Positions 1-64,000 of a DNA stretch of 64,000 nucleotides are shown here, one piece after another. A model generated the notes under the pieces. That model was not told where the DNA came from, searched no databases, and worked only from the letters and a program-made list of their open reading frames with translations. The stretch is from Halorhodospira halochloris (GTDB taxonomy: Bacteria; Pseudomonadota; Gammaproteobacteria; Nitrococcales; Halorhodospiraceae), in contig NZ_AP017372.2 in assembly GCF_002356555.2 (NCBI RefSeq), forward strand, positions 496,001 through 560,000, in the 5' to 3' direction. The first letter of the stretch is position 1. The number at the start of each line of letters is the position of its first letter. The position numbers and the translations under genes are program-made.

Positions 1-318
1 ATAATCAAGCAGCTTAATAAGTTGCTTGACGTGGTCAAGGTCGTGGACATGACCGAAGGTCGGCATATCGAGCGTGAGATGATGCTCATCAAGGTAGCTG
101 CCGGTTCCCCGGAGCAGCGCGATGAGCTCAAGCGATTGGCGGATATATTCCGCGGCCGGGTGCTCGATGTAACTGAGAAGATCTACACGGTCGAACTCAC
201 CGGAACCAGTGACAAGCTGGACGCTTTGATCGATGCCATTGGCGGTAGCAATATACTTGAGGTTGTCCGCTCCGGAGTAATCGGCATCAGCCGCGGCGAG
301 CGTCACTTGCGAGTTTAA
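1..318 (+). CDS. ilvN: Acetolactate synthase small (regulatory) subunit, 5'-truncated
   Basis: This is the C-terminal 105 residues of the regulatory subunit of acetohydroxyacid synthase, the first common enzyme of valine, leucine and isoleucine synthesis. The frame is open from base 1 (IIKQLNKLLDVVKVVDMTE), so the start lies before the window. The visible part matches the end of the ACT region and the C-terminal domain of the IlvN/IlvH family, which stimulates the catalytic subunit and confers valine feedback control. The stop is followed after 30 bases by ilvC, so the two are probably co-transcribed. The catalytic ilvB/ilvI gene would be expected just upstream, outside the window. Confidence 0.95.
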   Translation: MIKQLNKLLDVVKVVDMTEGRHIEREMMLIKVAAGSPEQRDELKRLADIFRGRVLDVTEKIYTVELTGTSDKLDALIDAIGGSNILEVVRSGVIGISRGERHLRV

Positions 319-1359
<1,041 letters not shown>

Positions 1360-1385
1360 TCCAGTACCCTTTGGAGGGGTGGCGT

Positions 1386-1814
1386 ATGGTTGAGCTGCCT
1401 GTTTGGATCGCCGAGGATCCGGTGCGCTTTGTGGTGATAGTAGCGCTGGTCTTGCTGTTCGCCCGGATGGTTTGGCGGCGCCTGACCCGCAAGTATTTGC
1501 CCCTGAGTGCTGAGCAGGCAGCTGAGCGGCTCGATGACGGCCAGACCCTGTTTCTGGACGTGCGCACGGGAGCTGAGCTGCACGGCGGCACCATACCCGC
1601 AGCCATGCACATCCCTAAGCACTTGTTGCGTCGCCGCCTGGCAGACCTGGAAATAAGCAGCGATACCCCTATCGTTGTTTATTGCCAGAGTGGCATGCGT
1701 TCTGCCAGTGCGGCGCGTATCTTGACCCGCCACGGTTTTAGTGAGGTCTATAATCTTCAGGGTGGTATGGCAGCCTGGCGGGCACATAATCTTCCAGTGA
1801 GCAGCGATGATTAA
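1386..1814 (+). CDS. Membrane-anchored rhodanese-like protein
   Basis: This is a 142-residue protein with one N-terminal hydrophobic segment (about residues 12-28) followed by a single rhodanese domain. The active-site loop reads CQSGMRS near residue 105, so the catalytic cysteine is present and sulfur transfer is possible. The substrate is not evident. I chose the ATG at 1386 because GGAGGGG lies just upstream; an in-frame TTG at 1371 would overlap that site. Its end overlaps the start of pssA by 8 bases, indicating coupled translation. Confidence 0.9.
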   Translation: MVELPVWIAEDPVRFVVIVALVLLFARMVWRRLTRKYLPLSAEQAAERLDDGQTLFLDVRTGAELHGGTIPAAMHIPKHLLRRRLADLEISSDTPIVVYCQSGMRSASAARILTRHGFSEVYNLQGGMAAWRAHNLPVSSDD

Positions 1815-2553
1815 TCGACGTCGGCGCGGGATCTATCTACTGCCCAATCTGCTAACCACTGGCTGCGTATTCTTCGGGTTTCTCGGCATAATCCTGGGCA
1901 TGGACGGTGATTTCGGCCTTGCGGCGATTGCCGTGTTGGTCGCAATGCTCTTTGATGGCCTGGACGGTAGGGTCGCCCGCATTACCGGCACCGATACAGA
2001 TTTTGGCGTGCAGTACGACTCCCTTGCCGATATGGTAAGTTTCGGGTTGGCGCCTTCGCTCATTGTCTATAATTGGGCCTTGGGCGATAACGCTACGGTG
2101 CTACTTTGGGATAATGGTGGCTGGCTGGCTGCCTTTCTATTCGTAGCATGCGCAGCGCTGCGCTTAGCGCGCTTTAATACCCAGAGTGGGGTGAGCGATA
2201 AGAGCTATTTCCAGGGGTTGCCCAGCCCGGCTGCAGCCGGGGTAGTGGTGACCTTGGTCTGGTTTGGTGAACGGGTCGGGCTAAGCGGTTATGAGGCAGC
2301 CATCCCTGCGGCAATTATTACTATTGCCGCAGCCGCCATGATGGTCAGCAATATCCGTTATGACAGCTTCAAAGAGCTTGATATACGCTATAGGGTAAGG
2401 TTTCCGGCGATTGTAGGTTTGGTGGTGGCCTTGATACTGATCGCCGTTCATCCGCCTACCGCGCTATTTGTGGGGTTCTTCGCATATTTGTTATCGGGCC
2501 CGGTGTTAACCATAGTTAGGCTGCGTCGGCACCGTTGGGAGCGGCGCGGCTGA
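1807..2553 (+). CDS. pssA: CDP-diacylglycerol-serine O-phosphatidyltransferase
   Basis: It makes phosphatidylserine from CDP-diacylglycerol and serine, the precursor of phosphatidylethanolamine. The 248-residue polytopic protein carries the CDP-alcohol phosphatidyltransferase motif (DGLDGRVAR near residue 45, then an aspartate pair in YDSLADMVSFG). Several hydrophobic segments follow. It belongs to the integral-membrane PssA family, unlike the peripheral enzyme of E. coli. Its start overlaps the rhodanese gene. The position between ilvC and leuA is common in proteobacteria. Confidence 0.95.
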   Translation: MINRRRRGIYLLPNLLTTGCVFFGFLGIILGMDGDFGLAAIAVLVAMLFDGLDGRVARITGTDTDFGVQYDSLADMVSFGLAPSLIVYNWALGDNATVLLWDNGGWLAAFLFVACAALRLARFNTQSGVSDKSYFQGLPSPAAAGVVVTLVWFGERVGLSGYEAAIPAAIITIAAAAMMVSNIRYDSFKELDIRYRVRFPAIVGLVVALILIAVHPPTALFVGFFAYLLSGPVLTIVRLRRHRWERRG

Positions 2554-2596
2554 TAAAGATTAGAAAAAATAAAAACAGCTATGGTATAGTTGGGGT

Positions 2597-2733
2597 GACT
2601 CTTGCAGCCCCCTGGAACCATTTAGCAGCCTCGGTATGGTTCTCTTGGCGCGAGGTTTGGCGTCATGTGGATTACAGGCAAGGATGCGCAGCGTCATCTA
2701 CACCGGGGGTCCGTTATGGCGCCGGGGGGTCTT
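2597..2733. repeat. Decayed copy of the palindromic element
   Basis: Between pssA and leuA the sequence matches the repeat family only in patches. These are a left arm with CCCCTGGAACCATTTAG, a core fragment CTTGGCGCGAGG, then GCGTCATCTACACCGGGGG, and a right arm ATGGCGCCGGGGGGTCTTA. The order of the blocks is the same as in intact copies such as 62271-62410, but indels have broken most of the pairing. It appears to be an old copy no longer kept as a hairpin. Confidence 0.65.
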
Positions 2734-2780
2734 AGGGGGTCCTATTTAGGCAGCAGCAACCTTTGACAGAGAGCAGATCG

Positions 2781-4331
2781 ATGGGCGAAGCAGACCGGTT
2801 GATAATCTTTGATACCACCTTGCGCGATGGCGAGCAAAGCCCCGGGGCCTCAATGACCCGCGAGGAGAAGATTCGTATCGCTAAGGGGCTGGAGCGCCTT
2901 AATGTCGATGTCTTTGAGGCCGGTTTCCCGGCGGCTAGCCAGGGTGATTTCGAGAGTGTCCGAGCTGTTGCCGAGACCATCAAGGGTAGCCGGGTCTGCG
3001 GCTTGGCGCGGGCTCGAGAGGCGGATATTCGTACCGCAGGGGAGGCGTTGGCGCAGGCGCAGGCGGCAAGGATCCATACGTTTATTGCGACCTCGCCGAT
3101 CCACATGCAGAACAAGCTGCACATGCAGCCCGATGAGGTTGTTGAGGCAGCGGGCAAGGCGGTCAAGCTGGCGCGGCAGTTGTGCGACGATGTCGAGTTC
3201 TCGCCGGAGGATGCCGGACGCTCTGAGCACGACTTCCTGTGCCGGATCATCGAGGCTGCGATTGATGCCGGGGCGGGAACTATAAATATACCGGATACGG
3301 TTGGTTACAACGTCCCGGAGCAGTTTGGCGGGCTTATTGGTACCCTTTTGGAGCGCATCCCCAATGCCGATAAGGCGGTCTTTTCGGTGCATTGCCACAA
3401 TGACCTAGGCCTAGCGGTGGCCAACTCGTTGGCCGCGGTGCGTGCCGGTGCCCGGCAGGTAGAGTGCACCATCAATGGTCTAGGGGAGCGGGCCGGTAAC
3501 GCCTCGCTGGAAGAGGTAGTCATGGCGGTGCGGACCCGCCAGGATGTCTTCGGTTGCGACACCCAGATCAACACCCGGGAGATCGTGCCGGTCTCCAAGC
3601 TGGTTGCTAATATCACCGGATTCCATGTCCAGCCCAATAAGGCGATAGTCGGGGTCAATGCCTTCGCCCATGAGTCAGGGATCCATCAGGACGGGGTGCT
3701 CAAACACCGCGAGACCTACGAGATAATGCGTGCCGAGGATGTTGGTTGGCATACCAACCGCATGGTGTTGGGCAAACACTCCGGACGTAACGCCTTTCGC
3801 TCGCGGCTTGAGGAGCTGGATATAGTCATCGACTCCGAGGAGCAACTCAACGAGGCGTTTGCCCGCTTTAAGTCCCTGGCCGATAAAAAGCATGAGATCT
3901 TTGACGAGGATCTGCAGGCGCTGGTTACTGAAGCCGGTGCGGCGCTGGAGAATGAGCGCATTAAACTGCTCTCCTTGCAGGTTTGCTCCGAGACCGGAGA
4001 GACCCCCGAGGCTAAGGTCTCCCTGATCATTGATGGTGAGGAGAGGCGGGCAGTGGCGCCGGGCAGTGGGGCCGTCGATGCTGCGTTTATGGCTATCGAC
4101 TCGTTGGTGCAGTCGGGGACTGAGCTGCTGCTCTTTTCCATCAACAATATCACTACCGGGACTGACTCGCAGGGTGAGGTGACTGTCCGCCTGGAGCGCG
4201 GTGGTCGGGTGGCTAATGGTCAGGGTGCCGATGTCGATATCGTGATCGCCTCGGCTAAGGCCTATATCAACGCCCTGAACAAGATCCTGGTCGGCGCTGA
4301 TCGTCAGCACCCCCAGGCCGGTGATGTCTGA
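2781..4331 (+). CDS. leuA: 2-isopropylmalate synthase
   Basis: It condenses acetyl-CoA with 2-ketoisovalerate in the first committed step of leucine synthesis. The 516 residues contain the N-terminal TIM-barrel signature [13 protein letters not shown] near residue 8, the metal-site HCHNDLG near residue 205, and a C-terminal LeuA allosteric domain from about residue 385. I chose the ATG at 2781 because AGAGAG lies about 8 bases upstream; a TTG at 2763 is possible. It sits behind pssA after 227 bases that hold a decayed repeat, and 3 bases before the glycosylase gene. Confidence 0.97.
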
Positions 4332-4334
4332 TCT

Positions 4335-5231
4335 ATGGATCGGCGGCGCCTTAGCTACCTGCAGCGGCTTGGGATAGATGTCTATATCCCACGTGATGCG
4401 CTGATAGAGGAAGCCACGGAGCAGGGGGCGATGTGTGGGCCGGCGCGACGAGAGAGTCGGGAGAGCCCACCGCGAGCGGGGCACATAGCGCCTCGGGCGG
4501 TTGACCGGGGTGAAGCTACAGGTGCTGGTAGTGATCAAACTCCAGGGCCGATAGTCTCTGGGACCACCTCTGGCACAGCGCAGCCCGAAGGCGGAGTTAG
4601 TAGTCAGTTGGCTAAGGCGGGGACAGATGGTGGCAGCACGCCAGAGCTAGGCTATGCCCCGCCGCCTGATGTCGCCGCGCTCGATTGGTTGGAGCTAGAG
4701 CAGACGGTTGCCGCGTGTCGCAGTTGTAAGCTTTGTGAAGCGAGGACCCAGACCGTCTTTGGGGTCGGTGATAAGCGAGCCGATTTAGTCCTCGTAGGCG
4801 AGGGGCCGGGGGCAGATGAGGATCGGCTCGGTGAGCCTTTCGTCGGGCGCGCCGGGAAGCTGCTCGATGCCATGCTGGCGGCTATCGACCGCGGTCGGGA
4901 GCGCGGCGGTGTCTATATCTGTAACATCGTTAAGTGTCGGCCGCCGGGTAACCGCGAGCCCCGCCCCGATGAGGTGGCTGCCTGTAACGGCTACCTACGC
5001 CGGCAGCTCGAATTGCTCGAGCCAAAGCTTATCGTCGCCCTCGGCCGGGTGGCGGCACAGAAGCTGCTCGCTAGCACCGCCCCGCTAGCGAAGCTGCGCG
5101 GGCAGACGCACACCTATGCCGATACCTCGATCCCGGTGTGGGTGACCTACCATCCGGCCTATTTGCTCCGCTCTCCGGCCGAGAAGGCTAAGTCATGGCA
5201 GGACCTGAAACGGATTCGCGCGGCACTCTAA
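4335..5231 (+). CDS. Family 4 uracil-DNA glycosylase (iron-sulfur type)
   Basis: It removes uracil from DNA to start base-excision repair. The catalytic domain occupies about residues 115-298. It has the cysteine pair CRSCKLC, motif A GEGPGADEDRLGEPFVGRAG, a further cysteine in CNIVKCRPP and motif B HPAYLLRSP, as expected of the 4Fe-4S family 4 enzymes. About 110 residues of low-complexity Gly/Ser/Thr/Pro-rich sequence precede it, which is long for the family. The start is 3 bases after leuA. The 3' end overlaps the proposed rimI start by 37 bases. Confidence 0.93.
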   Translation: MDRRRLSYLQRLGIDVYIPRDALIEEATEQGAMCGPARRESRESPPRAGHIAPRAVDRGEATGAGSDQTPGPIVSGTTSGTAQPEGGVSSQLAKAGTDGGSTPELGYAPPPDVAALDWLELEQTVAACRSCKLCEARTQTVFGVGDKRADLVLVGEGPGADEDRLGEPFVGRAGKLLDAMLAAIDRGRERGGVYICNIVKCRPPGNREPRPDEVAACNGYLRRQLELLEPKLIVALGRVAAQKLLASTAPLAKLRGQTHTYADTSIPVWVTYHPAYLLRSPAEKAKSWQDLKRIRAAL

Positions 5232-5758
5232 GCGCTGCTGCCGAATCGCCCGATCTGGCCGCAGCCGCGGGGCCGGGCACATCTTCGGCTGCGGGCGGTA
5301 TAGCGACAGCAGCTGGCGGGGTTACCAGGCCCATGACCGAGGCCGACCTGGAGGCGGTGCTAAGCATCGAGCGCCATGCCTACCGCTATCCATGGAGCGA
5401 GATGATCTTTCGCGACTGCCTGCGGGTGGGCTACGGCTGTTTTGTCCACGAGGTCGATCAAATCGTCGGCCACTTGGTGGTAAGCTGCGCAGCAGGGGAG
5501 GCGCATATCCTCAATATCTGCATAGCCCCGCCCTGGCAGCGCCAGGGCATCGCCCACCACTTGCTCAATGTCGCCGTAGAGCGCGCGCAGTTGCTAGCAG
5601 CGCAGATGCTCTTTCTCGAGGTTCGGCCTTCCAACGTCCCCGCCTGCCGTCTCTATCAGCAGTTTGGCTTTAATGAAGTGGGGCGGCGCCCTGGCTACTA
5701 TCCCGCCCCGCACGGCCGTGAGGATGCTTTGATTATGGCGCGGGAGGTTGCCTTCTAG
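5195..5758 (+). CDS. rimI: Ribosomal protein S18-alanine N-acetyltransferase
   Basis: This GNAT-fold enzyme acetylates the N-terminal alanine of ribosomal protein S18. The acetyl-CoA loop is visible as [13 protein letters not shown] near residue 110, and the C-terminal [17 protein letters not shown] block is typical of RimI. The first 45 residues are Ala/Gly-rich and dispensable-looking. The ATG at 5195 has GAGAAGG upstream; an in-frame ATG at 5333 gives the usual family length of about 141 residues and cannot be excluded. Its stop shares the CTAG tetranucleotide with the opposing valS stop. Its substrate, S18, is encoded at 37326. Confidence 0.9.
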
Positions 5759-8517
5759 AGGCTGCTCACCCGCTGCTCCTGCTCGGCGAGCTTGGCTAGG
5801 GCCTGTTGGGCCTCCTCAAGTTTGGCCCGCTCTTTGTCTACCACCTCCTGCGGGGCCTTGGCGACAAAGCTCTCATTGGCCAGCTTCTGCTGCGCTCGCT
5901 CGATATCGCCCTCAATGCGCGAGCGCTCCTTGGCTAGCCGGGCGAGTTCGGCCTCTTTATCAATCAGCCCTGCCATGGGTACCCGCACCTCCATATCGCC
6001 GGCAAGGGCGAGGGCCGACTCCGGCGGTGTTTCGCCATCGTCGAGCAGGCGGATGGACTCCAGGCGGGCGATGCTGGTCAAGAACCCACTATGGCGCTCG
6101 AGCAGTTGCCGATCCTCAGCGCTGGCGTGGCCGAGTAGTACCGGCACCGGCCGGCTCGGCGAAATGTCCATCTCGCCGCGGATGCGCCGTACCCCAAGTA
6201 TAATAGCTTGTAACCAGGCGATCTCGGCCTCAGCGGCGCTGTCGCGCTGCTCAGGTTGGGCCGCGGGGTAGGGCTGGCGCATTATGCTCGGCCCTTGCTT
6301 GCCAGTTAGCGGGGCGATCTTCTGCCAGATCTCCTCGGTGATAAACGGCATCAGCGGGTGGGTGAGGCGCAGCAAGGTCTCCAGGACCTCGAGCAGGGTC
6401 TGCCGGGTGCCGCGGGCCTGCGCAGCGGTGCCGTCCCGCAGTGCCGGTTTGGACAGCTCTAAGTACCAATCGCAGTACTCATCCCAGGTAAACTCGTAAA
6501 TGGCTTGTGCGGCCATGTCGAGACGGTAATCGGCGTAGCCTTGGCGGACGCTGGCGATGGTCTTATCTAGCCGTGTGCGGATCCAGCGCTCGGCGGCACC
6601 GAACTCAACGCCTTCCCCGCTGTAGCCACAGTCCTCCTCGGCGGTGTTCATCAGCACATAGCGCGCAGCGTTCCAGAGCTTGTTGCAGAAGTTGCGGTAG
6701 CCTTCGACGCGGCCTAGGTCAAAGACTACATCACGGCCGGTGGTGGCCAGTGAGGCGAAGGTAAAGCGCAGTGCGTCGGTGCCGTGGGCCTGGATGCCGT
6801 CCGGATAGTGGCGCCGGGTCATCTGGGCGATACGCTCGGCGAGTTGCGGCTGCATCATGTCGGCGGTGCGTTTGGCGACCAGGGACTCCAGGTCGATGCC
6901 GTCGACTATATCCAGTGGGTCGAGCACATTGCCCTTCGACTTGGACATCTTTTGCCCTTCCGGGTCGCGTACTAGGCCGTGGATATAGACCTCGCGAAAG
7001 GGCACATCGTCCATAAAGTACAAACCCATCATGATCATGCGGGCGACCCAGAAGAAGATGATATCGAAGCCGGTCACCAGCACCGAGCTTGGGTAGAAGG
7101 TGCGCAGCTCCGGTGTCGACTGCGGCCAGCCGAGGGTGGAGAAGGGCCACAGCGCTGAGGAGAACCAGGTGTCGAGCACATCCTCGTCACGGGTCAGCGC
7201 TGTGGTGCTGGCTATAGCGTAGCGCTCGCGCACTTCATCTTCGCTGCGGCCGACGTAAACCTGACCCTGCGGGTCGTACCAGGCTGGGATACGGTGCCCC
7301 CACCAGATCTGGCGCGATATGCACCAGTCCTGAATGTTGCGCAGCCACTCGAAGTAGGTCTTATCCCAGTTATCCGGGATGAACTTGATCCGCCCATCGG
7401 CGACCGCCTTGATGGCCGGCTCAGCGAGCGGCTCGGCACGCACGAACCACTGCCAGGTCAGGTAGGGCTCGATTACGGCACCGCTGCGATCGCCGCGCGG
7501 CACCATCAACTTATGCTCCTCGATTTGCACCAGCAAGCCGGCGGAGTCAAGATCGGCTACCACTTGCTCACGGGCGGCGTAGCGATCCATGCCCTGATAG
7601 CGAGCGGGGGCTTGTTCATTGATGTGGGCATCTTCACTGAGCACGTTGATGCGCTCTAAGTCGTGCCGTTCACCGACAGCGAAGTCGTTGAAATCGTGGG
7701 CCGGGGTGATCTTCAGGCAGCCGCTGCCGAACTCTGGGTCGACGTAGTCATCGCCGATTATCGGGATCTCGCGCTCGACCAAGGGCAGGCGCACACTGTG
7801 CCCGATCAGGTGAGCGTAACGCTCATCCTGCGGGTGTACAGCGACCGCTGTGTCGCCGAGCATGGTCTCCGGGCGGGTGGTGGCAACCACCACGCTCTCG
7901 CTAGGGTCATCGGCCAGCGGGTAGCGCATGTGCCAGATATGCCCCGCCTCCTCCTGAGAGACGACCTCCAGGTCGGAGACCGCGGTGCGCAGCACCGGAT
8001 CCCAGTTAACTAGCCGCTCGCCGCGATAGATCAGCCTGTCCTCGTAGAGTCGTACGAAGACCTCGTTTACGGCCTCGGAAAGGCCGTCGTCCATGGTAAA
8101 GCGCTCGCGGCTCCAGTCGACCGAGGCGCCCATGCGGCGCAGCTGACGGGTTATGGTGCCGCCGGATTCGGCCTTCCACTGCCAGACGCGCTCGAGAAAC
8201 TTCTCGCGCCCAAGGTCGTGGCGGCTCAGTCCCTCGCCCTCCAGCTGGCGCTCGACGACCATTTGGGTGGCGATCCCGGCGTGATCGGTGCCCGGTTGCC
8301 ATAAGGTGTTGTACCCATCCATGCGCTTGAAGCGGATCAGCGCGTCCATCACCGTATCCTGGAAGGCGTGACCCATGTGGAGGGTGCCGGTGACGTTCGG
8401 CGGCGGGATCATGATGCAGTATGGCTCACCTTCGCCGCTCGGGGCGAAGTGTCCGCCCTGTTCCCACATCTCGTAGAGCTTGCTTTCAATATCGCTCGGG
8501 TTGTATGTCTTCTCCAT
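5755..8517 (-). CDS. valS: Valyl-tRNA synthetase
   Basis: This class I synthetase charges tRNA-Val. The 920 residues show the HIGH motif as HMGH near residue 47, the KMSKS motif as KMSKSKGNV near residue 525, an editing domain between them, and a C-terminal coiled-coil arm of about 65 residues rich in Glu, Lys and Ala. Length is close to the gammaproteobacterial norm. It is last in a reverse group with holC and an unknown gene, matching the holC-valS neighbourhood known from E. coli. It converges with rimI, the two stops overlapping. Confidence 0.98.
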
Positions 8518-8533
8518 TTATTCCTCTATCCTG

Positions 8534-8995
8534 TTATTGATTTTTTCTGGTGCTGCTCACCGCGCTGACCAGGGCGTCTTCGACAGCCTTGCGGATTGGT
8601 TGGCGGGACTGTTGTATAGCTTCGTCGAGGCGCTCAGCTATCTGCTGGCGAAAATGCTTGGCTAGCGTGCGGCAAGCCTGGCGCTCTATCTCGGCGCGCA
8701 ACTCGGCGGGCACCTCGGCAACCGTTTGCGGCTCCCTGCTCGCAGCCGGTTCCTCAGGCTGGTGCGGGGTTGGTTGGCTGTTCTGCTCTGCGGCGTTTGT
8801 CGGGGTGGGGTCAAGGGTGCCTTGCCCCTCCCACAAGGCCTTTAAAGATGGCGGCGGGGGGGCGCTAAGCAGACCACTATCTTGACCTTCGATGCCAAGC
8901 CATGGACCGCCGGCGTTGCGTACCCGCTCGCCACTCATGACCAAGTCATAGAGAAGAGGAGGCTCATCGCCTTTAGGCATAAACGGATCGTTCAT
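8534..8995 (-). CDS. Uncharacterised protein between holC and valS
   Basis: I do not recognise this 153-residue protein. It lies 2 bases after holC and 16 before valS on the same strand, with GGGGA ahead of its ATG, so it is probably a real operon member. The N-terminal part (about 1-45) is ordered-looking with a PPLLYDLVMSGERV segment. Residues 46-95 are Pro/Gln/Glu-rich and likely disordered. The last 55 residues form a charged amphipathic helix (RAEIERQACRTLAKHFRQQ). The tail suggests binding to a partner, perhaps a polymerase subunit given the location, but this is speculation. Confidence 0.75.
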   Translation of the reverse strand: MNDPFMPKGDEPPLLYDLVMSGERVRNAGGPWLGIEGQDSGLLSAPPPPSLKALWEGQGTLDPTPTNAAEQNSQPTPHQPEEPAASREPQTVAEVPAELRAEIERQACRTLAKHFRQQIAERLDEAIQQSRQPIRKAVEDALVSAVSSTRKNQ

Positions 8996-8997
8996 CG

Positions 8998-9432
8998 CTA
9001 ATCCCCGTCAATATGATGAGTCTGTGGTTGGCAGCCGTGTTGTTGGTACTCTTTATAACGGGCTCGGCCAGGCTTTAGGGTCGTCTGGCGCTGATCGAGG
9101 ATCTCCGCTACTCTGGCGCCCTGGGCCCAGTTATGGGGCATATCGTCGGTCAGGTTGATTAGTACCGCGCTATCGCTGGTGGGGCTGGTGTCGGGGGCGG
9201 TACCAATGACAACCGGCTCGTCGTCGTGTTCTGTTATGCAGGCGTGGGGTATGAAGCTCCCCTGGCGGAAGGTCCAGAGCAGTCGATCGACCCTGGCCGT
9301 CTGTTCATGATCGGCTGTTAGCATAACAACGGTTATGCCTTGAGAGTAGGCCTTTTCGGCTAGGCGGCATGCGAAATGCTCGCGTACGTTAACGCCCGAC
9401 TGCTTGAGGATGTAGAAGTCGACCCGGGTCAC
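8998..9432 (-). CDS. holC: DNA polymerase III chi subunit
   Basis: Chi links the clamp loader of DNA polymerase III to single-strand binding protein. The 144 residues begin TRVDFYILKQSG, followed by a conserved CRLAEKAYSQG segment and LLWTFRQGSFIPH near residue 55, all family hallmarks. The start is GTG, with AGGGAG upstream on the minus strand. It is first in a reverse group with the unknown gene and valS. The pepA gene that usually precedes holC and lies divergent to lptF is absent: lptF starts 82 bases away. Confidence 0.95.
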   Translation of the reverse strand: MTRVDFYILKQSGVNVREHFACRLAEKAYSQGITVVMLTADHEQTARVDRLLWTFRQGSFIPHACITEHDDEPVVIGTAPDTSPTSDSAVLINLTDDMPHNWAQGARVAEILDQRQTTLKPGRARYKEYQQHGCQPQTHHIDGD

Positions 9433-9514
9433 TGGGCTCCCTGCTGGTTGGTTGTCTTTGCTTTATAGTGTACGTAAACATGCCGAGACTGACGAGAGAG
9501 GGCGGGTAGTTGCG

Positions 9515-10612
9515 TTGATTTTTTCCATTATCGATCGTTACCTGTTTCGCGAGGCAGCTGCAGCTAGCTTTGCGGTCTTCCTGGTGCTGTTTGTAGTCCT
9601 TGCCGCTAATCGCTCGATCGACTATCTGGCCGATGCGGCTGGAGGTGAGATTCCCGCTGAGGCCGTGGCTGTCCTGATGGGGTTGCAAGTCCTTCGCTAT
9701 CTGGGCGTTGTTGTGCCCGCGGCGCTTTTCATCGGCATGGTTTTGGCTATGGGCCGCCTCTATAGGGATAGTGAATTGCCGGTGCTGGCCGCCTGCGGGG
9801 TGGGGCCGGCGCTTATAACTAGGGGGTTGGCCTATTTGGCTGTGCCGGTGGCTGTCCTGGTCTTCGTCTTGAGCGTCTATGTTGCGCCCTGGGCGAGCTA
9901 TCAGGCCGATGTCTACAGCGAGCAGGCAGCCCGTGATGTTGATCTCGGCGCCTTTCAGGCAGGGCAATTTGTAGGTGGTGGCGACATAGGGACTTTATAT
10001 GCTGGGGATAGCGCTGGTGAGGGTGAATTGCGCGAGGTATTTGTTTACGTCCAGGATGCCGACAGAGAGGTAATAGTGCGCGCCGATCGGGCAGTGCAGG
10101 ATTATCGGCCAGAGACCGGTGACCGATATTTAGTCTTTGGTGACGGCTATCGTTATGACGGCAAGGCGGGGCAGCGCGACTGGACGGTGACTCGCTTCGA
10201 GCGCCACGGTTTGCTGGTTGATACTAGAGAGGCGGTAGATGTCGAGCGCGATCGCGAGGGAACAGCAACGGCTGAGTTGATCGGGTCAGATCACTTGGCG
10301 GATATAGCTGAAGTGCATTGGCGGCTGTCCATGCCGGCTATGGTGATCGTCCTAACGGTTTTGGCAGTCCCTTTGGCCAAGGCCGAACCGCGCGATGGTC
10401 GCTACGGTAAGCTGCTCAGTGCCGTGTTGGTCTATGTTGCCTACTTCCAGCTGTTGACCACCGGCCATGAGTGGTTAGAGGAGGGGCGCACGCCGGCTGA
10501 ACTGGGTTTGCTCTGGGTGCATGTTGCAGCGCTGCTGGCTGCATTGGCCTGGACCCGGTATCGCTTTGGTGGCCTATGGCCGGTCCGCCGCTCTGGATCG
10601 TTGGGTAACTAG
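9515..10612 (+). CDS. lptF: LPS export permease subunit LptF
   Basis: This is one half of the inner-membrane permease pair that, with LptB and LptC, extracts lipopolysaccharide and passes it to the periplasmic bridge. From the TTG at 9515 it has 365 residues, matching E. coli. It begins IFSIIDRYLFREAAAA, the typical first transmembrane segment of the family. Six membrane segments flank a periplasmic domain at about residues 125-255. GAGAGAGGG lies upstream of 9515; a TTG at 9452 would add 21 residues without a good site. lptG follows after 4 bases. Confidence 0.92.
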   Translation: MIFSIIDRYLFREAAAASFAVFLVLFVVLAANRSIDYLADAAGGEIPAEAVAVLMGLQVLRYLGVVVPAALFIGMVLAMGRLYRDSELPVLAACGVGPALITRGLAYLAVPVAVLVFVLSVYVAPWASYQADVYSEQAARDVDLGAFQAGQFVGGGDIGTLYAGDSAGEGELREVFVYVQDADREVIVRADRAVQDYRPETGDRYLVFGDGYRYDGKAGQRDWTVTRFERHGLLVDTREAVDVERDREGTATAELIGSDHLADIAEVHWRLSMPAMVIVLTVLAVPLAKAEPRDGRYGKLLSAVLVYVAYFQLLTTGHEWLEEGRTPAELGLLWVHVAALLAALAWTRYRFGGLWPVRRSGSLGN

Positions 10613-10616
10613 TAAC

Positions 10617-11669
10617 ATGTTGATCCTGGTAGTTTATCTTGCCCGTACAGTGATTCTGGCCGCGCTGGTAGCGTTGGCGGCGATACTGGCCTTGGATCTG
10701 GTCTTTGCCCTCGCCGATGGCGTCGCCGATGGTGATGAGAGTACTTTTGATGTGCTCCTAGCTGCGTTGCTCGATGCCCCAGAGCTGGCTTACGAGGCCT
10801 TTCCTTTTGCAACACTGATCGGATCGTTGATGGGGCTGGGTGCCTTGGCGGCTCGTCAAGAGCTGACAGCTATGCGGGCCGCAGGGGTATCGGTGGTGCA
10901 GATTGCCGGTGCGGTCATGGCTGGTGGGTTGGTGCTGGCGGTACTAGCTAGCGTTGTGGGTGAGTATGTGGTGCCCGCCGCTGAGCGCCAAATGGCTGCT
11001 ATGCAAGGCGCTGCAGAAGCGGACGAGTTGCGTACCGGGCCGGGTGGCGATCTGTGGGCCCGTGATGGGAGAGATTTCCTGCGCGCCGAACGACCCCGCT
11101 CAAGGTCCCACTTGCAGTCTGTGACCGTTTTCCGCTTTGCCGATGGCGAGCTCACAAAGCGCATAGGGGCTGAAGAGGCCTTTTATGACAATGGCAGCTG
11201 GAGGCTGGAGCAGGTTGAGGTAATTAGCTTTGATCAACAGGGGGTGGAGCTTGAGAAGCTCGACTCGTGGCGTTGGCCTGGTGAACTGCGACCTGATCTG
11301 CTTGCCTTGGTGGTAGCCGACCCGGAAAAGCTTCCTGCACTTGAGCTATGGCGATATATCCGTTATTTGGAGAATAATGATCTGGACAGTGCGCAGTACC
11401 GTTTGGCGCTCTGGGAGAAGATAGCTACTCCTCTGGCGACCCTGGCGATGATGCTGGTTACTGTGCCGTTGGTCTTTACCGCGGTGCGTTCTGCTGGTGC
11501 CGGTCAGCGCATAGTGGTGGGGATATTGGTCGGCGCGGCCTTTTTCCTGGTTAACCGGGCGCTCGGGCAGGCGGGGATTGTTTATGGTTTGCCGCCGTCG
11601 GTGGCTGCGTTGTTGCCGGTGGTGGTGTTTTTTATCATTGGTGCGGTGGGGGTCATGCGGGTCAGGTGA
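10617..11669 (+). CDS. lptG: LPS export permease subunit LptG
   Basis: This is the second half of the Lpt permease. The ATG at 10617 gives 350 residues with an N-terminal membrane segment (LILVVYLARTVILAAL), further segments around residues 55-75 and 95-120, a periplasmic beta-rich domain, and three C-terminal membrane segments. The usual MGLGALAARQELTAMRAAG coupling-helix region is present near residue 80. It is co-transcribed with lptF. Its stop codon lies inside the left tip of a 300-bp palindrome. Confidence 0.93.
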   Translation: MLILVVYLARTVILAALVALAAILALDLVFALADGVADGDESTFDVLLAALLDAPELAYEAFPFATLIGSLMGLGALAARQELTAMRAAGVSVVQIAGAVMAGGLVLAVLASVVGEYVVPAAERQMAAMQGAAEADELRTGPGGDLWARDGRDFLRAERPRSRSHLQSVTVFRFADGELTKRIGAEEAFYDNGSWRLEQVEVISFDQQGVELEKLDSWRWPGELRPDLLALVVADPEKLPALELWRYIRYLENNDLDSAQYRLALWEKIATPLATLAMMLVTVPLVFTAVRSAGAGQRIVVGILVGAAFFLVNRALGQAGIVYGLPPSVAALLPVVVFFIIGAVGVMRVR

Positions 11670-11967
11670 TTAGCGGTTTCATTGAGTCGGGTGGGGCGGT
11701 AGTGGGAGACGCAGTAAATCTGCCCCTAGTTAGAGTCTCTCAAAACACCCCTCAGGGCCATTTCGCTCCCCGGTGTGGAGGACGCCGTGAATCCGTCCCT
11801 GGAGGCTTCATGGCGCCATCCATGGCGCCAAGACCTCCACACCGGGGCAGCGCAATGGCCCTGGGGGTGTTTTGAGAGGCGGCCGGGCAGATTCATAGCG
11901 CTGCCCTAGATGCCGTGATCTCTACTACCGCACTAACCCGGCTCAATGAGACCGCTAATCGGTGGCC
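11668..11967. repeat. Extended palindrome around an intact element
   Basis: The repeat at 11736-11879 is enclosed by a further pair of inverted arms. The left tip GATTAGCGGTTTCATTGAG (from 11668) matches, inverted, CTCAATGAGACCGCTAATC (ending near 11964). The inner flanks GCGGTAGTGGGAGA and TCTCTACTACCGC also pair, with small gaps. The whole 300 bp could form one long interrupted hairpin just after lptG. Three more copies of the GATTAGCG tip occur nearby, two of them at 12354-12379 and 12387-12412 in inverted orientation. Confidence 0.7.
11736..11879 (-). repeat. Palindromic element, copy 1 (core reversed)
   Basis: The left end TCTCTCAAAACACCCC pairs with the right end GGTGTTTTGAGAGG. Next come CGGTGTGGAGG and CCTCCACACCGG, and then an asymmetric core containing CATGGCGCCATCCATGGCGC. 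The core asymmetry gives its orientation, here opposite to copies 2 and 3. It lies between the convergent lptG and RDD genes. Confidence 0.9.
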
Positions 11968-12461
11968 CTTAGTCAGGCTGTCGTTGGCTGCCAAAGTCCT
12001 TACATAATTGGCGGATGATTCAGTAATTAGCATATCTATTGGGCTGCTAGCAGCTGAGACTTGCTGACAAGCGCTGCGTCGATTTCTTCTTTCAGGGTGT
12101 TACCGCTCTTCTTTACAAACCAGTTGCTGGCCTTTCGGGCCCTGTCGAGAGCCCTGAGAGTGTGGTCAGGCGGCTGGCAACCCGCATGGTTGTCCACGGG
12201 CTGTCCATACGGCCCGTAGGGCTCAGGGCGGTGCAAAGCGCTTGTCTACAAGTCCACATAGCTAAGGAAAAGGAGATGGCGGCGGGCCGCAGAAAAGCAT
12301 CAGCATGTTTGAATGCTCCGCCAAATTTATACGGTTTTTCAAAGCTAATAACACCCCGCTCGATGAAACCGCTAATCGGCCGCCTCGCCGGGCTCTACGA
12401 GATCGCTAATCGATTTAGCAGGGCCACGAATTGGGGGGGCTTTGGCGTCTTCCCTGTGCAG
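11968..12461. other. Gene-poor stretch between two repeat copies
   Basis: I see no convincing gene here. A 66-codon reverse frame (12036-12236, ending EIDAALVSKSQLLAAQ) and a 102-codon forward frame (12162-12470) are open, but neither has a clear ribosome site or a recognisable family. Both may be remnants. Two copies of an AGACCGCTAATCGG-like motif lie at 12354-12412 and match the tips of the palindrome at 11668-11967. Confidence 0.5.
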
Positions 12462-12610
12462 CGTCATTAAAACTCCCCCTGAGCCATTTCGAAATGCCCC
12501 GGTGTGGAGGTCTTGGCGCCATGGATGGCGCCATGAAGCCTCCAGGGACGGATTCACGGCGTCCTCCACACCGGGGCAGCGAAATGGCTCAGCAGGGAGT
12601 TTTAATGACG
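12462..12610 (+). repeat. Palindromic element, copy 2
   Basis: The arms CGTCATTAAAACTCCC and GGGAGTTTTAATGACG are perfect complements, followed inward by GAGCCATTTCG and CGAAATGGCTC. The core holds TGGCGCCATGGATGGCGCCA and CGGATTCACGGCG. The outer ends differ from the CCTCTAAAAC type of other copies. It ends 21 bases past the stop of the reverse RDD gene, so a transcript of that gene would read into it. Confidence 0.9.
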
Positions 12611-12630
12611 TCCTGGAAGAATCAACCCGC

Positions 12631-13080
12631 CTATTCCTCATCCCGCTGGATAAGCCAAGTTCCCGCGAACCGGTCGTGAAAAGTGCGGCGTTCGGGGTCA
12701 AACAGGGCCCACAGGAAGCCGCCGCCAGCGGCGAGCCAGGAGATGATGGCGAGGAAGAAACGGATGCTGGCTTGTCTGAGCGAGGGCCTATGTCCGTCAG
12801 AGTTGACTATGTTCAGTTTCCAGGCGCGCATGCCCAGTGTGGCGCCATCGTGCATCCAAAAGCCGACAAAAAACAGGTATAGAATGGCGGCGAGATAGAT
12901 GCGCAGAACGGGGTCGCCGGGCGATACCTCTTCGCTGGAAGTAATATAGTGGCTGCCCATGACGTAGATCAGCGTGCCTATCACGAGTACTGATATGGTC
13001 AGCAGAAAGTCGTAGAAGAGTGCAGCTAGTCGCGTGCCCCATGAGGGTGCTTTAGGTGATTTGCGGGGCTTGTCAGGCAT
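12631..13080 (-). CDS. RDD family membrane protein
   Basis: This is a 149-residue inner-membrane protein of the RDD family, named for conserved Arg-Asp-Asp residues. An N-terminal basic region (PDKPRKSPKAPSWGTRLAAL) leads into membrane segments at about 20-42 and 63-83. A GMRAWKLNIVN motif near residue 88 follows, then a third segment at about 108-128 and FDPERRTFHDRFAGTWLI at the end, all typical. The molecular role of the family is mostly unknown; some members are linked to ion transport. An RDD gene next to lptFG is common in gammaproteobacteria. Confidence 0.9.
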   Translation of the reverse strand: MPDKPRKSPKAPSWGTRLAALFYDFLLTISVLVIGTLIYVMGSHYITSSEEVSPGDPVLRIYLAAILYLFFVGFWMHDGATLGMRAWKLNIVNSDGHRPSLRQASIRFFLAIISWLAAGGGFLWALFDPERRTFHDRFAGTWLIQRDEE

Positions 13081-13133
13081 GTTCGGTCGGGGTGAGTGGT
13101 AGCTGGCTGGTAAGCAGATGGAGTGTGACTAAA

Positions 13134-13208
13134 TGGCGCTCCCAAGGGGATTTGAACCCCTGTTTCCGCCTTGAGAGGGCGGCGTCCTAACCGCTAGACG
13201 ATGGGAGC
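13134..13208 (-). tRNA. tRNA-Glu (CTC)
   Basis: The reverse strand reads GCTCCCATCGTCTAGCGGTT at the 5' end. The anticodon loop is CTCTCAA (anticodon CTC) between CCGCC and GGCGG stems. The T loop is GTTCAAATC, and the acceptor end TGGGAGCGCCA has CCA encoded. It faces away from pcnB. Confidence 0.95.
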
Positions 13209-13350
13209 TCGTGGTCGCGTTATAATCGCTGTAGGCAAAGCCTACATAAACTTTTAATAATATTGGGGGTCAACCCATCAAGCTAAGCCTGCTATTATAC
13301 AGGTTAGTCAACCACGGACAAGGGTATGAGTAATTTCTTCGAGGAGTTTT

Positions 13351-14742
13351 GTGAGTCTGGACGGACCTAAAGATGTAGAGCCGAGAATCATTCCGCGCGA
13401 TGCGCATCGTGTCTCACGCGCTGATATAAGCGATAACGCTTTGAAGGTGCTGTATAGGTTGCGTAAGGCCGGTTATCAAGCTTATATGGTGGGCGGCGGG
13501 GTGCGCGACCTGTCATTGGGGCGAGAGCCGAAAGATTTTGATGTGGCTACCGATGCTCGTCCGGAAGAGGTGCGAGGGCTGTTTCGTAACTGCCGCCTGA
13601 TTGGACGGCGGTTCAGATTAGCGCATGTTCATTTTGGCCCCGAGATCATTGAGGTAGCTACCTTTCGGGCGATGCATGACCCTGATCAGGATGATCTGCA
13701 GGGCGATGTTGTTTATGAAAAGGGCCGCATAGTCCGGGACAACGTCTACGGCACATTAAGTGAGGATGCGTTGCGGCGCGATTTTACGGTCAATTCACTG
13801 TATTACAACATCGACGATTTCTCGGTAGTTGATCATGCCGGCGGCATGGATGACCTTCATGCCGGAGTAATTAGGCTTATCGGTGATCCGCATGAGCGCT
13901 TTCAAGAGGATCCGGTGCGGATGCTCAGGGCGGTGCGCTTTGCGCTCAAGCTCGGTTTTCGTATCCATCCGGATACGGCGCGACCGATACCAGAGCTAGC
14001 CCCCACCCTGGCCGATATGCCGGCAGCCCGGCTGTTTGATGAAGTGCTCAAGCTCTTTCTCTCGGGGATGGCGCTGGAATCATTCGAGATGCTACGCCAT
14101 TTCTCGCTCTTTGATCCCTTGCTGCCGGTGACAAGCGAGGCGCTGAAAGAAGATGGCGATGAGTCATGGGTCCCCTTTTTAGCCGCTGCATTGCGCAGCA
14201 CGGATGAGCGGGTGGGGGCGGATAAGCCGGTGACCCCGGCCTTTCTCTTTGCTGCACTGCTCTGGCCGGCGGTGCGCAAGCGCGAGCGGGAGTTGCGGGC
14301 GGCGGGAGAGCAACCGGCACCGGCCATCCAGCAGGCCGGGTCTGAGGTGCAATCGGCGCAGCAGTCACGCATAGCGCTGCCCAAGCGCTTTAGCATTCCT
14401 ATGCGCGAGATCTGGTCGCTGCAGGCGCGTTTGGAACGCCGCGGAGCCCGGCGTGCTCAACGACTGATGCGCCATCCTAGGTTCCGGGCAGCTTATGACT
14501 TTCTCGAGTTGCGCGCTGGTAGTGGCGATGCGCCAAGCGAGCTGGCGCAATGGTGGCGGCAACTGCAACAGGATTCGCCTAACTCGCCAGCTGCCAAGCA
14601 GCAGGGGAAAAGTAGGGAGGAGAACGGCGCGAGCACTGCTAATGCCGACGATAAAGCTGCTAATAAGCCCCGCCGAGGTTCACGGCGGCGAGGTAAAAGA
14701 GGCGGTGCTAAGGGGCGCAGCAAGGTGAGTGAGGAGGGTTAA
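13351..14742 (+). CDS. pcnB: Poly(A) polymerase I
   Basis: It adds 3' poly(A) tails to RNA, which promotes decay. The 463 residues start at a GTG with GAGGAG 6 bases upstream. The class II nucleotidyltransferase head is visible as GGGVRDLSLGREPKDFDVAT near residue 48, with the catalytic DFD. An RFQEDPVRMLRAVRFA block near residue 180 follows, typical of the CCA/poly(A) polymerase family. The last 45 residues are Lys/Arg-rich (RRGSRRRGKRGG), as in other PcnB proteins. It is directly joined to folK, an order conserved in gammaproteobacteria. Confidence 0.96.
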   Translation: MSLDGPKDVEPRIIPRDAHRVSRADISDNALKVLYRLRKAGYQAYMVGGGVRDLSLGREPKDFDVATDARPEEVRGLFRNCRLIGRRFRLAHVHFGPEIIEVATFRAMHDPDQDDLQGDVVYEKGRIVRDNVYGTLSEDALRRDFTVNSLYYNIDDFSVVDHAGGMDDLHAGVIRLIGDPHERFQEDPVRMLRAVRFALKLGFRIHPDTARPIPELAPTLADMPAARLFDEVLKLFLSGMALESFEMLRHFSLFDPLLPVTSEALKEDGDESWVPFLAAALRSTDERVGADKPVTPAFLFAALLWPAVRKRERELRAAGEQPAPAIQQAGSEVQSAQQSRIALPKRFSIPMREIWSLQARLERRGARRAQRLMRHPRFRAAYDFLELRAGSGDAPSELAQWWRQLQQDSPNSPAAKQQGKSREENGASTANADDKAANKPRRGSRRRGKRGGAKGRSKVSEEG

Positions 14743-15246
14743 GTGGCTATTGTGCCCGCCTACATCGGTATGGGCAGTAATCTGCATAACCCGCCGCGGC
14801 AGTTGAGGCAGGCCCTTGCTCATCTCGCTGAGCTGAGTTCGGCCACTTTGATGCAGGTCTCCGGGTTCTATCGTAATCCTGCTATGAATGCGCCGGGTTT
14901 GGCGGAGCAGCCGGATTTCGTCAATGCGGTGGCGAGGCTTGATTCGCAGCTCTCGCCCCATGAGCTATTGGATCAGTTGCAGGCTATTGAGAGGCGGCAG
15001 CACCGCCAGCGTGATCGGGATTTGCGCTGGGGGCCGCGAACATTGGACTTGGATTTGTTAGTTTATGGGGATGTTCAGCTCGCTGATGACAGGCTAACAA
15101 TACCTCATCCGGGGCTAGAGCACCGGCCGTTTGTCGTCTTTCCTCTAGTGGAGATCGAGCCGCAGCTGATAGTCCCCGGTATGGGGGAGATTGGCGAGAT
15201 AGCTGCCCGGTTAGATGCTGGTCAGCTCCTGCGAATCGATTCATAG
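14743..15246 (+). CDS. folK: 2-amino-4-hydroxy-6-hydroxymethyldihydropteridine diphosphokinase
   Basis: It transfers pyrophosphate from ATP to hydroxymethyl-dihydropterin in folate synthesis. The 167 residues start with a GTG immediately after the pcnB stop, with GAGGAGGG inside the end of pcnB. Family motifs are YIGMGSNLHNPPRQL near residue 6, the RDLRWGPRTLDLDLLVYG block near residue 90 with the metal-binding DLD, and IPHPGLEHRPFVVFPL near residue 122. It is followed by panB after 48 bases. Confidence 0.96.
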   Translation: MAIVPAYIGMGSNLHNPPRQLRQALAHLAELSSATLMQVSGFYRNPAMNAPGLAEQPDFVNAVARLDSQLSPHELLDQLQAIERRQHRQRDRDLRWGPRTLDLDLLVYGDVQLADDRLTIPHPGLEHRPFVVFPLVEIEPQLIVPGMGEIGEIAARLDAGQLLRIDS

Positions 15247-15294
15247 ATTTTTTTAGTGCGTGCCGATTGCACAGTAACGGCATGCGGAGGTGGT

Positions 15295-16155
15295 ATGAGC
15301 GCTAGTGCCAGTGGTAGTCAAAGCAGAGGATCTGGCCATGGTGAGTCGGATGCCCCGATAACGCCGGTGACTGTTGCTGCCCTTGCGGCGATGAAATCAA
15401 GGGCGGAGCCGATTGCTTGTCTGACAGCGTATGACTTCGGCTTCGCCGCGGCCTGTGATCAGTCCGGGGTAGACTTGCTGCTAGTGGGTGACTCATTGGG
15501 GATGGTCGTCCAGGGGCATGAGACGACGCTGCCAGTGAGTGTTGATGATGTTGTCTACCACACCCAGTGTGTTGCCAGAGGTGCCCAGCGAGCGTTGGTG
15601 GTGGCTGATATGCCGTTTATGAGCCACACCGATGTTGAGTTGGGGCTGCTCAATGCCGGTAAACTGATGAAGGCAGGCGGGGCGCAGATGGTCAAGCTCG
15701 AGGGGGGTGCGGAGCAGGCGGCCCTAGTCGAGCGGTTGACCGAGAATGGTATCCCGGTATGTGCCCACCTCGGGTTGAAGCCTCAGCGGGTCCATAAGTT
15801 GGGCGGTTATCGGGTGCAAGGTAGGGCAGAGCAGGAGGCCCGGGATATGGAGGCGGACGCCAAAGCCCTTGAGCAGGCGGGGGCGGATCTGCTGATTCTC
15901 GAGTGCGTGCCGGCGGAATTGGCCAAGCATTTGGCGCAGAGCCTGCGGATGCCGGTTGTGGGCATCGGTGCTGGACGCGGCTGTGATGGCCAAATCCTGG
16001 TTCTTCATGATGTGCTAGGGGTGACTAGGCACCCACCCCGCTTCGCCGAGGATTTTGGTAGTTCGGCTGGTGGGGTAATGGCTGCCATTAGGGCGTATGT
16101 AACGGCGGTCAAACAGGCCACATTCCCTGGTAAGGAGCACGAGTTTAAGGCGTGA
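15295..16155 (+). CDS. panB: 3-methyl-2-oxobutanoate hydroxymethyltransferase
   Basis: It makes ketopantoate from ketoisovalerate and methylenetetrahydrofolate, the first step of pantothenate synthesis. The ATG at 15295 has GGAGG 4 bases upstream, giving 286 residues. The first 25 are Ser/Gly-rich and extra relative to E. coli. Family motifs are LLLVGDSLGMVVQGHETTLP near residue 62 and GIGAGRGCDGQILVLHD near residue 222. Its substrate derives from the ilv pathway at the left end of the window. The stop overlaps the panC start as GTGA. Confidence 0.97.
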   Translation: MSASASGSQSRGSGHGESDAPITPVTVAALAAMKSRAEPIACLTAYDFGFAAACDQSGVDLLLVGDSLGMVVQGHETTLPVSVDDVVYHTQCVARGAQRALVVADMPFMSHTDVELGLLNAGKLMKAGGAQMVKLEGGAEQAALVERLTENGIPVCAHLGLKPQRVHKLGGYRVQGRAEQEARDMEADAKALEQAGADLLILECVPAELAKHLAQSLRMPVVGIGAGRGCDGQILVLHDVLGVTRHPPRFAEDFGSSAGGVMAAIRAYVTAVKQATFPGKEHEFKA

Positions 16156-17006
16156 TACAGCTAAGCGAACGCCATGAGATGCGCCAGCAAGCCCGCCACT
16201 GGCGGGCTCGAGGAGAACGTATCGGTCTGGTGCCGACTATGGGTAATCTGCATCAGGGCCACCTAAAGCTGGTGGAGGAGCTATCGAACCACGTCGATAG
16301 GCTGGTGGTCTCAGTCTTTGTTAATCCCTTGCAGTTTGGTCCTAGCGAAGATTATGAGTCCTATCCGCGCACCCTGGCAGATGATTTGCGCGCTCTCGCT
16401 GGCTATCCGGTAGACGCGGTCTTCGCTCCCTCAGCGGAGCAGATGTATCCGCGCGGTGCCCCGGCAACCACGATTGATCTGCCTGCGCTTACCAATACCC
16501 TATGCGGCGCTGATAGGCCTGGCCATTTTGCCGGGGTGGCGCTGGTTGTGGCCAAGTTGTTCAATATTGTTGAGCCGGATGCCGCGGCGTTTGGTAATAA
16601 GGATTATCAGCAGCTACAGGTGATCCGCCGCTTGGTACAGGATCTTGACTATCCGGTTGAGATTCTGGGAGTTGCGACTGTGCGTGAAGCGGATGGCTTG
16701 GCTCTAAGTTCGCGGAACAACTATCTGGATGCTGAGCAACGTCGTGTCGCCGCCGAGCTCTATGCGACCCTGCAGGAGATGGTGGCCGAGCTGCGCGCCG
16801 GGCGTCGCGATTATCAACAGCTGGAGGCGGCGGGCGCAACACGACTTAGGCAGGCGGGCTTTTCACGCGTGGATTATCTGGCAATTCGCCGCAGCGACGA
16901 TCTGGCTGCGCCGTCTCCGGCTGATACCGAGCTGGTCTGCCTGGGAGCAGCGCAGGTAGGGGCAGCCCGACTTATTGACAATATCGCAGTGCGATTGATC
17001 GACTAG
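16152..17006 (+). CDS. panC: Pantothenate synthetase
   Basis: It joins pantoate and beta-alanine using ATP. The 284 residues carry the HIGH-like motif in PTMGNLHQGHLKLV near residue 28, FVNPLQFGPSEDY near residue 57, FGNKDYQQL near residue 150, and the KMSKS-like LALSSRNNYL near residue 184. The start is a GTG overlapping the panB stop by 4 bases, indicating translational coupling in a panBCD operon. Confidence 0.97.
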   Translation: MIQLSERHEMRQQARHWRARGERIGLVPTMGNLHQGHLKLVEELSNHVDRLVVSVFVNPLQFGPSEDYESYPRTLADDLRALAGYPVDAVFAPSAEQMYPRGAPATTIDLPALTNTLCGADRPGHFAGVALVVAKLFNIVEPDAAAFGNKDYQQLQVIRRLVQDLDYPVEILGVATVREADGLALSSRNNYLDAEQRRVAAELYATLQEMVAELRAGRRDYQQLEAAGATRLRQAGFSRVDYLAIRRSDDLAAPSPADTELVCLGAAQVGAARLIDNIAVRLID

Positions 17007-17111
17007 GCTCCTGGAGGCATAATTGCCGAGCCTTGTCAGTTGTGCAGGTGCACATGACTAAACAATCAGGTATGGTTGAAACGAGACTATGTGGTGCGAG
17101 GTGATCAAGTA

Positions 17112-17492
17112 ATGCAAATGACGATGCTCAAGGGTAAGCTCCATAAGGCGCGGGTGACCCAGACCGAACTCGAGTATGAGGGGTCTTGCGCCATAGATGC
17201 CGAGCTCCTGGAGGCTAGCGGTATTCGCGAGTACGAGCAGATCCATGTCTACAACATTGAGAATGGAGAGCGCTTTGTAACTTATGCGATAACCGGTGAG
17301 CATGGCTCGCGAATGATCTCAATGAACGGGGCGGCTGCGCATAAGTGTAACGAGGGTGATAGGGTCATTATCTGCGCTTACGCTGGGCTTGATAGCGAGG
17401 AGTTGGCCGGTTTCCAGCCGCGCTTGGTCTACCTTGATGAGGCAAACCGGGTCACCCACCGGCGTGGCCAGATCCCTTTGCAAGTGGCCTGA
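17112..17492 (+). CDS. panD: Aspartate 1-decarboxylase proenzyme
   Basis: It decarboxylates aspartate to beta-alanine, the other substrate of PanC. The 126 residues include the self-cleavage site in EYEGSCAID, where the serine becomes the pyruvoyl cofactor, and the conserved [15 protein letters not shown] and TYAITG segments. The ATG at 17112 has GAGGTGA upstream; a TTG at 17076 lacks a good site. It closes the pan operon 105 bases after panC and converges with queG. Confidence 0.96.
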
Positions 17493-17531
17493 GCGTGTTG
17501 CACGCGGCGCTCCGGTAGGAGGTGGCGGAGC

Positions 17532-18596
17532 CTACCCGTGCCCTAGCCTCTCAAGTGCCCACCTGACGTGCTCTCGGACAACAGCGGAGGGATCACTCAA
17601 CCCGCTGTTGAGGGCACTTACCGACTCTGCTGATGGCGCGCAGTTGCCAAGCGCGACCGCTAGATTGCGCCGCCAGCGCTCATAGCCTGCGCGACGAATG
17701 ACCATGCCTGCGGTTCGGTCCAAGAAGGTCGCCTCATCCCACTCAAAGAGGTGAGCCAAAAGGGCGTTATCGAGGCCGTGGCGGGGTTGAAAATCATCCA
17801 GTGCTGTCTGTGCTGTTTGATGGTTCCAGGGGCATACCTGCTGACAGGAGTCGCAGCCGAAGATCCGGTTGCCGATGGCCGGGCGCAACTCCTCGGGGAT
17901 GCTGCCGGGGTGCTCGATGGTTAAGTATGAGACGCAGCGCCGCGCATCTAGCTGATAAGGGCTGAGCAGGGCTTGGCTGGGGCAGTTGTGTAGGCAGGCG
18001 CGACAACTGCCGCAGTGGTTGCTAACCGGCGAGTCTGGAGCTAAGGGTAGGCTGACGAATAGCTCACCGAGCAGGCAGTAAGAGCCTGCGTCCTTACAGA
18101 TGAGCTGGGTGTTCTTGCCCACCCAGCCTATTCCCGCCTGACGGGCTAGCGCCCGCTCGAGCACCGGCGCGCTGTCGACGAAGGTGCGGTGGCTAATTGG
18201 GCCGTGGCTGGAGTACTCTTGGGCAATCCTCTGTCCGAGCAGGGCAAGCCGTTGACGCAACACCTTATGGTAGTCACGCCCTAGGGCGTAGCGGGCGACA
18301 TAGCCGCGCGAGGGTTCGGCTAGGACCGCTTGTTGCGCAGCAGAAGTAGCCGGAAAGTGGTCCATGCGGACCACAATGATTGCTTGTGCGTCAGGGAAAA
18401 GCTGCTTGGGGCGGGCCCTTTTGCGGCCATGACGGGCCATGAAGTGCATCTCGCCGTGGCGCTGCTGGCGCAGCCAGTCCAGCAGCCGCTCTTCATCCTC
18501 GATCGGCAGGTGCGGTGCGGCTATGCGACAGTCACTGAAGCCCAGCTCTTTGGCCCAGGAGCGGATCGGGGCGGGATCGATAGGCTCGGTTGACAT
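17532..18596 (-). CDS. queG: Epoxyqueuosine reductase
   Basis: This cobalamin-dependent enzyme reduces epoxyqueuosine to queuosine in the tRNA wobble position. The 354 residues hold two ferredoxin-like 4Fe-4S motifs, CGSCRACLHNCP near residue 197 and CDSCQQVCPWN near residue 246. The N-terminal DUF1730 region carries RYALGRDYHKVLRQRL near residue 100. A HEAT-like C-terminus follows. It is divergent from tsaE with only 48 bases between starts, the usual arrangement in this class. Confidence 0.96.
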   Translation of the reverse strand: MSTEPIDPAPIRSWAKELGFSDCRIAAPHLPIEDEERLLDWLRQQRHGEMHFMARHGRKRARPKQLFPDAQAIIVVRMDHFPATSAAQQAVLAEPSRGYVARYALGRDYHKVLRQRLALLGQRIAQEYSSHGPISHRTFVDSAPVLERALARQAGIGWVGKNTQLICKDAGSYCLLGELFVSLPLAPDSPVSNHCGSCRACLHNCPSQALLSPYQLDARRCVSYLTIEHPGSIPEELRPAIGNRIFGCDSCQQVCPWNHQTAQTALDDFQPRHGLDNALLAHLFEWDEATFLDRTAGMVIRRAGYERWRRNLAVALGNCAPSAESVSALNSGLSDPSAVVREHVRWALERLGHG

Positions 18597-18644
18597 TTTT
18601 ATCCTACAGTCTTTGTGAGTAGTCGGTTTTTAGGTGTTTTTGCC

Positions 18645-19241
18645 ATGCAGGATCCGCACGAATTAGGCCCGTGCAACACAACTATGGCCGAGTATGCCAG
18701 TTGTGGCGAAACGGTGAAGTTTCAATTGCCCGATTGTGCCGCTACCGCCGCCTTGGGAGCCGCCATAGGCAGGGCCTTTAGTGCCGGGATGGTCTATCTG
18801 TATGGCGATCTGGGTGCCGGCAAGACCAGCATGGTGCGCGCTCTGCTGCGCAGCCGTGGCGTCGAGGGGGCGGTGCGCAGCCCAACCTATACCCTTGTCG
18901 AGACCTATGAAACCGACACGGGGCGCGTCTTCCATCTCGACTTATACCGCCTGGCGGAGCCTGAAGAGTTGCATTTTATCGGCCTGGATGAACTAGAGGC
19001 GGCAGACCTGTTGACTCTAGTCGAGTGGCCTGAGCGCGGCAGTGGCGTGCTGCCTGCGGCCGATTTGGTGGTTAGGCTGGAGCACTGTAACTTTCCAGGG
19101 GAGGGCGGGTCTGCAATAGATGCCACCGATCCTGCCGACAGCCCTCGCCATGTCGAGCTTGAGCCAAGGAGTGATTCTTCAGCCGAATCGCTGCGGCGAG
19201 CTTTATCACTTCTTGATATCCCGAGTTGCAGTTCTAAGTAG
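18645..19241 (+). CDS. tsaE: tRNA threonylcarbamoyladenosine biosynthesis ATPase TsaE
   Basis: It is the P-loop ATPase that works with TsaB and TsaD to place t6A at position 37 of ANN-decoding tRNAs. Walker A is GDLGAGKTSMVRALLR near residue 56, followed by SPTYTLVETYET and HLDLYRL, the family signature. I chose the ATG at 18645 (AGGTG upstream); a GTG at 18615 and an ATG at 18684 are alternatives. It has a C-terminal extension of about 30 acidic residues. nnr, which normally lies beside it, has moved to 21062-22651. Confidence 0.93.
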   Translation: MQDPHELGPCNTTMAEYASCGETVKFQLPDCAATAALGAAIGRAFSAGMVYLYGDLGAGKTSMVRALLRSRGVEGAVRSPTYTLVETYETDTGRVFHLDLYRLAEPEELHFIGLDELEAADLLTLVEWPERGSGVLPAADLVVRLEHCNFPGEGGSAIDATDPADSPRHVELEPRSDSSAESLRRALSLLDIPSCSSK

Positions 19242-19263
19242 CTCCCTAATTACTATCCCTAAA

Positions 19264-19418
19264 GCCGCCTCTAAGGGCTTCCCCTGAGCCGCTTGGCTGC
19301 CCTGGGGTGGAGGTCTTGGCGCCAGGGATGGCGCCATGAAGCCTCCAGGGATGGATTCACGGCGTCCTCCACCCCCAGGGCAGCCAAGCGGCTCAGGGGA
19401 AGTCCTTAGAGGCGCCTT
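19264..19418 (+). repeat. Palindromic element, copy 3
   Basis: The arms GCCTCTAAGGGCTTCCCC and GGGGAAGTCCTTAGAGG pair. Inward, GAGCCGCTTGGCTGCCC pairs with GGGCAGCCAAGCGGCTC. The core is the common one with TGGCGCCAGGGATGGCGCCA. The middle pair is GGGGTGGAGG with CCTCCACCCC rather than the usual GGTGTGGAGG, and both sides have changed together. Confidence 0.92.
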
Positions 19419-19646
19419 ATGCTAGCACTGCCAGCTGCGACCATACGCGGAAGGTGTAAATCCATCCCTGGGGTGCGGCTTAAAGACTCCCAGTCAGTAC
19501 GGGACGCCAGCAGTATGGATAAGCAGTCGAAAAAGTTGCTATGGTTTATCAACAATATGCCCTATCATCGTGAATTAGTGAGATAAAATACTTGAATGTT
19601 GGGCTCTCCAAAGACTAATCTAGAGATTCTCTAGGGGGGCAGAGGC
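19419..19646. other. Spacer between repeat copy 3 and amiB
   Basis: No gene is visible. A short core-like fragment GTAAATCCATCCCTGGGGTG lies near 19456-19477 and may be a scrap of another repeat copy. The AT-rich part from about 19525 to 19620 probably holds the amiB promoter, but I cannot fix its boxes with confidence. Confidence 0.5.
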
Positions 19647-20978
19647 TTGAGAAGTATGGGGTTGGATAAGTTGCGTTGGCTCTCTGGCTTAGTCTTATTT
19701 GCCTTGTTGTGGTCCGTTGTGCCGCTGGCATCGGCGGACGAGGCCAAGATCGAGCGCGTCCACGCGGTGGAGGAGGACTCGCGCTTGCGCATTATTTTTG
19801 ATCTGGACAATGTGCCGGAGCACGATGTATTCAGTCTCTCTGACCCCTACCGAGTGGTGATCGACTTCGACCAGACTGAGCTTGCTACTCAAGATTTGCC
19901 TAGGGCTGGATTGCTGCGGGAGATGCGCAGCGGGGTCCAGCAGAGTGGTCAGTTGCGCCTGGTATTGGATATGGAGGAGCGCGTTGATACGCGCAGTTTT
20001 GTGATCGGCCAAGGGGGTGAGCAGGGCCATCAGCTGCTGCTTGATCTCACCCCGGATAAGAGGGAGGCACACGAGGCCTCGCGGGAGCGGGCGCAGCCGG
20101 TTCGTTCAGCCTCCGAGCGCAATCAGGACAAGGCTCTGATAGCCATTGATGCGGGCCATGGTGGTGTTGATCCCGGTGCTATCGGGCCGAGCGGTACTTA
20201 TGAAAAGGATGTCGCCCTGGCGGTGGCGCGTAAGCTGAGGGATCTGATCGAGCAGGAGCCGTCATTGGAGCCGTTGATGATTCGCGACGGCGATTATTAC
20301 ATGGCCTTGCGCGATAGGACGCGCAAGGCGCGCGAGCACGAAGCGGACCTGTTTCTATCCTTGCACGCCGATGGTGCGGAAAACCCCAATGTAAAGGGCG
20401 CTAGCGTCTATGCCCTGTCGGTTGACGGTGCCACCTCGGAGCGGGCGCGTATGCTGGCGCGGCGCGAGAATGCGGCAGATTTTCTCGGTGGTGTCTCGCT
20501 GGAAGATAAGGACGATGATCTGCGCTCAGTGCTGGTTGATTTGACCCGCGGGGCGACCATTGAGGCCAGCCTTGAGGTAGGCGATTACATGCTCACTGAG
20601 CTTGATAGGCACGCCGATCTTCTGCGCAACCGGGTCGATAGGGCTGGTTTTGCGGTGCTCAAATCGGTTGATATGCCCTCCCTATTAATAGAATTGGGAT
20701 TTATGACTAACGCTGAAGAAGAGCGGCGGCTCAACGATCCTGGCTACCAGAGTCAACTTGCCGATGGCATCCTCGCCGCGGTTAAGCAGTATGCGGGCAA
20801 TTATATCCTGCCGGAGATCCGCCAGGCTCAGGAGGGTAAACGGGAGCATACGGTGGAGCGTGGCGATAGCTTGTCGCAAATTGCGCGGAAATATCAGGTC
20901 AGCACTGATGCCATCAGGCAGGCGAACAACCTCAGCGGCGATCAGATAAACGTCGGTAACACCCTAGTAATCCCGTAG
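19647..20978 (+). CDS. amiB: N-acetylmuramoyl-L-alanine amidase with AMIN and LysM domains
   Basis: It cuts septal peptidoglycan between muramic acid and the peptide so daughter cells can separate. The 443 residues comprise a signal peptide (about 1-31), an AMIN domain (about 33-135), an Amidase_3 zinc domain (about 165-390) with DAGHGGVDPGAIGPSGTYEK and LFLSLHADGA, and one C-terminal LysM repeat (about 398-443). The start is a TTG behind AGGGGGG; an ATG at 19656 is equally possible. It is cut off from tsaE by repeat copy 3, so it probably has its own promoter. Confidence 0.95.
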   Translation: MRSMGLDKLRWLSGLVLFALLWSVVPLASADEAKIERVHAVEEDSRLRIIFDLDNVPEHDVFSLSDPYRVVIDFDQTELATQDLPRAGLLREMRSGVQQSGQLRLVLDMEERVDTRSFVIGQGGEQGHQLLLDLTPDKREAHEASRERAQPVRSASERNQDKALIAIDAGHGGVDPGAIGPSGTYEKDVALAVARKLRDLIEQEPSLEPLMIRDGDYYMALRDRTRKAREHEADLFLSLHADGAENPNVKGASVYALSVDGATSERARMLARRENAADFLGGVSLEDKDDDLRSVLVDLTRGATIEASLEVGDYMLTELDRHADLLRNRVDRAGFAVLKSVDMPSLLIELGFMTNAEEERRLNDPGYQSQLADGILAAVKQYAGNYILPEIRQAQEGKREHTVERGDSLSQIARKYQVSTDAIRQANNLSGDQINVGNTLVIP

Positions 20979-21061
20979 TGACAAAGTCGCCAGCGGTTAT
21001 GGTGCGCAGCTTGCAGCGCCGGTTCGCGCTGTTTGCAGCGGCCCTGATAAAGATCGTTAAG

Positions 21062-22651
21062 CTAATCGAGCTTGATCTCCTCGAGCAGGTCGGCGGCGAG
21101 GAGGCTGCGTTCGCCGCGCACAGCAGCGGCTTTATCGGCGGCTGTACCGTGAGCTAATACGGCGCAGCGCGCAGCTGTTGCTAGGTCCAATCCCTGGGCG
21201 ATAAATGCCCCAATCATGCCGCTGAGCACATCGCCCATGCCGCCGCTGGCCATGCCAGGGTTGCCGCAGTTGGCTAGGGCGACATTGACTCCGTCATCAA
21301 TGATGGTGCCTGGCCCTTTGAGAACGGCGACGGTGCCTGTCCCTTTGGGAGCGGCGACGGTGCCTGTCCCTTTGGCGGCGCCGTTATCTTCGGCGGTGGC
21401 GATAGCGGTGGCGATAGTGCCTGCCCCTTTGGAGGTCCCTGAGGTGCCTGTCCCTTTGGCAGCTGTGGACAAGGCGAGGGCGCGGGCAGCGGCAAAGCGG
21501 TCGGCGCTTATTTGCGCTGTGCTCTGGCCGAGCAGACGCGCGGCTTCACCGGGGTGGGGAGTGAGGACCGCGTTGTCTGCTGCGACTCCCTGATTGGCCA
21601 GGATGTTAAGCCCATCGGCGTCGATTACTTTTGAGATGGGGCTAGCCATAGCGGCGTGCCAGAGCTCGTCTGCCCAGCTGTCCTGGCCGAGCCCGGGGCC
21701 GACGACTATCGTGGTGCATCTTTCCAGCAACGCAGCGATTTGGTTGGCTGACTCAACGCCGTGGACCATTAGCTCGGGGCGGGCGCCGACGAGGGCACTT
21801 ATATGTTCAGTGCGGGTGGCAACACTGACCAGACCGGCCCCGCAGCGCAGCGCCGCCTCGCCGGCTAGGCGAGCGGCTCCGGCCATGCCGGGGCCGCCAC
21901 CGATGATCAGGACGTGGCCGCAATCGCCCTTGTGGGCGTCGCGGGGTCGTGGGGTAAGGGCCGTGGTTAGGTCATCTGGGGAGACGAGCCTGGCGTATGG
22001 CTCTAAGCGATTTGCATTAACGGCTGCTGTGCCTAGATCGTCGAAGAACAAGGTACCGCAAAGCGCCGGGCCGCGGGCGGTAAATAGACCGCTCTTGAGG
22101 CCGACGAAGGTTACAGTGGCGTGGGCCTGCACCGCACAGCCAAGCTCGGAGCCGGTGCGCGCGTGGAGCCCTGAGGGTATGTCGAGGGCTAAGACCGGGC
22201 CTTTTTGGCCATTGATGGCTTCTACTGCCGCGGCGTACTCACCTGCTACAGGACGGTCGAGACCGGTGCCGAGAAGGGCGTCGACTATGACATCGCCTGA
22301 GTCGAGCTGATGGGCGTCGAAAGGCTTGCAGGCGGCGCTGGTCTCAAGGAAGCGCTGTGCTTGAGTTGCAGCATCGCCCTTTAAGCGATGCGGATCGCTG
22401 AGATAAATAACCTCTACCTCTAGGCCGGCCTCATGGGCTAAGCGGCCGACGACGTAGCCATCGCCAGCATTGTTGCCGCCACCGCAGAAGATGGTGATGC
22501 GCCGCGCTTGTGGCCAGTTGCTGCGCAGCACGGCAAAGGCCCTACGACCGGCCCTCTCCATCAGCCTCAGGCCGGGGATGCCGGCCTCGGTAATGGCGAT
22601 CTGGTCGAGCTCTCGAACCTGTTCCGGCGTGTAGAGTGCTGTGGTGAGCAT
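21062..22651 (-). CDS. nnr: Bifunctional NAD(P)H-hydrate epimerase/dehydratase with internal repeat expansion
   Basis: It repairs hydrated NAD(P)H. Residues 1-215 are the YjeF_N epimerase domain (FCGGGNNAGDGYVVGRLAHE near residue 54). The remainder is the ADP-dependent dehydratase with IIGGGPGMAGAARLAGEAAL near residue 250 and NPGMASGGMGDVLSG near residue 475. Between them, about residues 393-440, lies an insertion of KGTGT-type repeats that the family normally has once as LKGxGT. The gene is reversed relative to amiB and mutL, although in most relatives it lies beside tsaE in the same direction. It converges with amiB. Confidence 0.95.
   Translation of the reverse strand: MLTTALYTPEQVRELDQIAITEAGIPGLRLMERAGRRAFAVLRSNWPQARRITIFCGGGNNAGDGYVVGRLAHEAGLEVEVIYLSDPHRLKGDAATQAQRFLETSAACKPFDAHQLDSGDVIVDALLGTGLDRPVAGEYAAAVEAINGQKGPVLALDIPSGLHARTGSELGCAVQAHATVTFVGLKSGLFTARGPALCGTLFFDDLGTAAVNANRLEPYARLVSPDDLTTALTPRPRDAHKGDCGHVLIIGGGPGMAGAARLAGEAALRCGAGLVSVATRTEHISALVGARPELMVHGVESANQIAALLERCTTIVVGPGLGQDSWADELWHAAMASPISKVIDADGLNILANQGVAADNAVLTPHPGEAARLLGQSTAQISADRFAAARALALSTAAKGTGTSGTSKGAGTIATAIATAEDNGAAKGTGTVAAPKGTGTVAVLKGPGTIIDDGVNVALANCGNPGMASGGMGDVLSGMIGAFIAQGLDLATAARCAVLAHGTAADKAAAVRGERSLLAADLLEEIKLD
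21305..21460 (-). repeat. In-frame GTGCCTGTCCCTTTGG repeats inside nnr
   Basis: The motif GGTGCCTGTCCCTTTGG, or a close variant, starts near 21305, 21332, 21359, 21416 and 21443. Three copies are exactly 27 bp apart and the last two are also 27 apart. On the coding strand each reads as a Lys-Gly-Thr-Gly-Thr block, so the frame is preserved. The array seems to have grown from the native LKGPGT codons of the dehydratase domain. Confidence 0.9.
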
Positions 22652-22748
22652 CGCTGTCCTCAGTTGGTCGCGTTTTATGCGAGAATATTAGCAAAACCCG
22701 CGTAAACACTCGCCCAATCGGGCGGGGATATAAGCGATTCATTTTATT

Positions 22749-24713
22749 ATGACTGAGCCTAGCATCCGCCCTCTACCTGAGCAGCTGATCAATCAAATTG
22801 CTGCCGGGGAAGTTGTTGAACGACCCGCATCGGTGGTCAAGGAACTCACCGAGAACGCCTTGGATGCCGCTGCGCAGCGGATCTTAATCGATGTTGAGCG
22901 AGGCGGTAAGCAGCGCATCCGCGTGCAGGATGACGGCCACGGCATTGCTGTTGAGCAGCTCGCCCTGGCACTGCGCCGTCATGCTACTAGCAAGATTTAC
23001 AATCTCGACGAGTTAGAGAGCGTCTCCAGTTTGGGGTTTCGCGGTGAGGCCTTGCCCAGCATTGCCGCAGTCTCGAGACTGACCATCGCGTCACGGCAAG
23101 CCGACTCTGAGCATGGCCACCAAGTCCGCGCCGGTGATGCGCCTGATGACGATCAGATGCAGCCGAAGCCTGTGGCACATCCGGTTGGCACAACCGTTAC
23201 CGTTGATGATCTGTTTTTTAACACCCCGGGGCGGCGCAAGTTTTTACGTACCGATAGGACTGAGTTGCAGCACATTCAGGAGGCGGTACGCCGGCTTGCC
23301 CTGAGCCGCTTCGATGTCGGTTTTACCCTCAACCACCAAGGCCGGTGCTTGCTTAATCTGGCCCCGACCCAGGATGAGAGTGATCGCCAGCAGCGGCTTG
23401 CCGACCTGCTCGGCAGTGAGTTCGCCACACACAGTGCCAATGTTGAGTTGGAGGGCGCCGGGATGCGTCTGAGCGGCTGGTTGGGATTGCCCACGGCGGC
23501 GCGCCGCCAAGGCGATCTGCAGTACTTTTTTGTCAATGGCCGGCTGGTGCGTGATCGCACCGCTGCCCATGGCATTCGTCAGGCCTATAAGGATGTGCTG
23601 TATCGCGATCACTACCCGGCCTATGTGCTCTATTTAGAGATCGATCCAACCCAAGTCGACGTCAATGTCCACCCCATGAAGCACGAGGTCCGCTTTCGAG
23701 ATGGGCGAACGGTGCACGGCTTCCTCGCCCAGCGCATTGGCGAGGCTCTGGCGATGTTGGGGCCGGCTGGGGCCAATTCGTCGCCGAGCGCGACCGCGCA
23801 GCCAGCAGGGCGTGGTCAGCTGAATCAAGGCGGTGTGTCAGAGCCGGGCCGGGCCCAGTCAAGCCCGCCCCGGCAGTCTGCACAGCCCTCCACCGCCGAC
23901 TCTATGCGGGAGAGCAGGGGAGTGGAGCAAAGGGTGCCAGAGGGTGCGCAGCAGAGGTGGCGCGAGCCACATCAGCAGCGGCTGGATCTGGCGGAAGTGG
24001 GCCAGCTCTACGGTCATTTCGTGCCTGCTGAGGACGACTCACAAGTCGGCCATGCAGATGTTGGTATGGCTGCACCAGAAGAGTCGACGCCGGGCATTGC
24101 CGAGCAAGATCAGTCGGGGCCAGAGGCGGCGCCGCAATTAGGCTATGCGATCGGCCAGATTCGGGGCGCCTATATCCTAGCCGAGTCTGAGCAGGGGCTG
24201 GTTATAGTCGATATGCACGCCGCTCACGAGCGGGTCGTTTATGAGCAGCTCAAGGCGCAGTTTGCTAATGCCCAGGTTGCGACACAGGACCTGCTAATGC
24301 CTGTTACTCTTGCCGTTACCCCACAGCAGGCGGAACTGGTCGAGTTGTATGCTGAGAGCCTGGCTGATGCCGGTTTAGAGATTGAGCGTAGCGGGCCGGA
24401 TAGTGTCCGCATTCGCTCTTTGCCGGCATTGCTTGCTAACGCCGACCCGCAAGAGTTGCTCGCCGATGTGATCGGATCACTGCAGGAGGCCGATCCGGCT
24501 GCCGGTATTCAACAGGCGATCCACAACCTGCTTGCGGGGGTGGCCTGCCATGGCTCAGTTCGGGCTGGGCGGCAGCTAAGCCGAGCGGAAATGGACCGGC
24601 TGCTGCGCGATATTGAACGGACCCCGCGCGCGGCGCAGTGTAATCACGGCCGTCCTACTTACACCCTGTTGGACGATGAGGGCTTGGCGCGATTATTCAA
24701 GCGCGGACGCTGA
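22749..24713 (+). CDS. mutL: DNA mismatch repair protein MutL
   Basis: It couples MutS mismatch recognition to strand removal. The 654 residues start with a GHKL ATPase domain (INQIAAGEVVERPASVVKEL near residue 15, GFRGEALPSI near residue 96). A low-complexity linker covers about 340-450, and then comes the dimerisation domain. That domain has DMHAAHERVVYE near residue 490 and CNHGRP near 633, matching the metal-binding endonuclease motifs of nicking MutL proteins. The strand-nicking activity is inferred from these motifs. It overlaps miaA by one base. Confidence 0.96.
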   Translation: MTEPSIRPLPEQLINQIAAGEVVERPASVVKELTENALDAAAQRILIDVERGGKQRIRVQDDGHGIAVEQLALALRRHATSKIYNLDELESVSSLGFRGEALPSIAAVSRLTIASRQADSEHGHQVRAGDAPDDDQMQPKPVAHPVGTTVTVDDLFFNTPGRRKFLRTDRTELQHIQEAVRRLALSRFDVGFTLNHQGRCLLNLAPTQDESDRQQRLADLLGSEFATHSANVELEGAGMRLSGWLGLPTAARRQGDLQYFFVNGRLVRDRTAAHGIRQAYKDVLYRDHYPAYVLYLEIDPTQVDVNVHPMKHEVRFRDGRTVHGFLAQRIGEALAMLGPAGANSSPSATAQPAGRGQLNQGGVSEPGRAQSSPPRQSAQPSTADSMRESRGVEQRVPEGAQQRWREPHQQRLDLAEVGQLYGHFVPAEDDSQVGHADVGMAAPEESTPGIAEQDQSGPEAAPQLGYAIGQIRGAYILAESEQGLVIVDMHAAHERVVYEQLKAQFANAQVATQDLLMPVTLAVTPQQAELVELYAESLADAGLEIERSGPDSVRIRSLPALLANADPQELLADVIGSLQEADPAAGIQQAIHNLLAGVACHGSVRAGRQLSRAEMDRLLRDIERTPRAAQCNHGRPTYTLLDDEGLARLFKRGR

Positions 24714-25822
24714 TGGCAAATTCCAACAAATCGCCACTCAATCAAGGTTCAAGTAACCCAAGCAGTGAGCGCTATACAGCGGAGTTTTTAGGCGACGTTC
24801 AGCAGCCTCGGCCCGGGGTCGTATTCTTAATGGGGCCGACGGCGGTTGGTAAGAGCGATATCGCCATAGAGCTGGCTCGGCGCCTGCCGGTGGAGATTGT
24901 CAGTGTAGATTCGGCCCAAGTTTATCGAGGCTTGGATATTGGCACCGCCAAACCGGGGGTAGCGCTGAGGCGGGAAGTGGCGCATCACCTCATCGATTTG
25001 CGCGACCCGGCAGAGCCGTACTCGGCGGCAGATTTTGTCCAAGACGCCCAGCAAGTAGTAGCACAGATTCGTGCCCGCGCTCGGGTGCCACTGTTTGTTG
25101 GTGGTACCGGGCTGTATTTCCAAGCCCTTGAGCAGGGTTTATCACCAATGCCGGGGGCCGATCAGCAGATTAGGCAAGAGCTCGAGGCAGAGGCTGCGCG
25201 CTGCGGGTTGGCCCATCTGCACCAGCGCTTGGCCGAACAGGATCCAGAGACCGCGCAGCGCCTCCACCCTAACGACGCTCAGCGCATCCAGCGGGCGTTA
25301 GAGGTGCACCGCTTAACAGGCCGCCCGATGAGCGAGATACAGCGCCAGCCGGGTGTCCCTGGCTTGGCGGCAAGGCCACTTAAGATAGCGTTGCAGCCGG
25401 TTAGTAGGGCCTGGCTACATGAGCGCATCGAACAGCGTTTCCGGGCCATGTTGGCAGCCGGCTTGGTGGGGGAGGTGCTGATGCTCTATCGGCGTGCTGA
25501 TCTTGGGCTGCATTTGCCCGCTCTACGGGCGGTAGGTTATCGTCAAGTTTGGCAGTATATCTGTGGGCAGTGTGCCTATAATGAGATGATTCGCCGTGGA
25601 GTCAGTGCTACTAGGAAATATGCTAAGCGGCAGCTGACCTGGATGCGCCGCCATTTTCCAGCCACGCCGTGCAGCGGAAAGAGGCCCATTATGGGTTTGC
25701 CGAGTGGGCGCGAGAGTACTGTCCGTGAGCGGCTGGAACCGGCGTATAACATTGATGTCGGTCCCTCTAGCCAGCACTACGTCAAAGTAAGTAGACTGAT
25801 AGAGGAAGTGTTTGCACGGTAG
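24713..25822 (+). CDS. miaA: tRNA dimethylallyltransferase
   Basis: It adds the dimethylallyl group to A37 of tRNAs reading UNN codons. The P-loop is MGPTAVGKSDIAIELARR near residue 40, followed by DSAQVYRGLDIGTAKP, and KYAKRQLTWMRR near residue 302, all family motifs. At 369 residues it is about 55 longer than E. coli MiaA, with a 35-residue N-terminal Ser/Asn-rich extension and a C-terminal tail past the RRHF end. The start is fixed by the TGATG overlap with mutL and by the lack of later starts. Confidence 0.95.
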   Translation: MANSNKSPLNQGSSNPSSERYTAEFLGDVQQPRPGVVFLMGPTAVGKSDIAIELARRLPVEIVSVDSAQVYRGLDIGTAKPGVALRREVAHHLIDLRDPAEPYSAADFVQDAQQVVAQIRARARVPLFVGGTGLYFQALEQGLSPMPGADQQIRQELEAEAARCGLAHLHQRLAEQDPETAQRLHPNDAQRIQRALEVHRLTGRPMSEIQRQPGVPGLAARPLKIALQPVSRAWLHERIEQRFRAMLAAGLVGEVLMLYRRADLGLHLPALRAVGYRQVWQYICGQCAYNEMIRRGVSATRKYAKRQLTWMRRHFPATPCSGKRPIMGLPSGRESTVRERLEPAYNIDVGPSSQHYVKVSRLIEEVFAR

Positions 25823-25874
25823 GGTTTAACCGTGGGCCCACATAACAACAACAATTCAGACGAGGCCTAACGCC

Positions 25875-26147
25875 ATGTCAAAAGGGCAGTCACTGCAAGA
25901 GCCGTTTCTAAATACCCTGCGCAAGGAGAAGGTGCCGGTATCTATATATTTGGTTAATGGGATAAAGCTTCAGGGCCAGATCGAATCCTTCGATCAATTT
26001 GTGGTTTTATTGCGCAATAATGTAAATCAGATGGTCTATAAACATGCAATCTCAACTATAGTCCCGGCGCGGCGGGTGCGGATACCTGCGCTTGGGGACG
26101 ATCAGCCTACCGACCTTGAACACGGTCAGGAGGAGAGCGATCGCTGA
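25875..26147 (+). CDS. hfq: RNA chaperone Hfq
   Basis: This hexameric Sm-like protein pairs small RNAs with mRNAs. The 90 residues include the Sm1 region [20 protein letters not shown] and the Sm2 motif YKHAIST, nearly identical to E. coli through residue 67, then a short acidic tail. The miaA-hfq-hflX order is conserved. hflX begins inside its 3' end. Confidence 0.98.
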
Positions 26148-27462
26148 ACGTATACTCAGCAGCAGTGGGCCTGCTGATCTATTTGCCCGCCCGAGCGGCG
26201 GTGAGCGGGCAGTCACGGTGCATGTGCGGATGCCAGGCGATGCCCTTGATGCAGCCGAAGAGATGGCAGCCCTAGCGCGTTCGGCCGGAGCGGATATTGT
26301 CGGGCGCTTCGATCACCGCCGGGATACCCCCGACCCACGGACCTTTTTAGGCCGTGGTAAGGTAGCCGAGCTGGCCGAGCAGGTCGCTGATTTGGGAGTA
26401 GCTCTGGTCCTAATCGATCAGCCTCTCTCGGCAGCTCAGGAGCGCAATCTTGAGGCGGATCTTAATTGCCGCGTCCTCGATCGAACCGGCCTGATTCTGG
26501 ATATCTTTGCCCAGCGGGCACAAACCTTTGAGGGGCGTCTACAGGTCGAGTTGGCGCAGCTCAAGCATGTCTCTAGTCGCTTGGTGCGAGGCTGGTCGCA
26601 CTTGGAGCGGCAAAAGGGCGGCATCGGCTTGCGCGGTCCAGGTGAGAAGCAGCTGGAGATGGACCGGCGCATGATTAGCGGGCGGATAAAGCAGATTGAG
26701 CGCCGCTTGGTCAAGGTCAGGCGCAATCGTGAGCAAGGCCGCAAAGCCCGGCGGCGGCGTCAGCTACCGGTGGTCTCCCTGGTCGGCTACACCAACGCCG
26801 GTAAGACTACCCTGTTTAATGCCTTGACTGGATCGGAGCGGCACGCCGAAGATCGCCTCTTTGCGACCCTGGACACCTCCTGGCGCCGAGTCGACTTGGC
26901 CCCTGGGGCGGCTGCGGTGATCTCCGATACGGTTGGTTTTATCAGTAGGTTGCCGCACGATCTAGTCGCCGCCTTCCGCTCGACCCTGGAGGAGGTTAGT
27001 GAGGCGGATCTGTTGTTGCACGTCATCGATGCCGGGGCGCAGGAGCGCGAGCACCAGATCGAGCAGGTAGAAACGGTTCTGGACGAGATTGGTGCGCAGA
27101 ACGTTCCGGTATTGCGAGTCTATAATAAGGTGGATACTACGGCGCTTACGGCAGGGCCGTTCTACACCGATGTCGGCGAACTCGAAGGGGTGCGCATATC
27201 CGCTCAAGAGCCGGCGGCGGGGCTCGATGACTTGCTTGCCGCCGTTGCCGCACGCCTTGGGCCGCAGCGGGTGCGGCGCCTGGTGTCACTGGCCCCGGAG
27301 CAAGGCAAGCTGCGCTCCGAGCTGTTTCGCCTCGGCAGTGTGATCAATGAGAGCTATGCCGATAATGGCACCCTGGAGCTGGAAGTGGAGCTGCCTAATC
27401 ATGAATTGGAGCGGCTGCATGCTCGCGAGGGGTTGGAGCGCGAAGTGGTCAGTAGACCATAA
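26116..27462 (+). CDS. hflX: Ribosome-rescue GTPase HflX
   Basis: This GTPase splits stalled or stressed 70S ribosomes. The N-terminal domain carries [14 protein letters not shown] near residue 75, then a [18 protein letters not shown] block near residue 173. The G domain has [16 protein letters not shown] near residue 225 and [13 protein letters not shown] near residue 275. No ATG precedes the conserved [12 protein letters not shown] start region; the nearest start codons are TTG at 26116 and TTG at 26092, both inside hfq and neither with a good ribosome site. Coupled translation with hfq is likely. Confidence 0.92.
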
Positions 27463-27475
27463 ACTGTCCGCTGAG

Positions 27476-27626
27476 GGAATCTCTAAAGACTCCCCCGGGG
27501 CCACTCAACTGCCCGGTGTGGAGGACGCCGTGAATCCATCCCTGGAGGCTTCATGGCGCCATCCCTGGCGCCAAGACCTCCACGCCTGGGCAGTTGAGTG
27601 GCCCCGGGGGGGTCTTTAGAGGTTCC
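27476..27626 (-). repeat. Palindromic element, copy 4 (core reversed)
   Basis: The arms GGAATCTCTAAAGACTCCCC and GGGGGGTCTTTAGAGGTTCC pair. Inward, GCCACTCAACTGCCC pairs with GGGCAGTTGAGTGGC. It starts 13 bases after the hflX stop. The mini-element at 63500-63552 shares its loop-side sequence GGGGCCACTCAACTGC. Confidence 0.92.
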
Positions 27627-27692
27627 TAGAGACAATGGGCACTTACGGGAATAAGCAGCGCTGCAGTTAGTAATGTTCGGGGTTTTTGTGTT

Positions 27693-27698
27693 TATAAT
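27693..27698 (+). promoter_or_regulatory. Possible -10 box for the hflKC operon
   Basis: TATAAT lies about 115 bases before hflK in an AT-rich stretch past repeat copy 4. The matching -35 region (TAATGT-like) is poor. I include it because the repeat separates hflX from hflK and a promoter is expected here. Confidence 0.35.
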
Positions 27699-27811
27699 AT
27701 ATCGGTATCAAAGGCAGGGTCGCAGGCGGTGGTTGCGGCAATCAGTCCGTCCAAATAGAATCTCGAGACCGTGCATCGATGGTGTCTCACACCGGAACTA
27801 TGGAGCAATGA

Positions 27812-29020
27812 ATGGCTTGGAATGAACCCGGCGGCGGTGGCCGCGATCCCTGGGGAGGTGGCCCCAAAGGCGGTGGCAGCGGTGGGCCGCCCGATCTTGA
27901 TGAGGTGTTCCGTAAGCTACGTGACCAGATCAACGGCCTCTTTGGTGGCAAGCGAGCCTCCAGTGATGGGGATGGCCCATCACCGCGCGGACCTGGCAGC
28001 GTCGGAATCGGTCTGCTGGCTGCGGCGGCCTTTATAATCTGGGGACTGTCCGGCATATACATAGTCGATCAGGGTTGGCGAGGGGTCGAGCTGACCTTCG
28101 GTAAGCACGCCGATACTACCGAGCCGGGGCCCCATTGGCACTGGCCGTGGCCGATAGGCAACGTCGAGCGGGTTAACGTCGAGCAGCGCCGCATAGCCGA
28201 GGTCGGTTATGAGACGATGCAAGGCCAATCGCGCCCGGTGCCCCATGAGGCGCTGATGATAACCCGTGACGAGAATATCGTTGATGTGCGTATTGCGGCA
28301 CAGTACCAGGTCCAGGATCCGTTCCTCTATCTGTTCAACTTCCGCATGCCGGAAGAGACCTTAAAACAGGTAACTGAGAGTGCCATCCGGGAGATAATAG
28401 GTAAGCGTGAACTCCACTTTGTGCTCACCGAAGGGCGCACCGAGGTAGCCCGCGAGACTCAGCGGTTGCTCCAAGAGGTCATGGACACTTATGAAACCGG
28501 CCTCGCTGTTGTGCAAGTTGCGGTGCAGGATATCCAACCCCCGGAAGAGGTGCAGCCGGCGTTTGAGGACGCCATTCGCGCTCGTGAAGATGAGCAGCGC
28601 AAGATTAACCGGGCCCAGGCCTATGCCAATGAGCTGATCCCGCGGGCCCAGGGTCAGGCAGCGCGTATCCTCGAAGAGGCACAGGGTTATCGCGAGCAGG
28701 TTGTTGCCCGGGCTGAGGGTGATGCTTCGCGCTTCGATGCCTTGGTTGCGGAATACCGCAATGCCCCTGATTTGATGCGCCAGCGCCTCTATCTTGAGAC
28801 GATGGAGGAGATCCTGGGTAAGAGCAGCAAACTAATGCTTGATTCGGAGGCAAGCCAGTCACTTATGTACCTACCGCTAGATAAGATAATGGGCGGTCGT
28901 ACTACGACAGGCATGGGTCAACAACAGCCGTTGGCCAATATCGACGTGGCTGACGAGCGCGACGCCGTTACGCCGACTCTGCGGGCACGTGATGCACTGC
29001 GTGATAGGGGGACGCGCTAA
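27812..29020 (+). CDS. hflK: HflK, protease-regulating band-7 membrane protein
   Basis: With HflC it forms the large inner-membrane assembly that encloses and regulates FtsH. The 402 residues have a Gly-rich N-terminus (about 1-35), one membrane segment (about 65-85), and the SPFH/band-7 domain from residue 90. A long charged coiled coil covers about 245-330. The Gly-rich N-terminus with WGGGPKGGGSGGPPDLDE is typical. The ATG at 27812 has GGAG upstream. The stop overlaps the hflC start as TAATG. Confidence 0.96.
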   Translation: MAWNEPGGGGRDPWGGGPKGGGSGGPPDLDEVFRKLRDQINGLFGGKRASSDGDGPSPRGPGSVGIGLLAAAAFIIWGLSGIYIVDQGWRGVELTFGKHADTTEPGPHWHWPWPIGNVERVNVEQRRIAEVGYETMQGQSRPVPHEALMITRDENIVDVRIAAQYQVQDPFLYLFNFRMPEETLKQVTESAIREIIGKRELHFVLTEGRTEVARETQRLLQEVMDTYETGLAVVQVAVQDIQPPEEVQPAFEDAIRAREDEQRKINRAQAYANELIPRAQGQAARILEEAQGYREQVVARAEGDASRFDALVAEYRNAPDLMRQRLYLETMEEILGKSSKLMLDSEASQSLMYLPLDKIMGGRTTTGMGQQQPLANIDVADERDAVTPTLRARDALRDRGTR

Positions 29021-29913
29021 TGAGTAAGATACTTCAGAATGTCGTCCTGCCCCTGGTTTTAGTGGTTGCAGTGCTAGCCTATTTCTCGATGTTTACGGTC
29101 TCCGAGAAAGAGTTGGCGCTGAAGTTCCGCCTCGGTGAGGTAGTAGAGTCGGATTACGATCCAGGGCTCCACTTTAAGTTGCCGTTTGTCAACAACGTCC
29201 GTAAGTTCGATGCTCGGGTGCAGAACCTCGACGAATCGCCGGAGCGCTTCTTGACCTCGGAGAAGAAGAACCTGATTGTCGACTCTTTTGTAAAGTGGCG
29301 CATCGCCGATGCCGAGCGCTTTTACATGACGGTGCGCGGCGATCCGGAACGGGCCAACCAGCGCTTGCGCGAGATCATTCGTGACGGGTTGCGAGCGGAG
29401 TTCGGTAAGCGCATGGTGCAGGATATTATCTCCGGCGAGAGGGTAGAGATAATGCAGATCCTGCGCGAAGCTACCGCTGATGCGGCGCAGAATCTTGGCC
29501 TTGAGGTCCTTGATGTGCGGCTCAAGCGTATTGATCTGCCGGAAGATGTTACCGATTCCATCTTTGAGCGCATGGTCGCTGACCGTGAGCGGGTAGCCCG
29601 CGAGATCCGCGCCCGCGGTGACGAGGCCGGCGAACGCATCCGTGCCGACGCCGATCGACAGCGCACCGTTATCCTCGCTGAGGCCTATCGCGAAGGCGAG
29701 AGTCTGCGTGGTGAGGGCGATGCTGAGGCGGCGGATATCTATGCTCAGTCTTATGGCCAAGAGCCGGAATTCTTCGCTTTCCAGCGTAGTCTGCGCTCTT
29801 ACCGGCAGGCGTTCGAGTCCGGCGATGACTTCTTCGTGCTCTCGCCCACATCGGAGTTCTTCCGTTACTTCGGCGGCGGCGGTATCCCTGCAACTGATGA
29901 GCTCCAGGAGTGA
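29020..29913 (+). CDS. hflC: HflC, protease-regulating band-7 membrane protein
   Basis: This is the partner of HflK in the FtsH-regulating complex. The 297 residues start with one membrane segment (about 8-27), then FTVSEKELALKFRLGEV and the SPFH domain. A coiled coil follows (about 185-235: REIRARGDEAGERIRADADR), and the C-terminus ends FFVLSPTSEFFRYF. The family's usual order and one-base overlap with hflK are kept. Confidence 0.97.
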   Translation: MSKILQNVVLPLVLVVAVLAYFSMFTVSEKELALKFRLGEVVESDYDPGLHFKLPFVNNVRKFDARVQNLDESPERFLTSEKKNLIVDSFVKWRIADAERFYMTVRGDPERANQRLREIIRDGLRAEFGKRMVQDIISGERVEIMQILREATADAAQNLGLEVLDVRLKRIDLPEDVTDSIFERMVADRERVAREIRARGDEAGERIRADADRQRTVILAEAYREGESLRGEGDAEAADIYAQSYGQEPEFFAFQRSLRSYRQAFESGDDFFVLSPTSEFFRYFGGGGIPATDELQE

Positions 29914-29928
29914 TGGCAGGAGGCTGTC

Positions 29929-30119
29929 ATGGCGGTACAGGATTTCCTGACAGCTATCGCTCTGCTGTTGGTGCTTGAGGGAATAATGCCGGCGGCTAGC
30001 CCGGATATGTTTAGACACGCAATGCGTCAGGCTGCCGAGATGGATGACGGCAGCCTGCGCGTTGTAGGTCTGCTCTCTATGGGGTTTGGCCTGCTGCTAC
30101 TCTACCTGGTGCGTAATTG

Positions 30120-30120
<1 letters not shown>
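29929..30120 (+). CDS. DUF2065 family small membrane protein
   Basis: This 63-residue protein has two hydrophobic helices (about 4-22 and 44-60) and the family's VLEGIMPAASPDMFR segment near residue 15. E. coli YjeT is a homologue. Its function is unknown, but it nearly always lies between hflC and the purA region. The end overlaps hisZ as TGATG. Confidence 0.9.
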
Positions 30121-32608
<2,488 letters not shown>

Positions 32609-32739
32609 CGCTTCTTCTAAGTTTCTTGGCCCGGCCCGGGGGAGCTTGCTGAGAGCTACCCCTCAAAGCCCCATGGCGACTTTCTGGTGTTAAAACATCC
32701 GTAGCCGGGTCCCCTGCAGCGTGGCTCGGGCAGGATTCT

Positions 32740-32955
32740 TTATGAGTGACCCTTAGGGATCATCCTCCCCCCGCTAGCCTGTTCGCTGGGTGGGATAGTG
32801 TGGCCGAGGCGAGCCCGACGGTAGATTTCCTGTTCGATGCGATCGCGATCACGTGGGCGGGCCTTCTGGTGTTTCTCGGCAAGAGATTGCGGCGAGAGTT
32901 GTGGGAGGATTTGTCCACCTCTGCTATTGCCGCGGACGCCCATTTTAATAGCCAT
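32740..32955 (-). CDS. Small basic protein of unknown function
   Basis: This is a 71-residue reverse gene between purA and tRNA-Leu. Support is the near-perfect ribosome site AAAGGAGGTC about 5 bases before its ATG. The protein starts MAIKMGVRGNSRGGQILPQL and contains a charged helix (ARPRDRDRIEQEIYRRARLG). The net charge is basic, unlike the acidic tendency of neighbouring proteins. I recognise no family. It may bind nucleic acid, but nothing in the sequence proves it. Confidence 0.6.
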   Translation of the reverse strand: MAIKMGVRGNSRGGQILPQLSPQSLAEKHQKARPRDRDRIEQEIYRRARLGHTIPPSEQASGGRMIPKGHS

Positions 32956-33059
32956 AAATTGACCTCCTTTGCATGCCCTAGCTTAACTGGCTGGGGCAGT
33001 TTTAGAGGCTTCGGTGAAGCCCTCATGCAGTTTAATTAAGTGCGGGAAGAGTAGTCAGA

Positions 33060-33146
33060 TGGTGCCGAGGAGAGGACTCGAACCTCCACGGGGTTTCCCC
33101 CACTAGCACCTGAAGCTAGCGCGTCTACCAATTTCGCCACCTCGGC
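33060..33146 (-). tRNA. tRNA-Leu (CAG)
   Basis: The reverse strand begins GCCGAGGTGGCGAAATTGG, typical of type II tRNA-Leu. The anticodon loop is TTCAGGT (anticodon CAG) between CTAGC and GCTAG. There is a long variable arm, T loop GTTCGAGTC and an encoded CCA. Length is 87 nt. Confidence 0.96.
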
Positions 33147-33232
33147 ATTTCATCACGTGCTGACGTGATTAACCGGGTACTTTATTGATTAGGTTGGCTG
33201 CTGTCAACTTCGTTGGTTCTATTCTTAAGGGC

Positions 33233-33377
33233 GCCTCTAACCCATCCCCCTGAGCCATCATGCTGCTCAGGTGTGGAGGTCTTGGCACCAGGGATGGGGC
33301 CATGAAGCCTCCAGGGATGGATTCACGGTGTCCTCCACACCGGGGCCGCAAATGGCTCAGGGGGATGGGTTAGAGAC
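33233..33377 (+). repeat. Palindromic element, copy 5
   Basis: The arms GCCTCTAACCCATCCCCCTG and CAGGGGGATGGGTTAGAG pair. The inner arm pair is partly eroded (GAGCCATCATGCTGCTCAGG against CCGGGGCCGCAAATGGCTC). The core keeps the common order with small changes such as GGCACCAGGGATGGGGCC. It separates tRNA-Leu from rnr. Confidence 0.9.
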
Positions 33378-33489
33378 TGCGTTAATGGTTTATGGCATCC
33401 TCCCCTGCGGGGGTAGTCCGGCGCAACAGGTTTTGAGAAGCCACTTGCTCTAGAGTATCCTTATCGCGTTGATAAAAAAGGAAGAGAAG

Positions 33490-35730
33490 ATGGCGAAGCG
33501 AAAGGCGAAAACGCCGCATAAGGATCCCTATAAGGAACGCGAACAAGCCAAATATGACAACCCCATCCCAAGCAGGGAGTACCTGCTGGAGTTGCTCGCC
33601 GCCAACCGTCGCCCGCTTGGTAGGCGCGAAATAGCTGCTGAATTGGGGCTGGAAAGCCCTGAGCAGCTAGAGGCCCTGCGACGGCGCCTGCGCGCCATGG
33701 AGCGAGACGGTCAGTTAGTGCGCAACCGGCGCCGCGGCTATCTGTTAGTTGACCATCGTGAGCTGGTCCGGGGACGGGTTATTGGCAAACCGGATGGCGC
33801 CGGTTTTCTGCTTGCCGATGGCAAGGATCAGCGCGTCTCGCTCTCACCACGGCAGATGCGCAGCCTGTTGCATGCAGATAGGGCGGTAGTGCGGGTCACC
33901 GGCAAAGATGAACACGGTAACCCGGTCGGTGAGCTAGTTGAGATACTGGAGCGCGGTAACAAGCAAATTACCGGGCGCTTTTTCGAGGAGCATGGGGTTG
34001 GGTTTTTGGTGCCCGAGAACAAGCGCATTCATCATGATGTACTGCTCAGCGCCGATGGTCGTGGAGGTGCTGAGAATGGTGATTTGGCTGTCGCAGAGGT
34101 CCTCGCACAGCCGACCGAGCGCCGTCAGCCGATCGGGCGCATTACCCGCATCTTGGGTCAAACCATAAATGTCGGTGAGGAAGATGAGGTAGCAGCGCGC
34201 ATCCACTCAGTGCCACTGGAGTGGCCAGATGGCGTTGAGCGAGAGGCAGCGGCCTTTGGCGCTACGGTAGCCGAAGAGGATAAGCAGGGGCGCACTGATT
34301 TGCGCAAGGTGCCACTGGTAACCATTGACGGGGCAGATGCCAAGGACTTCGATGACGCCATCTTCTGTGAGCCGACTGCTAAAGGCTGGCGGCTATTGGT
34401 GGCGATAGCCGATGTCTCCCACTACGTGCGCCCCGGCAGTGTCCTTGACGCCGAAGCGCGTAACCGCGGTAACTCAGTTTACTTCCCGCGCTCAGTAGTG
34501 CCGATGCTGCCTGAGGTGCTTTCGAATGGCTTGTGCTCGTTAAACCCTCAGGTTGATCGGTTGTGCGTGGTTTGTGACGTGCTCCTTCAGGGCGATGGCA
34601 AGATCCTGCGCTCGCGTTTTTATCGCGCGGTTATGCGCTCTGCCGCCCGCTTGACTTACGAGCAGGCGGCTGCGGCGGTGGTTGAGCAGGATGAGACGGT
34701 GCGTGCCGATCTCGACCCACAAGTGCTTAAGTTGCTAGAGAATACTCATCGGCTTTACCAGACCCTACGCCAGGCCCGGGAGAGGCGCGGGGCCATAGAC
34801 TTTGACACTACCGAGACGGTCATGCGCTTCGATGATGAAGGGCGGGTTGTGGCGGTCGAACCAACGGTGCGCAACGACTTCCATCGCGCCATAGAAGAGT
34901 GCATGATCACCGCCAACGTCTGTGCTGCGAAGTTTCTCCGCAAACATAAGGTCCCTTCACTGTACCGGGTTCATGAGCACCCGAGTGAAGAGCGCCTGGA
35001 GCAGTTGCGCGGCTTTCTGGCCCAGGTCGGGCTTGAACTCGGCGGTGGCGATCAGCCTACCGGCCTTGACTACGCTAAGGTCATGAAGGCGGCCAAAGAT
35101 CGTCCCGATCGCCACCTGATTGAAACCGTCTTGCTGCGCTCTATGCAAGCGGCAGAGTATCGACCGGATAACGCCGGCCACTTTGGCCTTGCACTAGAGG
35201 CCTACACCCATTTTACATCGCCGATTCGCCGTTATCCGGATTTGGCTGTCCACCGTGGGATAGGCCATATCATCGATGGCCACCGTGGCCCTTCTTTCCC
35301 GCTAAGTCACAATGACTTGCTTACCCTCGGTGAGCACTGCTCAATGACCGAGCGCAGGGCCGATGAGGCGACGCGCGATGCCGAGATGACGCTCAAGTGT
35401 GAGTACCTCGCCGATCACTTGGGCGAGGAATTCCCTGGGGTTATCGCTGCGGTGACCTCTTTCGGGCTGTTCGTGCAGTTAGAGGGGGTATATGTCGATG
35501 GGCTGGTGCATATAACCAATCTGGAGAGCGATTTCTTCCACTATGACCAGGTCGGCCACTGTCTTATCGGTGATCGCACCGGCAAAGAGTATCGGCTCAG
35601 TGATAGAGTGCTGGTGCGTGTCGCCCGGGTTGATAAGGAGGATCGCAAGATAGACTTGGAAATGCTTGATCATCCGCTGGATAAGAAGGGCCGCAAAAGG
35701 CGCAAGGGGAAGAACAAGGGTGGCAAATAG
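33490..35730 (+). CDS. rnr: Ribonuclease R
   Basis: This processive 3'-5' exoribonuclease degrades structured RNA and acts in ribosome and tmRNA quality control. The 746 residues hold an N-terminal helix-turn-helix (about 20-80), cold-shock domains, and the RNB catalytic domain. The latter has TIDGADAKDFDDAIF near residue 280 with the metal-binding aspartates. An S1 domain (about 645-725) and a Lys/Arg-rich tail (KKGRKRRKGKNKGGK) follow. The ATG at 33490 has AAGGAAG upstream. rlmB overlaps its stop, the conserved rnr-rlmB pair. Confidence 0.97.
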   Translation: MAKRKAKTPHKDPYKEREQAKYDNPIPSREYLLELLAANRRPLGRREIAAELGLESPEQLEALRRRLRAMERDGQLVRNRRRGYLLVDHRELVRGRVIGKPDGAGFLLADGKDQRVSLSPRQMRSLLHADRAVVRVTGKDEHGNPVGELVEILERGNKQITGRFFEEHGVGFLVPENKRIHHDVLLSADGRGGAENGDLAVAEVLAQPTERRQPIGRITRILGQTINVGEEDEVAARIHSVPLEWPDGVEREAAAFGATVAEEDKQGRTDLRKVPLVTIDGADAKDFDDAIFCEPTAKGWRLLVAIADVSHYVRPGSVLDAEARNRGNSVYFPRSVVPMLPEVLSNGLCSLNPQVDRLCVVCDVLLQGDGKILRSRFYRAVMRSAARLTYEQAAAAVVEQDETVRADLDPQVLKLLENTHRLYQTLRQARERRGAIDFDTTETVMRFDDEGRVVAVEPTVRNDFHRAIEECMITANVCAAKFLRKHKVPSLYRVHEHPSEERLEQLRGFLAQVGLELGGGDQPTGLDYAKVMKAAKDRPDRHLIETVLLRSMQAAEYRPDNAGHFGLALEAYTHFTSPIRRYPDLAVHRGIGHIIDGHRGPSFPLSHNDLLTLGEHCSMTERRADEATRDAEMTLKCEYLADHLGEEFPGVIAAVTSFGLFVQLEGVYVDGLVHITNLESDFFHYDQVGHCLIGDRTGKEYRLSDRVLVRVARVDKEDRKIDLEMLDHPLDKKGRKRRKGKNKGGK

Positions 35731-36502
35731 GCTTGGCTCTGAAGCAGAGGAGAGGGCAAAAAGCCATAGTTTGATATATGGTCGCCACCCTGTGCGTGAG
35801 GCTGCGACATACGACCCTGCCGGGGTGGTGGCGATCTGGGTAGATCAGGCGCTGCGCCGTGATCCGAAGCTTGAACGGCTGTTCAATAAGCTGAAGAAAC
35901 AGGGGGTCACCTTTTATCGGGTCAAGCGCCGGGAGTTAGACGAGATGGTAGGCGGAGCCAACCATCAGGGGGTGGTGCTTAGTTATCGCGGTGCTGCTGT
36001 CCGGGGTGAAGCCGAGCTGAATGACTTACTCGATAGCGCGAGAGATCCGCTGTTGCTGGTCCTGGACAGGGTGCAGGATCCGCACAATCTTGGCGCCTGT
36101 CTGCGCAGCGCCGCCGCTGCCGGGGCCGCTGGGGTTGTTGCGCCACGCGATCACGCTGCGTCACTGAGTCCGGCGGTACATAAGGTGGCGGCTGGGGCGG
36201 TACAGAGCGTGCCGTTTTTTCAGGTGACTAATCTGGCAAGGGCTCTTGCGAATATGCAGCAAGCCGGACTGGTCACCATAGGGGCTGCAGGTGACGGGGC
36301 GCAGACTTTATATAGCCTCGAGCTACGGGGCGCGATAGCCTTGGTCATGGGTGGCGAAAGCGAAGGTCTGCGCAGGCTTACCCGCAAGAACTGTGATTAT
36401 GTCGCCGCCATCCCGATGCCCGGCAGCATCGAGAGTCTCAATGTGGCAGTAGCTGCCGGGGTTGTTCTGTTCGAGGCGGTACGGCAGAGAAGTAATTGCT
36501 AG
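35720..36502 (+). CDS. rlmB: 23S rRNA (guanosine-2'-O)-methyltransferase RlmB
   Basis: This SPOUT-class enzyme methylates the 2'-OH of G2251 in 23S rRNA. The 260 residues start with the L30e-like substrate-binding part (LIYGRHPVREAA near residue 17). Then come LDRVQDPHNLGACLRSAAAA near residue 117 and the knot region LVMGGESEGLRRLTRKNCD near residue 210, followed by GSIESLNVAVAAGV. I place the start at the GTG at 35720, overlapping rnr, rather than at frames further into rnr. Confidence 0.95.
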   Translation: MANRLGSEAEERAKSHSLIYGRHPVREAATYDPAGVVAIWVDQALRRDPKLERLFNKLKKQGVTFYRVKRRELDEMVGGANHQGVVLSYRGAAVRGEAELNDLLDSARDPLLLVLDRVQDPHNLGACLRSAAAAGAAGVVAPRDHAASLSPAVHKVAAGAVQSVPFFQVTNLARALANMQQAGLVTIGAAGDGAQTLYSLELRGAIALVMGGESEGLRRLTRKNCDYVAAIPMPGSIESLNVAVAAGVVLFEAVRQRSNC

Positions 36503-36543
36503 GAGTGCGATGGCGTTGCGTATTTATGCAAGGCATCCATAAA

Positions 36544-36696
36544 GGGAACATCTAAAACTGTCGCCGGCGCCATCATCTGCCCCGGTGTGGAGGACGCCGT
36601 GAATCCATCCCTGGAGGCTTCATGGCGCCATCCCTGGCGCCAAGACCTCCACACCGGGGCAGATGATGGCGCCGGCGACAGTTTTTAGAGGCACCC
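36544..36696 (-). repeat. Palindromic element, copy 6 (core reversed)
   Basis: The arms CATCTAAAACTGTCGCCGGC and GCCGGCGACAGTTTTTAGAG pair. Inward, GCCATCATCTGCCCCGG pairs with CCGGGGCAGATGATGGC. It lies between rlmB and rpsF, where a new transcription unit is expected to start. Positions that differ from copies 9 and 10 have changed on both arms. Confidence 0.93.
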
Positions 36697-36883
36697 TAAA
36701 GCAATCGCTGCAATGGCGCTTGTCGCGCAAGGAATTGGCAAAGGGTGCTTCCCTAAGCTGCCCTGCTTGGGTTACTATTCCCGGCTTAATGTTGAGCGAC
36801 GTAACAAGCCTTGCCTCACAGCAAAGTGGCTGGAGGCTATTTGGGCGATAACGTCAGCGCCCAATTAACCGCAAGGAGTTTTT

Positions 36884-37243
36884 ATGCGACATTACGAAAT
36901 CGTTTTTATGGTCCACCCTGACCAGAGTGATCAGGTGCCGGCCATGCTCGAGCGCTATCGCAGTATAGTCGAGTCGAATGGCGGCACTATTCATCGTCTG
37001 GAGGATTGGGGGCGGCGCCAGCTTGCCTATCCGATTAATAAGCTGATTAAGGCCCACTACGTGTTGATGAATGTCGAGTGCGGTCAAGAAGAGCTTGATG
37101 AGTTGACCTCTGCTTTCCGTTTTAATGATGCGGTTATCCGCAACATGGTGCTCGCTCGCGATGAGGCCGTGACTGAGCCTTCGCCGCTACTCAAGGGCGG
37201 TGAGAAGCGTGAGGAGCGGCGCGACTACGCGGAAGAAGAGTGA
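36884..37243 (+). CDS. rpsF: 30S ribosomal protein bS6
   Basis: This small-subunit protein binds together with S18. The 119 residues start [20 protein letters not shown] and carry [14 protein letters not shown] near residue 42, typical of S6. A charged C-terminal tail ([12 protein letters not shown]) follows. AAGGAG lies upstream of its ATG. priB, often found between rpsF and rpsR, is absent. Confidence 0.97.
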
Positions 37244-37325
37244 ATCAGGCCTGAAGCCGACTAAGCTGCCGATTGCAGGGCTTAGTAGAACAGCTTAATA
37301 GACAGATCAGACGGGGAGCTAAGAT

Positions 37326-37550
37326 ATGGGACGCTTTTTTCGGCGCCGCAAGTATTGCAAGTTTACTGCAGAGGGTGTGAAGGAGATCGATTATAAGGAT
37401 CTCAACACCCTTAAAAATTACATTACCGATACCGGAAAGATCGTGCCGAGTCGTATCACCGGTACCAATGCACGTTATCAGCGGCAACTCTCGCGCGCCA
37501 TCAAGCGTGCGCGCTACTTAGCGCTGTTGCCCTATACTGATCGTCATTGA
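37326..37550 (+). CDS. rpsR: 30S ribosomal protein bS18
   Basis: This 74-residue small-subunit protein includes [20 protein letters not shown] and [20 protein letters not shown], the family signature. It is the expected substrate of RimI, although after removal of the initiator Met the N-terminus here is Gly rather than Ala, so RimI acetylation is not obvious from this sequence. It belongs to the rpsF-rpsR-rplI operon. Confidence 0.97.
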
Positions 37551-37562
37551 GGGGTTGATGCT

Positions 37563-38447
37563 ATGAAGGCGTTCGCCGCCTTCATCCTCCGTGGGCCCTT
37601 TCAGGCCGCAACCGTGATGATTGCGGCCAGCTTGCTGCCTTTCCTGGCTGTTATTGCTATGGGGGTGCTTTCCCTGGTGACGTTGCGCCAGGGTCTGCAG
37701 CAGGGGCTGTTTGCAGCGGCTCTTGCAGGAGGGATGCTGGCAGCTCTGCTTTGGGCCATGGCGGGCACTTATGAGCCTGCCCTGCGTATAGTTATAGAAC
37801 AGTGGTTGCCAGTGCTGGTGTTAGCGGAGGTGTTGCGCCGGACGGTCTCTTTGCCGCTCACGCTATTCGTCTGGGCTGGGCTGGGTGCTTTAACTGTGGC
37901 CGGGTTCCATGTCGTGGTCGACGATCCCATGGCCCATTGGCTGGCAGTAACCGAGCAGTTTCTCGCCGCTACCGGTGCTGAGCAATTGCCGGAGGAGACC
38001 GAGGCATTTCTGCGTGAGGATCTGTTGCCGATCATGACCGGTCTGTGGGTGGTTAACCTGATGAGCGTGGTTTTGATAGGGCTGCTGCTCGGGCGGTGGG
38101 TGCAGGCAATAATGTTCAATCCGGGGGGGCTGCGGGAGGAGTTTTACCGGCTTGATCTGGGGCGCAGTGCCGCCTTTGTGGCCTTGGTCGTCCTGCTCGC
38201 GGCAGTTTTTAGTGGACCGGGACCGATTTACGATCTGGCCCTTGTGCTGGCGGCGGCATTTATTGTGCAGGCCTTGGCTGCTACCCATGCGTTGATGGGG
38301 AAGCGCAATTGGAGCGCGGCTTGGCTGGTGCCCGTGTATTTGGTAATACCTTTTCTCTATATGCCAATGGCCTTGTTAGGCATTGGCGAGGCTTTATTTC
38401 AATGGCGTCGGCGTCTTCTCGGAGATGGCTCGGGCGGAGCAGCCTAG
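37563..38447 (+). CDS. DUF2232-like polytopic membrane protein
   Basis: This 294-residue protein has about eight hydrophobic segments and short charged loops. It fits the YybS/DUF2232 group of integral membrane proteins whose function is unknown. Genes of this kind commonly lie between rpsR and rplI in gammaproteobacteria, as here. The ATG is 12 bases after the rpsR stop. Confidence 0.8.
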   Translation: MKAFAAFILRGPFQAATVMIAASLLPFLAVIAMGVLSLVTLRQGLQQGLFAAALAGGMLAALLWAMAGTYEPALRIVIEQWLPVLVLAEVLRRTVSLPLTLFVWAGLGALTVAGFHVVVDDPMAHWLAVTEQFLAATGAEQLPEETEAFLREDLLPIMTGLWVVNLMSVVLIGLLLGRWVQAIMFNPGGLREEFYRLDLGRSAAFVALVVLLAAVFSGPGPIYDLALVLAAAFIVQALAATHALMGKRNWSAAWLVPVYLVIPFLYMPMALLGIGEALFQWRRRLLGDGSGGAA

Positions 38448-38522
38448 GCGGATCCGTCGGGTGACGGTGGCGAAACTGGCAAAACTGGCAAAGATCAACA
38501 AAGCTCAACTGAGGTGTTAGGA

Positions 38523-38975
38523 ATGGAGCTCATTCTTTTGGAAAAAGTCGCGAATCTGGGCGATCTGGGTGATCGAGTGCGGGTTCGTCCGGGGTTCGGT
38601 CGTAACTACTTGCTGCCTTACGGCAAGGCTAAACCGGCCACAGCGGAGAATATCCGCTATTTCGAAGAGCGTCGTGCCGAGCTTGAAAAGCAGGCACGCG
38701 AAGCCCTTGAGGCCGCGCAGTCTCGCTTGGAAAAACTCCAGGCAACACCCCTAACCATTAAGGCTAAGTCTGGAGAGCAGGGCAAGCTGTTTGGCTCTGT
38801 AGCGCCTGGTGATATTGCTGCAGCTGCTGAACAGGCCGGTGTCGAGCTGGCAAAACGCGAGGTGCGCATGCCCGACGGGCCGATTCGCGTAACCGGTGAA
38901 TACGATGTTCAGGTGCAGTTGCACACTGACGTGGTAGGCGCTGTGCGAGTGGTAGTTGAGGGCCAAGAGCCCTGA
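38523..38975 (+). CDS. rplI: 50S ribosomal protein bL9
   Basis: This 150-residue two-domain protein is joined by a long helix. The N-terminal domain reads [19 protein letters not shown] and then [13 protein letters not shown]. The helix spans about 45-75 and the C-terminal domain starts near residue 80. The ATG at 38523 has GAGGTG upstream. It ends the rpsF operon, 179 bases before dnaB. Confidence 0.97.
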
Positions 38976-39154
38976 CAGCAACCGTTACGATTGTCTGTCT
39001 CAGCGGTGTGCTGCTGCTTATGGCTGCCTCTAGAGAGTGCTCTCCGGGCGCTTCTCTGCGCCCGGTGGGAGTCTATACTCCTTCATCTGTCATGTCGTTA
39101 CATTCAATAGATGTTCGCCTCTCCGGGCAACTCTAGCTTATCTGGGGGTACGCG

Positions 39155-40540
39155 GTGCAGCACGATGGTGCCGCCACTAACGCCGAGTCCTTAAAGGTTC
39201 CGCCGCACGATCTGGAGGCGGAGCAGGCGGTCTTAGGCGGTCTGATGCTCGATAATTCGGCATGGGACCAGATCGCCGACCGCCTTCATGAAGAGGATTT
39301 TTACCGTCGTGAGCACCGCTTGGTCTATAGGGCCATGGCAGAGCTCGCTGACGGCGGCCAGCCTATGGACGTGGTTACCCTCTCCGGGAGGTTGCGCCAA
39401 CAAGGACGCCTTGATGACGCCGGCGGGTTGCAATATCTCGGCGGCATATCCCGCGAGACCCCCTCTGCAGCAAATATCCGTGCTTACGCAGATATCGTCC
39501 GCGAAAGGTCCGTTTTGCGCCAGCTCATCAGGGCAGGCTCGGATGTCGCTGCGGCTGCTTTTGAACCCCAAGGTAGAGATAGCGAAACCCTGCTTGATTA
39601 TGCTGAGCAGACTATTTTCGCCATTGCCGAGCAGACCGGGCGGCACCGCCAGGGCTTTGTCGGCATGCGTGAGCTTATGCCGCAGGTCATTGACCGCATT
39701 GATGCCCTCTACCGGACCCAAGAAGCTGTTACCGGGCTACCTACCGGCTTTGACGACCTTGATCACCTTACGTCTGGGCTGCAAAACGGCGACTTAGTGA
39801 TTGTCGCTGGTCGACCCTCGATGGGCAAAACCACTTTTGCCATGAATATCGTCGAGCATGTGGTCATGCACCGCAAGCTGCCGGTAGCGGTATTTTCGAT
39901 GGAGATGCCCGCCGAGGCTTTGGCGATGCGCATGCTCGCCTCGTTGGGCAGGGTCCATCTGCAGCGGGTCCGCTCGGGCAGGCTGCAAGATGATGACTGG
40001 CCGCGGTTGACCTCGACTATGAGTTTGTTGGCTGAAGCCCCACTGTTCGTCGATGATTCACCAGGGCTTTCGCCTACCGACGTGCGCGCCCGATCCCGGC
40101 GCTTGCAGCGCGAACACGATGGTTTGGGCTTGATTGTCGTCGATTATTTGCAGCTAATGCAAAGTTCCGGTCTGCGTGAGAACCGCGCTGGTGAACTCTC
40201 AGAGATATCGCGCGGCCTTAAGGCCCTAGCTAAAGAGCTCAATGCGCCGGTTATAGCACTATCACAGCTCAATCGCTCGCTTGAGCAGCGGCCTAACAAG
40301 CGCCCGATCATGTCTGATCTGCGTGAGAGTGGTGCCATTGAACAGGACGCAGACCTCATTGCCTTTATTTACCGTGATGAGGTCTATCATGAGGATAGCC
40401 CTGATAAAGGGGTGGCCGAGCTGATAATTGGCAAACAGCGCCAGGGGCCCATCGGTACAGTGCGTTTGACTTTTCTTGGTGAATATACCCGGTTCGAGAA
40501 TTTTGCCGAGGATATATATGGGGGAGGGATTCCGGGGTGA
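39155..40540 (+). CDS. dnaB: Replicative DNA helicase
   Basis: This is the hexameric helicase that opens DNA at the replication fork. The 461 residues have an N-terminal collar domain (PPHDLEAEQAVLGGLMLDN near residue 12) and a RecA-like domain with Walker A GRPSMGKTTFAMN near residue 214, then VVDYLQLM and SQLNRSLEQRPNKRP. The start is a GTG preceded by TGGGGG. No intein is present. Its stop overlaps the alr GTG. Confidence 0.97.
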   Translation: MQHDGAATNAESLKVPPHDLEAEQAVLGGLMLDNSAWDQIADRLHEEDFYRREHRLVYRAMAELADGGQPMDVVTLSGRLRQQGRLDDAGGLQYLGGISRETPSAANIRAYADIVRERSVLRQLIRAGSDVAAAAFEPQGRDSETLLDYAEQTIFAIAEQTGRHRQGFVGMRELMPQVIDRIDALYRTQEAVTGLPTGFDDLDHLTSGLQNGDLVIVAGRPSMGKTTFAMNIVEHVVMHRKLPVAVFSMEMPAEALAMRMLASLGRVHLQRVRSGRLQDDDWPRLTSTMSLLAEAPLFVDDSPGLSPTDVRARSRRLQREHDGLGLIVVDYLQLMQSSGLRENRAGELSEISRGLKALAKELNAPVIALSQLNRSLEQRPNKRPIMSDLRESGAIEQDADLIAFIYRDEVYHEDSPDKGVAELIIGKQRQGPIGTVRLTFLGEYTRFENFAEDIYGGGIPG

Positions 40541-41634
40541 GCAGAGAAGCATGTGCGCTTATTGATCTGGATGCGGTGCGGGATAATCTGCGTGTCGCCC
40601 GCGCAGTGGCTGCACGCTCTCGGGTAATGGCGGTCATCAAGTCAGATGGCTATGGCCACGGTTTGGTGCGCGTTGCTCAAGCCATAGGCGAGGATGTTGA
40701 TGCCTTTGCTGTGACTGATCTCGACGAGGCCCTGGCGCTGCGCCGAGCCGGGTTTAATCAGCGGATAGTCTTGCTCCAGGGCCCCTTTGAGGCGGCAGAG
40801 ATACCGCTCGCTGCGGCTGAGCAGTTGGAGTTGGTCATACATTCTGCCTGGCAGATTGAGGCCATAGAGCAAGCTCAGGTTAGTGCCGCGCTCCAGTTAT
40901 GGTTGAAAGTTGATACCGGTATGCATCGGTTAGGCTTCCAGGCCGATGAAGTGGCGGCGGCCTGGCGGCGCTTAACGGCGATTCCGGCGCATACCGTGAA
41001 CCCAGAAATAGGCTTTATGACCCATCTGGCCTGTGCCGATGATCGCGACGATACTATGACCGACAGACAGATTGAGGCCTTCGAGGAGGCCTGCAAAGAC
41101 TTCGGCGGCCCGCTATCAGCGGCTAACTCGGCGGGTTTGCTCGGTTGGTTGGAGAGCCATTTCGACTGGGTGCGCCCCGGTATAATGCTTTATGGTGTTT
41201 CGCCGTTCAGCGATCGGCAACCGCTGGACTTTCCGCTGCGACCGGCGATGACTTTGCGCGGGCGTATTATCGCCGTAAAGCACCTGGGGGCTGGGCAGAA
41301 GGTCGGCTACGGTGCTACCTGGAGTTGTCCGGAAGATATGCCGATTGGGATTGTCTCAATCGGCTACGGCGACGGTTACCCGCGCCATGCTATGCATGGT
41401 ACGCCTGTCGATGTGGCCGGGCGCCGCGCTAGCCTGGTCGGGCGTATATCGATGGACATGTTGGCGGTTGATCTACGCGGCATGGTCACCCTGCCTGCTC
41501 CCGGTGATCCGGTAACGCTGTGGGGTGAGCAGCCGCGTCCCGAATCGGTCGCCGACTCGGCCGGGACCATTGCCTATGAGCTCTTTTGTCGAACTCCTTC
41601 GCGAGTGCGCCGGGTCTATCTAGACGATCAGTGA
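40537..41634 (+). CDS. alr: Alanine racemase
   Basis: This PLP enzyme interconverts L- and D-alanine for cell-wall synthesis. The 365 residues carry the PLP lysine in MAVIKSDGYGHGLVRVA near residue 33. The usual text is KANAYGHG, so the residues after Lys are slightly divergent. KVDTGMHRLGF lies near residue 125 and SIGYGDGYPR near residue 272. It overlaps dnaB by 4 bases (GTGA), an arrangement seen in other gammaproteobacteria. Confidence 0.96.
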   Translation: MSREACALIDLDAVRDNLRVARAVAARSRVMAVIKSDGYGHGLVRVAQAIGEDVDAFAVTDLDEALALRRAGFNQRIVLLQGPFEAAEIPLAAAEQLELVIHSAWQIEAIEQAQVSAALQLWLKVDTGMHRLGFQADEVAAAWRRLTAIPAHTVNPEIGFMTHLACADDRDDTMTDRQIEAFEEACKDFGGPLSAANSAGLLGWLESHFDWVRPGIMLYGVSPFSDRQPLDFPLRPAMTLRGRIIAVKHLGAGQKVGYGATWSCPEDMPIGIVSIGYGDGYPRHAMHGTPVDVAGRRASLVGRISMDMLAVDLRGMVTLPAPGDPVTLWGEQPRPESVADSAGTIAYELFCRTPSRVRRVYLDDQ

Positions 41635-41644
41635 TGCCATCACT

Positions 41645-43030
41645 ATGTCGCGCCGAACTCGCCCCCACTATGTTTGCCAAGATTGCGGAGCTAGCCAGCC
41701 ACAGTGGGTGGGGCAATGTCCGGAGTGCGGTGAGTGGAATACCCTTGAGGAGCATATTGAGCCAGCGCGTAATGTAGCTGCCAATCCTGTCACGGCGGCG
41801 CGCAGCCCTGGGCTTGCTGCTAGTGCCGGCGAGGTAAGCGCCCTAGCTGAGGTCTCTACGGCGCCAGAGCCGCGACTAAGCACCAGCGTAGATGAGTTGG
41901 ATCGGGTGCTCGGCGGCGGTTTAGTGCCCGGATCGGTGGTTCTCATCGGTGGTGATCCGGGGATTGGTAAATCCACCTTGCTCTTGCAGACCCTGGCGGC
42001 ACTCTCACGCCACTATCCCTCGCTCTACGCCACTGGCGAGGAGTCACTCCAGCAGGTGGCCCTGCGCGCTCGGCGCTTAGGGGTTGCGGATGCGCCGCTG
42101 CAATTGATGGCTGAGACGTCGGTCGAGACCATATTAGCGACGGCTCAGCAGTTGCGGCCCGAGGCCTTAGTGATTGACTCTATCCAGACGGTGCATAGTG
42201 CGGCGCTTAGTTCGGCGCCTGGGTCTGTGTCACAGGTGCGCGATAGCGCCGCACAGCTGGTGCGCTGGGCCAAGGAGACAGGTACGGCATTAATACTCGT
42301 CGGCCATGTGACCAAGGAAGGGGCGATCGCCGGGCCACGGGTTCTGGAGCATATGGTCGACACGGTGCTCTATTTTGAAAGCGATCAGGGAAGTCGCTAC
42401 CGTTTGTTGCGGGCGGTTAAGAACCGCTTTGGCGCCGCCAACGAGTTAGGCCTCTTTGCGATGACTGAGGATGGGTTGCGCCAGGTGCGTAATCCCTCGG
42501 CTATTTTTTTGTCGCGTCACGAGTGTGCGGTCTCCGGCAGCGCCATAGTAGTCTCGCGGGAGGGCAGTAGGCCGTTGCTGCTTGAGGTGCAGGCGCTGGT
42601 GGCCGATTCGTCACTGGCTCAGCCACGCCGGGTAGCGGTTGGTATTGAGCAGTCGCGTCTCTCCCTGCTCCTCGCTGTGTTGCAACGCCACGGCGGAGTG
42701 GTAACGGCCGGAGAGGATGTCTTTATTAACGTGGTGGGTGGTGTGCGTATTCATGAGACTGCGGGCGACTTGCCGGTGTTGGCGGCTGTTTTGTCGAGTA
42801 TGCGCAACCGTCCCTTGCCTATGAACTCGGTTCTATTTGGTGAGTTGGGCCTGGCAGGAGAGGTGCGACCAGTGCCGGGAGGTGAAGAAAGACTGGCTGA
42901 GGCCGCTAAACACGGCTTTACGCTTGCTGTGGTGCCGGAGAAAAATGCCCCCCGCAAGGGCATAAAGGGTATGGAGATACACCCGGTAAGACGGCTTGAG
43001 CAGGCCTTCGAGGTGCTGTTCAGTAATTAG
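41645..43030 (+). CDS. radA: DNA repair protein RadA
   Basis: This RecA-related ATPase processes recombination intermediates by branch migration. The 461 residues have a zinc finger CQDCGASQPQWVGQCPEC near residue 11, Walker A GGDPGIGKSTLLLQ near residue 100, and the RadA-specific KNRFG motif near residue 258. A Lon-type C-terminal domain starts near residue 320. It follows alr by 10 bases. Confidence 0.96.
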   Translation: MSRRTRPHYVCQDCGASQPQWVGQCPECGEWNTLEEHIEPARNVAANPVTAARSPGLAASAGEVSALAEVSTAPEPRLSTSVDELDRVLGGGLVPGSVVLIGGDPGIGKSTLLLQTLAALSRHYPSLYATGEESLQQVALRARRLGVADAPLQLMAETSVETILATAQQLRPEALVIDSIQTVHSAALSSAPGSVSQVRDSAAQLVRWAKETGTALILVGHVTKEGAIAGPRVLEHMVDTVLYFESDQGSRYRLLRAVKNRFGAANELGLFAMTEDGLRQVRNPSAIFLSRHECAVSGSAIVVSREGSRPLLLEVQALVADSSLAQPRRVAVGIEQSRLSLLLAVLQRHGGVVTAGEDVFINVVGGVRIHETAGDLPVLAAVLSSMRNRPLPMNSVLFGELGLAGEVRPVPGGEERLAEAAKHGFTLAVVPEKNAPRKGIKGMEIHPVRRLEQAFEVLFSN

Positions 43031-43069
43031 GCAGTGCCTCGCTGCTGAATGGCCTTATGTAATGCTAGA

Positions 43070-43450
43070 TCAATCTTCTATGAGGTTGGCCAACTCGCGA
43101 TTGACCAGGTCTGGGTCGCCGAGGTTGGCCTCTATAAGGCTGCGCAGATGCATTATGCTGTCCAAATCAATGCGCACGCAGCGCAGGCCGATCTCATGTT
43201 CGTGACAATGGGCCGCTTCGACCTCCATCTCTATGGTGTCTATCTCACTAAGTGATATCTTGAGCGTGAATCTGTTGCCCTCAGAGCAGAGTTCAATTGG
43301 TGGCAAAGTGCCGCTGCTAAGCCTGACCAATGCGCCTCGCATGGAGATGTCGAGGATCTCCACGTCGTGCACGGAGCCTGCCTGAGTGGCAAGCTGAGCA
43401 GGGGCTTGAAACTCTACCCTACTGAAGTGACGCCTCTCGTTAGCGCTCAT
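43070..43450 (-). CDS. PilZ domain protein
   Basis: This 126-residue cytoplasmic protein is essentially a single PilZ domain. The c-di-GMP-binding features are RRHFSRV near residue 6 and DISMRGALV near residue 33, close to the consensus RxxxR and D/NxSxxG. It could act as a c-di-GMP receptor, but the partner is not evident. It stands alone in reverse orientation and converges with radA. Confidence 0.88.
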   Translation of the reverse strand: MSANERRHFSRVEFQAPAQLATQAGSVHDVEILDISMRGALVRLSSGTLPPIELCSEGNRFTLKISLSEIDTIEMEVEAAHCHEHEIGLRCVRIDLDSIMHLRSLIEANLGDPDLVNRELANLIED

Positions 43451-43517
43451 TGGGCTTCTCGCTCTGGATGTGGAGATAGCTCTTTGCCTGCCACATCTTA
43501 CTCCATTGTGCTGAAGT

Positions 43518-44378
43518 TTAAATCTGCTCTCGCAGCTTAGCCGCCTCTAGGGTGTTTTCCAGCAAGGTGGCTACTGTCATCGGGCCTACTCCTCCTGGCA
43601 CCGGTGTTATCCACGATGCCTTCTCGCAAGCCTCATCGAAATCGACATCTCCGGTCAGTTTACCATCTGCACGGCGATTGATCCCTACATCTATTACAAT
43701 CGCACCGCGGGCTATCCAATCGCCTCGAACCAGTCCGGGGCTGCCGACTGAGGCGACGACCAAGTCAGCTGCATTGACGCGGGCGGCCAGATCTTTGGTG
43801 CGGCTGTGGCAGATGGTTATGGTGCACCGGGCATTAAGTAATTCCAGGGCCATAGGCCGACCAACGATGTTCGATTGGCCGATGACAACGGCATCAAGCC
43901 CTGCTAGATCGACCCCTGTATGCTCCAATAAGGTCATTACGCCATGAGGGGTACAAGGGCGCAAGCCAGGTAGTCGCGTTATCAGTCTGCCCATGTTCTC
44001 GGGGTGAAAACCGTCGACGTCTTTCTGCGGGTCAATACGCTCGATGACTGTTTGGGCGTTGATATGCCCAGGTAGTGGCAGCTGCACCAGGATGCCGTCG
44101 ATCTGCTCGTCGGCATTGAGCTGATCGATTTGCTGCAGCAGTTCCGCCTCAGATGTCTCAGCGGGCAAGTCGTAAGAGCGTGAAAGGAGTCCAGCTTCAT
44201 CGCAGGCGCGGCGTTTATTGCGGACATAAACGGCTGACGCGGGGTCGCTGCCGACCAAGATGACCGCTAGCCCGGGGGGGCGTTTGCCCTGGGCAGAGCG
44301 CTCATCTACGCTTCTTGCTACCATGCTGCGGCGCTCAGCCGCAATTGCTTTACCATCCAGGATCTGCGCGGGCATCAA
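43518..44378 (-). CDS. folD: Bifunctional methylenetetrahydrofolate dehydrogenase/cyclohydrolase
   Basis: It interconverts methylene-, methenyl- and formyl-tetrahydrofolate. The 286 residues show [13 protein letters not shown] near residue 51 with the catalytic lysine, [13 protein letters not shown] near residue 93, [15 protein letters not shown] near residue 165 and the terminal [19 protein letters not shown]. Two adjacent ATG codons make the start uncertain by one residue. Confidence 0.97.
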
Positions 44379-44480
44379 TATCCTCGGTTAGACTGCAGTT
44401 TATTCGGTTAAGATTTTCGCACGCTAGGGTAATGGCAGCAACGAGCTTGTTGACTGGAGGCTTTATTAGGGCGTCTCTAG

Positions 44481-44699
44481 GCGTCTCTAAAGCTCCCCTG
44501 GCGCCATTAGCTGTCCCGGTGTGGAGGTCTTAGCGCCAGGGATGGCGCCATGAAGCCTCCAGGGATGGATTCACGGCGTCCTCCACACCGGGGCGGATGG
44601 TGGCGCCGGCGAAGTTTTAGAGGTTCCCTCCAGGAGTGGGTTCACGGCGTCTTCCACACCGGGGTAGCTAATGGCGCACCGGGGAGTTTTGGAGATTCC
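44481..44699 (+). repeat. Chimeric palindromic element with two right arms
   Basis: The left arm TCTCTAAAGCTCCCCTGGCG pairs with the far right arm (ATGGCGCACCGGGGAGTTTT, ending 44689). Between them is a second, different right arm, GGCGGATGGTGGCGCCGGCG and AAGTTTTAGAGGTTCC, which matches copies 9 and 10. The core occurs once in full, then CTCCAGGAGTGGGTTCACGG begins a second partial core near 44630. This fits a nested insertion followed by recombination between the two left halves. Confidence 0.85.
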
Positions 44700-44717
44700 A
44701 TCACTGGTGGTGGCTGA

Positions 44718-44746
44718 TTGACTCTTTTTGTGCAAGACTATAGTAT
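44718..44746 (+). promoter_or_regulatory. Sigma-70 promoter of the tRNA cluster
   Basis: TTGACT and TAGTAT are separated by exactly 17 bases, about 47 bases before tRNA-Pro. A further TATAAT at 44768 could serve as an alternative -10 box but has no clear -35. Confidence 0.65.
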
Positions 44747-44792
44747 ATTACCTCGGACGCGGCGGGCTATAATTAGCGGCGCGCCAGTCCTG

Positions 44793-44869
<77 letters not shown>

Positions 44870-44905
44870 TGTGCCAGACTGGTGCATTGCGTTTTTAGGC
44901 GCACT

Positions 44906-44982
44906 GCGCCCGTAGCTCAATTGGATAGAGCATCGGCCTTCTAAGCCGAGGGTTGCAGGTTCGAGCCCTGCCGGGCGCGCCA
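44906..44982 (+). tRNA. tRNA-Arg (TCT)
   Basis: It begins GCGCCCGTAGCTCAATTGG. The anticodon loop CTTCTAA between CGGC and GCCG gives TCT. It ends CGGGCGCGCCA with encoded CCA. Confidence 0.97.
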
Positions 44983-45026
44983 CAGAGCTGCTAGGGCGTG
45001 CGAGGGCTGTGTGATGACAAATCAAT

Positions 45027-45103
45027 GGTGGGCGTAGCTCAGTTGGTAGAGCCCCGGATTGTGGCTCCGGTGGTCGTGGGTTCGAGTCCCATCGCTCACC
45101 CCA
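45027..45103 (+). tRNA. tRNA-His (GTG)
   Basis: GTGGGCGTAGCTCAGTTGG starts at 45028, and the preceding G at 45027 is the extra G(-1) of tRNA-His, opposite C73. The anticodon loop ATTGTGGC region between CCGG and CCGG gives GTG. CCA is encoded. Confidence 0.97.
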
Positions 45104-45148
45104 TTTCTTTGTCTCCTGCGCAAGACTATTCTTTCCCGTTGTCCCCAA

Positions 45149-45224
<76 letters not shown>

Positions 45225-45344
45225 CTTCTTCTTTGTTATCCCTCGGCTTCAGAGATGGTAGTATTTTAGGCTCAGCTGGAGCGGGGGCACTCAACAGGCT
45301 TGTTGGCCCCTTAGCGGCTTCTCTTAATATGGTGGGGTGACTCA

Positions 45345-46148
45345 GTGCTATGTCCAGACGAGCCATTGCGTGTACTACATATTTCCGATCTGCACCTCGG
45401 CGATGACCCGCAGTGGTCGTACCAGGGGGTACGGCCATGGGAGCGGCTGACCGAGGCCTTGATTGGCGTCGATCCTGATTGTCTCGGTGCCCAGGGGTTA
45501 TCCCGCGCCCCTTTTGACTTGGTAGTGGTTACCGGAGATTTAGCCCACGACCAAGGGGAGAGTGTTTACGCCAAGCTTAGTGAGCAACTCGCAGCCCTTA
45601 AGGTTCCTGTGCTTGTATTGCCTGGCAACCATGACGATCCTGAAGGCTTTCAACGCATCTTCACTGATAGTGGGCAAGTCAGTTATTGCCGCGAATACTT
45701 TGCAGGCGGTTGGCGAATACTCTGCCTGAATAGTCAAGTGCCCGGGCAGATCACCGGTCGCCTTGGGGGGCAGCAATTGAACGCTCTTGAGCAGGATCTG
45801 CAGCAAAATCAAGACCTGCCGACCCTGATTGCCTTACATCATGCTCCAGTTGAGGTCGGCACACCCTGGCTCGATGTGCAACGCCTAGAGGACGGCGAGA
45901 GCTTCCTCGAGCTGGTAGAGCGTTACCCTCAAGTTCGAGGTGTCGTCTTCGGCCATGTCCATCAGGACTTCGCTGAGCGGCGTCAATCTGGTTTGCGCTT
46001 GCTTGCGGCGCCGGCGGTATCTATCCAGTTTGAGCCGGGCTCGGCGGTTTTTGCCGTTGAGCCCTCGCCGCCTGGGGTGCGGTGGCTGGAGCTTTGTTCA
46101 AACGGCAGTTTGCAGAGCGAGGTGTGGTGGCTGGAGGGGTGCGACTGA
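45345..46148 (+). CDS. Metallophosphoesterase, CpdA-like
   Basis: This 267-residue dinuclear-metal phosphoesterase is of the class that includes the cAMP phosphodiesterase CpdA/Icc. Motifs in order are ISDLHLGDDPQW near residue 12, GDLAHD near residue 62, GNHDDPEGF near residue 93, an ALHHAPVEVG block near residue 163 and GHVHQDF near residue 202. Substrate specificity cannot be fixed from sequence, so I leave the symbol empty. The start is a GTG with GGTGGGG upstream. It converges with the Bax-inhibitor-1 gene. Confidence 0.9.
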   Translation: MLCPDEPLRVLHISDLHLGDDPQWSYQGVRPWERLTEALIGVDPDCLGAQGLSRAPFDLVVVTGDLAHDQGESVYAKLSEQLAALKVPVLVLPGNHDDPEGFQRIFTDSGQVSYCREYFAGGWRILCLNSQVPGQITGRLGGQQLNALEQDLQQNQDLPTLIALHHAPVEVGTPWLDVQRLEDGESFLELVERYPQVRGVVFGHVHQDFAERRQSGLRLLAAPAVSIQFEPGSAVFAVEPSPPGVRWLELCSNGSLQSEVWWLEGCD

Positions 46149-46161
46149 AAGCGATTAAATA

Positions 46162-46195
46162 GGCTTCGCCGCGGGGAAGATCCCGCAGCGAAGCC
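46162..46195. terminator. Hairpin between convergent genes
   Basis: GGCTTCGCCGCGGG pairs with CCCGCAGCGAAGCC around a six-base loop with one mismatch. It sits between the stops of the phosphoesterase and the Bax-inhibitor-1 gene and could end transcription from both sides, although a T run is missing. Confidence 0.5.
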
Positions 46196-46204
46196 GTGCA
46201 GTGG

Positions 46205-46891
46205 CTAGTCGTTCGCTAGTCCAAGTAGATGAAGCAGGCTGGTAAAGAGGTTGTAAATGGCGATATATAGGGTGATCGTCGCCATGATGTAGTTGGTCTC
46301 ACCGCCGTTAACCATCTCGCTGGTCTGATAGAGGATCAGCCCGCTCATTAAGATCATGAACATCACGCTTACTGCCAGCGATAGGCCGGGCATCTGCAGG
46401 AAGTATGCTGCTATGGCGGCCACGAAGGCGACTAGGATGCCGGCAAACAGGAATCCGCGCATGAAGCTAAAATCCCGCCGCGAGGCTAGGGCATAGCCGG
46501 ATAGGCCGAGAAAGATAGCTGCTGTGCCACCGAAGGCCATCATTACGGTTTCACCGCCATTAGGCAGTCCGAGGTAAAGGTTGATGACCGGGCCCAGGGT
46601 ATAGCCCATAAAGCCGGTAAGGGCGAAGATCGAGGCGAGGCCCCAGGCGCTGTTGCGTAGGTACTGCGTCAAGAACAGCAGGCCGAAAAAGCCGCCCAGA
46701 ACGACGAATATGTTTAGCCGCGGTGCATCAGTCAAGACGGCGATGCCGGCGGTTACGGCGCTAAACGCCAGAGTGATTGCGAGTAGGATGTAGGTATTAC
46801 GGATCAGGCGGTTGGTTGCCAGGGCTTGCTGCTGCGCCTGCTCGCGCCCGGTGGCTGTGGCGGCCCTACTGTTGCTATATTGTTCCGACAT
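46205..46891 (-). CDS. Bax inhibitor-1/YccA family membrane protein
   Basis: This 228-residue protein has a hydrophilic N-terminus (about 1-30) and seven membrane segments. It has the Gly-rich and YxxxL features of the UPF0005 family, to which E. coli YccA, an FtsH modulator, belongs. I chose the ATG at 46891 because AGGAG lies 9 bases upstream on the minus strand. A link to FtsH control through HflKC, encoded at 27.8-29.9 kb, is known for YccA and is only inferred here. Confidence 0.92.
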   Translation of the reverse strand: MSEQYSNSRAATATGREQAQQQALATNRLIRNTYILLAITLAFSAVTAGIAVLTDAPRLNIFVVLGGFFGLLFLTQYLRNSAWGLASIFALTGFMGYTLGPVINLYLGLPNGGETVMMAFGGTAAIFLGLSGYALASRRDFSFMRGFLFAGILVAFVAAIAAYFLQMPGLSLAVSVMFMILMSGLILYQTSEMVNGGETNYIMATITLYIAIYNLFTSLLHLLGLAND

Positions 46892-47036
46892 ATTTAGTTG
46901 CTCCTGTTGCTTATTGCCTATTGCTTGATTTTTGGAGGGGGAGGGAAGTCCACTAGGCCATGCCGCTGTGCCACACCCCCCAGATCTGTAGTATTGCATG
47001 GCTCATCGTGACAGCCTTGCCAAGCTTGCGCTTGGT

Positions 47037-47231
47037 TTAGGACTTCTCCTCTTTGCCGCTGTTCTGTGTACCTTCTAGCCAGAGCTTTATAACAGCGACT
47101 GCTCGCTCTGGGTCATCCTCAATAAGATCACGGATTGCCTCTATCTTGTGTTCGTATGAGTTATGCCTGTTGTGGCTGGAGGATAGCAGGCTGCCATGCT
47201 GTTGTGTCGATGGTGATTCTTCATCCGCCAT
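47037..47231 (-). CDS. Stand-alone FliF C-terminal-like peptide
   Basis: This is a 64-residue reverse frame. Residues 1-27 are polar and low-complexity. Residues 28-58 (YEHKIEAIRDLIEDDPERAV, then AVIKLWLEG) resemble the very end of the flagellar MS-ring protein FliF, where the IRE..DDPR..A.VI..W motif binds FliG. I recalled this pattern from E. coli FliF and have not aligned it. The ATG at 47231 has GGTGAAAGGT just upstream; a second ATG at 47243 lacks a site. It lies 127 bases after the fliL-like gene on the same strand, with no fliF body in the window. It may be a decoy, a remnant, or a split piece of FliF. Confidence 0.5.
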   Translation of the reverse strand: MADEESPSTQQHGSLLSSSHNRHNSYEHKIEAIRDLIEDDPERAVAVIKLWLEGTQNSGKEEKS

Positions 47232-47357
47232 ACCTTTCACCATTCAGGCGTGCGGTCCTGACCTTAAGTACATGGGTCTAGCCGCAACCGGGTATCACGC
47301 CCAGGGTTGCGCTCCCGTGTGGCGAGTATGGATCTAATCAGAGTCTGTGGAGCATCC

Positions 47358-47828
47358 CTATTGCATGACAAACTCGGTGAAGAAAACGTCATCTATGCGC
47401 CCTTCAACGCCACGCTTCTCAAGTATGCCATTGATGATCTCTTCCGAGCGGTTGCGGAGCTCTTCGCGTCCCTCAACATCATTAAGATCCTCTGGGCTTT
47501 GCTCTGAGAAGAGCATTATCAGCTCATCACGGATTGCGGCGCTATGTCTCTCCAGGGCCTCGACCACTTCATCTTGGCTAGTCTGGACTTGGACGTCGGC
47601 CTCGAGATAGCGCAACCGTTCGCCATCGCCGAAGTTTACCGTGAGCGAGGGTTCCAGTTCCACGTACTGAGCATCATCGTAATCTACCTCAGTGCTTGCC
47701 GGGTCGCTGTCATATTGCTGCATGCCTGGGGGTGTTATCCAGCCAGTAGCAATAGCCAGCACAAACCCTAGGGTGATGGTCAAAAGTACCGTAGCCGCGG
47801 TTAGTAACACATATATGCTCTTGGGCAT
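47358..47828 (-). CDS. FliL-like flagellar basal-body-associated protein
   Basis: This 156-residue inner-membrane protein has one N-terminal membrane segment (about 5-27) and a periplasmic domain. The YVELEPSLTVNFGDGERLRYLEA-type strand (about 55-75) and LRNRSEEIINGILEK..VEGRIDDVFFTEFVMQ at the end are the FliL pattern. FliL stabilises stators near the MS ring. It stands outside any flagellar operon here, next to the FliF-tail-like peptide. The start at 47828 has GAGGGAG 11 bases upstream. Confidence 0.85.
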   Translation of the reverse strand: MPKSIYVLLTAATVLLTITLGFVLAIATGWITPPGMQQYDSDPASTEVDYDDAQYVELEPSLTVNFGDGERLRYLEADVQVQTSQDEVVEALERHSAAIRDELIMLFSEQSPEDLNDVEGREELRNRSEEIINGILEKRGVEGRIDDVFFTEFVMQ

Positions 47829-47860
47829 TGCTGTTATAACTCCCTCGGTTGAGAAGGCCG

Positions 47861-49045
47861 TCAATCAGCAGCGGTATCTTGTTTGCCTTCTTGCCTTTCG
47901 CGCTTACAGCGTGTGTGTATAGGGGCTAGACGGGATATGCAGGCCTCAAAATGTCCCGGGGCTTCGATGTGGCACTGCTCGCAATCGGGCATCTCATAGC
48001 TGGTAGCTGGCTTTATCCCGTATGGTACCAGTCGCGTCTTTGCCGGGTAGCGACAAATGTGATCATAGTCAGAGACTATCACCTCCCACTGGCCTCTGCC
48101 AGGATCCATGGTGAATCCGCAGTAGGCGCAGCGTGCCCCGTGGCGGCGGTAGACGCGGTCGCGCATGTCGGGGTGAATTGGGGTTTTGCGGGCGAACCGC
48201 TCCCAGGCTTCGCGATCATGTTTTTTCATCGCCTCTGCCTCAGTGATGCTGCCCCACTGAATGCCCTCACCCTGTGCTGAGCGCAACGCCCGGTTACGGC
48301 GCTGTTCTTGACGTTCACGGTTGCGTCGGCGAGCCTCGTTGGTGCGCTCTATCCAGCGAAAGACCTCGACGATGGAGCCGCGCATGACGAAGGCTAAATG
48401 TTCATCGCCGGTTTGGGCTTTCTTGATCTTGTCGTCGGGGATCCAGACTATTCCCCTCGCATCGAGATGCTCGGCGATCTTGCTGCTGCGCTGCAAGGCT
48501 GTAGCATAGCCTTCCCGGGCATGCTCAGCAGGTAGCACATAGATCATGAAATTGCCCTCTTCGGCGCCGATGACTATGTTGCCGACACCATCCGGTGTTT
48601 CGACGTCGAAGCGGTAATCAAACGCCGGTCCGTGGTCGAGTATCCACATGCGTAGCCCGCGTGACAGACGCTCCGGGTTCATGCCGTATTGGGCCCTGTT
48701 GCGCCGCTCTATGCTGGCTTGGCGGCGGCGTATCTCGCGTTTGATCTGCGGGTTGACAATGCGGATGGCAAGGCCAACTGATGCCCCTGATGCTATTAGA
48801 AACAGCGGCCAAGTGTGGCTCAGCAGGCTATGCGCTTCACTCAGTATGGGCAGCTCTGGTTGTTGGACGAATGTCGGCAAGAACGCCGCTGCCGCTAGGC
48901 CGAGGGCGAAAGTATGCCACGATCGAGCAATGCGCCATCGTCGGGTGCTGTGCGGCTGAGCATGGCTGAGGCGGCGGATGCGGTTGCTGCAAACCTCGCG
49001 TAAAGCCAGCAAAAGTATCAGCACGACTATAGCAAAGAGGGTCAT
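47861..49045 (-). CDS. Membrane-anchored HNH endonuclease-like protein
   Basis: This 394-residue protein has hydrophobic segments at about 2-16, 44-60 and 79-96, then a basic stretch. A central domain (about 130-215) with a DVETPDGVGNIVIGAEEGNF and MIYVLPAEH pattern resembles a NERD or restriction-nuclease fold in which the expected catalytic lysine is missing. A charged coiled region (about 230-262) follows. The C-terminal HNH-like zinc domain has CAYC near residue 308, then SDYDHIC, CEQC and HTRC. AAGGAG precedes the ATG. Its function is unknown; DNA uptake or defence are possible. It is followed closely by the fliL-like gene. Confidence 0.7.
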   Translation of the reverse strand: MTLFAIVVLILLLALREVCSNRIRRLSHAQPHSTRRWRIARSWHTFALGLAAAAFLPTFVQQPELPILSEAHSLLSHTWPLFLIASGASVGLAIRIVNPQIKREIRRRQASIERRNRAQYGMNPERLSRGLRMWILDHGPAFDYRFDVETPDGVGNIVIGAEEGNFMIYVLPAEHAREGYATALQRSSKIAEHLDARGIVWIPDDKIKKAQTGDEHLAFVMRGSIVEVFRWIERTNEARRRNRERQEQRRNRALRSAQGEGIQWGSITEAEAMKKHDREAWERFARKTPIHPDMRDRVYRRHGARCAYCGFTMDPGRGQWEVIVSDYDHICRYPAKTRLVPYGIKPATSYEMPDCEQCHIEAPGHFEACISRLAPIHTRCKRERQEGKQDTAAD

Positions 49046-49092
49046 TGAATCTCCTTCTTTGTCCTGGGAATCACCATTTTTTGTTAGCCCCC

Positions 49093-49122
49093 TGGCATTC
49101 CGTGCCCCTTCACTCTTATAAT
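49093..49122 (+). promoter_or_regulatory. Likely sigma-70 promoter for tRNA-Leu/tig
   Basis: A perfect TATAAT at 49117 lies 48 bases before tRNA-Leu, with a weak TGGCAT 18 bases upstream as -35. The spacing and position suit a tRNA promoter, but the -35 match is poor. Confidence 0.45.
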
Positions 49123-49170
49123 ATGCACTTAAGGAGCATAGCAGGGCGACCCCCTGAGAGGTAATTTCAT

Positions 49171-49260
49171 GCGAAAGTGGCGGAATTGGTAGACGCGCCG
49201 GGTTTAGGTCCCGGTGGGGTTAGCAGCCCCGTGAGAGTTCGAGTCTCTCCTTTCGCACCA
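49171..49260 (+). tRNA. tRNA-Leu (TAG)
   Basis: It begins GCGAAAGTGGCGGAATTGG. The anticodon loop TTTAGGT between CCGGG and CCCGG gives TAG. There is a long variable arm with GGGG/CCCC and an encoded CCA. It precedes tig, as in many gammaproteobacteria. Confidence 0.97.
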
Positions 49261-49377
49261 GTTTCTACCATACCGCGCCGTATTGCTTCGCCTATAGCCG
49301 CTTGCGGCTAGGGGGTGGGGAAGCGGCGCATCGTGCAGCTAACTATGCCTGACGCAAAAGACCTCAAGGATTTCCCG

Positions 49378-50673
49378 ATGCAAGTTTCTATTGAGACTAC
49401 CGAAGGCCTGGGCCGTCGTATGACGGTACAGGTGCCGGCTGAGCGTGTTGAACAAGAAATTGAGCGGCGGTTGAAGGATATGGCGGGCCGCATGAAGATG
49501 GACGGCTTTCGTCCTGGCAAGGTGCCGGTCAAGATGGTCCGCAAGCAGTACGGCGAGCATGTTCGCCAGGAGGTAGTGAACGAACTGCTGCGCCAGACCT
49601 ACAGCGATGCGCTCAAAGAGCAGGATTTACGCCCGGCAGGGGCGCCACAAGTAACCCCTAAGCAGGATGAGAGTGGCCAGGATCTCATTTATGAGGCCAG
49701 TTTTGAGGTGCTGCCGCAAATTGAGATCACCGGTATAGAGCAAATCAAGGTCGAGCGCCCGCAGGTCGAGGTCACCGATGCGGATGTCGACAATGTCTTG
49801 GATAGACTGCGTCAGCAACACGCCGATTATGAGGAGGTGGACCGTCCGGCCGCACAAGGGGACCGGGTAGAAATTGATTTCCACGGCACCGTTGATGGCG
49901 AAGAGTTCCAGGGCAATAAGGCAGAAGATGCGGCAATAATCATCGGAGCAGGACAGTTACCCGAAGACTTTGAGCAAGCCCTTGTAGGGGCAGCGGCCGG
50001 TACCGAGTTGACCGTAGAGCATACCTTCCCGCAGGGGGGCGACAGTCCAGTTGCAGGCAAGACTGCCGCATTCCAAGTCTCGGTCAAGCGCGTGGAGCAG
50101 GCCAATCTGCCCGAGCTGGATGATGCTTTCGCGGCGCGGTTAGGGGTTGAGAGTGGGTTGAATGATCTGCGCGATGCGGTTCGGGCAAACCTTGAAAATG
50201 AACGGGATCAAGCTGTACGCCAGCGCGTTAAGCGCCAGGTCATGGACCAGCTCGCCGAGCTGAATCCGGTTGAGTTGCCCAAGAGTTTGATTGATGGTGA
50301 GATTCAGGCTCTGCGCGAACAGTCCGGTGGGGCGAGTGAGGGCGGCATGCCTGAGACTGAGCGGGATGCCTATGAGGAAATAGCGCGTCGCCGTGTTCAG
50401 CTGGGGTTGCTCGTCAACGAGTTGGTCCGCAGCCAGCAGATTCAGCTCGATAAGGAGCGAATGATGCGCGAGTTGCGCCAGATGGCAGCTCAATCCGGTC
50501 AGGATCCTAACGAGGCGCTGCAGCAATACGCCCAAAATCGGCGCATGATGGAGAGTCTGGAGGCGTCTATTATAGAAGAACAGGCGGTAGATTGGTTGTT
50601 AGAACAGGTTCAGACTGAAGAGCGCGGCATGAGTTTTGACGAGTTGCTCAATCGCGACGGGAATGTCTCATAA
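49378..50673 (+). CDS. tig: Trigger factor
   Basis: This ribosome-bound chaperone has prolyl isomerase activity. The 431 residues show the ribosome-binding [17 protein letters not shown] near residue 43. An FKBP-type domain (about 150-245) and the C-terminal arms follow. I chose the ATG at 49378, which has AAGGA upstream and starts [15 protein letters not shown] like other family members; upstream starts at 49315 and 49345 are less supported. It heads the tig-clpP-clpX-lon group. Confidence 0.96.
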
Positions 50674-50695
50674 AAGCTTGCTTGGGAGCGCATAC

Positions 50696-51340
50696 ATGAG
50701 TGTAGAGCAGCATTCGTCGGCCCCGGATATCTACAATACCGGTTTGGTCCCGATGGTGGTGGAGCAATCACCACGCGGGGAGCGTGCTTACGATATATTT
50801 TCGCGCCTGCTCAAGGAGCGGGTGATATTTTTGGTTGGCCCGGTAGAGGACTACCAGGCTAATTTGTTGGTGGCTCAGCTACTATTCCTCGAGTCTGAGA
50901 ACCCGGATAAAGATGTCCATCTCTATATCAATTCGCCTGGTGGCTCGGTGACCGCAGGGTTGGCCATCTACGACACAATGCAGTTTATCAAGCCTGATGT
51001 CGCGACACTGTGTGTGGGGCAGGCCGCGAGCATGGGTGCTCTGCTATTGGCAGCCGGGGCAGAGGGTAAGCGTTATGCCCTGCCCAACTCGCGCATGATG
51101 ATCCATCAACCGTTGGGCGGCTTTCAGGGCCAGGCCACCGATATTGATATACATGCTCGGGAGATCCTGAGCATGCGCGAGAGGCTAAACGCAATCCTGT
51201 CGCGACATACCGGCCAAGACATCGAAACTATCCGTAACGATACTGACCGAGATAATTTTATGACTGCAGAGGCTGCAGCGAATTACGGATTGGTCGATAA
51301 GGTTCTGGAGAGTCGTACAAGTTCTGGTAAGCCAGCTTGA
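50696..51340 (+). CDS. clpP: ATP-dependent Clp protease proteolytic subunit
   Basis: This serine protease forms the double heptameric chamber fed by ClpX or ClpA. The 214 residues have the family strand [20 protein letters not shown] near residue 80. The catalytic Ser is in [14 protein letters not shown] and the His in [13 protein letters not shown]; the Asp lies near residue 188. The ATG at 50696 has GGGAGCG upstream. It is separated from tig by 22 bases. Confidence 0.98.
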
Positions 51341-51454
51341 TTTTGCGCCGACTGCGGGCAGGTATCTAAGTTATGTCCGGGGCTGCGCGGTGCATATACC
51401 TCTGGGTGAGGTATCGGTTGTCCAAGATTTAAGTGCAGAAACAGAGGCCAAGGC

Positions 51455-52738
51455 ATGAGTGATCGAAAACAGGGCAAAGGTGAAGATAGCGGCAAGCTGC
51501 TGTACTGCTCCTTCTGCGGTAAGAGCCAGCATGAGGTGCGTAAGCTCATTGCCGGCCCGTCTGTGTTTATCTGTGATGAATGCGTCGATCTGTGCAATGA
51601 CATCATCCGCGAGGAGCTTCAAGAGAGCGCTGAGGCTGAGGGTGAAGGGCTACCCAAGCCGCATGAGATAAATCGGGCTTTGGATGAGTACGTAGTGGGT
51701 CAAGAGCATGCCAAAAAGGTGCTCTCGGTAGCGGTATACAACCACTACAAGCGCCTTGAGGGGCATGTTGATCGCGATGAGGTTGAGCTGACCAAAAGCA
51801 ACATATTGCTCATAGGGCCGACTGGCTCTGGTAAGACGCTGTTGGCAGAAACCATGGCCAGGCTTTTGAATGTGCCCTTTACCATTGCAGATGCGACCAC
51901 TTTGACCGAGGCCGGCTATGTTGGCGAGGATGTAGAGAACATCATCCAGAAGCTCCTGCAGAAGTGTGACTACGATGTGGAGAAGGCACAGCACGGCATT
52001 GTCTATATTGACGAGATAGATAAGGTCTCGCGTAAGGCCGATAACCCCTCCATAACCCGCGATGTGTCGGGCGAGGGGGTCCAGCAGGCGCTTCTCAAAC
52101 TAATCGAAGGCACCACGGCCTCTGTGCCGCCGCAGGGTGGGCGCAAGCATCCGCAGCAGGAGTTTGTCCAGGTAGATACTACCAACATACTCTTCGTTTG
52201 CGGAGGGGCCTTCGCAGGCCTGGATAAGGTGATCCGCGAGCGATCGGAGAAGGGTGGTATCGGTTTCTCTGCTGAGATCAAAGGGGAAAAAGAGCGCGCT
52301 AGCGTAGGTGATACGCTGCGCACGGTCGAGCCTAGCGACTTGGTCAATTACGGCTTAATACCTGAGTTTGTCGGTCGCTTGCCTGTTGTAGCGACGCTTG
52401 ATGAGCTTGATGAAGAGGCCCTCGTAGAGATTCTCAAAGAGCCCAAGAATGCCCTGGTTAAGCAGTATCGCAAACTCTTTGAGATGGAAGGTGTGGAGCT
52501 TGACTTGCGGGATGATGCGCTACGCGCAGTGGCTAATAAAGCGATGGAGCGCAAGACCGGTGCTCGGGGCCTGCGAACCATTATCGAACAGGTTCTGTTA
52601 GAGACTATGTATGAACTTCCCTCGATGGATAATGTCAGCAAAGTAGTAGTTGATGAGTCTGTAATCAAAGGTGAAAATCAGCCGTATATTGTCTATGCTA
52701 CGCCTGAGTGCACTAAGGCAGCATCTTCTGACGAGTAA
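51455..52738 (+). CDS. clpX: ATP-dependent Clp protease ATPase subunit ClpX
   Basis: It unfolds substrates and feeds them to ClpP. The 427 residues start with a zinc-binding domain ([13 protein letters not shown] near residue 16, then CDECVDLC). The AAA+ domain has Walker [16 protein letters not shown] near residue 120, and the ClpP-docking loop [11 protein letters not shown] sits near residue 268. It lies 114 bases after clpP. Confidence 0.98.
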
Positions 52739-52775
52739 ATAAGGCTCTGGCTGTCATCGTTATTACTCAGGTTGG

Positions 52776-52802
52776 CTTGAAACCTGATCGTTGCGCCCCC
52801 AT
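52776..52802 (+). promoter_or_regulatory. Sigma-32 heat-shock promoter of lon
   Basis: CTTGAA and CCCCAT are separated by exactly 15 bases, a full match to the RpoH core elements, about 70 bases before lon. This agrees with the known heat-shock control of lon in E. coli. Confidence 0.8.
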
Positions 52803-52815
52803 CCCTCCTTATGAA

Positions 52816-52841
52816 GGCCGGTTCGATGAGTCGAGCCGGCC
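52816..52841 (+). promoter_or_regulatory. Strong hairpin in the lon leader
   Basis: GGCCGGTTCGA and TCGAGCCGGCC pair over 11 positions (one G-U) around a TGAG loop. It starts just past the predicted heat-shock start site and ends about 20 bases before the lon ribosome site. It has no T run, so a simple terminator is unlikely. It could affect mRNA stability or translation. Confidence 0.55.
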
Positions 52842-52873
52842 GCCATATCCGCTAGCAAATGAGGTTTAACCGC

Positions 52874-55336
52874 ATGGTGTCCAAGGCTCAAAGCCCGCAA
52901 CAGACACAGTCAGAAAATCATACTCAAGCTCAAGCCCCCCTACTGCCGCTGCGGGACGTTGTCGTTTATCCGCATATGGTGATCCCGCTGTTCGTGGGCA
53001 GGGAGCGCTCAATCAATGCGCTTGAGTCAGCTATGGAGAGTGATAAGCGGATATTTCTCGTTGCTCAGCGTAATGCCGAGGTCGACGAACCCGCAGGGGG
53101 CGATCTCTACTCTTATGGGACCGTCGCTACCATCCTGCAGATGCTCAAGCTGCCCGATGGCACAGTTAAGGTGCTGGTTGAAGGCGGTGAGCGCGCGCAG
53201 CTGGTTGAGTTGCTAGAGAGTGATGACTATCTCGCAGCTAAACTCTCGGCCGTGGCTGAGCCTGAGTCGGATCCCGAGGATCGCGAGCTTGAGGTGTTGG
53301 CTCGCTCGGCGATGAGTCACTTTGAGCAATATGTAAAGCTGAATAAAAAGATTCCCCCGGAGATCCTCTCATCTTTAGCTGGTATAGAGGAGCCTGGGCG
53401 GCTTGCAGATACCATCGCTGCGCATATGGCCCTGAAAGTAGAAGAGAAGCAGGCCATTTTGGAGATGGAGAAGCCGAGCCAGCGGCTTGAGCATTTGATG
53501 GGGTTAATCGAGAGCGAGATAGATGTGCTGCAGCTCGAAAAGCGCATCCGCGGTCGGGTCAAGCAGCAGATGGAGAAGTCGCAGCGCGAGTACTACCTCA
53601 ACGAGCAAATGAAGGCCATTCAAAAGGAGCTCGGTGAGCTTGAGGATGTGCCTAACGAGGTTGAGGAGCTCGAGCGTAAGATCGAAGAGTCTGGGATGCC
53701 GCAGCAGGCCTTAGACAAATCGCGCCAGGAGCTAAATAAGCTTAAGATGATGTCGCCGATGTCGGCAGAGGCGACTGTAGTGCGCAACTATCTCGACTGG
53801 ATTGTCAGTTTGCCGTGGAAGGAGAAGAGCCGAGTTCGGCTCGATATGAAGCGAGCCCAAAAGGTGCTTGATGAGGATCACTATGGGCTGGACAAGGTTA
53901 AGGAGCGCATCCTCGAATATCTAGCGGTGCAGCGCCGTGTGCGTAAGCTCAAGGGTCCTATACTCTGCTTGGTGGGACCGCCTGGGGTGGGTAAGACTTC
54001 CCTGGGCCAGTCAATTGCTAGGGCGACCAACCGCAAATTCTCGCGCATGTCGTTGGGCGGGGTGCGCGATGAGGCGGAGATCAGAGGGCATCGGCGCACC
54101 TATATCGGCTCCTTGCCAGGCAAAATTGTTCAGAATCTGAGCAAGGTTGGCAAGCGTAACCCCCTATTCTTGCTCGATGAAGTTGACAAGATGGCAATGG
54201 ACTTTCGCGGTGACCCGGCCTCGGCGCTGCTCGAGGTGCTTGATCCGGAGCAGAATTACAGCTTTAACGATCACTATTTGGAGGTCGATTTTGACCTTTC
54301 CGACGTGATGTTTGTCTGCACCGCTAATACCATGAATATACCTGAACCGCTCCTCGATCGCATGGAGGTGATCCGCCTTCCAGGCTATACCGAGCAGGAG
54401 AAGGTGGCCATCACCAAGCGCCACTTGCTGCCTAAGCAGATGAAGGCTAATGGCTTACGTAAAGGGGAGCTGGATCTTAAAGATAGCGCCATGCGGGATA
54501 TCATTCGCCACTATACCCGCGAGGCAGGCGTGCGTAACCTAGAGCGGGAAGTAGCTACGATATGCCGTAAGGTAGTGAAAGGCTTGGTAGAGGACGAGGC
54601 TAAAAAGCGCCAGTCCAAGGGGGTTCAAGTAACCAGCCGCAATCTTGATAAATATCTCGGGGTGCGCCGCTACCGTTATGGTAGAGCCGAGTCCGAGGAT
54701 CGGGTTGGACTTGCCACAGGACTAGCGTGGACCGAAGTCGGGGGTGAGTTGCTGACCATTGAGGTTGCAGTTGTCCCCGGCAAGGGTAAAGCTACCCACA
54801 CCGGGCAGCTCGGTGAGGTCATGAAAGAGTCCATAGATGCGGCAATGACGGTTGTGCGTAGCCGTGCCCGGACTCTAGGGATCCAGCCCGAGTTCTATGC
54901 TCAACATGACTACCACATCCACGTCCCTGAGGGGGCTATACCGAAGGATGGCCCATCGGCGGGGATAGGGATGTGTGTAGCGCTGGTATCTTCATTGACC
55001 GGCATACCGGTAAGGGCTAGTGTAGGCATGACCGGTGAGATCACGTTACGTGGCGAGGTGCTGCCGATCGGTGGGCTTAAGGAGAAGCTACTAGCAGCCT
55101 TGCGCGGTGGTATTGAGACCGTGCTGATCCCGGCTGAAAACGAGAAGGATCTGGCTGATGTGCCCAAGGAGGTAAAGAGTAAACTGGATATCCGCTGCGT
55201 ACGCTGGATAGATGAGGTCTTCGATGTAGCGCTCCTCCAGCGGCCCGAGCCTCTTGCCGAAGAGTCTGTGAGTGACGAGGACGAAACCTCGCAGCGCTCC
55301 AAGGTATCTGAGAATGGCTCGGTGCGCCCGCATTGA
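52874..55336 (+). CDS. lon: ATP-dependent protease Lon
   Basis: This cytoplasmic AAA+ serine protease degrades misfolded and regulatory proteins. The 820 residues have the N-terminal LON domain ([20 protein letters not shown] near residue 24), Walker [16 protein letters not shown] near residue 370, and the proteolytic domain. The latter has the catalytic Ser in [11 protein letters not shown] near residue 694 and Lys near 737. I chose the ATG at 52874 because GAGGT lies 8 bases upstream; an ATG at 52859 would add 5 residues. Confidence 0.97.
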
Positions 55337-55372
55337 CGGGTCAGCTCGGCTGGTGATTGGTGGGGAAGAGAG

Positions 55373-55401
55373 TTGACAGGCTTTGTGGGCATTGCTATAA
55401 A
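55373..55401 (+). promoter_or_regulatory. Sigma-70 promoter upstream of hupB
   Basis: TTGACA and TATAAA lie 17 bases apart, an almost ideal pair, about 240 bases before hupB. The long leader (55410-55639) shows no other open frame of note, so either the mRNA has a long 5' region or other promoters lie closer. Confidence 0.65.
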
Positions 55402-55639
55402 TCGACACCTCCCAAAAAGATCTAGTCACGCTCGGCAGGCTAAGCAGCTTGGTTAACTTGGGCGGTCGGATGCGGCTTTAACGAGTTACTTGGGGATAGC
55501 CAGGCGTAATGGTAGAGTGGGCGATCGCAGGGGGATGGGGGCAGGAGCTGGGCGTCGCTCGTTGTGCAAAAGGCCTTCTCCATAAGCGGGCGAGCAATCC
55601 TTTTTAGAAAATCAATCACAAGACCAAGGGGACTTTGGG

Positions 55640-55912
55640 ATGAATAAATCAGAGCTCATCGAGGCGGTAGCCGACTCTGCTGATCTTTCAAAAGCTGCGG
55701 CTTCACGTGCCGTTGATGCTATGGTAGAATCCATAACCGATGCGCTTAAGGAAGGCGACCAGGTGACTTTGGTTGGGTTTGGTACCTTTAGTGTTCGCGA
55801 GCGTGCGGCAAGGACTGGGCGTAATCCGCAGACTGGTGAGACGATAGAGATACCCGCTTCAAAAGTTCCTGGATTTAAGCCTGGAAAAGCGCTTAAAGAT
55901 GCGGTAAACTAG
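55640..55912 (+). CDS. hupB: DNA-binding protein HU-beta
   Basis: This 90-residue nucleoid protein includes [20 protein letters not shown] near residue 48 and the DNA-binding arm with [19 protein letters not shown]. It sits downstream of lon as in E. coli. AAGGGGA lies upstream of the ATG. It is followed by tRNA-Val after 14 bases. Confidence 0.98.
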
Positions 55913-55926
55913 CCGACCTAGAAATT

Positions 55927-56002
55927 GGGTGGTTAGCTCAGTTGGGAGAGCGTCGCCCTTACAAGGCGAAGGTCGCAGGTTCGAACCCTGCACCACCCAC
56001 CA
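55927..56002 (+). tRNA. tRNA-Val (TAC)
   Basis: It begins GGGTGGTTAGCTCAGTTGG. The anticodon loop CTTACAA between CGCC and GGCG gives TAC. It ends ACCACCCACCA with encoded CCA. Its cognate synthetase valS is in the window. Confidence 0.97.
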
Positions 56003-56029
56003 AGGTTGGTTTTAGGTTTTAAGAGTATT

Positions 56030-56106
56030 GGAGCGGTAGTTCAGTTGGTTAGAATGCCGGCCTGTCACGCCGGAGGTCGCGGGTTCGAGTCCCGTCCGCT
56101 CCGCCA
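56030..56106 (+). tRNA. tRNA-Asp (GTC)
   Basis: It begins GGAGCGGTAGTTCAGTTGG. The anticodon loop CTGTCAC between CCGG and CCGG gives GTC. It ends CCGCTCCGCCA with encoded CCA. Confidence 0.97.
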
Positions 56107-56131
56107 AACATTGTAGATCTGCGAGATAGAA

Positions 56132-56161
56132 AGGCGCCCCCAAAAGGGGCGCTTTTTTTTT
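56132..56161 (+). terminator. Rho-independent terminator after the Val-Asp tRNAs
   Basis: GGCGCCCC and GGGGCGC pair around CAAAA and are followed by nine T residues. It closes the hupB-tRNA-tRNA unit. Confidence 0.9.
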
Positions 56162-56275
56162 GGGTGCGTCTAGAGCGAAAAGCGGCGCCTTGACTGTTAC
56201 GATGCCTGGTGATAAAGCTAATGAGTCGTGCTTCAGGCGAAGTGTGTCCCTTAACTTTTGTGTGGTGAGCAGAGA

Positions 56276-57721
56276 ATGCTGCAAGCAATTCGAGATGGAG
56301 TAAAAGGCTGGATAGCCTGGGTAGTAATCGGACTTATCGCGCTGCCATTCGTATTTATGGGGGGGTATGATTACTTTACTGGCGGCACGGATCGTGATGC
56401 TGTTGTTGCCAAAGTCGGTGGCGAGGAAATAGTCCGCCACGAGTTGAATCGGGCTGTAGAGCAGCGGCGAATGCAGCTGCGGGAGATGTTCGGTGGTGAT
56501 CTCCCTGAAGGGGCTTTTGACGAGGGGGCCATGCGTCGTGAAGCACTGCAGGGGCTGATTGATGAGAGGTTGCTGCACAAGTTTGTTGCTGATCAAAACC
56601 TGCGGGTGAGCGATGAAGAGGTAGCTCGCACCATTCGTAACCAGCAGATCTTCCACGAGGGTGGTCAATTCTCACGGGATCGTTATCGCACTTTGCTGAA
56701 TCAAAATAGGTTGACCCCTGAAGAGTACGAAGAAATGGTTAGACAGGATCTGCTGGTTGGTCAGTTTGAAGATGTTATGCGCAGGAGTTCCTTCGTCGCT
56801 TCAGGTATGGCCGAGCGCTATTTAAAACTAGATCGCGAGCAGCGCAGTTTTGAGTATCTTGAGCTCACCGCCGAGCTGTTCAAGGATGAAGTGGAGATAA
56901 CTGAATCTGAGTTAGAGAGTTACTATGAGGAGCATAAAGATGAATATATGGCTCCTGAGGCGGTTAAACTGGCTTACATAGAAGTCAGGGAGGATGAGCT
57001 GGATGATGCGGCTAAGATAGATAACATGGCCAATGTGGCTTTTGAGCGGCCGGAGAGCTTGGAGCCGGCCGCCGAAGAGGTGGGAGCAGATATCCGCTAT
57101 AGCGACTGGATTACCCAAGAGGGTGAATCGGATGGCCTTGCACAACACTCGGCGATAGTATCAGCCGCGTTCAGTGAAGATGTCCTTGAATATGGTTACA
57201 ATAGCGATTTGATAGAAGTATCCGGCGGACACTTTTTTGTGGTGCGTAAAGCCGAGCATCGGGAAGCTGAACCTAGGCCTTTATCAGATGTAGAGCAAGA
57301 GGTTAGGGAGCAGTTACGCCTTGAGCGGGCTCTGGATCTAGCGCGACAAGAGGCCGAAGATCTTATCGCCAGCGTGGAGGAGGACGCTGAGCAGTTGAGC
57401 AGTTTCGCCGAGCGTGTGGGCGCAGAGCTGTTCGCCGTGGATGGTGCGCGGCGCAGTGACGTTAGCCATCCGCAATCGGTAGTGCGTGAGGCCTTCAGAT
57501 TGGGTGAAGGCGGGGTCGGCAAGGTTGAGCTCGATAACGCAACTGTTGCCGTGGTCCGCTTAGCCGAGGTTGAGCCTGGTGATCCAGATGGGGTTGAGGA
57601 TCAAGAGCTGCGTCAGGTACAGCGTGATATCGAGCAGATGACCTCACGCGCTGATATGCAGGCGTTTATGCGGGCGTTGCGCGACGATGTCAGCGTTAAG
57701 ATCAATGAGCAAAGGCTGTAG
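56276..57721 (+). CDS. PpiD-like periplasmic chaperone lacking the parvulin domain
   Basis: This is a membrane-anchored SurA_N-type folding protein of 481 residues. It has an N-terminal membrane segment (about 14-32) and a SurA-like N-domain (VVAKVGGEEIVRHELNRAVE near residue 46). The YYEEHKDEYMAPEAVKLAYI block near residue 225 normally leads into a parvulin domain. Here the sequence goes almost directly to the ERPESLEPAAEEVGADI block that follows it in longer PpiD proteins. The length is about 140 less than E. coli PpiD. Isomerase activity is therefore unlikely; the chaperone role may remain. Confidence 0.85.
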   Translation: MLQAIRDGVKGWIAWVVIGLIALPFVFMGGYDYFTGGTDRDAVVAKVGGEEIVRHELNRAVEQRRMQLREMFGGDLPEGAFDEGAMRREALQGLIDERLLHKFVADQNLRVSDEEVARTIRNQQIFHEGGQFSRDRYRTLLNQNRLTPEEYEEMVRQDLLVGQFEDVMRRSSFVASGMAERYLKLDREQRSFEYLELTAELFKDEVEITESELESYYEEHKDEYMAPEAVKLAYIEVREDELDDAAKIDNMANVAFERPESLEPAAEEVGADIRYSDWITQEGESDGLAQHSAIVSAAFSEDVLEYGYNSDLIEVSGGHFFVVRKAEHREAEPRPLSDVEQEVREQLRLERALDLARQEAEDLIASVEEDAEQLSSFAERVGAELFAVDGARRSDVSHPQSVVREAFRLGEGGVGKVELDNATVAVVRLAEVEPGDPDGVEDQELRQVQRDIEQMTSRADMQAFMRALRDDVSVKINEQRL

Positions 57722-57759
57722 ATTGCTAAATGATTAAGCTGAAGCCGCTAGCCGGCACT

Positions 57760-57920
57760 TGCCAAAGCCTGCTGAGTGGTGCCCTTCCACCGAGGGGGAG
57801 GCCTTAGTCACAGTACTGTGGAGGCCATGACGCCAAGGAAGACGCCAAGGATGACGCCATCCCTGGCGCAAGGCCTCTACAGCGGGGCAACTAAGTGATT
57901 CAGGGGGAAGATTTAGAGCC
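57760..57920 (-). repeat. Decayed palindromic element (copy 8)
   Basis: The right part keeps CGGGGCAACTAAGTGATTCA and GGGGGAAGATTTAGAG. The core retains ATCCCTGGCGCAAGGCCTC. The left arm is eroded, and the middle contains a short local duplication of GACGCCAAGGA. It lies between the convergent ppiD-like and fabI genes. Confidence 0.75.
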
Positions 57921-57939
57921 CCCCAGATGACCAAGATGA

Positions 57940-58731
57940 CTATAGTTCAGCGCCGGAAAGGGCGACGCAGTGGAACCCACCGTCAACGTGGATAACTTCA
58001 CCGCTGATCCCCGAGGCTAAGTCAGAGCAGAGAAAAGCGCTGACATTGCCTACTTCCTCGATAGATACGTTTTTGCGCAGCGGAGAAGCCTTTTCATTAA
58101 AGCTCATCATCTGCTTGAAGCTGCCGATACCGGAGGCCGCTAACGTGCGGATGGGTCCAGCTGACACCGCATTTACTCTGATTCCTTCGGGTCCGAGATC
58201 TGCGGCCATATAGCGGGTTGATGCTTCGAGACTGGCCTTTGCTGCACCCATAACATTGTAGTTTGGAAGTGCCCGCTCTGCGCCGAGATAGGTCAGGGTG
58301 AGCAGAGATCCTTGCCGCTGACGCAGCATCTCCCGACCGTGACGGGCCATGGCGACAAAGCTGTAAGCGGATATCTCGTGGGCGCTTTTAAAACCCTCAC
58401 GGGTGGTGTTATCAACAAAAGAACCCTCTAGCTCCTCGCGTGGTGCGTAAGCTATGGCGTGAACGACGCCGTCTATGCCGTCAGTCCAGCTCTTGCCGAG
58501 CTCAGTGAAGAGTTGTTGAATTTCATCCTCCGAACTCACATCACAGGGAAATATCAAATCGCTATCAACAGATGCGGCAAGTTTGCTAACCCGGCCTTGA
58601 AGCTTTTCGGTTTGATATGTGAAGGCTAATTCTGCCCCTTCACGGTGCATAGCCTCGGCTATTCCCCAAGCTATTGATCGGTCGCTGGCGACTCCGGTTA
58701 CAAGTATTCTTTTGCCGCTGAGGAATCCCAT
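57940..58731 (-). CDS. fabI: Enoyl-ACP reductase (NADH)
   Basis: It catalyses the last reduction of each fatty-acid elongation round. The 263 residues have the dinucleotide-binding [17 protein letters not shown] near residue 9. The FabI active site [18 protein letters not shown] near residue 148 has the catalytic tyrosine and lysine. It is reversed and converges with the ppiD-like gene. Repeat elements lie on both sides. Confidence 0.97.
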
Positions 58732-58820
58732 AGCAGAAAGTCTCCTATTGTAGGTTGTTTATGGCTGGTGCTTTGTTTGAAATCTAGGTCTTGATTTTAT
58801 CATACCCCTGCATGGGCTCT

Positions 58821-59118
58821 TCGAAAAAACTCCCCTGAGCCCAGTTGTGCCCTGGTGTGGCCTCTAAAACTTCGCCGGCGCCACTATCCGCCCCGGTGTG
58901 GAGGTCTTTGGCGCCAGGGATGGCGCCATGAAGCCTCCAGGGAAGGATTCACGGCGTCCTCCACACCGGGGCGGATAGTGGCGCCGGCGAAGTTTTAGAG
59001 ATTACCCCGGTGTGGAGGTCTTGGCGCCAGGGATGGCGCCAAGAAGCCTCCAGGGAAGGATTCACGGCGTCCTCCACACCGGGGCGCAATTGGGTTCAGG
59101 GGCAAGATTTAGAGTCTC
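58821..59118 (+). repeat. Nested palindromic elements: outer copy
   Basis: The outer element begins near 58821 (CTTCGAAAAAACTCCCCTGA) and is interrupted at 58861. It resumes at about 59005 with the core and right arm, ending GGGGCAAGATTTAGAG at 59114. Its two parts are flanked at the junction by CCTGGTGTGG (58851-58860) and CCCGGTGTGG (59006-59015), one base different, as expected for a target duplication. Confidence 0.85.
58861..59000 (+). repeat. Nested palindromic elements: inner copy (copy 9)
   Basis: This is a complete copy with perfect arms: CCTCTAAAACTTCGCCGGCG pairs with CGCCGGCGAAGTTTTAGAG, and CCACTATCCGCCCC with GGGGCGGATAGTGG. It is inserted in the left half of the outer element. 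The clean ends define the unit as about 140 bp with CCTCTAAAAC termini. Confidence 0.92.
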
Positions 59119-59210
59119 TCCCCAAAAAATTTTGCTCGTAATGCATTAAAGTCAGCCGTGCCGATGACGAAAACGGGAAAAGAGGCGGTCATGGACTGCT
59201 GCTATTTCTG

Positions 59211-59238
59211 TTGGCACGATTTGTTGTTAAGCTAACAA
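59211..59238 (+). promoter_or_regulatory. Possible promoter of the acidic-protein gene
   Basis: TTGGCA and TAACAA are 16 bases apart, with the predicted start just before a perfect hairpin. The match is fair but not ideal. Confidence 0.4.
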
Positions 59239-59245
59239 TGACTAT

Positions 59246-59320
59246 CCCAAGCCGTGGGGCTTGGGTGGCAACGATCCGGGAGGAATCCGGGTCTGCGGTT
59301 CAAGAGAGGGCCCGCAAGTA
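59246..59320 (+). ncRNA. Structured leader or small RNA candidate
   Basis: CCCAAGCC and GGCTTGGG form a perfect eight-pair stem with a GTGG loop. Downstream, two short self-complementary stretches (CCGGGAGGAATCCGG and TGCGG...CCCGCA) follow within 60 bases. Together they look like a folded leader of the acidic-protein gene. I recognise no known riboswitch class. Confidence 0.4.
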
Positions 59321-59354
59321 GTTAACAGTAGTAAGCAAAGTGGTAGGAGGAGTT

Positions 59355-59651
59355 ATGGATCCAGTCGGAGGAGCAGCAGGTAGTGCCGCAAGCGCTACTG
59401 GGATGTCTCAGCCGAGTACCAAGGCGGATGATCCTTTTGCGGGCGCGGACACCGGAGAAGTAGGCGGATCAGAGTTTGGCAGTGGTGCCGAAGGTGGTGG
59501 AGCAGATGCCGTGGATCTGTCCTCTGTGGCAGGCGGCAGTGAAGTAGGCGATGATGCTCTCGCCGAAGATGGCGGCGCGTCTAGCTATGACTCTGATGGC
59601 GGGCTTGACGACATGGGTGGTGGAGCGAGCGAAATAGACGCCATGATTTAA
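59355..59651 (+). CDS. Small acidic Gly/Ala/Asp-rich protein
   Basis: This 98-residue protein is unrecognised. It has no basic residues except one Lys, and is dominated by Gly, Ala, Ser, Asp and Glu, with no membrane segment or signal peptide. It is probably disordered at low salt. AGGAGGAG lies 3-10 bases before its ATG, a strong site. An extended leader with a hairpin suggests regulated or high expression. Strong acidity fits a halophile's cytoplasm. A role cannot be named. Confidence 0.7.
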   Translation: MDPVGGAAGSAASATGMSQPSTKADDPFAGADTGEVGGSEFGSGAEGGGADAVDLSSVAGGSEVGDDALAEDGGASSYDSDGGLDDMGGGASEIDAMI

Positions 59652-59692
59652 GTTTCTGTAAACTAAGCACTCTGCAGCTAACGCCTATGATT

Positions 59693-59721
59693 GCGGCGCT
59701 TCTAGATGCTAGGAGCGCCGC
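59693..59721 (+). terminator. Hairpin after the acidic-protein gene
   Basis: GCGGCGCT and AGCGCCGC pair over eight bases around a 13-base loop, followed by a mixed TGTAGTTTG stretch. It may act as a weak terminator. Confidence 0.4.
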
Positions 59722-59759
59722 TGTAGTTTGTAAGGGCTGAGGTGCGTAGGCCCACCAAC

Positions 59760-59783
59760 CGAGGCCTCTGCTGAGAGGCCTCG
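59760..59783. other. Hairpin in the der leader
   Basis: CGAGGCCTC and GAGGCCTCG pair perfectly around TGCTGA, followed on the plus strand by six A residues. Because the run is A and not T, it is not a plus-strand intrinsic terminator. It lies 41 bases before the der ATG. Confidence 0.5.
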
Positions 59784-59824
59784 AAAAAATGCCGCTGCCT
59801 CGTGGCACTATAAGAGATCTGTTA

Positions 59825-61291
59825 ATGCGCCCTGTAATCGCCCTAGTTGGACGTCCAAACGTCGGCAAATCCACCCTGTTCAATCGCCTCACTAGGACTA
59901 GGGATGCCCTGGTGGCCAACTATCCTGGGCTGACGCGGGACCGCCAATATGGGGTTCTTCGTCACCACGGTGATAGCGCCATTGTTATCGATACTGGTGG
60001 TATGGGTGAGGAGACAGATGGGCCTGGTGCTGCTATGCATGAGCAAGCCGGTGCTGCTATTGCTGAGGCTGATACGGTTATTCTGATAGTTGATGGGCAG
60101 ACAGGGGTTAGTTCAGGTGATGAAGAGATTGTTGCGCAACTCAGGGGGCGGGGTTGTGCGGTGCATGTTGCAGTAAATAAAAGCGAGGGGCTGGATAAGA
60201 ACCTCGTCTGCGCTGACTTTCATAGCTTAGGCATAGCAGCAGTTCACGCCATCTCAGCTCTGCGCGGTAGGGGGGTGGATGATTTAATCGATGCGGTATT
60301 TCGAGACGTTTATGCCCGCCGTTCTCAGCCCCATAAAGCCCCCGAGCAAGCTGGAGTAAATGGCCTGGATGAGGGGGTTGATGATCAAGTTGCTGCCCCT
60401 CGGGGGGCGGTGAGTGTGGCGGTAGTGGGGCGTCCGAATGTTGGCAAGTCGACGCTTATTAATCGCCTGCTCGGTGAAGAGAGGGTTGTTGTCTATGACC
60501 AGCCGGGGACGACACGGGATAGTATAACCATACCTTTTGAGTGCGCTGGTCAGTTATACCACTTGATCGATACAGCCGGAGTTAGGCGCCGGGCCCGGGT
60601 TGATGAGCAAGTGGAAAAGCTCAGTGTGATTAAGAGCCTAGAGGCTATAGATAGGGCCAATGTGGTGCTGTTGGTCAGTGATGCTCGAGAGGGTATCACC
60701 GAACAGGATGCCCACCTTGCCGGCCATGTGCTGGAGGCGGGAAGGGCTTTGGTGCTCGTCATTAATAAGTGGGATGGGCTGGAGCCAGATCAGCGCCTTA
60801 AGGTTAAGCGCGATTTAGATCGCCGGTTTGCCTTTCTTGAGTTTGCTAGGCGCCACTTTGTTTCGGCTCTGCACGGTAGTGGGGTAGGGCTGTTGTTGGA
60901 GTCGGTCGACCTTGCTTATGCTGCGGCAAATCGTGACTTGCCTACCCCAGAGCTTAATGAGGCCTTGCACAAGGCTATTGCGGGGCATCAGCCGCCATTG
61001 TCGCGAGGTAGACGGATAAAACCACGCTACGCCCACCAGGGCGGCCACAACCCACCGCGGATAGTCATTCACGGCAACCAGGTGCAGCGCTTGCCGGCTG
61101 CTTATGGCCGGTATCTTGAGCGGTTCTTCCGTGAAGAGTTTCAGCTGCAGGGAACCCCGGTGCGTATTGAGTATAGGGCAAGCGATAATCCCTTTGCCGA
61201 CAAGCCCAATCCTCTCTCAGAGCGCCAGCAGCGTCGCCGCCAGCGGGTTATTCGGCATGCCAAGCGGAGCAAGAAGAGGAAACGTCGTTGA
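59825..61291 (+). CDS. der: Ribosome biogenesis GTPase Der
   Basis: This GTPase with two tandem G domains helps 50S assembly. The 488 residues carry the first P-loop [20 protein letters not shown] near residue 8, a second [20 protein letters not shown] near residue 205, and a KH-like C-terminal domain ending in a basic tail ([17 protein letters not shown]). The ATG at 59825 starts the usual [16 protein letters not shown]; an in-frame ATG at 59789 would add 12 residues. It stands alone, not beside bamB or hisS. Confidence 0.95.
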
Positions 61292-61295
61292 GCTA

Positions 61296-61318
61296 ATGGC
61301 GCCGGTTCTAGAGGTTAC
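61296..61318. repeat. Solo arm fragment of the palindromic element
   Basis: ATGGCGCCGGTTCTAGAGGT resembles the right end of intact copies (GGCGCCGGCGAAGTTTTAGAGG) with a gap. It lies in the 52-base space between the convergent der and PP2C stops. Confidence 0.45.
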
Positions 61319-61343
61319 TTACTGTGTAATCCGGAGTACTACC

Positions 61344-62072
61344 TTAGAGCGCAACCAAGATAACCGATATGTTATCTCTGCCACCGCGCTCGAGTGCTTG
61401 GCGGATAAGGGCGTGGCAGCGTTCCTCTAAGTAGTCCTTATTAGGATCTTTGAGTACCTCTTCAATCTCTGTGTCATCAAGGTGAGCAGTCAGACCATCC
61501 GAGCAAAGCAGGAAGATATCCCCTGGCTCCCTAGGTAGGCGCTCTACGTCGGGCTCTGCATGGGTAACGGCCCCTAAGGCACGTTCGAGAACATTGCGCT
61601 CGGGGGAAAATTTAGCTTCATCTTCACTGATCTCGCCGTTACTGAGCGCACGCTGCACCGGGGTGTGGTCGGTGGTGAGTAACTTCAATTGATTGTTGCG
61701 CAGTAGATATATGCGAGAATCACCAACGTGGGCTATGGCCACCTCATCTGGAGCAGTGCAAAGTAAAGCCAAGGTGGTGCCCATGCCCTCATAGCGCCTG
61801 TCGCGCTCTGTGTATGAGAGTACTGCACGATTTGCCAAGTGGATCAAGTCAGCGGGCTCGCCTCCCGATTCGAGCCAGGTATGGTCGGCGCCGTGGTGGG
61901 CCTGGGCGATATTGATTACGCTCTCGACCGCTAACCGCGCGGCCTCATCACCAAAGGGGAGTCCGCCCAGGCCGTCAGCGAGGACTACAACGCCAGCCTC
62001 TTTGTCCCAGTCGATTCGATCTTCGTTCTTTTCTCTTACATGGCCGCGATGGGACTCACCGACTATATCCAT
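61344..62072 (-). CDS. PP2C-family serine/threonine phosphatase
   Basis: This 242-residue metal-dependent phosphatase shows the PP2C motifs in order. They are GHVREKNEDRIDWD near residue 10, VLADGLGGLPFGDEAA near residue 29, GMGTTLALL near residue 96, VAIAHVGDSRIYLLR near residue 110 and DGLT/GRDNISVILV near the end. Such enzymes often pair with a Hanks-type kinase or type VI secretion; neither is in the window. It is single and reverse. Confidence 0.92.
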   Translation of the reverse strand: MDIVGESHRGHVREKNEDRIDWDKEAGVVVLADGLGGLPFGDEAARLAVESVINIAQAHHGADHTWLESGGEPADLIHLANRAVLSYTERDRRYEGMGTTLALLCTAPDEVAIAHVGDSRIYLLRNNQLKLLTTDHTPVQRALSNGEISEDEAKFSPERNVLERALGAVTHAEPDVERLPREPGDIFLLCSDGLTAHLDDTEIEEVLKDPNKDYLEERCHALIRQALERGGRDNISVILVAL

Positions 62073-62163
62073 ATTTCCCCCTTGGTTTTTTTGACAGAAG
62101 TCGCGCAGGTTCTTAACTATCTATCCTAGCGCTATAGGGCAGTCGGCGAAAAGTAGCACTCTT

Positions 62164-62185
62164 GATATACGCTTTAGCGTATATC
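62164..62185. promoter_or_regulatory. Perfect short palindrome, possible operator
   Basis: GATATACGC and GCGTATATC flank TTTA, a 22-base perfect inverted repeat about 90 bases upstream of the PP2C start and 254 before the permease. The AT-rich symmetrical form would suit a dimeric repressor, for example an ArsR-type regulator of the permease group. No regulator gene is nearby. Confidence 0.45.
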
Positions 62186-62270
62186 ATTATGGGCCAAATA
62201 GCTCTCGAGCGAGGATACCCTTGCGGGAGCCGCGCTACCGTACGCGGATTGTTATTGTTCCAAACGGGAA

Positions 62271-62410
62271 CCTCTAAAACTTCGCCGACGCCACCATCCG
62301 CCCCGGTGTGGAGGTCTTGGCGCCAGGGATGGCGCCATGAAGCCTCCAGGGATGGATTCACGGCGTCCTCCACACCGGGGCGGATGGTGGCGTCGGCGAA
62401 GTTTTAGAGG
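62271..62410 (+). repeat. Palindromic element, copy 10
   Basis: The arms CCTCTAAAACTTCGCCGACG and CGTCGGCGAAGTTTTAGAGG are perfect, as are CCACCATCCGCCCC and GGGGCGGATGGTGG. Compared with copy 9, GACG/CGTC replaces GGCG/CGCC and CCACC/GGTGG replaces CCACT/AGTGG, on both arms at once. It is the cleanest covariation pair in the window. Confidence 0.95.
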
Positions 62411-62438
62411 CCACCAAACATGCACAAAGAGCCTAATT

Positions 62439-63437
62439 ATGCTGGAGATATTTGCCTATATAGCGACTCTGTCCACTGAGGGAGTGCTGGGCCTTGATCA
62501 GGATAAGAACCTAACCCAGACCCTGCATTTCTTTATTGAAAGTACAACTAAGATCTTCGCCCTCTTGATTGTACTAATATACGTTATCGCGTTGGCGCGG
62601 GCCTCGCTTAATGTCGAGAGGGTCAGGGCTTTTCTGGCTGGTAAGAATAGGTTGCTGGGATATTTTCTTGGGTCTACCTTTGGTGCCGTTACTCCATTTT
62701 GTTCGTGTTCGAGTGTGCCGGTATTTATCGGCTTTACTTCAGCCCGTATACCTATTGGTATAACGATGGCGTTCCTTATTACCTCGCCGATGATCAACGA
62801 AGTGGCTGTTGTGCTGCTCTGGGGGCTGCTGGGCTGGGAGTTGACTCTGCTCTACGTGGTGGTCGGCTTCGCCGTAGGTATGCTGGGCGGTGCATTCCTG
62901 GATGCCATTAGGGCAGAGCGCTATCTGCAACCCTTTCTAGCCAAGGCTTATGAGCAGGGGAGTAGTAGCGCCTTAGCTGAGCCGGAGAACAAGCGCCTTA
63001 GCCTTAGCGAGCGGCATGAATTTGCTAAGGGTGAGACTAAAGAGATCTTCCGGCGGGTATGGAAGTGGGTTTTCATTGGGGTCGGGCTAGGGGCCTTGCT
63101 CTATGGCTATGTGCCAGACGGCTGGTTTGAGAAGAACCTGGGCGACGGTGCGTGGTGGCAGGTGCCTGTTGCTGTGCTAGTTGGTATTCCACTTTATACT
63201 AATATCACCGGGGTTGTGCCGGTGATGGAGAGCCTTATTCTGCAGGGGTTGCCGATTGGTACTACGTTAGCCTTTTGTATGAGCACGGTGGCAGCTAGCT
63301 TCCCCGAGTTCGTCCTGCTCAAGCAGGTTATGCAGTGGCGGTTGCTGGTAATCGTCTTCCTAATGCTATTGTTAGCGTTCACAGTGGCAGGCTGGATACT
63401 GAACCTGGTTGGGCCGCTGCTATTTGCCGGGGTGTGA
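62439..63437 (+). CDS. Permease of the DUF318/ArsP type
   Basis: This 332-residue protein has about eight membrane segments and the conserved TPFCSCSSVPVFIGF motif near residue 87. DUF318 permeases include ArsP, which exports organoarsenicals in some bacteria, but specificity here is unknown. I chose the ATG at 62439, after repeat copy 10, because upstream starts would translate the repeat. A thioredoxin-like gene follows, a pairing seen elsewhere for this family. Confidence 0.88.
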   Translation: MLEIFAYIATLSTEGVLGLDQDKNLTQTLHFFIESTTKIFALLIVLIYVIALARASLNVERVRAFLAGKNRLLGYFLGSTFGAVTPFCSCSSVPVFIGFTSARIPIGITMAFLITSPMINEVAVVLLWGLLGWELTLLYVVVGFAVGMLGGAFLDAIRAERYLQPFLAKAYEQGSSSALAEPENKRLSLSERHEFAKGETKEIFRRVWKWVFIGVGLGALLYGYVPDGWFEKNLGDGAWWQVPVAVLVGIPLYTNITGVVPVMESLILQGLPIGTTLAFCMSTVAASFPEFVLLKQVMQWRLLVIVFLMLLLAFTVAGWILNLVGPLLFAGV

Positions 63438-63499
63438 TGGGCTTTGGTTGACGTTATGATGCATGTAAGCGGTGCCGCGCACGAAAGGCCTTAGGGATC

Positions 63500-63552
63500 C
63501 CCTAAACTCCCGCCGGGGCCACTCAACTGCCCCCGGCGGGAGTTTGTAGAGG
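63500..63552. repeat. Core-less mini form of the palindromic element
   Basis: CTAAACTCCCGCCGGGG and CCCCCGGCGGGAGTTTGTAG enclose CCACTCAACTG. The CCTCTAAA-type end and the CCACTCAACTGC segment of copy 4 are present, but the whole conserved core and one side of the inner arm are missing. It is either a deletion product or a distinct short hairpin between permease and thioredoxin genes. Confidence 0.7.
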
Positions 63553-63610
63553 TTTCTTTGAGCAGATCGCCTTACAGGTTTGATACTGGCTTAAGAGGTG
63601 AGTTGTGGTC

Positions 63611-63844
63611 ATGAAACACATAAAGGTCTTGGGTAGTGGATGTACCAAGTGCAATAAAACCGCGCAGATTATTGAAGAAAAGGCTGCTAATATGGGCCTA
63701 ACTGTACAGGTGGAGAAAGAGACGCGCCCTGAGGCGCTGTTCGAGTATGGGGTTATGTCTACGCCTGCTGTCGTTGTTGACGAACAACTCGTGCACAGCG
63801 GTTCGATACCAGAGAGTGGCAAGATTGAGGAGTGGTTAAAGTGA
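63611..63844 (+). CDS. Thioredoxin-like small disulfide protein
   Basis: This 77-residue protein of the MTH895-like thioredoxin family has CTKC near residue 11, the redox-active pair, and the cis-Pro segment STPAVVVDEQLVHSG near residue 49. AAGAGGTG lies upstream of the ATG; a GTG at 63605 is also possible. It probably acts on the adjacent permease or its substrate. Its stop overlaps the next gene as GTGA. Confidence 0.88.
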   Translation: MKHIKVLGSGCTKCNKTAQIIEEKAANMGLTVQVEKETRPEALFEYGVMSTPAVVVDEQLVHSGSIPESGKIEEWLK

Positions 63845-64000
63845 GTCTAATGCTTTTTTTGATTTTCCTGGCAGCATGTGCAGTGGCGGCGGCGACTGGG
63901 CACTTTTTTGGTCCGGGTCAGTGGTATGCCAAGCTCAATAAACCCGAGTGGACACCGCCTAACTGGGTCTTCCCGCTTGGCTGGGCGATAATGTACCCGG
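63841..64000 (+). CDS. tspO: TspO/MBR family protein, 3'-truncated
   Basis: The first 53 residues from a GTG that overlaps the thioredoxin stop read MSLMLFLIFLAACAVAAATG and then GPGQWYAKLNKPEWTPPNWV. This is the tryptophan-rich N-terminus of TspO, a membrane receptor for tetrapyrroles that represses photopigment genes in purple bacteria. The frame runs off the window end. The coupling with permease and thioredoxin suggests one operon. Confidence 0.85.
   Translation, partial: MSLMLFLIFLAACAVAAATGHFFGPGQWYAKLNKPEWTPPNWVFPLGWAIMYP

Follow-up and report, generated by a model that had tools for sequence, protein, structure and literature searches.

MITEs, the non-autonomous derivatives of DDE insertion sequences, provide the nearest described parallel to the repeat considered here, which like them is short (about 150 bp), non-coding, nested and present in high copy number, with inverted ends and a target duplication of fixed length. 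Unlike in typical MITEs, a search of the genome found no autonomous insertion sequence sharing its ends, the arm palindrome takes up almost all of the element, and its apex carries an ancient, conserved RNA-like core, which is found in other genomes within other arms. The IS5 group of the IS5 family duplicates 4 bp at a YTAR target, and the element resembles it in its 4-bp duplication and its YNNR-like target inside C...G; unlike in that group, neither matching ends nor, with two Pfam models (PF01609, PF13340), an IS5-type transposase were found, and membership of this family is no more than a lead. REP sequences and BIMEs, with their RAYT transposases, are likewise intergenic, multi-copy and hairpin-bearing and occur in the same genera (Xanthomonas, Stenotrophomonas), but the present element is longer, has a three-way-junction architecture and makes 4-bp duplications in its own genome; in place of the invariant GT(A/G)G head that REPs carry beside the palindrome, its core has head-like positions that pair and covary. 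Finally, the CsrB, RsmX, RsmY and RsmZ RNAs expose CANGGANG or ANGGAN loops on several hairpins, as the core would; unlike these RNAs, the element has only two sites per copy in hundreds of dispersed copies, a long palindrome, a random orientation to genes and no Rfam match above the gathering score.

The window, by which we mean the whole stretch of 64,000 nucleotides analysed, belongs to the H. halochloris genome (one contig of 2,834,560 bases) and contains, at 58821-59118, one copy of the element inside another, in the fabI-der interval; all features are given on the forward strand. For the species, passages of PMC8877833 give the strains BN9851 and BN9852 an ANI to BN9850 of 99.94% and 97.6%. 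With the borders that hold across the family, the inner element is 151 bp long (58856-59006), begins with TGTGGC-CTCTAAAA, a left end deviating from GGGWRC/GGTGGC, finishes with TTTTAGAG-ATTACC and has perfect inverted arms of 43 bp. It separates a left outer fragment (58811-58855, the outer border being diverged and approximate) from a right fragment (59011-59120) which comprises the core, the right arm and the end TTTAGAG-TCTCTC, and over 66 nt the inner and outer bodies are 98% identical. The target duplicates on either side, CTGG (58852-58855) and CCGG (59007-59010), agree at three of four positions. Excision of the 151-bp unit and one 4-bp duplicate leaves an uninterrupted outer element, in which the core equals that of the family except for two substitutions, the left and right arms align once more, and the palindrome score is 24.5 as against 11.5 for the better single flank.

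The preliminary description of this locus had held that the outer parts form one normal element after excision, and so they do, provided that the unit 58856-59006 and one 4-bp duplicate are removed. It had also drawn attention to a near-perfect 10-bp flanking repeat, found on inspection as CCTGGTGTGG (58851-58860) and CCCGGTGTGG (59006-59015). The repeat is present, and with one further base it becomes an imperfect direct repeat of 11 nt with one mismatch (58850-58860 and 59005-59015), a length that none of 3000 randomly chosen sites in the window attained when junction windows of similar spacing were compared. As the length of the duplication, however, it gives way to the 4 bp of the family, even though the window copy judged alone fits the 11-nt near-duplicate slightly better and may by itself have had a longer duplication; the longer repeat is best taken as a 4-bp duplicate extended by the likeness of the element ends to the target. 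That the inner copy interrupts the outer one is thus beyond chance, and the restored outer element together with the family-wide 4-bp duplicates bears out transposition with target duplication as the process that placed it there. We consider nested insertion by transposition at this locus very probable. Its value is that it calibrates the element, fixing the unit, the target and the relative order of insertion.

The family-wide borders derive from copies throughout the genome, in which the core 15-mer GGNTTCACGGCGTCC has 164 exact matches and the reversed pattern none. A first look by BLAST gave 341 candidates, 40 of them scored, and 80 stretches around copies were taken from the BLAST and 15-mer matches, a sample that leans towards well-kept copies and, with the window, contains 101 cores at two or fewer mismatches. 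Both end anchors are present in 61 copies, among them one faulty row (L124), and later sets kept 59 or 60. In one fixed register, set 6 bases beyond CTCTAAAA on one side and beyond TTTTAGAG on the other, 40 of the 61 anchored copies are flanked by exact 4-mer duplicates (40/60 without L124) against 1.3 expected from shuffled flank pairings, and 20 of 60 have no exact 4-mer. Longer exact duplicates are found in fewer of the 61 (5-mers in 31, 6-mers in 23, 7-mers in 11, 8-mers in 4), and the duplications of 9-11 bp that had been anticipated at other insertions proved on survey to be of 4 bp. The targets prefer C-YNNR-G, with a preceding C and a subsequent G each in 31 of 40 and the 4-mer itself tending to YNNR; matches longer than 4 bp occur because of this preference and because the ends of the element are G...C. 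The unit is 150-152 bp long in 38 of 40 copies, with ends GGGWRCCTCTAAAA...TTTTAGAGGYWCCC and inverted terminal repeats GGGWRC-CTCTAAAA and TTTTAGAG-GYWCCC, so that the mobile unit proposed earlier, CCTCTAAAAC...GTTTTAGAG, has to be extended by some 5-6 bases per side. The only coding stretches in the elements are fortuitous short ORFs. The element is a MITE with 4-bp duplications, and its insertion is ordinary MITE biology.

A transposase with the MITE ends was not found in the genome, either with the profiles PF01609 and PF13340 or in stretches between paired ends. PF01609 has six matches, all IS1634/IS1380 relatives with different ends, and PF13340 has none; nine forward-reverse end pairs lie 0.2-5 kb apart, and the three of these stretches that were read contain either more copies of the element or genes of ordinary kinds, UppP-like and UvrC-like ones among them. 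The mechanism we envisage is that a transposase not found in this genome recognised the ends GGGWRCCTCTAAAA and TTTTAGAGGYWCCC and attached them at staggered breaks in a C-YNNR-G-like target, of which 4 bp became duplicated, and that a MITE of about 150 bp thereby entered an older copy in its left arm.

The surprising part is not the nesting but the conserved core. A centre of about 50 nt recurs across Gammaproteobacteria within unrelated arms. With the inner copy as query, matches are found in 15 of 59 relatives (the own genome included), and alignments to the other genomes span mainly the centre and not the arms. A scan of named genomes with GCCTNCAGGGANGNATTCACGGCG gave at least 119 stretches, and the 80 titles listed include Xanthomonas, Stenotrophomonas, Marinobacter, Pantoea, Alcanivorax, Microbulbifer, Ectothiorhodospira and Methylococcaceae; between genera the arms differ completely. 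Likewise, the pattern GCCT-N10-ATTCACGGCG, with ten free positions, matches in 36 of 193 genomes. One relative, G009, has the core in an element with the ends TTACTAACC...GGTTAGTAA, possibly with a TA-type duplication. Many contigs of this relative (L275-L283) break inside copies of its element, and for this reason its copy number is probably underestimated. At the G045 loci (L268-L274) the patterns used detect no core, viral contigs scanned with a single pattern gave no core match, and one 91-nt Luteimonas query gave nothing in plasmids and phages, so that distant forms could have been missed. Weak Rfam hits below the cut-offs, such as Ysr224 (35.5 bits against a cut-off of 70) and RsmW (E 3.2), were taken as chance. 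The open literature, beyond which most subscription papers lie, yielded no paper describing this repeat or repeats that bear CsrA sites. Judged by these comparisons the core is much older and more widespread than the 4-bp MITE. Even if CsrA is left aside, a core that stays the same from genus to genus in ever different arms, and is unrecognised by Rfam, is an unusual evolutionary unit.

The core is predicted to form two hairpins with CANGGANG loops at the apex of a long variable stem. In the inner copy, hairpin 1 (58909-58928) has the loop AGGGAT within CAGGGATG (58915-58922), and hairpin 2 (58933-58955) has the loop AGGGAA within CAGGGAAG (58938-58945), followed by the invariant GATTCACGGCGTC; the corresponding hairpins of the outer core lie at 59022-59041 and 59046-59068. 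The inner unit folds at -121.1 kcal/mol (z -14.6) into a long stem closed by the two hairpins, a figure dominated by the palindromic arms. The distance from GGA to GGA is 22-24 nt in 104 of 104 cores and 23 nt in 91 of them, and it is 23 nt in all 67 own copies. Among the matches listed outside the own genome (ten positions free), 119 of 130, from 22 genomes, have hairpin 2 as x-CANGGANG-x. Within these 119 listed matches, the third loop position is G in 76, T in 31, A in 6 and C in 6, the last is T in 61, C in 42, G in 10 and A in 6, and the bases flanking the motif pair and covary, being A-T in 87, C-G in 29, G-C in 1 and A-A in 2. Of 114 elements listed from named genomes (set A), 102 have hairpin 1, whose six pairs are 94.8% Watson-Crick compared with 52% when the arms are shuffled; its loop is CANGGANG in 83 of 102 elements of set A, the other 19 having different loops, in 34 of 41 of set B and in 62 of 64 own copies.

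Mismatches in the arms bear on whether a single strand has been under selection. Palindromic DNA without strand preference would give equal numbers of G-T and A-C mismatches, so that an excess of G-T argues for strand-specific folding. With an alignment that penalised all mismatches equally, G-T to A-C is 124:33 in the named-genome set as listed (P 1e-13) and 49:12 in relatives (P 2e-6), P values that are optimistic because members of one genus do not count as independent observations. For single genomes, which partly overlap the relatives set, the counts are 51:16 (G135), 16:2 (G053) and 17:7 (G038, not significant). The own-genome arms have no such excess (45:36, P 0.37; 52:42 in a second count), which we read as recent neutral decay, and which is also contrary to a mutational cause. 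On this comparative evidence it is quite probable that one single strand, most simply RNA, has been under selection to fold, although single-stranded DNA would yield the same sign of mismatch.

What such a strand could bind is suggested by the loops. Passages of PMC4353343 give the published Rsm motif as A/U-CANGGANG-U/A, and passages of PMC7652899 describe RUACARGGAUGU, mostly in hexaloops, as the product of CsrA SELEX, the binding of ANGGAN loops by RsmE, and the bridging by the CsrA dimer of sites 10-63 nt apart, with an optimum above 18. As far as those passages go, the sequence contains what a CsrA site comprises, namely ANGGA in a hairpin loop closed by C-G (CANGGANG), and two such sites at a bridgeable distance; the invariant ATTCACGGCGT, which speaks against this reading, does not belong to the site. 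The own genome has a csrA gene, as do 166 of 193 genomes, and its presence does not separate core-bearing from core-free genomes; the core-bearing G049 and G061 have no csrA match, both being fragmented or incomplete. Element orientation to neighbouring genes has no bias (12, 19, 11 and 14 of the 56 placed, with a similar control, 56 of the 119 listed elements being placeable at the 150-aa setting). A simple mRNA role was set aside on this count, and random orientation implies that most copies are not selected for a role in host transcripts. The simplest reading is that the core may be a dispersed two-site CsrA/Rsm-binding RNA, which we put forward tentatively, at a little under an even chance. 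On this reading the core at the MITE apex, with its two CANGGANG-loop hairpins 23 nt apart within a long variable stem, would in a sense-transcribed copy bind a CsrA dimer, and the bound copy would act as a dispersed decoy or tether.

Taken jointly, MITE insertion and a core selected as a folded single strand with two RsmA/CsrA-type sites form a likely explanation of the locus. The wider proposal, of a chromosomal two-hexaloop RNA module found throughout Gammaproteobacteria on different MITE frames, its putative CsrA sites scattered by transposition as a mobile decoy or tether, is only slightly less probable than CsrA binding itself, somewhat under an even chance. A CsrA-type module that is both dispersed and mobile would be a novelty. 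If it exists, it could rewire the Csr regulon; a global regulator would be titrated or tethered by hundreds of double CsrA-type sites spread by transposition, and copy number would then vary among strains, providing a natural test of how mobile repeats rewire a post-transcriptional network.

The core could, in principle, have no cellular function at all, being kept by element copying and palindrome-directed repair, with an accidental likeness to CsrA sites. Random orientation to genes, the equal mismatches of the own genome's recent copies and the multi-copy spread all agree with this, but the same core sits in many genera within wholly different arms, the free positions in both loops are exactly the two that are free in the CsrA consensus, and the diverse sets have the G-T excess, and we consider absence of function unlikely. 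A somewhat less likely alternative still is that the core is a single-stranded DNA hairpin recognised by an HUH (Y1) transposase, in the manner of REPs, and not an RNA site. The reverse strand of the core has G(T/G)AGGC beside the hairpin, reminiscent of REP heads, the genome has six matches to Y1 transposases, and single-stranded DNA likewise favours G-T over A-C mismatches. Passages of PMC2817692 describe GT(A/G)G-headed REPs in Xanthomonas, Stenotrophomonas and Thioalkalivibrio. The would-be head in the core, however, pairs and covaries (A-T 53 and C-G 24 of 78; A-T 87, C-G 29 and G-C 1 among the 119 listed), while REP heads are fixed, and recognition as DNA would leave the CANGGANG pattern unexplained. 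The copies in the own genome also have inverted ends and 4-bp duplicates, which IS200/IS605 insertions are not known to have.

Nesting itself is common in this genome. The window copy and no fewer than eight others of the 60 usable anchored ones lie within another element, as gathered by inspection and two scans rather than by a single uniform test; L083 and L099 are neighbouring elements and not interruptions, and were left out of the count. With an appreciable share of the intergenic DNA taken up by copies, some nesting would be expected. At L057, L076 and L112 joining restores the outer core and arm, the outer copies are partial at L061 and L104, and at L110 the outer right arm is damaged and there is no duplicate. 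At L065 and L096 the outer element has a different frame: the own genome also harbours diverged elements with arms like the G009 frame, and in these two the 4-bp MITE has inserted (alignment scores of 14-21 with the G009 frame, a score of 14 being reached by 6 of 300 random own-locus pieces, some of which may be further copies). The duplicate at L096 is a 3/4 match, like that of the window copy. A history without transposition, in which two copies gave rise to this arrangement by tandem duplication, by recombination or by template switching at the GGTGTGG microhomology, could appeal to a junction repeat that at 11 nt with one mismatch exceeds the family's 4 bp, and to the recombination between copies evident at L110 and in the window pair 44567/44638, but it is very improbable in view of the complete outer element after joining, the complete inner copy with both its ends, and the exact 4-bp duplicates at six nested copies (L057 CACT, L061 TGGA, L065 CTGG, L076 TGGA, L104 TCAG, L112 TCTA).

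Transposition thus remains the preferred origin of the nested pair, besides which the window has core matches at 11780, 12550, 19353, 27523, 33319, 36592, 44567, 44638 and 62354; a core-like match with three mismatches at 31404 is probably due to chance. A second composite occupies 44540-44700, where a complete right end GTTTTAGAGG directly precedes another core's 3' half and arm, as after nesting and recombination. Elsewhere, L350:219-409 combines one core and one left arm with two successive right arms of different subtypes, which looks like nesting followed by recombination between cores. The copy at 62354 (62271-62420) is flanked by the 4-bp duplicates AAAC/AAAC, and it supplies an apparent ATG (MKPPGMDSRRP...) in frame with a permease-like ORF (62337-63437), likely a trap for start-site annotation.
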